From: Loktanella sp.
Lineage (GTDB): Bacteria; Pseudomonadota; Alphaproteobacteria; Rhodobacterales; Rhodobacteraceae
Length of the DNA: 43,611 nucleotides
Assembly: GCA_024635625.1 (NCBI GenBank)
Contig: JAGXIQ010000014.1
Coordinates: 1 to 43,611 of the forward strand
Direction of reading: 5' to 3'
This document shows positions 1-43,611 of this stretch, piece by piece. The notes under the pieces were generated by a model. It was given only the letters and a program-made list of their open reading frames with translations, made no database searches and was not told where the DNA came from. Each line of letters begins with the position of its first letter. Position 1 is the stretch's first letter. Position numbers and translations under genes: made by a program.

Positions 1-975
1 ATCTGGATGATGCGGCAAGCCGGTCGCTACCTGCCCGAGTACAAGGCGACGCGGGCTCAGGCCGGCGATTTTCTGTCACTGTGCTACAATCCGGACCTGG
101 CGGCAGAGGTCACTTTACAGCCAATCCGGCGCTATGGTTTCGATGCGGCAATCCTGTTCGCAGACATTCTGCTGTTACCACAAGCCCTTGGCGCGGAACT
201 ATGGTTCGTGACCGGCGAGGGTCCTCGCCTATCCACGATCACGACACAAGCCGAATTGGATCAATTAAAGCCCGTGGACGAGATCGACGCCGTCCTGTCG
301 CCTGTCTATGAAACCGTCAAGATACTCTCTCGGGAACTGCCTGCAGAAACGACGTTGATCGGTTTTGCTGGCGCACCTTGGACCGTCGCGACCTATATGA
401 TCGCCGGGCGCGGCACCCCAGACCAAGGCCCGGCCCATAAGCTGAAGGACGAAAATCGCGCCGTTTTCGAAGAATTGTTGGCACGCATTACTGCAGGCAC
501 GATCGCGTACCTATCCCGCCAGATCGAGGCCGGGGCCGAGGTTGTCAAAATATTCGACAGCTGGGCCGGGTCGTTGCAGGGCGAAGACTTTGCCAAATAT
601 GCCGTCGAACCCGCGCGTCAGATCACAGCAGCGCTTAAGACCAAGTACCCTCATATTCCGGTCATCGCCTTTCCCCGTGGCGCAGGCAAAAAATACGAAG
701 GCCTGCACGCCGCCATTGGTGCGGACTGCATCGCGCTGGACGACGGTGTCACGCCGGAATGGGCGGCGGCGCATGTCCAAACCGCGGGCTGCGTGCAGGG
801 CAACCTTGCCTCGTCACACATGGTTACAGGCGGAAAGGGTCTGATCAAAGAGACCCGCAAGGTCGTCGAAGCGTTCAGCAACGGCCCGCATATCTTTAAC
901 CTTGGTCACGGCATCACGCCAGAAGCAGACCCTGCAAACGTGCAATTGATGATCGACACCGTGCGCGGCGTCTGA
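1..975 (+). CDS. hemE: Uroporphyrinogen decarboxylase, 5' end missing
   Basis: HemE removes the four acetate carboxyls of uroporphyrinogen III to give coproporphyrinogen III in cytoplasmic heme synthesis. The reading frame is open from base 1, and the first visible residues ([14 protein letters not shown]) are the conserved N-terminal signature that normally sits about 20 to 30 residues from the start, so only a short N-terminal piece lies outside the window. Further family features are [25 protein letters not shown] near residue 120 and the C-terminal NLGHGI. The TGA stop overlaps the next ATG by one base (TGATG), which suggests translational coupling. A second heme gene, hemF, lies 4 kb away on the other strand. 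Identification is firm; the true start is not visible. Confidence 0.97.
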
Positions 976-1592
976 TGTACGCCCCACCCGCCTTTCGCGA
1001 GGACCGGGTAGGGGTTCTGCGCCACGCTGTGGGCGATATCATGCTGGGTGCTTTGGTCACCCAGACCGATGACGGCCCTGTCGTGACCCATGTCCCGATG
1101 TTGCTGACCGGTCCCGACGATGCCATGGTTTTAGAAACCCATGTCGCCCGGGGCAATCCGCACTGGCGGACCCCGGGGCAGACCGTCGCGATCTTTCAGG
1201 GACCGCACGCCTATGCCTCTCCTTCGTTCTACCCGTCCAAGGCAGAGACGGGGAAGGTCGTGCCGACATGGACGTATATCGTTATTCACGCCCACGGCGT
1301 GCTAACGGCAGAGCAGGATGCGGCGTGGCTGCACGCCCATGTGACTGCGATCAGCGACACAATGGAGGCACCCCGCCCTGCGCCGTGGGCGGTGTCGGAT
1401 GCGCCAGCCGACTATATCGCAAACCTTCAACGCGGAATCGTTGGCTTGCGTATGCCCCTTGACCGGCTAGAGGGCGCGTGGAAGATCAATCAACATAAAT
1501 CCGATGCCGACCGCGATGGCACGGCGCGCGGACTGGCAGCAAGCGGTCCGATGGGTCTGGCACTTAGCCACGTTTTGCGCGCCAAAAACTGA
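975..1592 (+). CDS. PaiB-family FMN-binding protein
   Basis: This 205-residue protein matches the PaiB family (FMN-binding negative transcriptional regulator, split-barrel flavin fold). Visible family motifs are the N-terminal MYAPPAF, ARGNPHW near residue 58, the GPHAYASPSFY segment, VPTWTYIVIHAHG around residue 96, and a C-terminal EGAWKINQHKSDADRDG. In Bacillus PaiB is linked to repression of sporulation and protease genes; in proteobacteria the role is mostly unknown, so a regulatory function here is only family-based. Its ATG shares one base with the hemE stop, so it is cotranscribed with hemE. It has no signal peptide or membrane segment and should be cytoplasmic. Length is normal for the family. 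Confidence 0.88.
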   Translation: MYAPPAFREDRVGVLRHAVGDIMLGALVTQTDDGPVVTHVPMLLTGPDDAMVLETHVARGNPHWRTPGQTVAIFQGPHAYASPSFYPSKAETGKVVPTWTYIVIHAHGVLTAEQDAAWLHAHVTAISDTMEAPRPAPWAVSDAPADYIANLQRGIVGLRMPLDRLEGAWKINQHKSDADRDGTARGLAASGPMGLALSHVLRAKN

Positions 1593-1722
1593 CGGATCAA
1601 TTTCCCATCAAAGCCCGCCACCCCGACGCATCACCTATGCGTGTTGAGGGATGCCCCCAGCTCCTGCTATGCAAGAGGCAAGGTCACAAGCAGCGCTATG
1701 CGCAGGCAAGGAAGGATCGAAC

Positions 1723-2229
1723 GTGAAGGTTTCAAAATCGCAGGTACGGATTATTGTATCTACGGCAGTTTTGCTGTCCGTGCTGACGGGCTGTTCGGTC
1801 TTTAAACGGCAAAGCGACTTGGACTGCATGGAACGCGTCATGTATTTCGAATCCAACCGGTCCAGTCGCGACGGTCTGGTCGCCGTCGGCAGTGTCGTCA
1901 TGAACCGCGTCGCGTCATCGCAGTACCCGAACACAGTCTGCGGTGTCGTCGGACAAAAAGGGCAGTTCGCCAAAGGCGTTTTGACCCGCAAGATGAAATA
2001 CAGCGGCGGGCCAGCCGCACAAGAGGCGGCGCGGGCCGTCATGCGGGGCGAACGCCATCCATTGATCGGCAATGCGATGTTCTTTCATGCGGCCAACTAC
2101 AAGGCCGGCTACGACAATATGCACTACGTCCTCGCAGCGGGAGGCAATGCATTTTATGAAAGGCGTAAAAGCCACCTTGTCACGCAGCCATTCCCGCCCC
2201 GTGGGATCGAGGGCATCACCGGCCGGTAA
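1723..2229 (+). CDS. SleB-type cell wall hydrolase, predicted lipoprotein
   Basis: This is a 168-residue predicted lipoprotein with a Hydrolase_2 (SleB-like) domain, a family of spore cortex and cell wall hydrolases that in Gram-negatives probably act on periplasmic peptidoglycan. I chose the GTG at 1723 because GAAGGA lies six bases upstream and the product then starts with a basic patch, a hydrophobic stretch and the lipobox LTGC (Cys24); a longer in-frame ATG at 1651 would bury the signal. The domain runs from about residue 30, with ERVMYFESN (candidate catalytic Glu), VGSVVMNRV, GVVGQKGQF and PLIGNAMFFHAANY. It stands alone between hemE-paiB and the convergent phoX. The family call is solid; the substrate is inferred. 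Confidence 0.85.
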   Translation: MKVSKSQVRIIVSTAVLLSVLTGCSVFKRQSDLDCMERVMYFESNRSSRDGLVAVGSVVMNRVASSQYPNTVCGVVGQKGQFAKGVLTRKMKYSGGPAAQEAARAVMRGERHPLIGNAMFFHAANYKAGYDNMHYVLAAGGNAFYERRKSHLVTQPFPPRGIEGITGR

Positions 2230-2380
2230 GCGGTCTGCGCAATCTTTGGCGCGTGTCTGACATTGCCGTCACGTCGCACGCAACAACCACTCACAAAAAA
2301 TACGCGCCACACCCTTTTCAGGACATGGCGCGGAAACTTCTAAAAATATTGCCATCCCGGTGAACGGCGCGGCAATCGCC

Positions 2381-4117
2381 TTATTTCATCATGACCGGGA
2401 ACGGCCCCATATAGCCGACGTAGGCGCGGGTGTCGGCAGCAGAAGTGGCCTTATCTTCGTCACTTTCACCGTAGGGGTGCTGGATGACTGCAGTCAGGTA
2501 GGCATGACCGTTCAAATCCGCGTACCAATCAACAGAGGTCACTTCGGAACCGTAGGGCGACGACATGATGCGCGTTAAATCACCAGAGTCGGTGTTCATC
2601 GTCCAAACGACATCGTTCTGGTGGCCAGACCCGGTATCCTCGCCAATAACCAACAGGTTCTGGCCGGGAATATAGGTCACGTTGTCCGGGTTCGCGATGC
2701 CTTCAACGTCACATTCGTTGCCGACGAACGCGCTGCCCTCTTCGTAGGTCGTAGGCTTACCAGCGACAACGGCGGTCATGTCGGTGGCGACGAAATTGTC
2801 ATCCAGCGACAGTTCATAAACCGCACCACAAGGGTTTTTGGCCAGACGCACGTCGTTGGTGCTGCCTGCATCCAAGTCGTCGCCGTCGGTCATCCCCTTA
2901 GAGACTTCGGACATCGCGAGGTAAAGCGAGTTGCGGTCTGGGTTGTAAACGTTGCCTTCCATCTTGCGGAACTCGACCGTCGCACCCAGCATAGATGCAT
3001 AACGGCGGGTTTCCAGACGCGAAGCGACAGCTTCCATGCCGTCTTTTACCTTCAGGCACTCTGCCCGACCTTCGGCGGCAGACGGCAGGAAACCTTCGGC
3101 GCAGGTGCCATCGGCGGCAATTTCGTCGACTTCGAAGATGTCCATAAAGCCAACTTTATCGTCGATGGCCTTCTGAATCGTTGCATCGTCGGCATGGCCA
3201 AGATCGACCCACGTGATGCCGGCGGTGCCAGCACCTTCATCAGAGGTCTGGGTCCATTTGGCAGCGTAAAGCTGACCGGCAGACAGGTCGCCAGCGGTAT
3301 CGGCGACATAGCGGAACAGGCCGACATTGGTGCCATCGTCAGAGATATAGGCCGTCTTTTCGTCCGGCATCACATTCGCCAGTTCGACGGCCACACGACC
3401 CATGGAATAATGCTTGGCCGGGGTGGCATTGCCATCTTCGGTCACAGTGACCTCGACCGGGAAACCGTACTGATAGGGGTTATAAACACTGCGGTAGTCG
3501 TCAAGCGACATCGTCGCCGGGTCCATACCGAAATAGGCGACCATCGCGTAATTGTAGTCGTCGATCTGATCCAGCGAAGTCGCTTCCGCATGGGCGCGGG
3601 CGTCGGCCGGGTATTCTTCGGATCCCAGATGGGTATTCCACGGCGTCACGGACCCGGCGCAAGGCACCCACAGGCCACCGACGGACGAAAAGTCGACAGG
3701 CTTGGTGTCGGTATAGGTCAGAATACCGTCGGCGTCTTGGCTGACGGTCGACAGATACATCGCAGCCGGGCGCGATTCAAAGTGGGTGATGGAATAGATT
3801 TTATCGCCCACGGGCAGGAACGACGTGAAGTCGGCGTCTGGCGATCCATATTCGCTGTCGCCCGCGATCGGGTTGCCGTCCTGATCAATCAGCTGCGCAA
3901 AAGTGCCACCACCGATTGTATCGCCGGACCGGGCAAGAACGCGGTAACCGATGGTGGTGTCGGTACCGTCGATAGTGACGGTTTCGCTCGACTGAATGGA
4001 CCGCTTCATCTCGTCCGTGGTCGGGACAGCGATGGGGGAAAAGTTCATCTCGGCAGCGGCGAGGACCGGAACAGAAACGATAGCGGTCGCGGCAAGCAGC
4101 GTGGTGCGCAGGGACAT
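2381..4117 (-). CDS. PhoX-type alkaline phosphatase (DUF839), secreted
   Basis: A 578-residue secreted protein of the PhoX/DUF839 family, calcium- and iron-dependent phosphomonoesterases that release phosphate from organic esters in marine bacteria. The N-terminus (MSLRTTLLAATAIVSVPVLAAAE) is a signal peptide with one Arg only, so it looks Sec-type rather than the twin-arginine signal of classical PhoX. Family marks include FTSFLPVGDKIY, CAGSVTPWNTHLGSEEYPAD near residue 155, and RNSLYLAMSE; several Cys pairs fit an extracytoplasmic protein. AAAGG sits seven bases before the ATG. A Pho box is found 50 to 67 bases upstream, which supports phosphate-starvation control. A 523-residue open frame on the opposite strand (2621-4192) is a shadow. 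Exact substrate is unknown. Confidence 0.87.
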   Translation of the reverse strand: MSLRTTLLAATAIVSVPVLAAAEMNFSPIAVPTTDEMKRSIQSSETVTIDGTDTTIGYRVLARSGDTIGGGTFAQLIDQDGNPIAGDSEYGSPDADFTSFLPVGDKIYSITHFESRPAAMYLSTVSQDADGILTYTDTKPVDFSSVGGLWVPCAGSVTPWNTHLGSEEYPADARAHAEATSLDQIDDYNYAMVAYFGMDPATMSLDDYRSVYNPYQYGFPVEVTVTEDGNATPAKHYSMGRVAVELANVMPDEKTAYISDDGTNVGLFRYVADTAGDLSAGQLYAAKWTQTSDEGAGTAGITWVDLGHADDATIQKAIDDKVGFMDIFEVDEIAADGTCAEGFLPSAAEGRAECLKVKDGMEAVASRLETRRYASMLGATVEFRKMEGNVYNPDRNSLYLAMSEVSKGMTDGDDLDAGSTNDVRLAKNPCGAVYELSLDDNFVATDMTAVVAGKPTTYEEGSAFVGNECDVEGIANPDNVTYIPGQNLLVIGEDTGSGHQNDVVWTMNTDSGDLTRIMSSPYGSEVTSVDWYADLNGHAYLTAVIQHPYGESDEDKATSAADTRAYVGYMGPFPVMMK

Positions 4118-4166
4118 GGATCAGCCTTTATCAGGTTAACGATGTCGCAGGCTGTAAAACGTGGCG

Positions 4167-4184
4167 GTGACGGCTGTGTGACAG
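4167..4184 (-). promoter_or_regulatory. Probable Pho box upstream of the PhoX gene
   Basis: On the minus strand this site reads CTGTCAC-ACAG-CCGTCAC, two 7-base direct repeats separated by 4 bases. PhoB boxes have the consensus CTGTCAT with the same 7-4-7 spacing, so two half-sites match at 6 and 5 of 7 positions. A weaker third half-site, TCGTTAC, lies in register upstream (4189-4195). The site ends 50 bases before the ATG of a phosphatase gene, where a PhoB site would replace the -35 element. No PhoBR gene is in the window. Seen directly: repeats and spacing; inferred: PhoB binding. Confidence 0.68.
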
Positions 4185-4210
4185 CTGCGTAACGATTGGA
4201 TAACAGCGCG

Positions 4211-4834
4211 CTAGCCTGCCGTATCGATGGCGAACCACACCGCGATCAGTGCCAAGGCTGCGGATAAGACGCGGCGTACGATGCGGCTGCGGTGGGGGTC
4301 CTCTAAAAATGGCCGCGCAGCCCTGGCGAGGGTGACGATGACCAGATGGATTCCCGTGGCTATCACGACGAAAGTAGCTGACAGGATCAACGTCTGCGGC
4401 AGGATTGCGGCCCCTTCGACCACAAATCCGGGAAGAAGGGCGACATAGAAGACCGCTGCCTTGGGGTTCAGCAGGTTCGTCACCAGCCCGCGCCGAAAAT
4501 AGCGCAGACGCGACGTACCGCCGGGCACATCAGCGATGGGACCATCCGCCGCCTGCCAGCCATCCCACGCCAACCACACCAGATAAAACACCCCTGCCCA
4601 ACGCAGCGTCTGGAACAAGGCGTCAGACGCATTGATCACCGCCGCCAGACCCAGCGCGGCCGCGCCCCCCACCAGCGCCAGGCCCAGCGCCACACCTGCA
4701 ACTGCGGCATAGCCAGACCGTCGACCGTCAGTCGCGCCCACGATAGCGAGGTAACCCATATTGGGCCCCGGCGTCAGTTCGATCGCCGCACAGGTTAGCC
4801 CAAAGGCCGCCCAGCTTGCAAAGGTCAGACCCAC
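4211..4834 (-). CDS. LysE/RhtB-family exporter
   Basis: A 207-residue membrane protein of the LysE/RhtB translocator family, which exports amino acids or related small metabolites across the inner membrane. The conserved N-terminal ELTPGPNMGYLAIVGATDGRRSG region follows the first helix, and about six hydrophobic segments are visible, including the central FQTLRWAGVFYLVWLAWDGW and the NLLNPKAAVFY motif typical of the family. The start is a GTG that lies ten bases inside the end of hemF, so it is translationally coupled to hemF and shares its transcript. The substrate cannot be read from the sequence, and a link to heme synthesis is not implied by the family. Length is normal. Confidence 0.85.
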   Translation of the reverse strand: MGLTFASWAAFGLTCAAIELTPGPNMGYLAIVGATDGRRSGYAAVAGVALGLALVGGAAALGLAAVINASDALFQTLRWAGVFYLVWLAWDGWQAADGPIADVPGGTSRLRYFRRGLVTNLLNPKAAVFYVALLPGFVVEGAAILPQTLILSATFVVIATGIHLVIVTLARAARPFLEDPHRSRIVRRVLSAALALIAVWFAIDTAG

Positions 4835-5715
4835 TTAGCAAGCGGTGGCAGGCTCATCAATACGGCATTAGCGTCGTGGCCAGTGGCAAGACCGAACTTG
4901 GTGCCACGGTCGTAAACAAGGTTGTATTCCGCATAAAGGCCGCGATGGATCAGCTGGGTGTCCTTGTCCGTCTCGTCCCACGGCGTGTCGCGACGACGTT
5001 CCACCAGCGGCTGATAGGCAGGTAGGAAAGCGCGACCGATATCTTGCGTCAGCGCAAAATCTTCTGCCCAATTGCCGGTGCAATGATCATCCATAAAAAT
5101 GCCGCCAACGCCGCGTGCGCGATTGCGGTGCGGAATATAGAAATATTCGTCGGCCCAAGCCTTTAGCCGTGGGTAAAGGTCGGTGCCATGCGGGTCGAGG
5201 TGCCTTTGCTGCGTCTCATGGAAATGGGCGGTATCGTCGCCATACTCGATACAGGGGTTCAGGTCCGACCCACCGCCAAACCACCACGCATGAGGCGTCC
5301 AGAACATGCGGGTATTCATGTGGACGGCGGGGGCGTGCGGGTTCTGCATATGCGCCACCAGCGAGATGCCCGACGCCCAAAAGCGTGGATCGCTATCCAT
5401 ACCCGGTACGCCGCGTGCTGCCATGGCGCGCTGCGCCGCCTCGCCGAGGGTGCCATGCACGACAGAGGTATTTACACCTACCTTTTCGAACACCCGCCCG
5501 CCGCGCATCACAGACATGACGCCGCCGCCGGCCTCTGACCCATCGTCGGACGTCCGCCGCGTTTCAGTACGCTCGAATCGGCCGGCGGGTAAGTTTGCAG
5601 TCGGACCGGCGGTCTGAGTATCCTCCAGCCCTTCGAAAGCCGCGACGATGGTGTCGCGCAATTCCCCAAACCAAGTACCGGCCCGCGCCTTTTCTTCGTC
5701 CATCATGTCGGTCAT
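4825..5715 (-). CDS. hemF: Oxygen-dependent coproporphyrinogen III oxidase
   Basis: HemF uses O2 to decarboxylate two propionates of coproporphyrinogen III, giving protoporphyrinogen IX in the aerobic branch of heme synthesis; it is a cytoplasmic homodimer. The 296 residues include the conserved GGGVMSVMRGGRVFEKVGVN block, HMNTRMFW, WWFGGGSDLNPCIEY, the YFYIPHRNRARGVGGIF segment and the C-terminal YNLVYDRGTKFGLATG, so the protein is complete (E. coli HemF has 299 residues). AAGGG precedes the chosen ATG by five bases; two more Met codons lie at residues 4 and 5. It heads a short operon with the LysE-type gene and is divergent from a small lipoprotein gene. Confidence 0.97.
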   Translation of the reverse strand: MTDMMDEEKARAGTWFGELRDTIVAAFEGLEDTQTAGPTANLPAGRFERTETRRTSDDGSEAGGGVMSVMRGGRVFEKVGVNTSVVHGTLGEAAQRAMAARGVPGMDSDPRFWASGISLVAHMQNPHAPAVHMNTRMFWTPHAWWFGGGSDLNPCIEYGDDTAHFHETQQRHLDPHGTDLYPRLKAWADEYFYIPHRNRARGVGGIFMDDHCTGNWAEDFALTQDIGRAFLPAYQPLVERRRDTPWDETDKDTQLIHRGLYAEYNLVYDRGTKFGLATGHDANAVLMSLPPLAKWV

Positions 5716-5808
5716 CTAGCCCTTGCCCTGCTGCTATTGCATATCATCTTAAGACCTGTCCCATGGGACGCAAGCGCACCCGCGCCCCCTTGCCTTCCGG
5801 AGAATGAT

Positions 5809-6195
5809 ATGCGGTTCCTGTTTGCCTTAGCCCCCGTCGCCCTGCTGGTCGCCTGCGCCTCGCCTCAGCAGCAGTGCCTGACCAACGTGACGCAAGAGCT
5901 GCGGGTCAATGCCTATCTGATCGCGCAGACCCAAGCCAACCTAGATCGTGGTTACGCGATTGATCGTGAACAACGGGTCAGTCGCGGCTTTGACATGTGC
6001 CGTTCGCGCGATGAAGATGGCCACATCTCGACGACGATGTGTCGGTCGACCAAGGTTAGAAACGTCGATGTGCCACAGGCAATCAATCTAGACGTCGAAC
6101 GCGGTACGCTGGACCAACTGCTGGCAAAACGCGCCATACTGGAGAGGCAGGCCACTGCTGCCACTGCACAATGTCGCGCACTTTACCCGCAATAA
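5809..6195 (+). CDS. Small predicted lipoprotein of unknown function
   Basis: A 128-residue protein I do not recognise. The ATG at 5809 is preferred over an upstream in-frame ATG at 5737 because it has a CCGGAGA ribosome binding site and starts directly at a signal peptide (MRFLFALAPVALLVAC) with lipobox LVAC, so Cys16 would be lipidated. The mature part is polar, with five more Cys (CLTN, MCRSR, MCRST, QCRAL), a predicted helical stretch around residues 25 to 50 and another at the end. Four of those cysteines could form disulphides in the periplasm. It is transcribed divergently from hemF. No function can be assigned. Confidence 0.75.
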   Translation: MRFLFALAPVALLVACASPQQQCLTNVTQELRVNAYLIAQTQANLDRGYAIDREQRVSRGFDMCRSRDEDGHISTTMCRSTKVRNVDVPQAINLDVERGTLDQLLAKRAILERQATAATAQCRALYPQ

Positions 6196-6234
6196 GCTTT
6201 ACCACGCAGCAGGCCTGCGTAGCGCAATCGGTGT

Positions 6235-7044
6235 CTAGTGAACGGCGATGGCGGCGGGATCCAGCAGGGTGCGGCCGCCATCAACCGTTACGATCTGCCC
6301 CGTCACAAATCCTGACGCGTCAGAGGCTAGATATTGCACCGTGTCAGCGATCTCTACCGCGTTCGCAAGACGGCCCATCGGCGTCGCCTCGATAATCGCA
6401 GCACGTGCAGTATCGTGATCCCGTAGCCATCCTAACAAACTGGCCGACAACACAGACCCAACGGCGACACCGTTCACACGGATACGCTGCGGGGCAAGCG
6501 CGACGGCCAAGCTGCGCGTCATCTGATCAAGCGCTGCGTTGGCAACGGAAAACCCCAAAAGTTCTGGATTGGCGCGCTGGCCTGCGATGGACGACAAGTT
6601 GACGATACAACCAATGGAACCATCCTCATTCCCCTCCGCCTCTGCCTGCTTGATGTAGCGGCGTGCGATAGCCTGTGACAGACGTAGCGGCATCGACAGG
6701 TTTTGCTGCAACATCTCCTCGACAGAGGTATCGTCAGCGTCCAATGGCGCGGTCGGCATGACCTGCCGTGCAGCATTCACCAGAATGTCCACCCGGTCGA
6801 AAGCATCCACAGTGGCCGAAACCAAATTGGCGATCGACAGCTTTTGCCGCAGATCGCCTGTGAACATCCGCACCCTGTCTGTGTCAGCCGACAGCTCTGC
6901 GACCTCACGCTCTAATGCGGCTTCGTCCATATCAGCAAGCACAACATTCGCGCCAGCGCGGACGAAATGCCGTGCAACAGCTAGGCCTAGGCCATTGCCA
7001 GCACCGGTCACGATGGCCGTGCGGCCCTTGATAGAAAAAGACAT
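6235..7044 (-). CDS. SDR-family protein lacking catalytic Tyr and Lys
   Basis: A 269-residue classical short-chain dehydrogenase/reductase by fold: the dinucleotide-binding TGAGNGLG (residues 13-20), an acidic residue for NAD(H) selection after the second strand (LADMD), NAAR at 90-93, Asn115 (QQNLS), Ser152 (NLSSIAG) and the C-terminal DASGFVTGQIVTVDGG. The YxxxK active-site motif is replaced by FSVAN: Phe165 in place of Tyr and Asn169 in place of Lys. The protein is therefore unlikely to do normal hydride-transfer chemistry, although cofactor binding could persist. It is 17 bases downstream of the RsmC-like gene with a GGAGG site ten bases before the ATG, so it is part of the clpS-rsmC operon. 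Substrate unknown. Confidence 0.85.
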   Translation of the reverse strand: MSFSIKGRTAIVTGAGNGLGLAVARHFVRAGANVVLADMDEAALEREVAELSADTDRVRMFTGDLRQKLSIANLVSATVDAFDRVDILVNAARQVMPTAPLDADDTSVEEMLQQNLSMPLRLSQAIARRYIKQAEAEGNEDGSIGCIVNLSSIAGQRANPELLGFSVANAALDQMTRSLAVALAPQRIRVNGVAVGSVLSASLLGWLRDHDTARAAIIEATPMGRLANAVEIADTVQYLASDASGFVTGQIVTVDGGRTLLDPAAIAVH

Positions 7045-7061
7045 GGGCCGCGGGCCTCCGG

Positions 7062-8039
7062 TCAGGATTTCAGGGGGCGGGTCGCGTAGAACAGCTTGTA
7101 GGCGCCATCGCCGCGCAGTTCGTCCACGTTACGGAAATGTTCGCGCAAGGCGGCTTCGTACGGCAGGTGTCGGTTCGCGACCATCCACAACTTACCATGC
7201 GGAGCCAGCATCCGCGCGCTGGCTGCGATAAAGCCTTGCCCCAACGCCGGTGTGCCCTTTGATCCGGTGTGGAACGGCGGGTTCATCACAATGCCATCGT
7301 ATTTCGTCGCAGGCTTAAAGGTCAGCGCATCGCCCCAATGGAACGCGGCCCTGTCGTCGGTCACGTTCAGGCGCGCACAGGCCAGCGACAGCGCTTCTGC
7401 CTCGATCAAGTCAAGCGATTTAACGCCATCGCGAGTCAAAACAGCCTGCGACAGATATCCCCAGCCCGCGCCAAGATCGGCCATGCGTGCAGGCAACTTG
7501 GCGGGCAAGGCGGCCGCCAGCAAGGCAGAGCCCTTATCAACGGCGCCATCAGAAAACACGCCGGCGGTTGTAAAATAGCCATGCTCGCCTTGCGCCGGCG
7601 GTGGGGCAGCCCAGTCGGCTAACGCATCGGTGGTGGAAAACCAGAACAGTCGGCCCTTTGCTTTGGGCACAGATGCCAGATCGCCAAGACGGTCGCGTAC
7701 GTCCTTAAACAGACTATCGATTCCATCAGTGCGCTGCCCGTCTACGATGACCACCTGACCCAAGGCACAAGCCTCGGCGATCATGGACCGTGCGAGCGCC
7801 TTGGCACGAGGGACAACAACGATCATCGTGGGTGATGCTGTGGCATCCTGTGTCACGGGATACCCTGCCTCTGCAAAGGCCTCTGCGTCGGGGGCAAACC
7901 CTTGGGCAATCCGGATGTCGCGGCCCGAAAGTGGTGATAAATCGTAATCAGCCGTAGGCCGCATGACGGTCACGGGGCCATCGGGCAAGGACAGAAGACC
8001 GTCGGTAATGACGGTGTGAAGGCGGGAAGTAGCGGCCAT
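7062..8039 (-). CDS. RsmC-like class I SAM-dependent methyltransferase
   Basis: A 325-residue protein resembling RsmC/RlmG-type rRNA guanine-N2 methyltransferases. The C-terminal half has the SAM-binding ADLGAGWGYLSQAVL motif (about residue 192), an acidic residue after the next strand (DLIEAEAL) and the catalytic NPPFHTG motif (about residue 253), which is the N/D-P-P-F/Y signature of base N-methyltransferases. The N-terminal half is divergent, as in RsmC, where it is a degenerate duplication that helps bind rRNA. It lies 24 bases behind clpS and just before the SDR gene on the same strand. RsmC (16S G1207) is the closest role I can suggest; the exact nucleotide is not certain. Confidence 0.8.
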   Translation of the reverse strand: MAATSRLHTVITDGLLSLPDGPVTVMRPTADYDLSPLSGRDIRIAQGFAPDAEAFAEAGYPVTQDATASPTMIVVVPRAKALARSMIAEACALGQVVIVDGQRTDGIDSLFKDVRDRLGDLASVPKAKGRLFWFSTTDALADWAAPPPAQGEHGYFTTAGVFSDGAVDKGSALLAAALPAKLPARMADLGAGWGYLSQAVLTRDGVKSLDLIEAEALSLACARLNVTDDRAAFHWGDALTFKPATKYDGIVMNPPFHTGSKGTPALGQGFIAASARMLAPHGKLWMVANRHLPYEAALREHFRNVDELRGDGAYKLFYATRPLKS

Positions 8040-8063
8040 CTGGGGCGGAACAGCGCAACAGCG

Positions 8064-8408
8064 CTATTCCTTCTCCATCGTGCATTGCAGCGGATGCTGG
8101 TGACGTTGAGCAAAATCCATGACCTGCGCCACCTTCGTTTCCGCGATTTCGTGACTATAGACGCCGACGACAGCTACGCCCTTCTTGTGGACGGTCAGCA
8201 TAATATCGAATGCCTGCGCATGGGTCATGCCAAAGAACCGTTCCAGCACCATGACGACAAATTCCATCGGTGTGAAATCGTCGTTAAGAATCAGCACCTT
8301 GTAAAGCGGCGGGCGCTTCGTTTTGGGTTTAGTCTTGAGGACGACACCGACATCGTCCTGCCCGTCGTCGTCGTCGTGATCCGCCATGAGTTCGTGTCGC
8401 GTCCGCAT
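8064..8408 (-). CDS. clpS: ClpS adaptor of the ClpAP protease
   Basis: ClpS delivers N-degron substrates to ClpA for degradation by ClpAP. The core is clear: [38 protein letters not shown], then [20 protein letters not shown], including the Asn-Asp-Asp and Met residues that form the N-terminal residue pocket. I place the start at the ATG at 8408, which has AGGG five bases upstream; an ATG at 8387 and a longer frame from 8429 are alternatives. The N-terminal tail is rich in Asp ([11 protein letters not shown]), the flexible region needed to engage ClpA. No clpA is adjacent, unlike in E. coli; the gene heads an operon with the RsmC-like and SDR genes. Confidence 0.93.
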
Positions 8409-8548
8409 CGTGACCCTGATCCTGCACACATGTGATTGAGGCTGTGTATATAGTCACATTCGGCTACATGAAAACCCCTTGTCACCGCGTCGCCGGGTCG
8501 CGGCAGTGCGCAGGGCAACCGGGGCACGGATTGCGCCCGGGTCCGATG

Positions 8549-9151
8549 TCATTGCGCCATCATGCGCCGGATCTTGGCAAGCGCACGTTCAGGGCCCTCT
8601 TGATAGCCGATCGGCTCAAAGAACTGCCCGTCACGATCAAAAAGCAGGACAGAGGCCGAGTGATCCATCGTGTAATCGCCACCCTCTAGTGGGACCTGGC
8701 GCGCATAGACCCGAAAGGCGGCCTTTGCTGCGTCAATCTGATCCCGCGGGCCAGACACACCTGTTACGCCGGGCACCCAAGACACGTAGTCACGCAAAGT
8801 GTCGACCGTGTCCCGTTCGGGGTCGACGGTGACAAAATAGACGTCCAACCGCGCGCCGTCCTGCGCCAGCGCCTCTTGCCATGTGGCTACGTCGCCTAGC
8901 GTGGTTGGGCAGACTTCTGGGCAGTGAGTGAAGCCAAAAAAGACCGCCGTGGCCCCGCCCTTTAGCGTCTCTAACGTAAAAGTGCTGCCATCCGTGGCGG
9001 TCAGGGTATAGTCACCCTGCCCTAATGTACCGCTAAGGTTCAGGGGGTCCGCCCCATCTGGCCCCGCCAGTTGCAGCCAAACCACCGCAACAAGGGTTAG
9101 CAGAACCAGCCCCCACAACGCGATGCCTACACGTTTCATGCCGCGCGTCAT
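8549..9151 (-). CDS. SCO1/SenC-family copper chaperone
   Basis: A roughly 200-residue membrane-anchored thioredoxin-fold protein of the SCO1/SenC/PrrC family, which loads copper into the CuA site of cytochrome oxidase or reduces its cysteines. One N-terminal hydrophobic helix (about residues 8 to 28) anchors it to the inner membrane. The metal ligands are present: Cys77 and Cys81 in THCPEVCP and His164 in YTMDHSASV, with VDPERDT between them. The ATG at 9151 is chosen; GTG at 9157 and ATG at 9139 are alternatives. It follows the PCuAC gene after 10 bases, which is the known functional partnership for CuA assembly. Confidence 0.92.
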   Translation of the reverse strand: MTRGMKRVGIALWGLVLLTLVAVVWLQLAGPDGADPLNLSGTLGQGDYTLTATDGSTFTLETLKGGATAVFFGFTHCPEVCPTTLGDVATWQEALAQDGARLDVYFVTVDPERDTVDTLRDYVSWVPGVTGVSGPRDQIDAAKAAFRVYARQVPLEGGDYTMDHSASVLLFDRDGQFFEPIGYQEGPERALAKIRRMMAQ

Positions 9152-9160
9152 CGCCACGAC

Positions 9161-9688
9161 CTAGTACGCCGCTTTGGCGTTGGGTGCGCCCACGGCCAAC
9201 ATGATCTCGACCTCTCCGGCGTGCTGAAAGGTCAGCTTGACCGCGACGGTGTCGCCTTCGACAAGCGGTTGCTGCAAGTCCATAAACATCAAATGAAAGC
9301 CACCGGGTTGCAGTGTGACAGTCTGACCCGCAGGAATCGGTAAACCATCTGGGAGTTGACGCATGCGCATCACGTCACCGTCCATCGCCATCTCATGGAT
9401 TTGCGTCATCCCCGCGACAGAAGTGCTCGCACTAATAAGAACGTCATCCTGCACTCCGCCATTGGTCACCGTCAAAAATCCCCCAGCCACAGGGGCATTG
9501 GGCAAAGTGGCACGACTAAAGGCGCCAGCGATTGTAAGCGCTTCGACCTCGTAGGTCGCGGCATCGCCCATAGGCGCTGCGCGATCCGACGTCCCGGTGT
9601 GGCCCATTACGGGCATCGTGCCATCGGTTTGGGCGCTCGCGGTGGACGCTACGGCTAGGATAAGGGCGGCAAGGTTAAATTGTTTCAT
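9161..9688 (-). CDS. PCu(A)C-family periplasmic copper chaperone
   Basis: A 175-residue periplasmic protein of the PCuAC family (formerly DUF461), which hands Cu(I) to SCO proteins or directly to cytochrome oxidase. A signal peptide (about residues 1-19, ending STASAQ) is followed by an unusual Met/His-containing stretch (TMPVMGHTGTSD). The chaperone core starts near residue 50 and has GAFSRATLPNAPVAGGF and the metal motif His98, Met109, then HLM at 132-134. GGAGAC lies just upstream of the ATG. It sits between a DUF2946-like gene and the SCO gene, all on the same strand, forming a copper-delivery operon. Confidence 0.9.
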   Translation of the reverse strand: MKQFNLAALILAVASTASAQTDGTMPVMGHTGTSDRAAPMGDAATYEVEALTIAGAFSRATLPNAPVAGGFLTVTNGGVQDDVLISASTSVAGMTQIHEMAMDGDVMRMRQLPDGLPIPAGQTVTLQPGGFHLMFMDLQQPLVEGDTVAVKLTFQHAGEVEIMLAVGAPNAKAAY

Positions 9689-9779
9689 AAAGTCTCCGGT
9701 CGGTGGACGCGCGCGGACGCACCGCGGCCCGCGTCAATCTGCAATGGGTGAAAAGGTAGCGTCATAACGACGCCAAATC

Positions 9780-10133
9780 TTAGGCCAGCGCCGGAGGAGC
9801 ACGAGCCGAGACACGGGGGGTGCCACCCTGCGGGTGCCGCACGAGATCGTCAAAAGCCGCCGTATCGGTGACTGGCGATAGGTTGAATACCCGTGGAGTT
9901 GGCGCAATATTTGGCGGATCGGAAAGCAGGCGGCAGAAGGGACAGTGATCATGGTTCAACGTGAGATCGCTGCCACACAAATCTTTTGTGCTTCCACCCA
10001 TTGCCACGAAGGCCCCAGCTGCCGCGACTTCTTGCGGTGTCGGGGCGTTGTGGGCGGCGAACAGCACGCTGGACAGCGCAATTAAGGCCATCGCGGCGCA
10101 TGTCAGCAGTCTGTGGCGCAGGGTCCCCGTCAT
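9780..10133 (-). CDS. DUF2946-like small secreted or membrane protein
   Basis: A 117-residue protein starting at the ATG at 10133, where the product begins with a basic residue and a hydrophobic segment (RLLTCAAMALIALSSVLFAA), a signal peptide or anchor. The mature part has a CGSDLTLNHDHCPFC motif whose Cys and His residues could bind copper. This organisation (short, one N-terminal helix, HCPFC) resembles DUF2946/DUF2946-like proteins found beside copper genes. It is first in the operon with PCuAC and SCO, 91 bases upstream of PCuAC. Function is unproven; a copper-related role is inferred from the neighbours. The assignment to the family is by eye and moderate. Confidence 0.65.
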   Translation of the reverse strand: MTGTLRHRLLTCAAMALIALSSVLFAAHNAPTPQEVAAAGAFVAMGGSTKDLCGSDLTLNHDHCPFCRLLSDPPNIAPTPRVFNLSPVTDTAAFDDLVRHPQGGTPRVSARAPPALA

Positions 10134-10397
10134 GTCTGATCTCTTAGCCGATATCCGCCGGTCAAAGGAAGTAGCGTCACCGTCGCACCACACTTTTTGA
10201 GCAGGTAACACAGCATTTAGACATGCCGGATGAATGGCAACACCATATCTTGCGAAAGTGCACAAAGAACACACTCAAACCCTTTGAAATTTAGGTGTTT
10301 TCGAGGGCTATCGGCCTGTGTTAGCGTTGACTTAATAATGACGGTCACCGGGAAAACCTGGGGCTTTGAGGCAGTTCTACGAAAAGAGGCCAGAGAC

Positions 10398-11768
10398 GTG
10401 CAAAACCGTCCCCACACCCGCGCCATGCGCGCCGTTTCCGTTATTCTGTTCTTCGCCCTAATGCCGGTGATGACTTTCGCGGCACCCTACGCCGCTTTCG
10501 TCATGGACGCCCGCACCGGAGAGACCCTTTATTCACAAAACGCCGATACCAGGCTTCATCCGGCGTCGCTGACCAAGATGATGACGCTGTATATTGCCTT
10601 TCAGGCGATCCAGCGCGGCGAGATTACCCTTGATACCGATGTGACCGTCAGCAGCAACGCGTCAAGCGAACCGCCATCAAAGTTGGGTTTGAAGACCGGG
10701 CAAAAAATCAAACTGCGCTATCTGTTGCGTGCCGCCGCCGTCAAATCCGCCAACGATGCAGCAACGGCAATCGGCGAAGCGATCTCTGGATCAGAGGATG
10801 CCTTTGCGACCCGCATGAACCGCACCGCCGCAGCAATGGGCATGACGAACACGACCTTCAAGAACGCCAACGGTCTGACGCAGACCGGGCATATGTCCAC
10901 CGCACGCGACATGAGCGTGCTGGGCCGCCACGTGATTTATGACTTCCCCCAATATTATAACCTGTTCTCGCGCCGCACCGCGGATGCGGGTATTGCGCAG
11001 GTACGGCACACCAACAGCCGCTTCCTAGACAGCTATCCCGGCGCGGACGGCATCAAGACCGGCTTTACCAATGCCGCAGGCTTCAATCTGGTTGCCTCTG
11101 CCCAGCATGGGCAGGAACGCATCATCGCGACCGTTTTCGGCGGCACTTCGACAGCGCAGCGGAACGGGAAGATGAAAGAACTGATGGACATGGGCTTTAA
11201 CCGTGCGCCCAGCACTGCACCCATCCAGCGCCCCGAACCACCCGCAGCGGCCCCCGCTGCCGACACCTCTGTATTGGTCGCCTCTAACGTGGGCCCCGCT
11301 ACGAACGGCGGCGCAGGCAAGACTGTACGCGTTTCAGGCCGCGTCAGCCGCAGCCTGCGGCCTGCCGCACGCCCCACACAAGCAGCCCCCGTCAATTTGG
11401 CAGTCGACATCGATATGATCAACTCTGTGCTGGCCGAGGCCGTGCAGGTCGCCGCCGTGGCCCCCGCAGCGCCGACTGTTATACAGCCGCAGGCCCCTGA
11501 AATTGTGACGCGTATCAGCACATCCGGCGGACGGCACTGGGGCGTTAACGTAGGCCGCTACAATTCACGCTACGAGGCCGAGAAGGCCCTGCTTCGCGTC
11601 GCCCTCAACGAGATGAGCACGCTGGACGGCGCTGTCCGTCGCGTCACGCAAAACGCACGCGGTTTCGACGCGAACTTCATGGGCCTCACGCGGGAAGGCG
11701 CCGACTTGGCTTGCCGCCGGTTGCAGGCTCGTAACCAGTCGTGCTTCATGATCGGGTCAGAGGGCTAA
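10398..11768 (+). CDS. D-alanyl-D-alanine carboxypeptidase with SPOR domain
   Basis: A penicillin-binding serine peptidase of family S11 (DacA/DacF type) that trims the terminal D-Ala of peptidoglycan stem peptides in the periplasm. Starting from GTG 10398 (GAGGC upstream) the product has a signal peptide ending near AAP (29-30) and the three active-site motifs SLTK (57-60), SAN (117-119) and KTG (220-222). After about residue 280 there is a Pro/Ala-rich linker and then a C-terminal SPOR-like domain from about residue 375 (GGRHWGVNVGRY to CFMIG), which would bind denuded glycan at the division site. ATG 10425 is an alternative start. The SPOR fusion is common in alphaproteobacteria. A strong terminator follows. 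Confidence 0.93.
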   Translation: MQNRPHTRAMRAVSVILFFALMPVMTFAAPYAAFVMDARTGETLYSQNADTRLHPASLTKMMTLYIAFQAIQRGEITLDTDVTVSSNASSEPPSKLGLKTGQKIKLRYLLRAAAVKSANDAATAIGEAISGSEDAFATRMNRTAAAMGMTNTTFKNANGLTQTGHMSTARDMSVLGRHVIYDFPQYYNLFSRRTADAGIAQVRHTNSRFLDSYPGADGIKTGFTNAAGFNLVASAQHGQERIIATVFGGTSTAQRNGKMKELMDMGFNRAPSTAPIQRPEPPAAAPAADTSVLVASNVGPATNGGAGKTVRVSGRVSRSLRPAARPTQAAPVNLAVDIDMINSVLAEAVQVAAVAPAAPTVIQPQAPEIVTRISTSGGRHWGVNVGRYNSRYEAEKALLRVALNEMSTLDGAVRRVTQNARGFDANFMGLTREGADLACRRLQARNQSCFMIGSEG

Positions 11769-11829
11769 GCCCCCTCATCCACGACAATCGGATGGCCGAT
11801 TTGGACGATCGTTCGCCATCTGTGAATCC

Positions 11830-11864
11830 GACGCCGCTGGGAAACCAGCGGCGTCGTTTTCGTT
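11830..11864 (+). terminator. Rho-independent terminator after the carboxypeptidase gene
   Basis: A perfect 11-base stem (GACGCCGCTGG with CCAGCGGCGTC) closes a GAAA tetraloop and is followed directly by GTTTTCGTTT. It lies 62 bases after the carboxypeptidase stop on the same strand. Confidence 0.93.
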
Positions 11865-11988
11865 TAAAGAGGTCGCATAGGAATTCGGGCTTGAGCGCGA
11901 AGTCCGTTAAGTTCCAAAACTCAGGGCAAGCAGCGCATTTTCAAACGTCATACTTTCGTAGCCCAAGGTGAAGCCATAGGACGTCACG

Positions 11989-12390
11989 TCAGTTCAGTTT
12001 GTAGGTAAGCGCCGCACTGATCAGTAGCTGCAGCTTTCCCAAGGGTAGCTCTTCGCCGTCTGCGAATAGAACTCCGCGATTGCCATCATAAGCGAAATCG
12101 TCCGGAAAAAGGGTGCGAAAGTCAGCGATCACGGTCGTTTGGCAGTGGGTGAAAATCGCAAAACCACCTTGTTTTGGGACACCCAGCCGAATGGTCGTCC
12201 CCGACTTAGTTTCAGGCGTCAGATATGAGGGCTGCCCCCACTTGAGCGTTTCTTCTAGCGCACCGACATGGGGCGTCGTTGCGGCCGTCGCGAAAATCAT
12301 GCTGCGCAGTGACAAAAGGGCTGCCCGCGCTGGTTCGGGGTATGATGCGAATGTGTCCGCGACAGTCTGATCTTTGAATGGTGGTCCCAT
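11989..12390 (-). CDS. DUF1801 domain protein
   Basis: A 133-residue cytoplasmic protein with a DUF1801 (YdhG-like) domain: the N-terminal PEPARAALLSLRSMIF helix, EETLKWGQPSYL, then GTTIRLGVPKQGGFAIFTHC and a C-terminal basic helix. Members are small, of unknown biochemical function, and sometimes linked to iron or stress responses; no activity can be assigned. The ATG at 12390 is preferred (AGGGG ten bases upstream); a GTG nine bases further upstream is possible. A 22-base palindrome lies 15 bases upstream of the start and overlaps the region expected to hold the promoter or ribosome binding site, so the gene may be controlled there. Confidence 0.82.
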   Translation of the reverse strand: MGPPFKDQTVADTFASYPEPARAALLSLRSMIFATAATTPHVGALEETLKWGQPSYLTPETKSGTTIRLGVPKQGGFAIFTHCQTTVIADFRTLFPDDFAYDGNRGVLFADGEELPLGKLQLLISAALTYKLN

Positions 12391-12404
12391 GGCTGCCACG
12401 CCCC

Positions 12405-12426
12405 TTTACCGACTGAAGTCGGTAAA
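12405..12426. promoter_or_regulatory. 22-base perfect palindrome, candidate operator
   Basis: Arms TTTACCGACT and AGTCGGTAAA are perfectly complementary around a two-base centre (GA). The site lies between the yejF stop and the DUF1801 start, both on the minus strand. There is no T-run on the minus side, so it is not a canonical terminator. Its symmetry and length fit a TetR-type dimer site, but no such regulator gene is in the window. Confidence 0.55.
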
Positions 12427-12501
12427 AAGTACCCCAAGAACGGCGGTTCGCAAAATGCCAAGTATGCCCGAATAGCATTGCGGCATCTGCCAATTTCATT
12501 C

Positions 12502-14112
12502 TTAAACGTTGGCCGCTTGGGCCGACCGCCCTTCAAACGCGGCAGCCATCAAGGCGCGGGTATAGGTGGTTTGCGGTGCGTCAAAGATATCCTTTGCCGT
12601 TCCGGATTCCATCACGTCGCCCTGTCTCATCACAATGACCTTGTGAGACATGGCACGCACAACCTTCAGGTCATGACTGATAAAGATATAGGCCAGCCCG
12701 TAGCGCTGCTGCAGATCGCGCAACAGATCGACGATCTGCACCTGCACCGTCATATCGAGCGCGCTTGTCGGCTCATCCAACACGACCAGTTTGGGCCGCA
12801 GGATCATGGCACGCGCGATAGCGATACGCTGACGTTGTCCGCCCGAAAACTCATGCGGGTAGCGATCCATCAGGACAGGGTCCAGACCGACCTCTGCCAT
12901 GATCTCTGACACCATGTCGCGACGTTTGCGACCCGGATCGACCGCATGAATAGTCAGACCTTCGCTGATAATTTGCTCGACCGTCATGCGCGGCGACAAG
13001 CTGCCATAGGGATCTTGGAACACAATCTGCATGTCTGACCGCAAGGGACGCATCTGCCGTTGATTGAGGCTTTGGATATCTTGGCCTTGAAACGTGATTC
13101 GCCCCTCTGAAGCGATAAGCCGCATGATCGCCAGTGCCAGCGTCGTCTTGCCGGACCCCGATTCGCCGACAATCCCCACGGTCTCGCCTGCCCTCACGGT
13201 TAGGTTCGCATCATTCACGGCCTTGATGTAACCGACGGTCCGCTTCAACAAGCCGCGGCGGATCGGGAACCAGATTTTCAGATGCTCGGTCTCTGCGATA
13301 ACTTGCGCGTTGGCTGCCACGGATTCGGGGCTACCGACGGATTCGGCCGCCAGCAGCATCTGCGTGTAAGGATGCTGCGGGTTCGCAAAGATTTCTGCCG
13401 TAGGGCCAGTTTCGACGATCACGCCGTCCTTCATCACGCAGACGCGGTCTGCAATTTTGCGCACGATGGTCAGGTCGTGGGTGATGAACAGCATCGACAG
13501 ACCCGACGATTGTTTCAGATCTGCCAGCAGGTCTAGGATTTGCGCTTGAATTGTCACGTCCAACGCTGTTGTTGGCTCATCCGCGATCAGCAACTCTGGC
13601 CCGTTGGCCAGCGCCATCGCGATCATCACCCGCTGTCTTTGCCCGCCGGATAGCTGGTGTGGAAAGGCTTCCAGCCGGTCCTCGGGGTCGCGGATGCCCA
13701 CTTGCGTCAGCAATTCGATTACACGCGTCCGTACCGCATCGCCGCGCAATCCTTGGTGCAACTCGATCGATTCGCCCAGTTGCCGTTGGATCGTATGCAG
13801 CGGGTTCAGCGAGGTCATCGGCTCTTGGAAGATAAAGCTGATATCATTGCCACGAACGCGCATGAGATCGCGTTCCGCAGCACCCACCATCTGCGTGCCA
13901 GCGTAGGTGATCGATCCAGTGACATTGGCACTGTCGCCCAGCAACTGCACAGTGGACAGCGCGGTGACGGACTTGCCAGATCCACTTTCGCCGACGAGTG
14001 CGACGGTTTCACCCTTCATCACTTGGAACGACACGCCACGCACTGCAAGAGTCGTGTCACCATCCTGCCGGAAAGACACGTTCAGGTCGCGGACATCAAG
14101 CAGGACAGTCAA
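12502..14112 (-). CDS. yejF: Peptide ABC transporter, double ATPase subunit
   Basis: YejF is the ATPase that powers the YejABEF importer for oligopeptides and, in enterobacteria, microcin C. Two complete nucleotide-binding domains are fused: the first has Walker A GESGSGKS, signature LSGGQRQR and Walker B LLIADEPTTAL; the second has GESGSGKT, FSGGQRQR and LVVLDEPTSAL, each with an H-loop (FITHDL, FISHDL). The frame is open upstream of the true start. I choose the TTG at 14112 because it overlaps the yejE stop in the TTGA pattern and the conserved N-terminus (TVLLDVRDLNVSF) begins there, giving 536 residues. It is the last gene of the yejABEF operon. Confidence 0.92.
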   Translation of the reverse strand: MTVLLDVRDLNVSFRQDGDTTLAVRGVSFQVMKGETVALVGESGSGKSVTALSTVQLLGDSANVTGSITYAGTQMVGAAERDLMRVRGNDISFIFQEPMTSLNPLHTIQRQLGESIELHQGLRGDAVRTRVIELLTQVGIRDPEDRLEAFPHQLSGGQRQRVMIAMALANGPELLIADEPTTALDVTIQAQILDLLADLKQSSGLSMLFITHDLTIVRKIADRVCVMKDGVIVETGPTAEIFANPQHPYTQMLLAAESVGSPESVAANAQVIAETEHLKIWFPIRRGLLKRTVGYIKAVNDANLTVRAGETVGIVGESGSGKTTLALAIMRLIASEGRITFQGQDIQSLNQRQMRPLRSDMQIVFQDPYGSLSPRMTVEQIISEGLTIHAVDPGRKRRDMVSEIMAEVGLDPVLMDRYPHEFSGGQRQRIAIARAMILRPKLVVLDEPTSALDMTVQVQIVDLLRDLQQRYGLAYIFISHDLKVVRAMSHKVIVMRQGDVMESGTAKDIFDAPQTTYTRALMAAAFEGRSAQAANV

Positions 14113-15275
14113 GAGAAGGTCTTTCTGGGATCGAACGCGTCGCGCACCCCTTCGAAAATGAATACCAGCAACGACAGCATGATCGCAAAGGTAAAGAAGG
14201 CGGTAAAGCCGAGCCAAGGCGCTTGCAGGTTCTGCTTAGCTTGAAGTGTCAGTTCACCCAAGCTGGGCGCAGAGGACGGCAGGCCAAAGCCGAGAAAGTC
14301 GAGCGTCGCCAATGTGGAAATTCCACCAGTGATCAGGAATGGCAGCATGGTCACGGTCGCCACCATTGCGTTGGGCAGGATGTGGCGGAACATGATCGTC
14401 CGGTCCCGCACGCCAAGCGCCCGCGCAGCACGCACGTATTCGAAATTGCGCGCACGCAGAAATTCTGCCCGCACCAGGCCGACAAGGGACGTCCAGCCAA
14501 ACAGCACGATCAGGAAAACCAGCAACCAAAAACTTCGCCCCAATATCGCAAACATAATTATGATTACATATAGTGACGGGATACCGGACCAGACCTCGAT
14601 CACGCGCTGAAACGTCAGGTCGACCCATCCACCAAAGTACCCTTGCACGGCACCCGCCAGAATACCGATCAGCGATGATGCGACGGTGACGATCAGCGTA
14701 AAGACAATAGACAGGCGGAAACCATAAATAACACGCGCAACTACGTCGCGTTTGGTATCGTCTGTCCCCAACCAATTATTAGCATCCGGGGCAGAGGGCG
14801 CCACGCCCGGGACATCAACGATGGTGTTGTAGCTGTAGGGTATCAGCGGCCAGACCATCCAGCCCTTCTGATAGTTCGGATCGTCAATAGTGCCAGCATC
14901 CGACGCGGCAATTGTGCCTTCTGGATCGTCAAAACATAGTTCCGCAAGTCCACCCGTCGCGATCAGACATTTCACTTCGACGTCAGTATAACCGGCTTCG
15001 GTTAGGAAATCGCCGCCGTAGTCGACTTCAGAGTAGAAGCCGAAGATCGGCATGCGCAACTCGCCACGGTAGTCGACCAGCAGCGGTTTGTCGTTGGCGA
15101 TGAATTCGGCGCATAGCGAAAGCCCGAACAGGATCGCGAAAATCCACAGCGACCAGACGGCCCGGCGGTTACGCTTAAAATTGCGCCAGCGTCGTTGGTT
15201 CAACGGAGAGAGATAGGGCGCGCGGTCGGCGCTAGCGCCCATCAATGCTTGGTCATGAGGGTCGGTATTCGTCAT
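14109..15275 (-). CDS. yejE: Peptide ABC transporter permease YejE
   Basis: One of the two inner-membrane permeases of the YejABEF importer (binding-protein-dependent transport family, DppC/OppC type). It has an N-terminal cytoplasmic stretch with the RRWRNFKRNRRA basic segment, a first helix at about 40-60, a large periplasmic loop typical of YejE (about 65-165) and then the TM core with LSIVFTLIVTVASSLIGI and the EAA loop EYVRAARALGVRDRTIMFRH, which contacts YejF. The 388 residues compare with about 340 in E. coli YejE, the extra length being in the periplasmic loop. It follows yejB after 3 bases and overlaps yejF by 4. Confidence 0.93.
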   Translation of the reverse strand: MTNTDPHDQALMGASADRAPYLSPLNQRRWRNFKRNRRAVWSLWIFAILFGLSLCAEFIANDKPLLVDYRGELRMPIFGFYSEVDYGGDFLTEAGYTDVEVKCLIATGGLAELCFDDPEGTIAASDAGTIDDPNYQKGWMVWPLIPYSYNTIVDVPGVAPSAPDANNWLGTDDTKRDVVARVIYGFRLSIVFTLIVTVASSLIGILAGAVQGYFGGWVDLTFQRVIEVWSGIPSLYVIIIMFAILGRSFWLLVFLIVLFGWTSLVGLVRAEFLRARNFEYVRAARALGVRDRTIMFRHILPNAMVATVTMLPFLITGGISTLATLDFLGFGLPSSAPSLGELTLQAKQNLQAPWLGFTAFFTFAIMLSLLVFIFEGVRDAFDPRKTFS

Positions 15276-15278
15276 GGT

Positions 15279-16355
15279 CTATCCCCTCGCCTCGAAATCG
15301 ATGCGCGGATCGATGAACATATATGTCAGATCGGTCAGGATACCGACCACGAGACCCATCAGTGAAAACGCAAAGAGTGTGCCGAACACCACTGGATAAT
15401 CGCGGGCGACAGCAGCCTCATACCCAAGCCGCCCCAGTCCGTCGAGGCTGAACAGCGTCTCGATAATCAGCGACCCACCGAAAAATACAGAGATGAAGAG
15501 CGCGGGAAAGCCTGAAATCACGATCAGCATGGCGTTGCGGAACACGTGACGATACAGGATTGTGCTTTCGCCCAACCCCTTTGCTTTGGCCGTCAGAACA
15601 TACTGCTTTTTGATCTCGTCTAAAAAGCTGTTCTTGGTCAGCAACGTCAGGGTCGCAAAGCTCGCAATGGTCATCGACAGGACTGGCAGCGCGATGTGCC
15701 AGAAATAGTCGCCGATTTTGCCCAACATCGATAACTCTTCAAAGTTGGAAGAGGTCAGTCCTCGTAGAGGGAAGATCCGGAAGTAGCTGCCACCAGCGAA
15801 CAAAACGATCAGCAGGATCGCAAATAGGAATCCGGGGATCGCGTAGCCAATGATGATCGCGCCACTTGTCCATGTGTCAAACTTGGTCCCGTCACGCACC
15901 GCCTTCTTGATGCCAAGCGGAATAGAGATCGCGTAGGCGATCAGCGTAGTCCACAGGCCTAGCGTGATCGACACGGGCATCTTTTCCATGACCAGATCGA
16001 AGACGCTGATCGACCGGAAGTAGCTTTGTCCGAAATCGAAGCGGACATAATTCCACATCATCGACAGGAACCGTTCTAGCGGGGGCTTGTCGAAGCCGAA
16101 TTCTTTTTCCAACTGGGCAATGAACCCCGGTGGTAGACCCCGCACGCCGATGTAATCGCTGCTGCCACCGTCCAGCAATTCGCCACCGCCGCCGCCAGAT
16201 ATACCTTCAAAGACATCACCGCCCCCTTCCATCTGGGCAATGATCTGTTCGATTGGGCCGCCAGGGACAAATTGGGTCAGGGTAAAGTTCACCACCATGA
16301 TCCCGACCAACGTCGGAATCACCAGTAGCAACCGGCGAAGGATATAAGCGCCCAT
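15279..16355 (-). CDS. yejB: Peptide ABC transporter permease YejB
   Basis: The second permease of the YejABEF importer (DppB/OppB type), 358 residues, the usual length. It starts with the family N-terminus ([34 protein letters not shown]), has a Gly-rich insertion near residues 45-65 before [17 protein letters not shown], about six membrane helices and the EAA loop [19 protein letters not shown]. The Gly-rich stretch ([16 protein letters not shown]) is seen in other YejB proteins and is probably a periplasmic linker. It starts 7 bases after yejA and ends 3 bases before yejE, so all four genes form one transcript. Confidence 0.94.
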
Positions 16356-16362
16356 TATAAGA

Positions 16363-18264
16363 TCAGCGCAGCGCGCCGGACGCCTTCAGCGCCGCGGCCT
16401 TGTCAGCGTTGAACCACCAGAAATCTGTCTCGCCCAGTGCATAGGGCGGCAATTCATCGGGATGTTCAAACATATCGTAATAAGCGACGGTATACGTCGG
16501 CTTGAACCATTCTGGTATCCAGAAACCATAGGAGCGCAACACCCGGTCAAGTGCCCGCGTCGCTGCATGCATGTTATCAGAGGTATCGGCCGCAACGACC
16601 GTCGCTATCAGGCTGTCCACAGCAGGATCGGCCAACCCCATCAAGTTGCGGCTGCTGTCTTCGGCGGTTTCGGACCCGAACCACTGCTTAAGCTCGGTCC
16701 CCGGTTCCAGCGACATCGAAAAGCTGTGGGTGACAATATCCCAGTCGCCAGAGCGTGTGCGTTCGGTTTCCTGCGCCGGGTCCACACGATCCAGCTTTGC
16801 GTTTACACCAAGGCGTTTGAGGTTTTCGACGTAGGGATTGATGACGCGATCAAATGCCGGGCTGCTTTCCAAAAATGCGACGTCCAGCGTTTGCCCGTCC
16901 TTGCGGCGGATGCCGTCGCTGCCGGGCACCCAGCCCGCCTCGTCCAGCAACGCGCCCGCACGGCGCAAGTTTCCCCTGTCCAATTGGCTTGCAGAGGACG
17001 TCGGCGGTGTCACCACATCATTCGTTAGGATTTCGGCATCCAGCAAGCCTTGGTCGACCAATGGCTGAAAAATCGCGACTTCTGCTGGCGTCGGCGTGCC
17101 CTTGGCCTCCATCTCGGTATTGGCCCAAAAAGAAGTCACGCGGTCGTACAATCCGTAAAACAGCGTCTCGTTCGACCACTCGAAGTTGAACATGAGGCGG
17201 ATCGCTTCTCTTACTTTGGGGTCGTCGAATTTGGGCGCTTTCAGGTTAAACACGAAGGCCTGCGCACGCGGCAGGCTGCCATCGGGCAATTCAGTCTTGA
17301 TCACGGACCCATTTTGGACCCCAGGAAAGTCGTACCCGGTGGCCCACGTCAAAGAGGAGTTTTCGGCACGGAATGTATATTCGCCCGCCTTAAACGCTTC
17401 GAACGCGGTATCGCCGTCAGCAAAGTATTCCATGCGGATGCTGTCAAAGTTATTGCGGCCGACATTGATCGGAAGGTCAGTGCCCCAAAAATTTGGGTTG
17501 CGGCCATAAGTCAGGCTGCGTCCGTAATCAAAGTCCGTCAACATGTATGGCCCAGTGCCGATAGGCGGCGTTTCCCATGTTTCGTCCAAACGGCGGTCCG
17601 ACGCCTCCCACTCTACCTTAGAGAAAGGCGAAAATGTCGCCGCAAGGCCGATCCGGTCACGCTTGGGTGCGTCTGCGCCAAAGGTATACTTGATGCGGTA
17701 TGGATCCAGCACCTCGGCACCGGTAATCTGCCCTTCAAAGGCCGCAAGGAATTCTGGCAGGCCCTGCTCCATGAAGATGTCATAGCTGAATTTGATGTCT
17801 TCGGCGGTCATCGGGCTGCCGTCTGAAAAGGTCACGTCGTCGCGCAGGTTGAAGATGACGTAGGACAGGTCCTCTGGATACTCCATCGTCTTGCACAGGT
17901 AGCAATAGAGCGCGGTGGGATCGTCGGCAGTCGTGGTTACGATAGCCTCAAAGGGAAGCGTAGACAAAACGGCGGCATTGCCCGCGCGGGTGTAGGGGTT
18001 GAAGCCATCGAAGGTGCCGGGGAACCATTCAGCAATCTCTCCGCCCTTTGGGGCGTTGGGATTGACGTAGTCTAGATGGGCGAAGTCGGCGGGGTATTTC
18101 AGGTCGCCAAAGTAGGAATAGCCGTGGGTCTTGATCAGGTCCTGCGCACCCGCCTGCCCCGCCAGCATCATCGCCCCTACCAATAGCGCCGAGCCAGCCA
18201 GCCAGTGCCGCGGCAAGGCGTCTGTCAAAGTCAGGGCGCGGGGGCGGTGGACGGCGTGGGTCAT
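16363..18264 (-). CDS. yejA: Periplasmic peptide-binding protein YejA
   Basis: The substrate-binding subunit of the YejABEF importer (SBP family 5), 633 residues. A signal peptide with a long n-region ends near AGAQ (about residue 41). The mature protein starts with [30 protein letters not shown], the YejA-specific N-terminus, followed by [25 protein letters not shown] and the family 5 motif ([22 protein letters not shown]) near residue 140. Two Cys in CYLC may form a disulphide. GGAG lies seven bases before the ATG. As first gene it sets expression of the operon. The ligand is likely short peptides or peptide-nucleotide compounds, by family knowledge only. Confidence 0.94.
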
Positions 18265-18371
18265 CGGGGTCTCCGGGCTGGGGCTTGGGCTGCGTGTCAG
18301 GCTAGCGCCCGGTGGCAGGGCGGTTCAAGTTGAGAAAATGTAATGTCGGCGTGATACAGGGTTAAGGCAAT

Positions 18372-18400
18372 AAAAAACCGCGCCCAGTGCGGGCGCGGTT
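18372..18400 (-). terminator. Rho-independent terminator of the cytochrome c gene
   Basis: Read on the minus strand, AACCGCGCCC and GGGCGCGGTT form a perfect 10-base stem with a five-base loop, followed by TTTTTT. It begins 27 bases after the cytochrome c stop and isolates that gene from yejA. Confidence 0.94.
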
Positions 18401-18427
18401 CAATACTTGCGCAGACTTTGGCTGCGA

Positions 18428-18955
18428 TCAGCCCGGGTTCGTTGCCAGATATGCAATCAGGTTCGCGCGATCCTCTGGATTGGCCAGCCCCTTGTACGTC
18501 ATCTTGGTGCCGGGTGCCCAACCCTGCGGGTCCTGCAGGAAGTGGTAAAGGTTCTCTTCGCTCCACACGTCGGCGACCTGCTCCAGCGCGCCAGAGTAGG
18601 CGTAGTCACCAATGCTGTCGATCGGACGTCCTACGACGCCATGCAGCGACGGGCCAACACCATTTTGGCCATCGGCCAGTGCGTGGCAGGATTTGCAGTT
18701 TCGGAAAACACCCTCGCCGGCACTCGCATCGGCAGCAGCAAAGGCCACGTCGAAGGGCACTTCTTCTTCGGCCGGGGCCGCTTCGCCACCGACACCTGAT
18801 TCCGGCACTTCGATAACATAGGCCTGATGTTCGCCTTCGGCATGGCTTTCGCCGCCGACATAAATGGTTTCCGCCGCCCAACCGCCTAGCAGAAAGACCA
18901 GAAACGTGCCGCAAAGGCCACCGACCACCTTGGTCATCGTCATTGTGTCGAACAT
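18428..18955 (-). CDS. Membrane-anchored cytochrome c (cy/CycM-like)
   Basis: A 175-residue class I c-type cytochrome with an uncleaved N-terminal anchor, comparable to cytochrome cy/CycM that carries electrons from the bc1 complex to terminal oxidases. The helix at about residues 9-28 is followed by a flexible acidic and Ala-rich linker (to about 70). The heme is attached at Cys87/Cys90 with His91 (CKSCH), and Met152 in PGTKMTY is the likely sixth ligand. The ATG at 18955 has GGTGGA seven bases upstream; the frame also permits a GTG four codons earlier. It is monocistronic with its own terminator. Partner oxidase is not in the window. Confidence 0.9.
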   Translation of the reverse strand: MFDTMTMTKVVGGLCGTFLVFLLGGWAAETIYVGGESHAEGEHQAYVIEVPESGVGGEAAPAEEEVPFDVAFAAADASAGEGVFRNCKSCHALADGQNGVGPSLHGVVGRPIDSIGDYAYSGALEQVADVWSEENLYHFLQDPQGWAPGTKMTYKGLANPEDRANLIAYLATNPG

Positions 18956-19086
18956 GTCGCGTTCCACCCCGCTTTGATAAGTTGCGTCCTAGTATCCGTT
19001 TCACACCCGGTTGCGCAAGCTATAGTGGCGCGACGAAACGACCTGTTTCGTGCAAATGCTGCTAATATGTCTGGGGGGACATGATC

Positions 19087-19932
19087 ATGCCCGCAAAAAT
19101 CGCCTTTCAAGGCGAACTTGGTGCCTATGGCCATCAGGCCTGTGTCGAGGCACGTCCAGGTTTTGATCCCCTGCCCTGCGCCACGTTCGAAGACACAATC
19201 GAGGCCGTGCGAAAAGGCGACGCCGAACTGGGTATGATCGCGATCGAAAATTCGACCTACGGTCGTGTGGCCGACGTACATTCGCTGCTGCCAGACAGCG
19301 GATTGCACATGGTAGACGAGGCCTTCGTGCGAGTTCACGTTAACCTGCTGGGCGTGCCGGGCGCGCGGGTGGCTGACGTGACACAGGCACACGGGCATGT
19401 TGTAATCCTGCCGCAATGTGCAGGCTTTCTACGGGAACATGGGATCAAGGGCATCATCAGTTCTGACAACGCCCGCGCCGCGCGCGAGGTGGCCGAGGCT
19501 GGCGACCGCACACAGGCGGCACTGGCGTCAGAGTTGGCAGCCGATATTTACGGCCTGCACGTGCTGGCCCGCCATATTGAAGATCACGCCCGCAACACAA
19601 CTCGATTTGTCATAATGTCACGAGACCCTGACCTGCGCCGCCGCGGACGCGGGCCGATGGTTACGTCTTTCGTGTTCCGCGTCCGCAACATTCCCGCCGC
19701 ACTATACAAGGCGATGGGCGGCTTCGCGACCAACGGCGTGAACATGACAAAGTTGGAAAGCTATATGGTCGGGGGTAATTTCACCGCGACACAGTTCTAC
19801 GCCGAAATTGAAGGCCATCCAGACGACCGCAATGTGCAGCTTGCACTAGAGGAACTGGATTACTTTACCGACCACGTGAAGCTGATGGGTGTCTTCCCCG
19901 CCGCCCCGCGCCGCCACGAACGCGCTAGTTAA
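19087..19932 (+). CDS. pheA: Prephenate dehydratase with ACT domain
   Basis: This enzyme decarboxylates and dehydrates prephenate to phenylpyruvate in phenylalanine synthesis. The catalytic domain (about residues 1-180) has KIAFQGELGAYGHQA, IAIENSTYGRV and the NTTRF motif with the catalytic Thr. The C-terminal ACT domain (about 190-275) binds Phe for feedback control and includes the GGFATNGVNMTKLESYM stretch, where the usual ESRP is ESYM. It is a stand-alone form without chorismate mutase. I prefer the ATG at 19087, eight bases behind a G-run ribosome binding site; the ATG at 19081 would be too close. The stop TAA shares TTAA with the stop of the convergent SRPBCC gene. Confidence 0.95.
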   Translation: MPAKIAFQGELGAYGHQACVEARPGFDPLPCATFEDTIEAVRKGDAELGMIAIENSTYGRVADVHSLLPDSGLHMVDEAFVRVHVNLLGVPGARVADVTQAHGHVVILPQCAGFLREHGIKGIISSDNARAAREVAEAGDRTQAALASELAADIYGLHVLARHIEDHARNTTRFVIMSRDPDLRRRGRGPMVTSFVFRVRNIPAALYKAMGGFATNGVNMTKLESYMVGGNFTATQFYAEIEGHPDDRNVQLALEELDYFTDHVKLMGVFPAAPRRHERAS

Positions 19933-20402
19933 CTGCGACCCGTACCGCCGCCGTTGCCTTCGATCCCCTTTGCAAAATCTGCGACCCGCTTCTTAAAGCG
20001 GTTCGTCAGATTTGCGCGCGCCAGTTTTAGCGATTGCAGCAAAAGACGTGCAGACAGCGATTTCGCAGATAACTCTATCGACATCGACAGACGTGTGCGC
20101 TGGGGCGACAAGGCCACAATCTCTACCGTCGTGGTACCATTCAGCCCGTTCGCCGCAAGGTCGATCACCAAATCTGTTGGCGCCTCTATCCGCGCGACGG
20201 TGGCATGAACCCTCCGTTCACGGCTGCGAAAAGTAAAAGCCACGTCCCATGCGGACCCGACGACCGCAGGCCGTCCCGCATCGACGCGCTTTACATCCGC
20301 ACCACGGCGCAACATCTGACGTTCAAGCCCGGAAAAATCGGTGACCTGTGCCCAGACGAGGTTGATCGGGGCTTCGATGTCTTCGCGCGCACTGAATTTC
20401 AT
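19929..20402 (-). CDS. SRPBCC-fold (polyketide cyclase/START-like) protein
   Basis: A 157-residue cytoplasmic protein with the helix-grip SRPBCC fold that binds hydrophobic ligands. It begins MKFSAREDIEAPINLVWAQVTDF, a typical first strand and helix, followed by alternating strands (VGSAWDVAFTFRSRERRV, TRLSMSIELSAKSL) and a long basic C-terminal helix (RLLLQSLKLARANLTNRFKKRVADFA). Members include coenzyme Q-binding and polyketide cyclase-like proteins, but no ligand can be assigned here. It is convergent with pheA with a 4-base stop overlap, and its upstream neighbour on the same strand is nudC, 51 bases away. Confidence 0.82.
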   Translation of the reverse strand: MKFSAREDIEAPINLVWAQVTDFSGLERQMLRRGADVKRVDAGRPAVVGSAWDVAFTFRSRERRVHATVARIEAPTDLVIDLAANGLNGTTTVEIVALSPQRTRLSMSIELSAKSLSARLLLQSLKLARANLTNRFKKRVADFAKGIEGNGGGTGRS

Positions 20403-20453
20403 GGCTATGCCTTTTAATATCCGGTCAACCGGCTGTTCTTAAGTCGTGCAGGG

Positions 20454-21404
20454 TTAATCGAGTTTATCAGCTAGCCAGTTTTCTAACAGAAAATGTGCGA
20501 TAGCGCCGGGTCGTGCGGGGTTAATGTCCGGGTGTTGCCCGGCGAATACATCAGCCATCTCTTCTCGGGTGACCCAGCGGGCATCCTCGATCTCGACCGG
20601 GTCAATGGTGATATCGCGGCTGGTGGCATCTCCGGCCATGCCGCACATGAGCGACGAAGGAAACGGCCAAGGCTGACTAGCCAGATAGCGAACCGGGCCG
20701 ACGCGCACGCCAGCTTCTTCGAACACCTCGCGGCGCACGGCGGCTTCCAACGATTCTCCCGGTTCGACAAAGCCCGCCAACAGCGAGTACATGCGATCGG
20801 GCCAGCCGGGCGACCGTCCGACCAACACGGAATTACCGTTTGTAATGAGCATGATAACGACGGGATCAGTACGTGGAAAATGGTGACGTCCGCAGGCCGG
20901 ACAATCACGCTGCCAGCCTCCTTGCGTCATGGCAGACTGGACACCGCAATTTGCGCAGTACCCGTGGCTTGCATGCCACATGAACATCGCCCGCGCAGTG
21001 GCGGCCATTTCAGCCTCCAGCGGGGTCAGACCGGTCATTGCGCCGCGCAGTTCAGCAAAGGCGGGACCGTCTGGCAGACTAGGATGCACCTGCAGACTAG
21101 CATCGGCAAAGCTGTTCAGGCTGGCATCGTTGGCATCCACTGGCGACCACCGAGACAGGTCAGCGGCATAGATATGGGCACCGTCCAAGCGCCCCAGCAT
21201 CAGCCAGTCCGGGTCAGCGTCGCCCAACATCGCATGATCTGCGGGCAACATGACAAGATTACCCGCATCCAGCAGTGGCTTACCGCGCCAAAGCGTAATG
21301 ACCACCGAATCGGGGGAATGGGCGTGGGCCGCTGCATCCGCACGCAAATCTGCGGCACGATCCAGCCCACCACCCGCAAAAGTCACAGTTTCAGCGATTT
21401 TCAT
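20454..21404 (-). CDS. nudC: NAD(+) diphosphatase, NudC-type Nudix hydrolase
   Basis: NudC hydrolyses NAD(H) to NMN(H) and AMP and removes NAD caps from RNA. The chosen ATG at 21404 gives 316 residues; the frame extends to a TTG at 21449 that looks non-coding. Domains are an N-terminal region (to about 150), a zinc ribbon (CANC and CPAC), and the Nudix domain with the box GFVEPGESLEAAVRREVFEEAGV. The SQPWPFPSSLM motif after the Nudix box is the diagnostic NADH-diphosphatase signature. No obvious ribosome binding site precedes the start. It has no operon partner except possibly the downstream SRPBCC gene. Confidence 0.94.
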   Translation of the reverse strand: MKIAETVTFAGGGLDRAADLRADAAAHAHSPDSVVITLWRGKPLLDAGNLVMLPADHAMLGDADPDWLMLGRLDGAHIYAADLSRWSPVDANDASLNSFADASLQVHPSLPDGPAFAELRGAMTGLTPLEAEMAATARAMFMWHASHGYCANCGVQSAMTQGGWQRDCPACGRHHFPRTDPVVIMLITNGNSVLVGRSPGWPDRMYSLLAGFVEPGESLEAAVRREVFEEAGVRVGPVRYLASQPWPFPSSLMCGMAGDATSRDITIDPVEIEDARWVTREEMADVFAGQHPDINPARPGAIAHFLLENWLADKLD

Positions 21405-22239
21405 GCAAACGCCATCGCATGAAGGGAAATAAAGCGCAATCGCTCGCAAGTCATACCCGTGCCAACCGCCGAAAGATTAGCCAGAGGTTCCGCAACGCCC
21501 CAAATGCCAAACTATTTCATGTCATCATGACACGCGTCGCATCCCAGCATCCGACCAGCGATTAAGCCCGATCACAACAGCCGTTCTGGATATGCATTTG
21601 ATGCCTTTCGGCGAACTTTGGCGATATCAGCGATTTTGGCCCGATCTTGTTGACCAACTTTCGCTGCCCATTGGCCCTCTGCTCCTCGGCAACAACGAAT
21701 GGTCCGATGGGCACAAGCGCATGCTGCGCGTTGGGATCATCGGCTTTGCTTTTCCAAAGCACGGAATGGGGCGCCAACATCCTAAACGTTACGATACAAC
21801 CGGATGACATTCTATCGGCAGTGCTGACTGGTTTCGCAAATGGCGATAAGCTGGTGCCAATTTCGGCGCCGTCTTGCGCCAAGGCGGGGCTATGGACCGG
21901 CTAGCGGCGCACTCCGCCAAAAACAGAAACGACAATTGGCAGCACGTGGCGTCATCACGCAGTCCTGATTGGTCAAATGGAAGGCATTTGTCTCAATTTA
22001 GACGGCATCCTCGGGGAAATGCCCGCCACGGCACGATGGCAGGCGCGGATCGAAACAGTTAGAATCGCCAATAAAGCAGGGGATCTCTTACTCGCTGAAA
22101 AATGGACTGCACATTATTTCCCATCCAGCCCCCGGCAAATAGCAGCCTTGCCTTCCTGCACCGCTGGCCCGCAGGACGATGGCATTCACGCCTATCGCCT
22201 GACCTACTAAAATGGCCGCAGACTGACGCTGGCGCGGGG
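21405..22239. other. Gene-poor stretch between nudC and the SRP RNA
   Basis: About 830 bases with no gene I can support. Short open frames exist on both strands (for example 21592-21807 and 21977-22210 on plus, 21562-21882 on minus), but none has a clear ribosome binding site, family motif or convincing composition, and the plausible-looking pieces sit in different frames. The sequence is more AT-rich by eye than its neighbours. It may hold decayed genes or an unrecognised small protein (for instance the 77-codon frame from 21977). nudC transcription must start in its left part and the SRP RNA promoter ends it on the right. Confidence 0.6.
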
Positions 22240-22268
22240 TTGCACCGCCTTGCCCCCGCCGCTATATG
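22240..22268 (+). promoter_or_regulatory. Sigma-70 type promoter of the SRP RNA gene
   Basis: TTGCAC (22240-22245) and TATATG (22263-22268) are separated by exactly 17 bases. A start about seven bases after the -10 falls at 22275, which is where the first paired strand of the SRP RNA begins. The match is to the general sigma-70 consensus and is typical of stable RNA genes in this group. Confidence 0.75.
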
Positions 22269-22272
22269 AGAG

Positions 22273-22369
22273 TCGAGAGGTTGGCGCGGGCGAGCGCCTC
22301 GCCAACTTGGTCAGGTCCGGAAGGAAGCAGCCATAACGAGCCCCGCTTGGGTCGTTGTCAGCCTCTCAC
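22273..22369 (+). ncRNA. ffs: 4.5S signal recognition particle RNA
   Basis: The small bacterial SRP RNA that binds Ffh and FtsY for cotranslational membrane targeting. The conserved apical domain is present as GGTCAGGTCCGGAAGGAAGC followed by AGCCATAACGAG, with the GGAA tetraloop and the symmetric and asymmetric internal loops. The ends pair: GAGAGG (22275-22280) with CCTCTC (22362-22367), giving a hairpin of roughly 95 bases, the common size in alphaproteobacteria. A good promoter lies directly upstream. Precise 5' and 3' ends are estimated within a few bases. Confidence 0.96.
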
Positions 22370-22423
22370 CTCATTTTCCCCGCCTTGTCAGGGTGCAGAC
22401 GCCTTGCCTAATCCTAGCCAGCC

Positions 22424-23452
22424 ATGGACGTAACGCCTGACGCGCTAGCCGCTTTGGGTTGGTCCACGGCAGAGCTGGACCAGATCGGGCCAGACGACGC
22501 GGTCCTTACCCCTGCACGAATCGCCAGCGTTCATCGCCGCAATGTATCAGCCATTACTGCTGACGGCCCGCTGCGGCTCGTCCCCGATCCCGGCGTGTCG
22601 ACTGGCAGCTTTGCGGTTGGCGACTGGGTGCTTTGCGACGTCGAAGCGGCGCTTCTTGTTCGCCGCCTCGATCGCCGCAGTCTTTTGCAGCGCGGGGCAG
22701 AGCATCGCACAGGCCAGCGCCAGCTGATTGCTGCCAACCTCGACACTCTTTTCATCGTCACATCGTGTAATGCCGATTTCAACGTCGCACGACTGGAACG
22801 CTATCTTGCCCTGGCCCACGACGCAGATATTACGCCAGCGATCCTTTTGACCAAAGCTGACCAGACCGATAGCGCCGCCGACTACATCGCGCAGGCGCAG
22901 GCCCTAGGGGCGGATCTGCCCGTTGTCGCTATCAATGCCAAGGGCGACGACGTAGCCCAAGTCCTTGCCCCGTGGTGCGGACCGGGCCAGACCGTGGCAC
23001 TCGTGGGGTCCTCGGGCGTCGGCAAGACGACATTGGCGAACGCCCTGACGGGCCGCGAGGACGACACGCAAGATATACGCGAAGACGACGCGCGCGGACG
23101 CCACACCACGACAAAGCGCAGCCTGCACGGACTGCCGACAGGTGGTTGGCTGATTGACACTCCGGGGATGCGCGGCCTTGCGGTGGCAGATGTGACCGCT
23201 GGTATCCAAGCGACCTTTCCCGAAATCACTGCCCTGACCGACGACTGCCGCTTTCGTGACTGCCTGCATGATGGCGAACCGGGTTGTGCTGTACAGGAGG
23301 CAGTTGACGCTGGCGCAATTGATCCAGAGCGTCTGAAACGCTACCGCAAGCTGCGGGCAGAGGATGCACAATCGACCGAAAGCACAGCAGCAATCCACGC
23401 CCGAAAACGCCGCACCGCGAAATCCGGCAAACCGCCAGCCCGCCGCCGCTAG
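22424..23452 (+). CDS. rsgA: Small ribosomal subunit biogenesis GTPase RsgA
   Basis: RsgA (YjeQ/YloQ) is a circularly permuted GTPase that checks late 30S assembly. The 342 residues show an N-terminal OB-fold (about 40-110), then the permuted G motifs: TKAD (G4), GSSGVGKTTLANAL (G1) near residue 192, DTPGMRG (G3), followed by the C-terminal zinc-binding region with CRFRDCLHDGEPGC. A basic tail (HARKRRTAKSGKPPARRR) ends the protein. The ATG at 22424 lacks a strong ribosome binding site. It follows the SRP RNA by about 55 bases. Its TAG stop shares CTAG with the stop of the convergent phosphatase-like gene. Confidence 0.95.
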   Translation: MDVTPDALAALGWSTAELDQIGPDDAVLTPARIASVHRRNVSAITADGPLRLVPDPGVSTGSFAVGDWVLCDVEAALLVRRLDRRSLLQRGAEHRTGQRQLIAANLDTLFIVTSCNADFNVARLERYLALAHDADITPAILLTKADQTDSAADYIAQAQALGADLPVVAINAKGDDVAQVLAPWCGPGQTVALVGSSGVGKTTLANALTGREDDTQDIREDDARGRHTTTKRSLHGLPTGGWLIDTPGMRGLAVADVTAGIQATFPEITALTDDCRFRDCLHDGEPGCAVQEAVDAGAIDPERLKRYRKLRAEDAQSTESTAAIHARKRRTAKSGKPPARRR

Positions 23453-23958
23453 CGCGTTGCCCACGCCAATTGCGCTGGCGTTTCAATGGCAGTGGGTCTG
23501 ATCGCCCGCAATCGGGCCAGCGCCGTATCGGGCGCCTCTCCTGCGGCAATCATAATGCGCAGCATCGCCATTCCGGAACGACCCCCGCTCGTCTTGCAAT
23601 GAAACAAAATGCGCTCGCCCGCTGCCAGACGGCCCAATACGCGGACCTCTAGCCCGACCCAATCCCGCGTCGCAGATGCGTCCGGAATCCCCTTGTCAGC
23701 AATCGGAAGATGAACCCAGGCAGGCGGCGCGTGCCGCAGGTCGGCGCCTAACGATGCCTCTACATCATCAAGTTCCGTCGCTGTCGACAACGTCACGACG
23801 AGCGTCGGCCGCCACCGCAAGAGGGCACGAAAGTCGGCGGTGTAGTCACCAGATTCGCCGGGCATACGCGACGATCCCAGCGCCCCACCACCAATCGGCA
23901 AAGCAAAGACGTTAAACTTAGACGCCTGACGCACCGCCGCTTCACCGATTTGTCGCAT
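23449..23958 (-). CDS. Tyrosine/dual-specificity phosphatase-like protein
   Basis: A 169-residue cytoplasmic protein with the Cys-based phosphatase P-loop HCKTSGGRSGMA (C-x5-R), followed by a helix with RLRAIRPTAIET, the layout seen in dual-specificity phosphatases. The general acid could be the Asp in the LPIADKGIPD segment. Similar stand-alone proteins are annotated as protein tyrosine phosphatases in Rhodobacteraceae, but the substrate is unknown. It starts at an ATG at 23958 without a strong ribosome binding site and lies 22 bases behind the ychF stop on the opposite direction of reading, i.e. just downstream of ychF on the same strand. The convergent neighbour is rsgA. Confidence 0.8.
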   Translation of the reverse strand: MRQIGEAAVRQASKFNVFALPIGGGALGSSRMPGESGDYTADFRALLRWRPTLVVTLSTATELDDVEASLGADLRHAPPAWVHLPIADKGIPDASATRDWVGLEVRVLGRLAAGERILFHCKTSGGRSGMAMLRIMIAAGEAPDTALARLRAIRPTAIETPAQLAWATR

Positions 23959-23980
23959 CGGATCGAACGCCGATCATCGC

Positions 23981-25078
23981 TTAGGTATTGAACAGGAAGT
24001 GCAAGACATCGCCGTCCTTGACCGTATAGGTCTTTCCCTCGGCCCGCATCTTGCCCGCTTCTTTGGCAGGCTGCTCGCCACCCAAGGTGACAAAATCATC
24101 ATAACCGATGGTTTCTGCACGAATAAAGCCGCGTTCGAAGTCGCCATGGATCACGCCTGCTGCTTTTGGCGCTGATGTCCCTGCGGGGATTGTCCAAGCC
24201 CGCGCCTCTTTTGGCCCCACAGTGAAATACGTCTGCAAATGCAGCAATGCGTATCCAGCACGGATTAGACGGTCCAACCCGGCCTCTTCCAGCCCCATCT
24301 CGGACAAGAACATCTCTGCCTCTTCAAGATCGAGTTGGCTAATCTCTTCTTCGATCCGCGCACTGATCACGACGGCAGAGTTCCCCTCCGCCTCGGCCAT
24401 AACACGCACACGTTCTGACTGGGCATTGCCTGTGGCTGACGCTTCTTCCTCGACGTTGCAAACGTAAAGCACCGGCTTAGTCGTCAGCAATTGCAGCATC
24501 CGCCATGCCTTGGCGTCCTCGGGGTCAACATCGACCGTACGGGCTGGCTTGCCCTCTTCTAGGACTTTCTGCGCTGCCTCTAACAGCCGAACCTGCTGGC
24601 CGGCATCTTTGTCACCACCACGCACCTTACGGTGCAGGTTCGCCAGGCGCTTTTCGATGCTTTCCAGATCCGACAACATCAGCTCGGTTTCGATGACTTC
24701 AGCGTCGCTCACCGGATCGACGCGGCCTTCGACGTGGGTGATGTCGTCGTCTTCAAAGCAACGCAACACGTGCGCGATGGCGTCGCACTCGCGAATGTTG
24801 GCCAGAAACTGGTTACCAAGACCCTCGCCCTTGGATGCTCCCTTTACCAGACCCGCGATGTCCACAAACGTCATTCTCGTCGGAATGGTCTGCTTGGAAC
24901 CGGCAATCGCAGCCAATTTGTCCAAACGCGCATCTGGCACGGCGACATCACCCACGTTCGGCTCGATCGTGCAGAACGGAAAGTTCGCGGCCTGTGCAGC
25001 GGCGGTCCGCGTCAACGCGTTGAACAGCGTGGACTTGCCGACGTTTGGCAGACCGACGATCCCCATCTTGAAGCCCAT
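23981..25078 (-). CDS. ychF: Redox- and ribosome-associated ATPase YchF (OLA1 family)
   Basis: YchF is an OBG-family P-loop NTPase that prefers ATP and associates with ribosomes in stress responses. The 365-residue product from the ATG at 25078 (AGGAG seven bases upstream) has G1 [15 protein letters not shown], the [20 protein letters not shown] block (G3), the NVEEE segment in place of the NKxD of GTPases (the known reason for ATP preference), and the C-terminal TGS domain from about residue 280 ([35 protein letters not shown]). Length and motifs are complete. The frame is open further upstream, but only this start fits family alignments. Confidence 0.97.
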
Positions 25079-25204
25079 GACGCATCTCCTGTTTCGAATA
25101 CCGCTCGCATCTAGCCGCCCCGCCTCGCCCACGCAAGCCAAACGCTATGAAAACTGCACGATCCGTGGTATCTTCATGCGACGCCTTAGAGCAGGAGGTC
25201 AAAG

Positions 25205-25612
25205 ATGCATCCCGTCCCCTACCTGTTCTTTAATGGCACCTGTGAAGAGGCGTTCAGTTTCTACGCCTCGGTCTTTGGGACCGCGCCCAACTTTATGCGG
25301 GTCAAAGGCTCTCCCATGGAATCGCAGCTACCACCGGAGGCCGCAGAAAAAATCATGCACGCTTCATTGATGGTCGGCGGTGGAGAAATCTACGGCTCGG
25401 ACGATCTATCACCCGGCGGCGGCCCCGCTATGGCGGGCTGCAACGTGATGATCAGCTTGCCGGACTTTGACACCGCCAAGATTCACTTTGATGCGCTGTC
25501 AGATGGCGGCGACGTCCGTATGCCCTTCGAAGAACAGTTCTGGACGCCCGGTTTTGGCGCATTCACGGACAGGTTCGGCGTTCGCTGGATGATAGACACG
25601 CAGCTCGACTAG
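25205..25612 (+). CDS. VOC-family protein, PhnB-like
   Basis: A 135-residue single-domain protein of the vicinal oxygen chelate superfamily, closest to the PhnB/3-demethylubiquinone methyltransferase-like group. It begins with the typical PVPYLFFNGTCEEAFSFYASVFG, followed by HASLMVGGGEIYGSD and the C-terminal FWTPGFGAFTDRFGVRWMI. The VOC fold usually binds a metal, but PhnB-like proteins often lack a full ligand set, and no reaction can be assigned. AGGAGG lies a few bases upstream of the ATG, an unusually strong ribosome binding site. It is divergent from ychF and monocistronic. Confidence 0.88.
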   Translation: MHPVPYLFFNGTCEEAFSFYASVFGTAPNFMRVKGSPMESQLPPEAAEKIMHASLMVGGGEIYGSDDLSPGGGPAMAGCNVMISLPDFDTAKIHFDALSDGGDVRMPFEEQFWTPGFGAFTDRFGVRWMIDTQLD

Positions 25613-25680
25613 GGTCAGGCCCGTGGGCCAAAACCCTCTCAAGGCTCCTGAAGCCTTACAAAGTCAACCTTATAGGCTTT

Positions 25681-25869
25681 TTAACCTGCAGTGCGGTTGC
25701 GACCTTCCCAGATCAAAATCCACGCCAAGATAATAAACATCGGATGGGTCAGGCCACCACTTAGCAGGACGGCCGGAATCCACACAAGAAACGTGATGAC
25801 TGCAATGATAGGCCGACCTGCAAACAGGATCGACAGCGGTGGGAACAACAGCGCAAGAATATAATTCAT
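25681..25869 (-). CDS. Small two-helix membrane protein, Pmp3/YqaE-like
   Basis: A 62-residue protein made of two hydrophobic segments ([18 protein letters not shown] and [16 protein letters not shown]) plus a third short one, ending in a polar WEGRNRTAG tail. The N-terminal LALLFPPL resembles the Pmp3/YqaE proteolipid family, which affects membrane potential and salt tolerance, though the spacing is not identical. It is divergent from trpA with start codons near each other; no ribosome binding site stands out. The gene is real by its composition and by analogy to conserved small membrane proteins in the group, but the function is unproven. Confidence 0.65.
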
Positions 25870-25969
25870 GCACCCGATATGGGGCCGCCAAACCGGATTT
25901 CAATTCCCGCCCCATTGCATTTGCGCGGCCCTTCGCCCAGAAAAGCCGCGACCCATGAAAGATGCTGCC

Positions 25970-26761
25970 ATGTCACGTATCGACGCTAAGTTCGCTGATC
26001 TGAAATCCCGGGGCCAGAAGGCGTTCGTCGCCTACGTCATGGCGGGCGACCCAAATTACGACACCAGCCTTGCGATTGTGCAGGGCTTGCCGGCTGCGGG
26101 TGTGGACATCATCGAACTTGGCCTGCCCTTTACTGATCCAATGGCCGACGGCACCACGATCCAACTGGCGGGCCAGCGGGCGCTTGCGGGCCACATGACT
26201 TTGGATCGGACACTGAGTATAGCCCGAGAGCTGCGCAAGACGGATGACACCACGCCCATCGTGCTGATGGGTTACTACAACCCAATCTATTCCCGCGGCG
26301 TCGACCTGTTCCTGCAGCAGGCGTCAGAGGCTGGCATCGACGGCCTTATTATCGTCGATCTGCCCCCTGAAGAGGACGACGAACTTTGCCTGCCCGCGCA
26401 GGCCGCCGGGTTGAACTTTATCCGCCTTGCCACACCGACAACGGACGACAAGCGGTTACCCAAGGTGCTGACCAACACGTCCGGTTTCTTATACTACGTC
26501 TCGGTGACTGGCATCACGGGTACTGCCTCTGCCCAGACCACTGACGTTGCACCAGAGGTCGCACGCATCAAATCACACACCGACCTGCCCGTCATCGTCG
26601 GTTTCGGCATCAAAACGCCAGGGGCAGCCCACGCGATAGCACAGGTCGCGGACGGTGCTGTCGTTGGATCCGCTATTGTGGAAAAGATCGGGGCTGGCGA
26701 ATCCGTTGCGGATGTTCTTGCTTTCGTCAAAAGCCTTGCCGACGGCTGCCACAGGGCCTGA
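25970..26761 (+). CDS. trpA: Tryptophan synthase alpha chain
   Basis: TrpA splits indole-3-glycerol phosphate to indole and glyceraldehyde-3-phosphate, passing indole to TrpB. The ATG at 25970 gives 263 residues (268 in E. coli). Catalytic residues are in place: Glu in [16 protein letters not shown] (E49 equivalent) and Asp in [10 protein letters not shown] (D60 region is within the first loop), with the phosphate-binding [10 protein letters not shown] and [12 protein letters not shown] near the C-terminus. An in-frame ATG at 25955 is a possible alternative. trpB is not adjacent, a split seen in this group. A terminator follows 50 bases after the stop. Confidence 0.96.
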
Positions 26762-26810
26762 TTACAAGGTCTCACTTTTTTCCAGAACACAGGTAGGCGC
26801 GACGAGCGTC

Positions 26811-26836
26811 TGGGGGCAACGCCCCCTTTTGTCTTT
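26811..26836 (+). terminator. Rho-independent terminator after trpA
   Basis: GGGGGC and GCCCCC form a six-base stem with loop AAC, followed by TTTTGTCTTT. It lies about 50 bases after the trpA stop on the same strand and before the convergent def cluster. Confidence 0.85.
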
Positions 26837-26864
26837 AATAGCAAGACGCAAAGCAGGTCGCACG

Positions 26865-27359
26865 TCAGCGCGCCAGCTTTGCCGCCCGCTTCAACAACAT
26901 GTCCCGTTTCAGCTTTGTGAGCCGTTCAAAATACATCTTGCCCGCCAGATGGTCGATCTGGTGCTGGACGGATGTCGCCCACAACCCGACAAAATCACGA
27001 TCCTCAGCCTGACCCGTCTCGTTCAGGAAACGCACCGTCACCGCCCGAGGCCGTTTAACCAGCGCACTGACGCCGGGCAGGCAAGGGCTGGCCTCGTCAT
27101 GATCGCGGAACTCCACACTCGCGTGCAGCACCTCGGGGTTCGCCATTCTCACGACTTGACCACGCCCTTTGCTGGCATCGACGACCGCTAACCGCAAAGG
27201 AATGCCCAGTTGCACGGCAGCCAGGCCGACGCCCGGCATCGCCTCCATCACATCGACCATATCATCCCAGATCGCGCGAACGTCGTCATTGATTTCAATC
27301 ACATCCGCCGCTTGCGTCCGAAGCGCCTTGTGCGGCCACTGTACCACCGGCCGCGTCAT
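26865..27359 (-). CDS. Peptide deformylase paralogue with altered active site
   Basis: The third and last gene of a tandem deformylase cluster, 164 residues with the PDF fold. Motif 1 is GVGLAAVQ (43-50), close to GxGLAAxQ. Motif 2, normally EGCLS, is ASPCLPG with the metal-ligand Cys93 kept. Motif 3, normally HExDH, is HQIDH: His133 and His137 are kept but the catalytic Glu is Gln134 (codon CAG). A PDF without this Glu should bind metal but be very weak or inactive as a deformylase. It overlaps the second def gene by four bases. It may be a regulatory or specialised paralogue, or drifting; the frame is intact and composition looks normal. Confidence 0.9.
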   Translation of the reverse strand: MTRPVVQWPHKALRTQAADVIEINDDVRAIWDDMVDVMEAMPGVGLAAVQLGIPLRLAVVDASKGRGQVVRMANPEVLHASVEFRDHDEASPCLPGVSALVKRPRAVTVRFLNETGQAEDRDFVGLWATSVQHQIDHLAGKMYFERLTKLKRDMLLKRAAKLAR

Positions 27360-27814
27360 GGCAGCGTCGCGTAGTCAGTGCACAAGATGCCATCCAAATG
27401 ATCACGTTCATGCTGCATGATCACTGCCGCAGAGCCTTCGAATAGCCCCGTCTGGACGGTGCCATCCAGATTTTGCCACCGCATCTTTACGATCTTCGGA
27501 CGCGGGACTGCGACAGTCAGCATCGGAATTGAAAGGCAAGATTCTTCGTTCACCACCAGTTCGACATCCGCTTCGACCACCTCGGCATTAACGAAAGCAC
27601 GTGGTGTCCGCTCTCCGGTCTTCCACGTCACATCTGTGACGAATACGCGGCTGAGCACACCTATCTGGGGTGCAGCCAAACCGCGACCGGGGGCTGCATA
27701 CATCGCGGCAAACATGTCCTCGGTCAGCTTCGCCAACTCTGCATCGAACACTGACACTGGCGCGCAAACCGCACGCAGCGCGTCGTTTGGCACAGTCAGT
27801 ATAAGCCGGATCAC
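27356..27814 (-). CDS. def: Peptide deformylase, second paralogue
   Basis: The middle gene of the deformylase cluster, 152 residues. Peptide deformylase removes the formyl group from nascent N-terminal fMet. Motif 1 is GRGLAAPQIG; motif 2 is ESCLSIP, where Ser replaces the Gly of EGCLS; motif 3 is QHERDHLDG with the catalytic Glu and both His intact. It should therefore be catalytically competent. It overlaps the first gene and the third gene by four bases each (ATGA-type), so the three are one transcript. Lower similarity to standard PDF than the first copy suggests a specialised substrate range, which is inference. Confidence 0.92.
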   Translation of the reverse strand: MIRLILTVPNDALRAVCAPVSVFDAELAKLTEDMFAAMYAAPGRGLAAPQIGVLSRVFVTDVTWKTGERTPRAFVNAEVVEADVELVVNEESCLSIPMLTVAVPRPKIVKMRWQNLDGTVQTGLFEGSAAVIMQHERDHLDGILCTDYATLP

Positions 27815-28332
27815 GCCCGCGCCCTTTCACGCTTTAGCTTTTGCATCTTGCGGGTGATCATCTGCCGCTTCAGTGGCTTAAGGTAGTCAATAAACAGCTT
27901 GCCGTTCAAATGGTCGATCTCGTGCTGCACACACGTTGCCCACAAGCCATCGAACCGCTCCGTTTGGCTGGCGCCGTCCAAGTCCATCCAACGCACCTCG
28001 ACTTCGGCCGGGCGCTCTACATCGGCATATTGCTCTGGGATCGACAAACAGCCTTCTTCGTAGGTGCTGCGGTCCTCGCTTGACCACGAAACTTCGGGGT
28101 TCAGCAAAACCATGGGCCGTGCGGGTGTTGCGTCATCCTTTACGCAATCCATGACCATCATGCGCAGCATAACGCCGACCTGAGGCGCGGCCAAACCGAT
28201 GCCAGGTGCGTCATACATTGTCTCTAACATGTCGGCGGCAAGCGTGCGCAGATCGGCCGTCACCTCTGTCACGGGATCAGTCACCTTTTTCAGGCGCGGG
28301 TCGGGATGGATCAAGATTGGGCGTAATGTCAT
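27811..28332 (-). CDS. def: Peptide deformylase, canonical copy
   Basis: The first gene of the cluster and the clearest housekeeping deformylase, 173 residues. All three motifs are canonical: GIGLAAPQVG, EGCLSIPEQ and QHEIDHLNGKLFIDYL. The Cys in motif 2 and the two His in motif 3 bind Fe2+ and the Glu of HEIDH is the general base/acid. It ends with a basic helical tail (QMITRKMQKLKRERARA), common in alphaproteobacterial PDFs. It starts the operon and is divergent from the PatB/MalY-type gene. fmt, the usual partner of def, is not beside it in this window. Confidence 0.96.
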   Translation of the reverse strand: MTLRPILIHPDPRLKKVTDPVTEVTADLRTLAADMLETMYDAPGIGLAAPQVGVMLRMMVMDCVKDDATPARPMVLLNPEVSWSSEDRSTYEEGCLSIPEQYADVERPAEVEVRWMDLDGASQTERFDGLWATCVQHEIDHLNGKLFIDYLKPLKRQMITRKMQKLKRERARA

Positions 28333-28444
28333 TTCCCCGATCTAATGGCTGGCCTGCCGATTGCCAAGTCATCGCGCGATTTTCACCTTGGCACCCGAAA
28401 CCCCGCTGTTAGGGTCACGGGCAATCCCAGCCAACAGGTGCCCC

Positions 28445-29614
28445 ATGAGTTTTGACGCCCCCGTAAATCGCCGCAACACCCACTGCGTGAAGTGGGACGC
28501 AATGGAAGCCGTCTATGGCGTCAATCCAGATGACGGCATCGCCATGTGGGTGGCCGACATGGAATTCCGGGCGCCAGACGTTATCCAGAATGCCATCGCC
28601 GCGATGCACGACCACGGTGTTTATGGGTACTATGGCAACCCGACACCCTATACCGACGCAATCCGCTGGTGGATGAAAACCCGCCACGGTTGGGACGTCG
28701 ATACCGATTCCATTTTTACCACGCATGGCTTGGTCAATGGCACAGGCCTCTGCGTTGATGCCTATAGCGCACCCGGCGACGCCGTCGTCCTGTTCACGCC
28801 TGTTTACCACGCCTTCGCCCGCATAATCACTGCCGCTGGCCGAGAGGTGCGATCCTGCGAACTGGTAAACACAAACGGCCGCTACGAGATGGATTTTGAC
28901 GTCTACGACGCCCAGATGACAGGTAACGAGCGGATGGTGATCCTATGTTCGCCCCACAACCCCGGTGGTCGTGTCTGGTCCCACGCCGAGCTGCAGGCAG
29001 TAGCCGCTTTTGCCAAACGCCACGATTTGATCCTCGTCTCGGACGAAATCCACCACGACCTGTTGATGCCCGGCCAGACCCACATTCCAATGGCACATAT
29101 AGATGGCATCAACGACCGCCTTGTCATGATGACTGCCGCGACAAAGACCTTCAACATCGCCGGCAGTCATACTGGTAACGTCATCATCCCAGACCCGGCG
29201 CTGCGGAAACCCTTTGCTGCGCGCATGAACGCGCTTGGCATTTCGCCCAATAGCTTTGGCCTACACATGACGACCGCGGCCTATTCGGTAGAAGGTGCCG
29301 CGTGGGTCGACGATCTTTGCGCCTATCTTGACGACAACCGCCGCATCTTTGATGAAGGCGTCAACGCTATACCGGGCGTGCATTCTATGCCGCTAGAGGC
29401 AACCTATCTGGCGTGGGTAGACTTCGCAGGTACTGGCATGGCGCCAGAAGAGGTCATCCGCCGCGTTCAACAAGACGCGCAAATCGCGCCAAACCACGGC
29501 ACGACCTTCGGCCAAGGCGGTGACAGTTTTCTGCGCTTTAACTTCGGTGCACCACGCGCACAAATCGAAGATGCGGTAGGGCGTCTGCAAAACGCTTTCG
29601 CCGATTTGCAGTAG
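28445..29614 (+). CDS. PatB/MalY-type PLP-dependent C-S lyase
   Basis: A 389-residue fold type I PLP enzyme of the MalY/PatB group, which usually has cystathionine beta-lyase activity and may also regulate. The ATG at 28445 starts the conserved MSFDAPVNRRNTHCVKWD; the frame is open upstream. Family motifs are MWVADMEFRAPDVI, YGYYGNPTPYTDAI, FTPVYHAF, SPHNPGGRVW, the cofactor-binding Asp in LVSDEIHHDL and the Schiff-base Lys in AATKTFNIAGSH; FLRFNFGAPR near the C-terminus holds the carboxylate-binding Arg. It belongs to methionine or sulfur metabolism by family. It is divergent from the def cluster. Confidence 0.9.
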   Translation: MSFDAPVNRRNTHCVKWDAMEAVYGVNPDDGIAMWVADMEFRAPDVIQNAIAAMHDHGVYGYYGNPTPYTDAIRWWMKTRHGWDVDTDSIFTTHGLVNGTGLCVDAYSAPGDAVVLFTPVYHAFARIITAAGREVRSCELVNTNGRYEMDFDVYDAQMTGNERMVILCSPHNPGGRVWSHAELQAVAAFAKRHDLILVSDEIHHDLLMPGQTHIPMAHIDGINDRLVMMTAATKTFNIAGSHTGNVIIPDPALRKPFAARMNALGISPNSFGLHMTTAAYSVEGAAWVDDLCAYLDDNRRIFDEGVNAIPGVHSMPLEATYLAWVDFAGTGMAPEEVIRRVQQDAQIAPNHGTTFGQGGDSFLRFNFGAPRAQIEDAVGRLQNAFADLQ

Positions 29615-29626
29615 AAATAGCTGAAA

Positions 29627-29977
29627 TTAGCCGCGGGGCAGCAGCCCCGCTGGCGTTGCATCAAGCCGGGCAAAATCCACTGGGGCGGTTTCCGTGACAA
29701 GATGGAGCCACTTAAAGTCGACGATGCATTCACCGTCTTCGACACGGCTGCCGATGATCAGCGCCTGATACAGATGCCGCATCCCGTCATAGATATCCAC
29801 ACGGCCCCGCAGGTGATCGCAGGCAGTGGCATCCAACGCCATACCATCTGCCCAGAACCTGCGAATGCGCAGAACATCCTCTCCGTCGTGGACACACAGA
29901 CGGTTACCTCGCTGCAACGACACGCGTCGCGCGTCCTGCAATCCCTTCATTACGGCCTCTGGCAAATAATCATTCAT
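29627..29977 (-). CDS. Conserved hypothetical protein
   Basis: A 116-residue protein I cannot assign to a family. The ATG at 29977 has GGGAG nine bases upstream; an earlier in-frame start at 29995 lacks support. It has no signal peptide or membrane helix. Visible features are an N-terminal basic helix (LPEAVMKGLQDARRVSLQRGNRL), a strand-rich middle with CVHDGEDVLRIRRFW and LRGRVDIYDGMRHLYQALIIGS, and a C-terminal DFKWLHLVTETAP. The Arg/Asp-rich middle might bind nucleic acid or a partner, but this is speculation. It lies 95 bases behind cobM on the same strand, probably as a separate unit. Confidence 0.7.
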   Translation of the reverse strand: MNDYLPEAVMKGLQDARRVSLQRGNRLCVHDGEDVLRIRRFWADGMALDATACDHLRGRVDIYDGMRHLYQALIIGSRVEDGECIVDFKWLHLVTETAPVDFARLDATPAGLLPRG

Positions 29978-30072
29978 CGCAACGCTCCCTTCCAACTCGA
30001 AGTAACGCGTATATGTAACGATTGTTCAAAGACTTTCTTCGCTGCAGTGCCGCAACGCAACTGCAGAAAAAA

Positions 30073-30843
30073 TCAGGACTTTTTCGCCTTGGGTCGCAAA
30101 ACATGGGGTTTCGCCGCATCATATAGCGCGCTGTCCGGAAATCCGTGTTGGGAACCCAACACGGGACCGACCATAATCAACGCAGTCCGCGTGATCTTGG
30201 CCTCTCGCACCTTCGCATGAATATCAGAAAGCGTGCCGCGCAGAATCACTTGGTCTGGCCAAGAGGCGCGGTAAATCACCGCCACTGGGCAATCAGCGCC
30301 ATAGAACGGAGTCAGTTGCCGCTCAATCTCGCGCAGCGCCCTGACGCCCAAATGAATGGCTAGGGTCGTGCCGGTTCGCGCGAAATTCTCAAGCGTCTCG
30401 CCCGCAGGCATAGAGGTTGACTTCATGCTCATCCGCGTCAGCACAATGGATTGCCCCACCTCAGGTACGGTCAGCTCTGTTCCCATCGCTGCCGCCGCCG
30501 CCGCATAAGCGGGAACACCGGGAATGATCGCATAATCGATCCCGTCTGCCTTCAGCCGCCGAATTTGTTCGGCAATCGCTCCATAAAGCGACGGATCGCC
30601 GGAATGAACACGCGCCACGTCTTGACCGGCCCCGTGGGCCGTGACGATCTCCGCATGGGTTTCATCCAGAGTCATGCTCGCTGTATCCAGCACCCGCGCA
30701 CCCTCTGGCGCAATCGCCACAACCTCCGCCGGGACTAGCGATCCCGCATACATGCAGACCGGACACGCCCCAATCAACCGCGCGGCCTTCAGCGTCAAAA
30801 GCTCTGGGTCACCCGGACCCGCACCGATAAAGTAAACCGTCAT
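30073..30843 (-). CDS. cobM: Precorrin-4 C(11)-methyltransferase
   Basis: CobM (CbiF in the anaerobic pathway) transfers a methyl from SAM to C-11 of precorrin-4 in cobalamin ring synthesis. The 256 residues have the tetrapyrrole methylase signature: VYFIGAGPGDPELLTLKA at the N-terminus, HSGDPSLYGAI near residue 93, PGVPAYAAAAAAMGTELT, and the VILTRMSMKSTSMP stretch specific to CobM/CbiF. It is the last gene of the leftward cobalamin operon, 67 bases behind the cbiG-cobJ fusion. Whether its substrate carries cobalt depends on which version of the pathway operates here. Confidence 0.94.
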   Translation of the reverse strand: MTVYFIGAGPGDPELLTLKAARLIGACPVCMYAGSLVPAEVVAIAPEGARVLDTASMTLDETHAEIVTAHGAGQDVARVHSGDPSLYGAIAEQIRRLKADGIDYAIIPGVPAYAAAAAAMGTELTVPEVGQSIVLTRMSMKSTSMPAGETLENFARTGTTLAIHLGVRALREIERQLTPFYGADCPVAVIYRASWPDQVILRGTLSDIHAKVREAKITRTALIMVGPVLGSQHGFPDSALYDAAKPHVLRPKAKKS

Positions 30844-30910
30844 CTTCTCTCCTCTCGGGGACGGTGGTTGGGGCGCCTTCGGGTGTCAGCCCGAACAGCG
30901 CCGCACACCG

Positions 30911-32731
30911 TCACCCCGCCAAATCGCCATCAATCTTGCGCGCATAGCCGCGCGGCGTGAACATCCGAGGACCCTCGCCCAGCATCGCCAGTCGCGAATT
31001 GCTTGAACCGACAAGCACGACAGTCAGCATGTCGACCTCGTCGACCTGCAATTCGTCCAGCCGCCGATAGCGCACATATTCCTCAGGTCGCCCCAATGAG
31101 CTCGCCAACATCACCGGAGTATCCCCCGGCCTATGTTTCAGAAGAATATCCCGCGCCTCGGCTAACAGTGTGCGCCGGGTCTTGCTTACAGGGTTGTAGA
31201 AAGCGACGACGAAGTCCCCCTCTGCGGCGGCCCGCAATCTTCGCAGGATATCGTCCCGCGGCGTTAGCAGATCACTTAGTGAAATCGCGCAGAAATCGTG
31301 TCCCAAAGGTGCACCAGCCCGCGCAGCAGCCCCTTGCAAAGCACTGACACCTGGCGAACACACCACCTCGACCCGTCGTGCGGCGTCGGAAACGCCCATC
31401 GCGTCCGGTCCCCGGTCCAGCAATTCAAACACAAGCGCGCCCATCGCATAGATGCCCGCATCGCCGGAACAGACGAGTGCGACGTTCTTGCCAAGTGCGG
31501 CCTGCTCTAACGCATAGCGACACCGGGCCTCTTCTCCGCCCAGCGGAAAGTCGGACCGTTCCTTGCCCACGGCCAGCGGCCCCAGCAGATCGATGTAAAG
31601 CCCGTAACCCACCAATTCCTCGGCTTCGGCTACCAACCGCGACACCTCTGGCGTGCGCCAGCTTGCCTGCCCCGGTCCAATGCCCACGACCGACAACCGC
31701 CCCCGCGCCCGTCCACGCAAAGCCGTCAGGGGGTGATCCAATGACGCGATAGCGCAGGTCGCCATAGCGGCCTTGCGTTTGGTCACGCGCAGTTGCCCAT
31801 TCGGCCCAACCTGCGCCAAGGCTGCCGCTTCTGACACACCGTGCGCGCCCACTTCCGCAAAGACCACGTCGGATGGATGCGCCAGACGCGGTGTCTCCAC
31901 TTCTAATGTATCTGCCTCAAACAGCCGCAATGGCAGATCGTATGCCCGCGCGAAGGCAAGAATCGCAGGCTCGTCCGCTTTCAACGCAATCGTATTGATA
32001 CAGGCAAGCGCTTGCGGCGCGATGCCAGCCTCTGCCAATGTAGCTGTAACCAGCGCCGCCAAGTCTTCTGGCGGGCAATTCCGCGCGCAGCCCACACCCA
32101 GTGCAAAATGCTGCGGGGCAAAGTGCAAATGATCTGGCCCCAGATCAGCCACCGCCGCAGTCCCGCAGGTGATCCGCAACCCATCGCCTTGCGGCAAGTC
32201 CTGCAACCACGTCGCGGCCAGCGCGTCCGGCCCCGCGACCGTGGCCCCAGCCCCCGACAACAACAGAGCCATCGCGTCTTTCGCGTCTCCCGGATTAACA
32301 AGACGCCAACCCGCAGGCGGCGCATCCAGCGCCACACCTAGCGCCACGTCGCCAGCTGTCGTCACGGCCGCCACTGCGCCCAGCGCCTGTGCAATTTGGG
32401 ATGCCAACCGATTGGCCCCACGATGGCCACCCAATAGCGGCACCACAACACCACCGTCATCGCTGACCGACACAACAGGAGGCTCTGACGTCTTGTCCGC
32501 TAATAACGGCGCCACCGCCCGGATTAGAATGCCACTGGCACAGACTCCGACAATCGGTACACCTGCCGCAAACAAATCCCGCGCGTGATCCAAAGCATTG
32601 GCGAAATACGCATCCGCCCGGTCCACGCGGCCTGCGCGGCCATGCACTGCGCAGCCTAGAACCGCGGCCACCCGATGTGCCGTCGCCTCACCCGCGCGCG
32701 ACAGCGCCATCACCACTGGTTCTACAGCCAT
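30911..32731 (-). CDS. cobJ: CbiG-CobJ fusion: acetaldehyde-releasing protein and C17 methyltransferase
   Basis: A 606-residue bifunctional cobalamin protein. Residues about 1-330 match CbiG/CobE: an N-terminal part with PIVGVCASGILIRAVAPLL and SDDGGVVVPLLGGHRGANRLA, then the CobE-like FALGVGCARNCPPEDLA and INTIALKADEPAIL. Residues about 340-600 match CobJ/CbiH, a SAM-dependent C17 methyltransferase that also contracts the ring: LSVVGIGPGQASWRT, ALVCSGDAGIYAMGA, VCSPGVSALQGAAARAGAPLGHDFCAISLSDLLTP. In the anaerobic pathway CbiG opens the delta-lactone made by CbiH, so the fusion joins consecutive steps. Its ATG lies ten bases inside the end of cobI. It sits in an operon with CbiX, which also points toward a cobalt-early route. 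Confidence 0.92.
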   Translation of the reverse strand: MAVEPVVMALSRAGEATAHRVAAVLGCAVHGRAGRVDRADAYFANALDHARDLFAAGVPIVGVCASGILIRAVAPLLADKTSEPPVVSVSDDGGVVVPLLGGHRGANRLASQIAQALGAVAAVTTAGDVALGVALDAPPAGWRLVNPGDAKDAMALLLSGAGATVAGPDALAATWLQDLPQGDGLRITCGTAAVADLGPDHLHFAPQHFALGVGCARNCPPEDLAALVTATLAEAGIAPQALACINTIALKADEPAILAFARAYDLPLRLFEADTLEVETPRLAHPSDVVFAEVGAHGVSEAAALAQVGPNGQLRVTKRKAAMATCAIASLDHPLTALRGRARGRLSVVGIGPGQASWRTPEVSRLVAEAEELVGYGLYIDLLGPLAVGKERSDFPLGGEEARCRYALEQAALGKNVALVCSGDAGIYAMGALVFELLDRGPDAMGVSDAARRVEVVCSPGVSALQGAAARAGAPLGHDFCAISLSDLLTPRDDILRRLRAAAEGDFVVAFYNPVSKTRRTLLAEARDILLKHRPGDTPVMLASSLGRPEEYVRYRRLDELQVDEVDMLTVVLVGSSNSRLAMLGEGPRMFTPRGYARKIDGDLAG

Positions 32732-33423
32732 GGATCGGCCCCCTTTGTCAGCAAAATCATCGAAAAATACGGTGCGACGTCAGGCGCGTCTGCAAGTGGA
32801 CACACCACCTCTTGCGGCAAACTGGCCCGTTCGACGTAAACCGCCTCTGCCGTTAACCCCAAATCAGCAATCACAGCTCGAATTTTTGGCAGATGCCGCC
32901 CCACTTTCATGATCACGACACTTTCCGCGCCGCCGATACGGTCGCGCAGCTCTGCCTCTGGCAGTGGCCCCGGTAACACCGTCAGCCGTTCGTTACGCGC
33001 CACCAATGGGCGCCCTGCCCGCGCCGCACAGGCCGCGATCGAGGTTACCCCCGGCACGACTTCAACCTGGTATCGCCCTGACAGACGCGCGAACAAATAC
33101 ATGAATGATCCGTAAAAAAACGGATCCCCCTCGCAGAGACAGACGACATCGCGGCCCGCATCCAGATGCTGTGCAATTGCAGCCGCGCCGGTGTCATAGG
33201 CCGCTTGCGCCGGCGCGCGCTCCACGCTCATCGGGACGTCCATGACGATCTCGACAGCCCCAGCCGGGATAAGGTCAGCAGCAATGGATCGCGCAAAGCT
33301 GGCGCCTCCCGCTAGCGTCGGATAGGCAACGACGCCGGCACCCTCTATTAACCGCGCCGCGCGCAGCGTCATCAGATCCGCCGCACCTGGCCCAAGTCCG
33401 ACACCATACAAAACGCCACTCAT
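32722..33423 (-). CDS. cobI: Precorrin-2 C(20)-methyltransferase
   Basis: CobI (CbiL) adds a methyl to C-20 of precorrin-2, the first committed step to the corrin ring. The 233 residues show LYGVGLGPGAADLMTLRAARLI, the CEGDPFFYGSFMYLFARL segment near residue 95 and VEVVPGVTSIAACAARAGRPL, all hallmarks of the C20 tetrapyrrole methylases; MKVGRHLPKIR lies further on. It ends ten bases after the start of cbiG-cobJ, giving coupled translation, and follows cobL after 55 bases. A short palindrome (GCCCAATTGGGC) sits in that gap. Sequence alone does not tell metal-free from cobalt-bearing substrate. Confidence 0.94.
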   Translation of the reverse strand: MSGVLYGVGLGPGAADLMTLRAARLIEGAGVVAYPTLAGGASFARSIAADLIPAGAVEIVMDVPMSVERAPAQAAYDTGAAAIAQHLDAGRDVVCLCEGDPFFYGSFMYLFARLSGRYQVEVVPGVTSIAACAARAGRPLVARNERLTVLPGPLPEAELRDRIGGAESVVIMKVGRHLPKIRAVIADLGLTAEAVYVERASLPQEVVCPLADAPDVAPYFSMILLTKGADPWL

Positions 33424-33478
33424 GCCACGCGTCCGTATTCGCCCAATTGGGCAAACCGCCCCCGAAGGGTCAAAAATA

Positions 33479-34681
33479 TCATCGCTTTACAAGACTCCAC
33501 TGGGTGACCGGCATTGCCGGCCGCCAGCCCGTCAAGCGTCCCACAGGCTCTGCCCGGCAGACCGACAGCCTGACAAGATCCCCACCGTGCCGCGTATACA
33601 GCGCCATCAGAACGGCCTCTGATTCCAACGTCACGGCATTCACAACCAGCCGTCCGAGGGGGCGCAATGCGGCCCAAGCGGCCACGAACACGTCCTCGCT
33701 TAATCCGCCGCCGATAAAGATCGCATCAGGTGCCGCCAATCCTTCAAGGCAATCCGGTGCGGTCCCCTCCAACAGCTCTAGCTTAGGCGCACCCAGTGCC
33801 AGCGCGTTGGCCGCAGCCATCGCGCGTCTGTCGTCGCGCGGTTCGATCCCGATCGCGCGGGCATAGCGGGCGGCGCGCATCCATTCGATCGCGACAGAGC
33901 CGGACCCGCAACCGATATCCCACAAAAGAGCACCGCGCATCGGCATCAGCTTGGCCAACGTCGCCGCACGGATTTCCTGCTTTGTCATTGTGCCATCAGA
34001 CTGGAACAACTCGTCCGCCAACCCCGGCACCCGCGGCAGCAGGGCCGCGTCAGGGGCTGCGATACATTCTACTGCCAATGTATTGAAAGGCGGCACCACA
34101 TGGTCCCATGTGGCCGCAATCCCGTCAAACCGAGCCTCTGCTTTGCCACCCATCGCCGCAAGCACGGTCATCCGCGACTGACCAAAACCGCGTTGCGCCA
34201 AGTATGCTGCAATCTGCGCTGGCGTTTCCGCCCCCGTCGTTAAGATCAGAAGCCGGGCGTCAGGCTGGATAAATGCGACCATCTGCGCCACGGGACGTCC
34301 ATGCACGGTTAGCGTCTCGACATCTGCAAGGCTCCACCCCATGCGGGCGGCGGCAAGCTGAAACGCGCTAAGCTGCGGGTGATAGACTATTTCCGATGGA
34401 TCAATCGCCCTTCCGATGCGCGCGCCGACGGAAAACCACAACGGATCGCCGGTCACCAAGACAACGGCGCGCCGCCCCCGTAATCCACGGATCGTGTCGA
34501 TCATCGCATCGAACGGCGACGGCCAAGCCACACGCTCCGCCGTCACATTAGTCGACAAAGCATGATGGCGGTCACCGCCAAGGATGACCTCTGCCGCCTC
34601 GACCACGGCGCGGGTGGCAGGATTCAAGCCATCCATCCCGTCTTCGCCGATCCCGACGATATGTAGCCACGGTGCAGTCAT
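33479..34681 (-). CDS. cobL: Precorrin-6Y C5,15-methyltransferase (decarboxylating)
   Basis: CobL methylates C-5 and C-15 and decarboxylates the C-12 acetate. It is bimodular: a CbiE-like tetrapyrrole methylase (about residues 1-200, LHIVGIGEDGMDGL, VVLVTGDPLWFSVG) and a CbiT-like class I methyltransferase (about 225-400, DIGCGSGSVAIEW). In Salmonella these are separate proteins, so the fused form is typical of the aerobic route but is also found elsewhere. The ATG at 34681 overlaps the cobH stop in ATGA, which fixes the start; the open frame to 34777 is not used. 400 residues is a normal length. Confidence 0.95.
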   Translation of the reverse strand: MTAPWLHIVGIGEDGMDGLNPATRAVVEAAEVILGGDRHHALSTNVTAERVAWPSPFDAMIDTIRGLRGRRAVVLVTGDPLWFSVGARIGRAIDPSEIVYHPQLSAFQLAAARMGWSLADVETLTVHGRPVAQMVAFIQPDARLLILTTGAETPAQIAAYLAQRGFGQSRMTVLAAMGGKAEARFDGIAATWDHVVPPFNTLAVECIAAPDAALLPRVPGLADELFQSDGTMTKQEIRAATLAKLMPMRGALLWDIGCGSGSVAIEWMRAARYARAIGIEPRDDRRAMAAANALALGAPKLELLEGTAPDCLEGLAAPDAIFIGGGLSEDVFVAAWAALRPLGRLVVNAVTLESEAVLMALYTRHGGDLVRLSVCRAEPVGRLTGWRPAMPVTQWSLVKR

Positions 34682-35316
34682 GTCCGATCCTCCGGTAAGC
34701 CCGCGGCAAGGGCATTCACTGCCGCCGCGGCCAAGGCTGATCCGCCACGCCGTCCGCGCAGGGCGATGAAATCGCAACCGCGGGGGTCGGCAGCCAGTTC
34801 GGCCTTTGATTCCGCTGCCCCGACAAAACCCACCGGAAACCCAAGGATGACCGCAGGCAACGGCGCGCCTTCATCGATCAATTCCAGTAGGTGGAACAGG
34901 GCAGTCGGTGCGTTGCCAATAGCAACCACAGCCCCAGCCAGATGCGGTGCCCATAATTCGACGGCCGCGGCAGAGCGGGTATTGCCGATCGCTTTCGCCC
35001 TGTCAGGGACACTGCTGTCATTCAAAGTCACGATTACAGCATTGTCCGCTGGCAAATGCCTACGGATGATACCCGCCGCCACCATTTCGCAGTCGCATAG
35101 CACAGGCGCGCCGCCCGCTAATGCTGCTTGACCAGCACGTGCAGCGTCTGGCGAAAACGCAAGACGGTCCGCGATTTCTATCATGCCGCATGCGTGGATC
35201 AGGCGCGTCATGACCGAGTGCATGGCCACAGGAAAGCGGTCCAGACGCGCCTCGGCGCGCACTGTGGCAAAGCTTTGCGCGTAAATTGCGGCGGGATCTT
35301 TTTCGTAGGGTCTCAA
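34678..35316 (-). CDS. cobH: Precorrin-8X methylmutase
   Basis: CobH (CbiC) moves the C-11 methyl to C-12, turning precorrin-8 into hydrogenobyrinate (or the cobalt equivalent). The 212 residues include the catalytic His in TRLIHACGM, the VLCDCEMVAAGI segment, and the Gly-rich VILGFPVGFVGAAESKAEL and ALRGRRGGSALAAAAVNALA. The start is a TTG at 35316 (MRPYEKDPAAIYA), with AAAAGG upstream; no ATG or GTG fits the conserved N-terminus. It overlaps cobL by four bases and is separated from cbiX by 69 bases. Standard length. Confidence 0.94.
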   Translation of the reverse strand: MRPYEKDPAAIYAQSFATVRAEARLDRFPVAMHSVMTRLIHACGMIEIADRLAFSPDAARAGQAALAGGAPVLCDCEMVAAGIIRRHLPADNAVIVTLNDSSVPDRAKAIGNTRSAAAVELWAPHLAGAVVAIGNAPTALFHLLELIDEGAPLPAVILGFPVGFVGAAESKAELAADPRGCDFIALRGRRGGSALAAAAVNALAAGLPEDRT

Positions 35317-35385
35317 ACGGCTCTACCTTTTACGGGTTGAAGGGACGGACCCTTCTGGGGAGTTTAGGACGCCAAATACACGGGA

Positions 35386-36636
35386 TCAGGTCTTGCGTGT
35401 CTTGCGCGCACTTTCGGGTCCGTGAGGATGCTGAGCGTGCGGATAGACCGGGTGGGCGTGATCGTGAGGATGATCATGCCCGTGGTCGTGATGATGATGT
35501 CCATGGTCGTGATGGTGGTCGTGACCATGATCGTGGCTGTGCGGCTCACCATGGGTGTGGACTTGCTGGGCTTCCAGCCGGCATAGACCCGTACAAAAGG
35601 TATCGCAAAGCGCGCAGTCAGCGACGTTGGACCCCGGCGCATTAGCACCCTGCCCCTCGACATGATGGTGGTGGCTTTCTTGCACCGCACCGACTTCGCC
35701 CTCGAAACCCAGTACTTGAGTGCGATATTTACACATGACGCACAGCGCCGGGGGCGTGTCGCCAAAGGCGGGGTGGTTGCGGTCGGTCGCGCTGATCTCG
35801 CGGGATTCTCCGTTTGCCATGGCCAGCACTTGATCGCGGTAACCGCAGATGCCGCAGTTCGGCGGCGGGTTCGCCCCGGCCTGCTCGGTGATCCGCTCGG
35901 CAAAGGTTGCCAGAACCTTGGGATGATCACCCAAATAGCCTGCCTTGACGAATTGGATGCCCGGATGCTCGGCCGCAACACGGTCGGTAAAGCCATAAAT
36001 GCGGTCGATCAGTATGCCCGAGAACAGAAAATACGGGAATACGATGACACGCTTATAGGGCAGCAGCGCCACATGTTGCAGACATGGCTCCACCAGTGGA
36101 AAGGTCACGCCGGAATAGCCAACTTCGTGCCAGCCAAATCCCATACCTTCGGCCACCATGCGCGCGATCTTGGCGACGTTGCCGTTGGCGTCTGGATCCG
36201 ATGCACCGCGTCCAATAACGACAAGGCAAGTTTCTGACAGTGGCAGCGGACCGTGCTTAATGTTGGCCCGTTCCACCGCCTCGGTCACGCGGCCAGCTGC
36301 GGCCGCGATCATCTTAGGGTCGACCCCTAGTTCGCGGCCATAGTTTACTTTAATCCCGTGCTGCGCAGCGTAGGTGTTCAGCACAGTAGGAATATCGTTC
36401 TTGGCGTGCATCGCGGCGAACAGCATGCCGGGCACTGCTAGAATTCGGTCGCATCCCGCGTCGCGCAGTCGGTCCAAGCCGTCGCGAATTACCGGGTTCG
36501 CAAATTCAAGGTAGCCGTAGTCAACCAGCCAGTCGTCAGGCAGGAACGCGGGTAACTTTTGCGCCAGCGTGGCAAATTCGTCCACCGCCGACTGACTGCG
36601 CGACCCGTGGCCGCAAATCATCACACCGGTTTTCAT
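35386..36636 (-). CDS. cbiX: Long-form sirohydrochlorin cobaltochelatase with His-rich tail
   Basis: CbiX inserts Co2+ into sirohydrochlorin at the start of the anaerobic (cobalt-early) pathway. The 416 residues hold a CbiX/SirB-type chelatase domain duplicated to about residue 270 (GVMICGHGSRSQSA with His10 as metal ligand; VVIGRGASDPDANG in the second half). Three Cys pairs follow (CGIC, CVMC, CALC...CTGLC), which could hold an Fe-S cluster as in the Bacillus megaterium long CbiX. The C-terminal 60 residues are extremely rich in His and Asp, a likely cobalt store or sensor. It overlaps the upstream small gene by four bases (ATGA). CobNST, the late chelatase of the aerobic route, is not in the window. 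Confidence 0.92.
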   Translation of the reverse strand: MKTGVMICGHGSRSQSAVDEFATLAQKLPAFLPDDWLVDYGYLEFANPVIRDGLDRLRDAGCDRILAVPGMLFAAMHAKNDIPTVLNTYAAQHGIKVNYGRELGVDPKMIAAAAGRVTEAVERANIKHGPLPLSETCLVVIGRGASDPDANGNVAKIARMVAEGMGFGWHEVGYSGVTFPLVEPCLQHVALLPYKRVIVFPYFLFSGILIDRIYGFTDRVAAEHPGIQFVKAGYLGDHPKVLATFAERITEQAGANPPPNCGICGYRDQVLAMANGESREISATDRNHPAFGDTPPALCVMCKYRTQVLGFEGEVGAVQESHHHHVEGQGANAPGSNVADCALCDTFCTGLCRLEAQQVHTHGEPHSHDHGHDHHHDHGHHHHDHGHDHPHDHAHPVYPHAQHPHGPESARKTRKT

Positions 36637-36836
36637 GCGGCTTGCTCCTCGGGCTGGAGTTCAGATTTTGCCTTGGCCTTGAGCCCCTTAAGCGCGCCCA
36701 GCGCTATGGCGATCCCGGCAGCCCCCAGCGCTATACCAGCAACCCAGTGATTGTGACCCGCCGCATCGACCAGATGGCCGGGATGAGCGGCAGCCGTAGT
36801 GCCGGTGAGGATCAGGATGGCGGTCAGCAGGCGCAT
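36633..36836 (-). CDS. Small membrane protein with His-containing loop (DUF6732-like)
   Basis: A 67-residue protein that starts the cobalamin operon. It has a signal-like N-terminus (MRLLTAILILTGTTAAA), a short periplasmic HPGHLVDAAGHNHWVAG stretch with four His, one more hydrophobic helix and an acidic cytoplasmic tail. This resembles small proteins found next to cbiX in Rhodobacteraceae (DUF6732 in databases, named from memory). Position in the operon and its His cluster suggest cobalt uptake or delivery to CbiX, which is inference. GGAG lies six bases before the ATG. The stop overlaps the cbiX start (ATGA). Confidence 0.7.
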   Translation of the reverse strand: MRLLTAILILTGTTAAAHPGHLVDAAGHNHWVAGIALGAAGIAIALGALKGLKAKAKSELQPEEQAA

Positions 36837-37007
36837 GGCAGTCTCCGGGCGTGAGTATGAGGCGCAGAGCTTGCGTGTGGACGACGTGGCTTCCGGGTCC
36901 CCGTCAGGGTCGACCAGTCTGCCACCAACCGCTCTGGCCCCGAAAGGGCTTCGTCAGCCTGCGGTATAGAGGCAGGCTGGCGCGGGGGCAAACGGATAAG
37001 AGGCCGA

Positions 37008-37808
37008 TTAAAACGCGAGCACGCGGTCGGGTGTGATGCGATAGACCGTATCCGCCAAACCGTTTGCCGTCATGAAACGCACCAAGGATCCAAAGGTGGC
37101 TGTCTTGACGACCGGGCCATGATCCGCAGTCGTCAACGCAGGCACGGCAAATCCCGCGAGACCACGCTTCACCGCGTCCAAAAGGATCGTCTGTGGCTCG
37201 AAATAGGCCGCTATGTTGGCCTTGATCTGCGCAATGTTGTCTGTGCCATAGATGCTGGCCATCACCACATCCAGCGTATGTTCCGTGCAATTCTGGAACT
37301 GAGAGGTTCGTGGATTCGCAAGCACGGCATAAACAGGGTTGTGCAGCCGGGCGTAGCTCGGACTGGCGATCACCTTCAGCAGCTTGTCCTGCAACCGTGC
37401 GTCGGGGATGATAATACCAGCATCAAGACGATACGCTGCCGCAAAGAAATCAAACGGCTGATCCTGCACCAAGTCACTGTGTCCGCCGTCGCCCGTCCGC
37501 TGATAGAGGTTGTAGACCCGGTATCCCGTACCGATCTGTCCGTCAGCCTGCGTGATGGAGGAATAGACCCAGAACGCCACGTGCGTGAACGTCACGCCTT
37601 GCGGCAACTGCGCCGGATCGCGCCCCATGCGCGCAACGATAGCCACCCGCACACCACGGGCAGCAAGATCAAGCTGCACCCGGTTTGCAAAGGTCGCAAC
37701 CTCTGCCGCAGGCAGCACCGGTCCGCCGGCGCGGCTGCTGCCCGCCGCCGCAGGTCCGACGGTCTGGAAGATCAGAATCGCAGTCAGCAAGATGATGAAA
37801 ATACGCAT
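37008..37808 (-). CDS. DUF2145 family secreted protein
   Basis: A 266-residue protein with a signal peptide (about 1-22, ending PAAAG) and a DUF2145 domain. Motifs visible are EVATFANRVQLDLAARGVRVAIVARMGRD, GVTFTHVAFWVYSS, GYRVYNLYQRTGDGGHSDLVQDQPFDFFAAAY, and a conserved QNCTEHTLDVVMASIYG with a Cys and His. The pattern Cys...His is reminiscent of transpeptidase- or NlpC-like folds, but no activity is established. It lies 21 bases behind the small lipoprotein gene in the same operon, the usual pairing for this family. Expected in the periplasm. Confidence 0.83.
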   Translation of the reverse strand: MRIFIILLTAILIFQTVGPAAAGSSRAGGPVLPAAEVATFANRVQLDLAARGVRVAIVARMGRDPAQLPQGVTFTHVAFWVYSSITQADGQIGTGYRVYNLYQRTGDGGHSDLVQDQPFDFFAAAYRLDAGIIIPDARLQDKLLKVIASPSYARLHNPVYAVLANPRTSQFQNCTEHTLDVVMASIYGTDNIAQIKANIAAYFEPQTILLDAVKRGLAGFAVPALTTADHGPVVKTATFGSLVRFMTANGLADTVYRITPDRVLAF

Positions 37809-37829
37809 TTGACACAGTCCCCTATTTGT

Positions 37830-38135
37830 TCAGTTCAATTTTGGCGGGCCATCGGCCGCGATAGTTCCAGTTGCCAAGGTCGGGCCACCAGAGCCTTGGC
37901 TCAGGGCCGCCTCGCCCGAATCGACAAGCGCCGCGCCAGTCACGGCCAGCGTCGACCCTGTGACGATCAATGGCACTGCAATTGCTGATGCGCCGCCGGT
38001 CAAGACAGCGGCGGACCCGTGACCGGCTGCTTGTGCGCTGTGATCCACGGATTGACCGGCGTGGTGCGCACTTGGTGTATCGCAACCTGCCAGCATCGCA
38101 CCCGCAGCCAAGCAAAGAGGGAAAAACAATTTCAT
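37830..38135 (-). CDS. Small lipoprotein partner of DUF2145
   Basis: A 101-residue predicted lipoprotein with lipobox LAGC (Cys18) after MKLFFPLCLAAGAML. The mature protein has a His-containing N-terminal stretch (HHAGQSVDHSAQAAGHGS) and one hydrophobic segment (AVPLIVTGSTLAVTGAALV), then a Gly/Pro-rich tail. No family is recognised. GGAGAC precedes the ATG. It is the first gene of a two-gene operon with the DUF2145 gene. The nearer of the two palindromes (38154-38170) lies 18 bases upstream of its start, in the promoter region. Confidence 0.75.
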   Translation of the reverse strand: MKLFFPLCLAAGAMLAGCDTPSAHHAGQSVDHSAQAAGHGSAAVLTGGASAIAVPLIVTGSTLAVTGAALVDSGEAALSQGSGGPTLATGTIAADGPPKLN

Positions 38136-38153
38136 CGAAGTCTCCGATAATTA

Positions 38154-38170
38154 TTTGAACATCGTTCAAA
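38154..38170. promoter_or_regulatory. TetR-like operator, copy 1
   Basis: A perfect palindrome with arms TTTGAAC and GTTCAAA around ATC. It lies 18 bases upstream of the lipoprotein start. A second copy, in inverted orientation, lies 54 bases away (centre to centre), about five helical turns. The symmetry and length fit a TetR-family dimer; no TetR gene is in the window. Confidence 0.68.
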
Positions 38171-38208
38171 AATAGCTAAGCCGGACCACCAGGCCTGCCA
38201 GCAGATTT

Positions 38209-38225
38209 ATGAACGATGTTCAAAA
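38209..38225. promoter_or_regulatory. TetR-like operator, copy 2
   Basis: Arms TGAAC and GTTCA around GAT; read on the minus strand the core TGAACATCGTTCA is identical to copy 1, with flanking TTT partly retained. It lies about 105 bases before the glutathionyl-hydroquinone reductase start and between the two divergent transcription units, so both could be controlled by one regulator. Confidence 0.65.
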
Positions 38226-38329
38226 TCAATAAGCCGCGCACCTGTGCACGGTGTCTGCGCGCCTGCCCCTAATGTGCAAGGCGCGGATCGGCCCTATGTG
38301 TGTCAGAGTATATTGAGAGGAGACATGTG

Positions 38330-39316
38330 ATGGGCCTGCTGGTCGACGGACAATGGCAAGACAAATGGTATGACACCAGGGACTCTGGCGGAAAATTCGA
38401 ACGGGACGAGGCAAGCTTTCGCAACTGGATCACCGCCGATGGCAGTGCCGGGCCGTCAGGCGACGCAGGCTTCAAGGCCGAATCTGGACGCTATCATATG
38501 TACGTCAGCTACGCCTGCCCATGGGCGCACCGGGCGTTAGCGTTTCGCATGCTAAAGGGGCTAAGCGAACATATCACGGTCTCTGTTGTCCACCCCGAGA
38601 TGTTGTCCGAAGGCTGGACATTGGCCGACGACTACCCCGGTGCGACTGGCGATGATCTGTTTGGCGTTGACTATCTGCGACAAGTGTACCTGAAAGACAC
38701 GCCCAACATGACCGGCCACGTCACGGTTCCGCTACTTTGGGACAAGGCCAAAGGATGCATCGTTTCCAACGAAAGCTCTGAGATTATCCGGATGTTCAAT
38801 TCGGCTTTCAACGACATGACTGGCAATATCGACGACTACTGGCCTCAAGACCTGCGCGACGCCATCGAACCGGTCAACGACCGCATTTATCACACCGTAA
38901 ATAATGGCGTTTACAAAGCCGGGTTTGCGACGACACAGTCAGCCTACGACCATGCGGTCTATCCGCTTTTTGAAAGCCTCGATTGGTTGGAAGACATCCT
39001 GTCGCGCAAACGCTATTTGATGGGCGACAAGATCACAGAAGCCGACTGGCGCCTGTGGACGACGCTGATGCGGTTCGACAACGTCTACCACACCCATTTT
39101 AAGTGCAATCGCCAGTTCATCCGCGACTACCCGAACCTGTGGGGGTTCACCCGAGAGCTTTATCAGTGGCAAACCCCAGACGGACCGATGGCAGATACAG
39201 TGAACATGGATCACATCGTGCGGCATTATCATTACAGCCACGAGACGGTGAACCCGTACCGCATCATCCCGATCAATCCGTGGCCTGATTTTGATTTAGC
39301 GCACGGCCGCGGCTGA
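38330..39316 (+). CDS. Glutathionyl-hydroquinone reductase (Xi-class GST)
   Basis: A 328-residue Xi-class glutathione S-transferase that reduces glutathionyl-hydroquinones to hydroquinones using glutathione. The catalytic Cys is in SYACPWAHRA, with the GST N-terminal fold to about residue 160 (VPLLWDKAKGCIVSNESSEII) and the helical C-terminal domain with Tyr residues (YDHAVYPLFESLDWLEDIL, LMGDKITEADWRLWTTLMRFD, HETVNPYRIIPINPW). GGAG lies about ten bases before the ATG at 38330. It is divergent from the lipoprotein operon across two TetR-like palindromes, which fits control by quinone-like compounds. The stop overlaps the receiver pseudogene by 21 bases on the other strand. Confidence 0.92.
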   Translation: MGLLVDGQWQDKWYDTRDSGGKFERDEASFRNWITADGSAGPSGDAGFKAESGRYHMYVSYACPWAHRALAFRMLKGLSEHITVSVVHPEMLSEGWTLADDYPGATGDDLFGVDYLRQVYLKDTPNMTGHVTVPLLWDKAKGCIVSNESSEIIRMFNSAFNDMTGNIDDYWPQDLRDAIEPVNDRIYHTVNNGVYKAGFATTQSAYDHAVYPLFESLDWLEDILSRKRYLMGDKITEADWRLWTTLMRFDNVYHTHFKCNRQFIRDYPNLWGFTRELYQWQTPDGPMADTVNMDHIVRHYHYSHETVNPYRIIPINPWPDFDLAHGRG

Positions 39317-39712
39317 ACGCGCACCGTAATGCGAAATGATCGCCGCCAGTTCCTCTGGCGGCGTTCCACGACGCAGCATCAGACGGGCCGTGGCGCTGTG
39401 GGAAAATATAGAACCATCAGAGAAAAAGCTGGTGTCCGTAACGCAGATCACATTGGCTTGCGGCTGACGGAACGCGGCAATATCAGCGACGGTCAACCCG
39501 TTGCCCTGCGCCAACATGATATCGAGCACGATGACATTGAACGTCTGTTCGCCCAGAAGTTCAAAGGCATCGTCTGCATTGTCGCAAAGGGTCACATTGG
39601 CACCAAGTCACGCTACATGCCGTTCCCACAATGCACCAAGATCTGAATTGCTTTGGACAATCAGAACGTTCACCGCAGGTGCGACGTCGGAAGTGGGCAA
39701 CGTGCGCGACAT
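39296..39712 (-). pseudogene. Response-regulator-like receiver gene broken by an in-frame TGA
   Basis: From the ATG at 39712 the frame encodes VNVLIVQSNSDLGALWERHVA, then a TGA at 39608-39610, then in the same frame LGANVTLCDNADDAFELLGEQTFNVIVLDIMLAQGNG and the rest of a receiver domain to 39296. Joined, this is a 138-codon response-regulator domain: the phospho-acceptor Asp is in VLDIML, while the first acidic pair is replaced by VQSNSD. The TGA probably arose from an Arg codon (CGA), as the sequence before and after it joins naturally. A GTG at 39595 could restart translation of the C-terminal part only. No output domain and no kinase gene are nearby. A sequencing error is the other explanation. 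Confidence 0.8.
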
Positions 39713-39860
39713 AAATTTCAATTTATGCCATGTTCCTGAAAAAAGACAGCCGTATCGTTTATCTAGTACACGACTGGCCGCTTACCGCCAGTCTCTGGCT
39801 TGTATCGTCTTCTGAAATCCGGTTGAAACGACCAAAGACTGGCACAAGGCTCCATTCACC

Positions 39861-40253
39861 ATGACTACATGGATCACGATCTGCGACACCTGCAAGCGCG
39901 ACGGTTGGGATTTGACCGGTGCGCAGACGACTGACGGCGAATCCCTCGCTTCTCTGATCGAGGCAGAGGCCAAAGACGCACCCGGTGTACGCACCCGCCG
40001 CGTCGCATGCTTGATGGGCTGCAAGACCGGATGCAACGTCGCCGTGCAGGCCCATGGCAAACTTTGCTACACCCTTGGCAACTTTAGCCCGGATACAGAC
40101 TCTGCCACCGGGATCGTGGGCTATGCTACCCTGCACGCGGCCTCTGCCAGCGGGCAAGTGCCCTATCGCGACTGGCCGCAAGCGATCAAAGGCCATTTCG
40201 TCACCCGCCATCCACCGCTGCCGGATGCTGATCCGGAAACGGACGCCGCATGA
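39861..40253 (+). CDS. DUF1636 Cys-rich metal-binding protein
   Basis: A 130-residue soluble protein of the DUF1636 family (metal-binding proteins found with cobalamin genes). It begins TTWITICDTCKRDGWDL, with CDTC, and has a second Cys group in RRVACLMGCKTGCNVAVQAHGKLCYT, together resembling a thioredoxin-fold 2Fe-2S or zinc-binding site. Its TGA overlaps the start of cobC (ATGA), so they are cotranslated. A role in cobalt or redox handling for cobalamin synthesis is inferred from position. No signal peptide is present. Confidence 0.85.
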   Translation: MTTWITICDTCKRDGWDLTGAQTTDGESLASLIEAEAKDAPGVRTRRVACLMGCKTGCNVAVQAHGKLCYTLGNFSPDTDSATGIVGYATLHAASASGQVPYRDWPQAIKGHFVTRHPPLPDADPETDAA

Positions 40254-41185
40254 AGCCGCCTCGGGACCACGGTGGCGGTCTGGACGCTGCCATTGCCACG
40301 TTCGGCGGGAAACGCGCCGACTGGCTGGACTTGTCGACCGGAATAAATCCGATCCCCTATCCGATGCCCAGCATGCCCGACGCCGCGTGGACCGCACTGC
40401 CGGATCGGGACGCTTTGGCAACCTTAATCCAGCGTGCCCGCGCCTTTTGGAACGTGCCGGCCGGTGCTGCGGTCCTTGCCGTCCCCGGCGCGTCTGCCGC
40501 CATCGCACAACTGCCTCGTCTACGCGACGCCGGGCGCGTGGCTATCCCCGGCCCCACGTACAACGAACACGGCGCCGCATTCCGCGCCGCTGGCTGGACA
40601 CTGGACGATAATGCCCGCGACGCGATGGTCGCTGTCCATCCCAACAACCCCGATGGCATGATGTGGGAGGCCGAAAGTCTGACCGCCCCATTCACAATCA
40701 TCGATGAAAGCTTCTGCGACGTAGTACCCGCTGCCTCGCTGATCCGCCTAGCAGCCAGACCCGGCACTGTTGTGCTGAAAAGCTTTGGCAAGTTCTGGGG
40801 CCTTGCAGGCCTGCGCCTTGGCTTTGTCATCGGTGATCCTACGATTATCGCCGATCTTGCAGAAGCACTTGGTCCTTGGCCTGTGTCCGGTCCTGCCCTC
40901 GCCATCGGGGCAGAGGCACTGGCAGATCCGCAATGGGCTGACGAGACCTGCGAACGCCTAACCATGGATGCCGCCCGCCTCGACGCGCTGATTATAGCGC
41001 AGGGCGCACTGGTCATAGGTGGCACCACGCTCTTCCGCCTTTATCAGGTTGAAGACGCCGCAGCTGCCCAAACCCACCTTGCCCGTCACCGCATATGGAG
41101 CCGGGTTTTCCCCTACGCTGCGAATTGGCTGCGCCTTGGCATGCCGCCGCCCGACCGTTGGGCGCAAGTGGAAGGCGTGTTTTGA
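40250..41185 (+). CDS. cobC: Threonine-phosphate decarboxylase-like protein (CobC/CobD)
   Basis: A 311-residue fold type I PLP enzyme that decarboxylates L-threonine O-3-phosphate to (R)-1-amino-2-propanol O-phosphate, the linker of the cobalamin nucleotide loop (called CobC in Pseudomonas and CobD in Salmonella). It starts with the family N-terminus HGGGLDAAIATFGG, DLSTGINPIPYP, then PGASAAIAQLPRL, GPTYNEHGAAF, VHPNNPDG, IIDESFCDV and the Schiff-base Lys in LKSFGKFWGLAGLRLGF. It overlaps DUF1636 and the next gene cbiB by four bases each. Slightly shorter than Salmonella CobD (364). Confidence 0.92.
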   Translation: MKPPRDHGGGLDAAIATFGGKRADWLDLSTGINPIPYPMPSMPDAAWTALPDRDALATLIQRARAFWNVPAGAAVLAVPGASAAIAQLPRLRDAGRVAIPGPTYNEHGAAFRAAGWTLDDNARDAMVAVHPNNPDGMMWEAESLTAPFTIIDESFCDVVPAASLIRLAARPGTVVLKSFGKFWGLAGLRLGFVIGDPTIIADLAEALGPWPVSGPALAIGAEALADPQWADETCERLTMDAARLDALIIAQGALVIGGTTLFRLYQVEDAAAAQTHLARHRIWSRVFPYAANWLRLGMPPPDRWAQVEGVF

Positions 41186-42081
41186 CCCTGATATTGGGCC
41201 TCCTGCTGGACGCCCTGCTGGGAGAGCCGCGCTGGCTATGGTCACGTATGTCCCACCCTGCCGTCCTCATGGGCCGCGCTGTCGGCTGGATCGATACACG
41301 CGCCAACCACGGCACCAATCGAAGGGCAAAGGGTACGATTACCTTCGCGCTACTCTGCCTTGCCTTCGTTGGCCTCGGGTTCGCCCTTGCCGCACTTCCC
41401 GGCCATGTGATCGACGTCATCGTGTTGGCGATCCTGCTGGCACAGCGCAGCCTTGTGGATCACGTCGGCCTTGTTGCCACTGCCCTGCGCCAGTCGCTAT
41501 CTGCTGGCCGCACAGCTGTTGCCCAGATCGTCGGGCGTGAAACGAAAAACCTTGATGAACCCGCCATTGCCCGCGCCGCCATCGAATCCGCAGCCGAGAA
41601 TTTGTCCGATGGGATCATTGCCCCGGCCTTCTGGTTTGCTGTCGCGGGCTTGCCCGGCTTGTTGCTTTACAAGATCACCAACACAGCCGATTCCATGATC
41701 GGCTACCGCACAGCTAAATACGAAGAATTCGGCTGGGCGGCTGCCCGGTTCGACGACCTGCTGAACCTGATCCCTGCCCGCCAGACCGCACTGCTGATCT
41801 GGCTGACCAGCCCAAAACGCGCTGCCCTGCCCGCAATCATGACAGAGGCCCCCCGCCACCGTTCTCCCAACGCGGGTTGGCCAGAAGCCGCAATGGCGCA
41901 GGTTTTGGGTATCGCACTATCAGGGCCGCGCATCTACGACGGGCAATCCCGCGATTATCCTTTCGTGAACGCGGCAGGCCGTCGCATGATTGGCCCCGCC
42001 GACATCGAAAACGCCTGCACAGTCCTGTGGCGCACATGGGCACTGGTGCTTTTCGCCGCCTTGGTTGTGACCCTGTTCTAA
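41182..42081 (+). CDS. cbiB: Adenosylcobinamide-phosphate synthase
   Basis: CbiB (CobD in Pseudomonas) is an integral membrane protein that joins the aminopropanol linker to adenosylcobyric acid. I place the start at a TTG at 41182, which overlaps the cobC stop as TTGA and has GGAAGG six bases upstream; the frame before it is not conserved. The product (299 residues) has LILGLLLDALLGEPRWLWSRMSHPAVLMGRAVGWID at the N-terminus, the ESAAENLSDGIIAPAFWFAVAGLPGLLLYKITNTADSMIGYR block near the middle and hydrophobic segments throughout. It completes the cobC-cbiB pair, consistent with a cobalamin-producing strain. Confidence 0.93.
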   Translation: MTLILGLLLDALLGEPRWLWSRMSHPAVLMGRAVGWIDTRANHGTNRRAKGTITFALLCLAFVGLGFALAALPGHVIDVIVLAILLAQRSLVDHVGLVATALRQSLSAGRTAVAQIVGRETKNLDEPAIARAAIESAAENLSDGIIAPAFWFAVAGLPGLLLYKITNTADSMIGYRTAKYEEFGWAAARFDDLLNLIPARQTALLIWLTSPKRAALPAIMTEAPRHRSPNAGWPEAAMAQVLGIALSGPRIYDGQSRDYPFVNAAGRRMIGPADIENACTVLWRTWALVLFAALVVTLF

Positions 42082-42131
42082 TTCGGGTCGCAGTCTGGCA
42101 GGTTGCCCGCAATCGCGAAAGGACCGACCTC

Positions 42132-43286
42132 ATGCGCCTCACAGCCCTTCTTCTGACCCTCGCCACGCCGCTAGCCGCACAAGACTGCGGCGCGCCCCTG
42201 CCCGTTTTTTTTGATGGATTAAAGGCAGAGGCCGCAGCCATGGGCATTTCCTCAGCCACAGCCGACGCTTTTCTGGCAGATGCGCAAATCGATCCTGCCG
42301 TCCTGCGCGCAGATCAGGCCCAAGGTGTTTTCCAACTCGACTTCGTGACATTCTCGCGCCGGTTGATCAGCGCCGCCCGTATCGAAAACGGTCAGGCCAT
42401 GTCCGCCCGCCACAATGACATCTTCAACAGGATTGAGGAACAATACGGCATTCCCCGTGGCGTTCTCCTTGCCTTTTGGGCGTTCGAAACGGATTACGGC
42501 GCGATCCAAGGCGATTTCAATACCCGCAACGCGCTGCTGACCCTCGCACACGATTGCCGTAGGCCAGAGCTTTTCCACCCTGAACTACTGGCCGCTATGC
42601 AACTTTTCGATCGCGGCGATTTCGACCTGAACACCACGGGCGCTTGGGCCGGCGAGATCGGTCAGGTCCAAATGCTGCCTCGCGACATCATCGCCCATGG
42701 TACCGACGGCGACGGCGACGGCCACATCAGCCTAAAAACCTCAGCCCCCGACGCGCTGATGTCCGGCGCAGCGCTGCTCTCTGCCTTGGGCTGGCGCCCG
42801 AACGAGCCTGCCCTGCAAGAAATCACCGTGCCCGATAATCTTGACTGGTCTCGCACGGGCCTGAATCACCCGCAGTCCACCGCTGAATGGGCCGCACTTG
42901 GTGTCACCACCCGCACAGGTGACTTTGCAGATCTTTCAGGTGCAGTGTTGCTGCCCATGGGTCGCAACGGCCCTGCCTTCATGGCCTACCCGAACTTCGA
43001 GGTCTACTTCGAGTGGAACCAAAGCCTGACATATGTGACGACAGCGGCCTATTTCGCCACACGCCTTGCTGGCGCGCCAATTTATGATGCCGGGGACGCC
43101 AACCCAGGTTTGTCAGGTGATCAGATGATCGCGCTGCAGAATAAGCTGGCGGCGCTTGGCTACGACGTTGGTGGAATCGACGGCATCCTTGGCGAAAAGA
43201 CCCGAGAGGCGGTGCAGAACGAACAGCAGCGCCTTGGCCTACCTGCGGATGCGTGGCCCACCACGGATCTTTTAAGACGCATGTAA
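42132..43286 (+). CDS. Lytic murein transglycosylase (MltB-type) with peptidoglycan-binding domain
   Basis: A 384-residue secreted enzyme that cleaves the glycan strand to 1,6-anhydromuropeptides. It starts with a signal peptide (MRLTALLLTLATPLAAQ) and an SLT_2 domain like MltB (about 20-310), with the catalytic Glu119 in AFWAFETDYGAIQG and the TGAWAGEIGQVQMLPRDIIAHG and YFEWNQSLTYVTTAAYFATRL segments. A PG_binding_1 domain (about 325-380, ALQNKLAALGYDVGGIDGILGEKTREAVQ) follows. AAAGGA lies nine bases before the ATG. It may be the last gene of the rightward cobalamin transcript or an independent unit, 50 bases behind cbiB. Confidence 0.92.
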   Translation: MRLTALLLTLATPLAAQDCGAPLPVFFDGLKAEAAAMGISSATADAFLADAQIDPAVLRADQAQGVFQLDFVTFSRRLISAARIENGQAMSARHNDIFNRIEEQYGIPRGVLLAFWAFETDYGAIQGDFNTRNALLTLAHDCRRPELFHPELLAAMQLFDRGDFDLNTTGAWAGEIGQVQMLPRDIIAHGTDGDGDGHISLKTSAPDALMSGAALLSALGWRPNEPALQEITVPDNLDWSRTGLNHPQSTAEWAALGVTTRTGDFADLSGAVLLPMGRNGPAFMAYPNFEVYFEWNQSLTYVTTAAYFATRLAGAPIYDAGDANPGLSGDQMIALQNKLAALGYDVGGIDGILGEKTREAVQNEQQRLGLPADAWPTTDLLRRM

Positions 43287-43469
43287 ACCTCGCCAATCAA
43301 ACGATGTGAGGGGTAGGCGGATTGCACCAAAGGCTTCGCAGTGGGTGGCTCAGATAAGCGCTAATTGCGACGTCGCTGCGGATTAATAGAATTTCCGCTG
43401 CGCAAAGCATACTTTGTTGTGAAACATCATGGGACGGTGGGCGGGGCGTCCTGGCCTGCCAAGGCCAAC

Positions 43470-43611
43470 TGAGGTGGTCGCGGGATTTCGGACCAGTTGC
43501 TAAGCTTTAGCGACTGTTGAAGGACCGACCTAAAATGACGAAATGCAAGCGCTATACGGCGGAGTTCAAGGCGAAGGTGGCTTTGGTAGCCATCCGCGAG
43601 GAGCTGACGAC
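43470..43611 (+). mobile_element. 5' end of an IS3-family insertion sequence, truncated by window
   Basis: The terminal region begins near TGAGGTGGTCGCGGGATTTC at 43470, resembling the left inverted repeat of IS3-type elements, followed by a short leader, a ribosome binding site and a transposase start at 43535. The rest lies outside the window. The boundary is approximate because the right end and target duplication are not visible. Confidence 0.75.
43535..43611 (+). CDS. IS3-family transposase OrfA, 3' part missing
   Basis: The first 25 residues start MTKCKRYTAEFKAKVALVAI and continue with REELTT, which matches the N-terminal helix of IS3-family OrfA proteins (an HTH DNA-binding protein, usually fused to OrfB by a programmed frameshift). 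AAGGA lies about twelve bases before the ATG. The end is cut by the window. Confidence 0.9.
   Translation, partial: MTKCKRYTAEFKAKVALVAIREELT

Follow-up and report, generated by a model that had tools for sequence, protein, structure and literature searches.

The 194-base intergenic region at 38136–38329 of the window, i.e., the whole 43,611-nucleotide stretch of DNA analyzed here, carries two palindromes. On one side lies a small lipoprotein gene followed by a gene for a DUF2145 protein, on the other, divergently oriented, a glutathionyl-hydroquinone-reductase-like gene. We asked which of these genes the palindromes serve and which regulator reads them. The features of the locus are:

37008–37808, minus strand: DUF2145 protein, 266 amino acids; PF09916 at 150.6 bits, signal peptide read by eye, predicted YiiX-like fold
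37830–38135, minus strand: small protein, 101 amino acids, first gene of the operon; lipobox read by eye
38156–38168, no strand assigned: putative proximal operator, TGAACATCGTTCA; ATG of the small lipoprotein gene 20 bp downstream; matrix score 28.1 of 32.2
38173–38201, minus strand: inferred promoter of the lipoprotein-DUF2145 operon, between the operators; −35-like CTGGCA at 38196–38201, 17-bp spacer, −10-like TAGCTA at 38173–38178
38210–38222, no strand assigned: putative distal operator, TGAACGATGTTCA on the plus strand, 54 bp from the proximal operator; matrix score 30.0 of 32.2
38330–39316, plus strand: glutathionyl-hydroquinone-reductase-like GST gene (GST_N_2/GST_C_2), a neighbor that is probably outside the regulon

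Cobalamin-biosynthesis-like ORFs, read from their translations, flank this arrangement of DUF2145 operon and reductase gene at 33479–36636 and 40250–42081; on one side they resemble genes for precorrin methyltransferase, precorrin isomerase and a chelatase, on the other genes for CobC/CbiB. The window also contains a bacterial small SRP RNA at 22274–22371 (RF00169, 55.5 bits).

Paired palindromes around a probable DUF2145 promoter

The initial annotation had described two identical-core palindromes about 54 bases apart in the 194-base region, and this was borne out: TGAACATCGTTCA occurs exactly at 38156–38168 on the plus strand and at 38210–38222 on the minus strand. The core is a near-perfect dyad, TGAAC-N3-GTTCA, and the opposite orientation is hence informative only for the central triplet, ATC in one copy and GAT in the other. 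The match extends beyond the operators into two 20-nt arms, 38154–38173 and 38205–38224, that are 95% complementary. Allowing up to two mismatches, the window holds four matches to the operator compared with 0.84 expected. We built a weight matrix from 165 sites with at most one mismatch at other DUF2145 loci and scanned the window with it. The two operators reached the scores listed above, and the next best position scored 14.2, below the 15.4 reached by the best of 20 mononucleotide shuffles and inside their range. Throughout the 3.58-Mb genome, nine exact TGAACNNNGTTCA sites were found, compared with one for the reversed control pattern. The two palindromes are genuine and appear operator-like. 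A sequence at 30015–30030 had also been proposed as a relative of the operator. It is present, but was rejected as a copy because at least three of its ten core positions mismatch and it falls below the matrix threshold used.

Conservation of the motif and its enrichment near promoters in related genomes had been named as the test of the initial proposal, and for DUF2145 both were found. We sampled 80 DUF2145 loci, the best 80 of 149 from a scan of genome contigs, a few of them short. An exact site was located within 600 bp upstream of DUF2145 in 76 of the 80 loci and two or more in 58, counts that are not independent, given the kinship of the genomes and the overlap of some loci with genomes of the family sample. 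In total, the upstream regions contained 143 exact sites in nominally 48,000 bases, versus three in the 615,727 bases elsewhere, and those three precede PspA in a single locus (L133). Pairs of sites, each with at most one mismatch, were spaced 46–56 bp apart in 68/80 loci, with a peak at 52–54. The loci without an exact site were L142, where a TetR gene adjoins DUF2145, and three distant ones (L203, L204 and L205). Judged by this conservation, DUF2145 is the real partner of the sites.

The paired loci of relatives also provided the promoter geometry. In 61 of the 68 pairs a TTGAC box follows the distal site by 6–10 nt when read towards DUF2145, and in none of the 68 when read in the other direction. 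The operator pair therefore brackets one promoter, which is a natural arrangement for a repressor. In the window, the inferred promoter at 38173–38201 occupies the place of this box. Its own −35 element, CTGGCA, is degenerate and a poor match, and a consensus promoter scan of the window called no promoter at these positions; across the paired loci of the relatives, conservation of the −10 region is no more than loose. No structured RNA with an Rfam match at the gathering score was found at the DUF2145 promoter.

A candidate TetR-type regulator and its own sites

The nine exact sites in the genome comprise two at the window locus, four on contig C54, one on contig C15 and two within coding sequence (C4:101633 and C110:1148), which were set aside for that reason. 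Seven of them hence fall into three intergenic places, i.e., the DUF2145 locus, a TetR/PspA locus and the region upstream of a gene for a multi-pass membrane protein. An unlinked TetR-type regulator had been predicted initially, and the genome-wide motif search led to such a gene preceded by the same site:

Locus L020 (contig C54), 4485–5078, minus strand: TetR-like gene, 197 amino acids, candidate regulator; site at 5096, 17 bp upstream

Three further sites lie between the end of this gene and a PspA-like gene, which is followed by a YiaAB-like gene. The C54 TetR protein matches TetR_C_33 with 35.9 bits (cut-off 26.8) and, weakly, TetR_N with 20.2 bits (cut-off 24); in its orthologues from L033 and L055, TetR_N rises above the cut-off (34.3 and 26.6 bits). 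Its closest solved chain, 3cjd_A, aligns over the full length (E 1.1e-55). A search for 3cjd in mainly open literature found no paper with that code; the solved structure of this near relative opens the pocket of the regulator to examination. The C54 gene is absent from the list of eight TetR_N genes obtained by domain scan and was found through its own sites.

The PspA-like gene on C54 is interrupted by an in-frame stop at about position 4134 of L020. Each of its open parts separately matches the L098 PspA, and the C-terminal part scores 14.9 bits only with the PspA/IM30 profile. In 23 other loci of the 30 TetR loci the PspA-like ORF is in one piece; the stop could mean that the gene is truly a pseudogene, or stem from faulty assembly. 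The L098 proteins gave 86.7 bits for PspA/IM30 (PF04012) and 47.5 bits for YiaAB, and the YiaAB-like protein of our genome 17.5 bits, below the cut-off.

At the third place, on C15, the site precedes a membrane protein gene that appears multi-pass by eye. We found no Pfam family at E ≤ 0.1 and no NCBIfam family at E ≤ 0.01 for its product, and the provisional name 'DUF2157-like' was dropped for that reason. A homologue, in L121, gave a sub-threshold PspM match only. Homologues with upstream sites are present in L121, L122 and L125, and of the further site-bearing places inspected (L090–L097 and L119–L128) only these three were counted. The others include genes for small lipoproteins and for further proteins that look secreted or membrane-bound, together with chance-looking matches inside longer ORFs, e.g., in L093, L095 and L096. 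L090 and L124, from two genomes that have the TetR, share a similar small lipoprotein-like gene with one or two sites just upstream; the L090 protein has no convincing Pfam or NCBIfam match, and the gene is a possible further member of the regulon.

Matches to the C54-type TetR at E ≤ 1e-10 occur in 69 of 248 genomes of the family, which is taken as Rhodobacteraceae in the broad sense and includes our own genome. Of the 30 best loci (again with our own), 29 have an exact site in the 150 bp preceding the TetR gene, L053 being the exception, and 25 have one within 200 bp downstream, 24 of them two or more. PspA is a neighbor in 24 and YiaAB in 23 of these loci. The number of exact sites per genome was 5.05 in 19 genomes with and 1.95 in 19 genomes without the TetR (Mann-Whitney p = 1.3e-6, kinship ignored), and the reversed control gave 1.00 and 0.89, respectively. 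Both sets were hand-picked, mainly for few contigs, and the TetR-positive set includes our own genome and three that have only a second TetR clade. The excess in the TetR-positive set is largely the TetR/PspA locus itself, e.g., all four sites in G231, and one TetR-negative genome, G101, yet contains six exact sites.

Regulator and DUF2145 also go together. DUF2145 is present in six of the 248 family genomes, all of which have the TetR (hypergeometric p = 4e-4). A TetR of the C54-type family lies within 18 of the 80 DUF2145 loci, directly after DUF2145 in 17, and in L055/L098 one array runs from PspA-YiaAB through a site, small secreted protein and DUF2145 to the TetR. For 50 of the 80 loci, a genome search covered 49 genomes and found the TetR encoded in 46 (best E between 9e-85 and 1e-42). 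The three TetR-free genomes, those of L203, L204 and L205, are also site-free (Fisher p = 5e-5), a co-absence that is confounded by their phylogenetic distance and may in part be explained by it. L207, a record from a Nitrospinaceae metagenome-assembled genome and distant too, has both: its TetR gene is divergent to the small protein-DUF2145 pair with two sites between them. As it stands far from the Alphaproteobacteria, this suggests that the module was transferred horizontally or that the contig was binned wrongly. The sites and their conservation, the promoter geometry, the linkage to TetR and this co-occurrence are direct observations. As judged from these comparisons, the C54 protein very probably binds both sites at the DUF2145 promoter.

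The reductase gene and other readings of the sites

The initial annotation had placed both divergent genes under the TetR-type regulator. Its lipoprotein-DUF2145 half was supported by the sites at 76/80 loci, and its reductase half was not supported. What speaks for the reductase is position: its start lies 107 bp from the distal operator, in a common intergenic region, such that in this organism the TetR might use the two sites in both directions. Its homologues argue otherwise. The reductase has matches at E ≤ 1e-40 in 202 of the 248 genomes; among the 29 homologous loci compared (the best 30 of those 202, minus our own), none has an exact site and four have a site with one mismatch, and on this lack of conservation we rejected the reductase as a regulon member. 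A same-genus genome, G006, encodes a homologue with 86% identity and has no site there, nor any match to the TetR or to DUF2145. Furthermore, the reductase gene is found upstream of DUF2145 in none of the 80 loci, a few of which are short, and the longest ORFs in that position form 41 clusters in 78 loci; the sole copy seen among the DUF2145 loci is in L133, 2.3 kb beyond the TetR gene. Finally, the promoter bracketed by the operators reads away from the reductase. We therefore regard joint control of both genes as unlikely, and the juxtaposition of reductase and DUF2145 operon is, from these comparisons, best read as chance adjacency.

It might also be that a different regulator, another TetR or a member of another family, reads the operators and that the C54 TetR is found near similar sites by coincidence. 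The genome encodes eight other TetR_N genes, the assembly is about 92% complete and the link to the C54 protein stems from sequence comparison. However, the eight listed genes were ruled out because the site is in none of their loci, whereas it precedes the C54-type TetR in nearly all of its best loci, a TetR of this family recurs in the DUF2145 loci themselves, and the presence of sites matches that of the TetR in each of the 49 genomes searched, of which the three negative ones are distant. We consider coincidence highly improbable. A second TetR clade and the L207 TetR are only 27–32% identical to the C54 protein but have its motif; that two diverged clades are both assigned one motif counts against the C54 reading. 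As to the mode of action, two sites with a spacing of about five helical turns would be compatible with cooperative contact, and the TetR could then activate, or loop between the operators. Yet the promoter core between the sites already explains the spacing, and the proximal site just after the −10-like region is in a repressor position, which makes activation or looping very unlikely. With these readings weighed, we find it highly likely that the palindromes are operators of the unlinked C54 TetR, which would repress the lipoprotein-DUF2145 operon, its own gene and PspA-YiaAB, with the reductase merely adjacent.

DUF2145 and a possible envelope-repair circuit

The operon regulated in this way would encode two exported proteins. 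The 101-residue small protein matches no family in Pfam or NCBIfam; read by eye, it has a lipobox here and an ordinary signal peptide in the five relatives of the alignment. The DUF2145 protein matches PF09916 across positions 2–200 of the 200-position profile. Its AlphaFold2 model, obtained from 36 sequences, has a pLDDT of 88.5 and a pTM of 0.84. In VIA-align the model superimposed on two permuted papain-like enzymes, over 172 residues of YiiX (2if6; Z 11.4, rmsd 3.9 Å) and over 98 residues of HRASLS2/LRAT (4dpz; Z 5.2, rmsd 3.8 Å); Foldseek of the model against the PDB gave nothing at E ≤ 0.001, and PDB sequences searched with the DUF2145 profile gave nothing at E ≤ 1. HRASLS2 is a phospholipid-acting enzyme, and the NCTEH around Cys174 of DUF2145 presumably resembles the NCEH motif of the LRAT family. 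His76 and Cys174 are invariant in all 36 aligned sequences and are candidate catalytic residues. A 2023 classification, in the excerpts available, lists DUF2145 among papain-like families, there with serine replacing cysteine (PMC10318531), in contrast to the invariant cysteine in its NCTEH-like context found here. In the proposed reading, DUF2145 would act on envelope material in the periplasm, as a hydrolase or acyltransferase of the YiiX/LRAT-like kind.

Binding and repression by the TetR, the inducer and the enzyme activity are inferences. Two repressor dimers at both ends of one sigma-70-type promoter would exclude RNA polymerase from the lipoprotein-DUF2145 operon, and the same TetR would occupy its own promoter and that of the neighboring PspA-YiaAB genes. 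A releasing ligand, plausibly produced by membrane damage and perhaps lipid-derived, would free the TetR from its sites, and its release would jointly switch on PspA, YiaAB, the DUF2145 operon and the gene for the multi-pass membrane protein. Tentatively, and as a reading that we regard as possible rather than probable, we propose a previously undescribed envelope-repair circuit of Rhodobacteraceae. In it, a TetR-type sensor of a lipid-derived ligand, instead of PspF or a two-component system, would control PspA-YiaAB and the LRAT/YiiX-like DUF2145 with its small secreted partner. In the periplasm, damaged phospholipid or lipoprotein would be remodeled by DUF2145, while PspA patches the inner membrane. 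If the TetR reading is true, DUF2145 is placed in a membrane-stress circuit. A protein without assigned function would then, through its conserved operator, its candidate regulator and the link to the PspA operon, become a testable envelope-stress protein.

We searched the literature, mainly open papers, for DUF2145, for TetR in connection with PspA or phage shock, and for YiaAB with PspA, and among the matches listed there was no description of this circuit. The available portions of PMC10318531, PMC11237479 and PMC2587700 likewise describe no TetR/PspA/DUF2145 circuit. Excerpts of the last of these report a putative RpoN site at a PspA-like cluster of Pseudomonas (PMC2587700), and the main text of a 2024 Psp survey, as far as available, mentions neither TetR nor YiaAB (PMC11237479).

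In its TetR_N and TetR_C_33 domains, the site upstream of its own gene and the paired sites over a promoter, the C54 protein is like autoregulated TetR-family repressors with short dyad operators. It is unlike the named TetR families in that it stays under every NCBIfam cut-off listed, and 3cjd_A is itself annotated merely as a TetR-family regulator. At the level of the system, Psp and PspA-IM30 envelope stress responses, whether controlled by PspF, LiaRS or otherwise, likewise have a dedicated regulator next to a PspA/IM30 protein and a small membrane protein. The circuit proposed here would differ from them in its TetR-type regulator and in a regulon that includes YiaAB and DUF2145. A TetR-controlled PspA system would hence add to the Psp responses a type of regulator absent from the available main text of the 2024 survey (PMC11237479).
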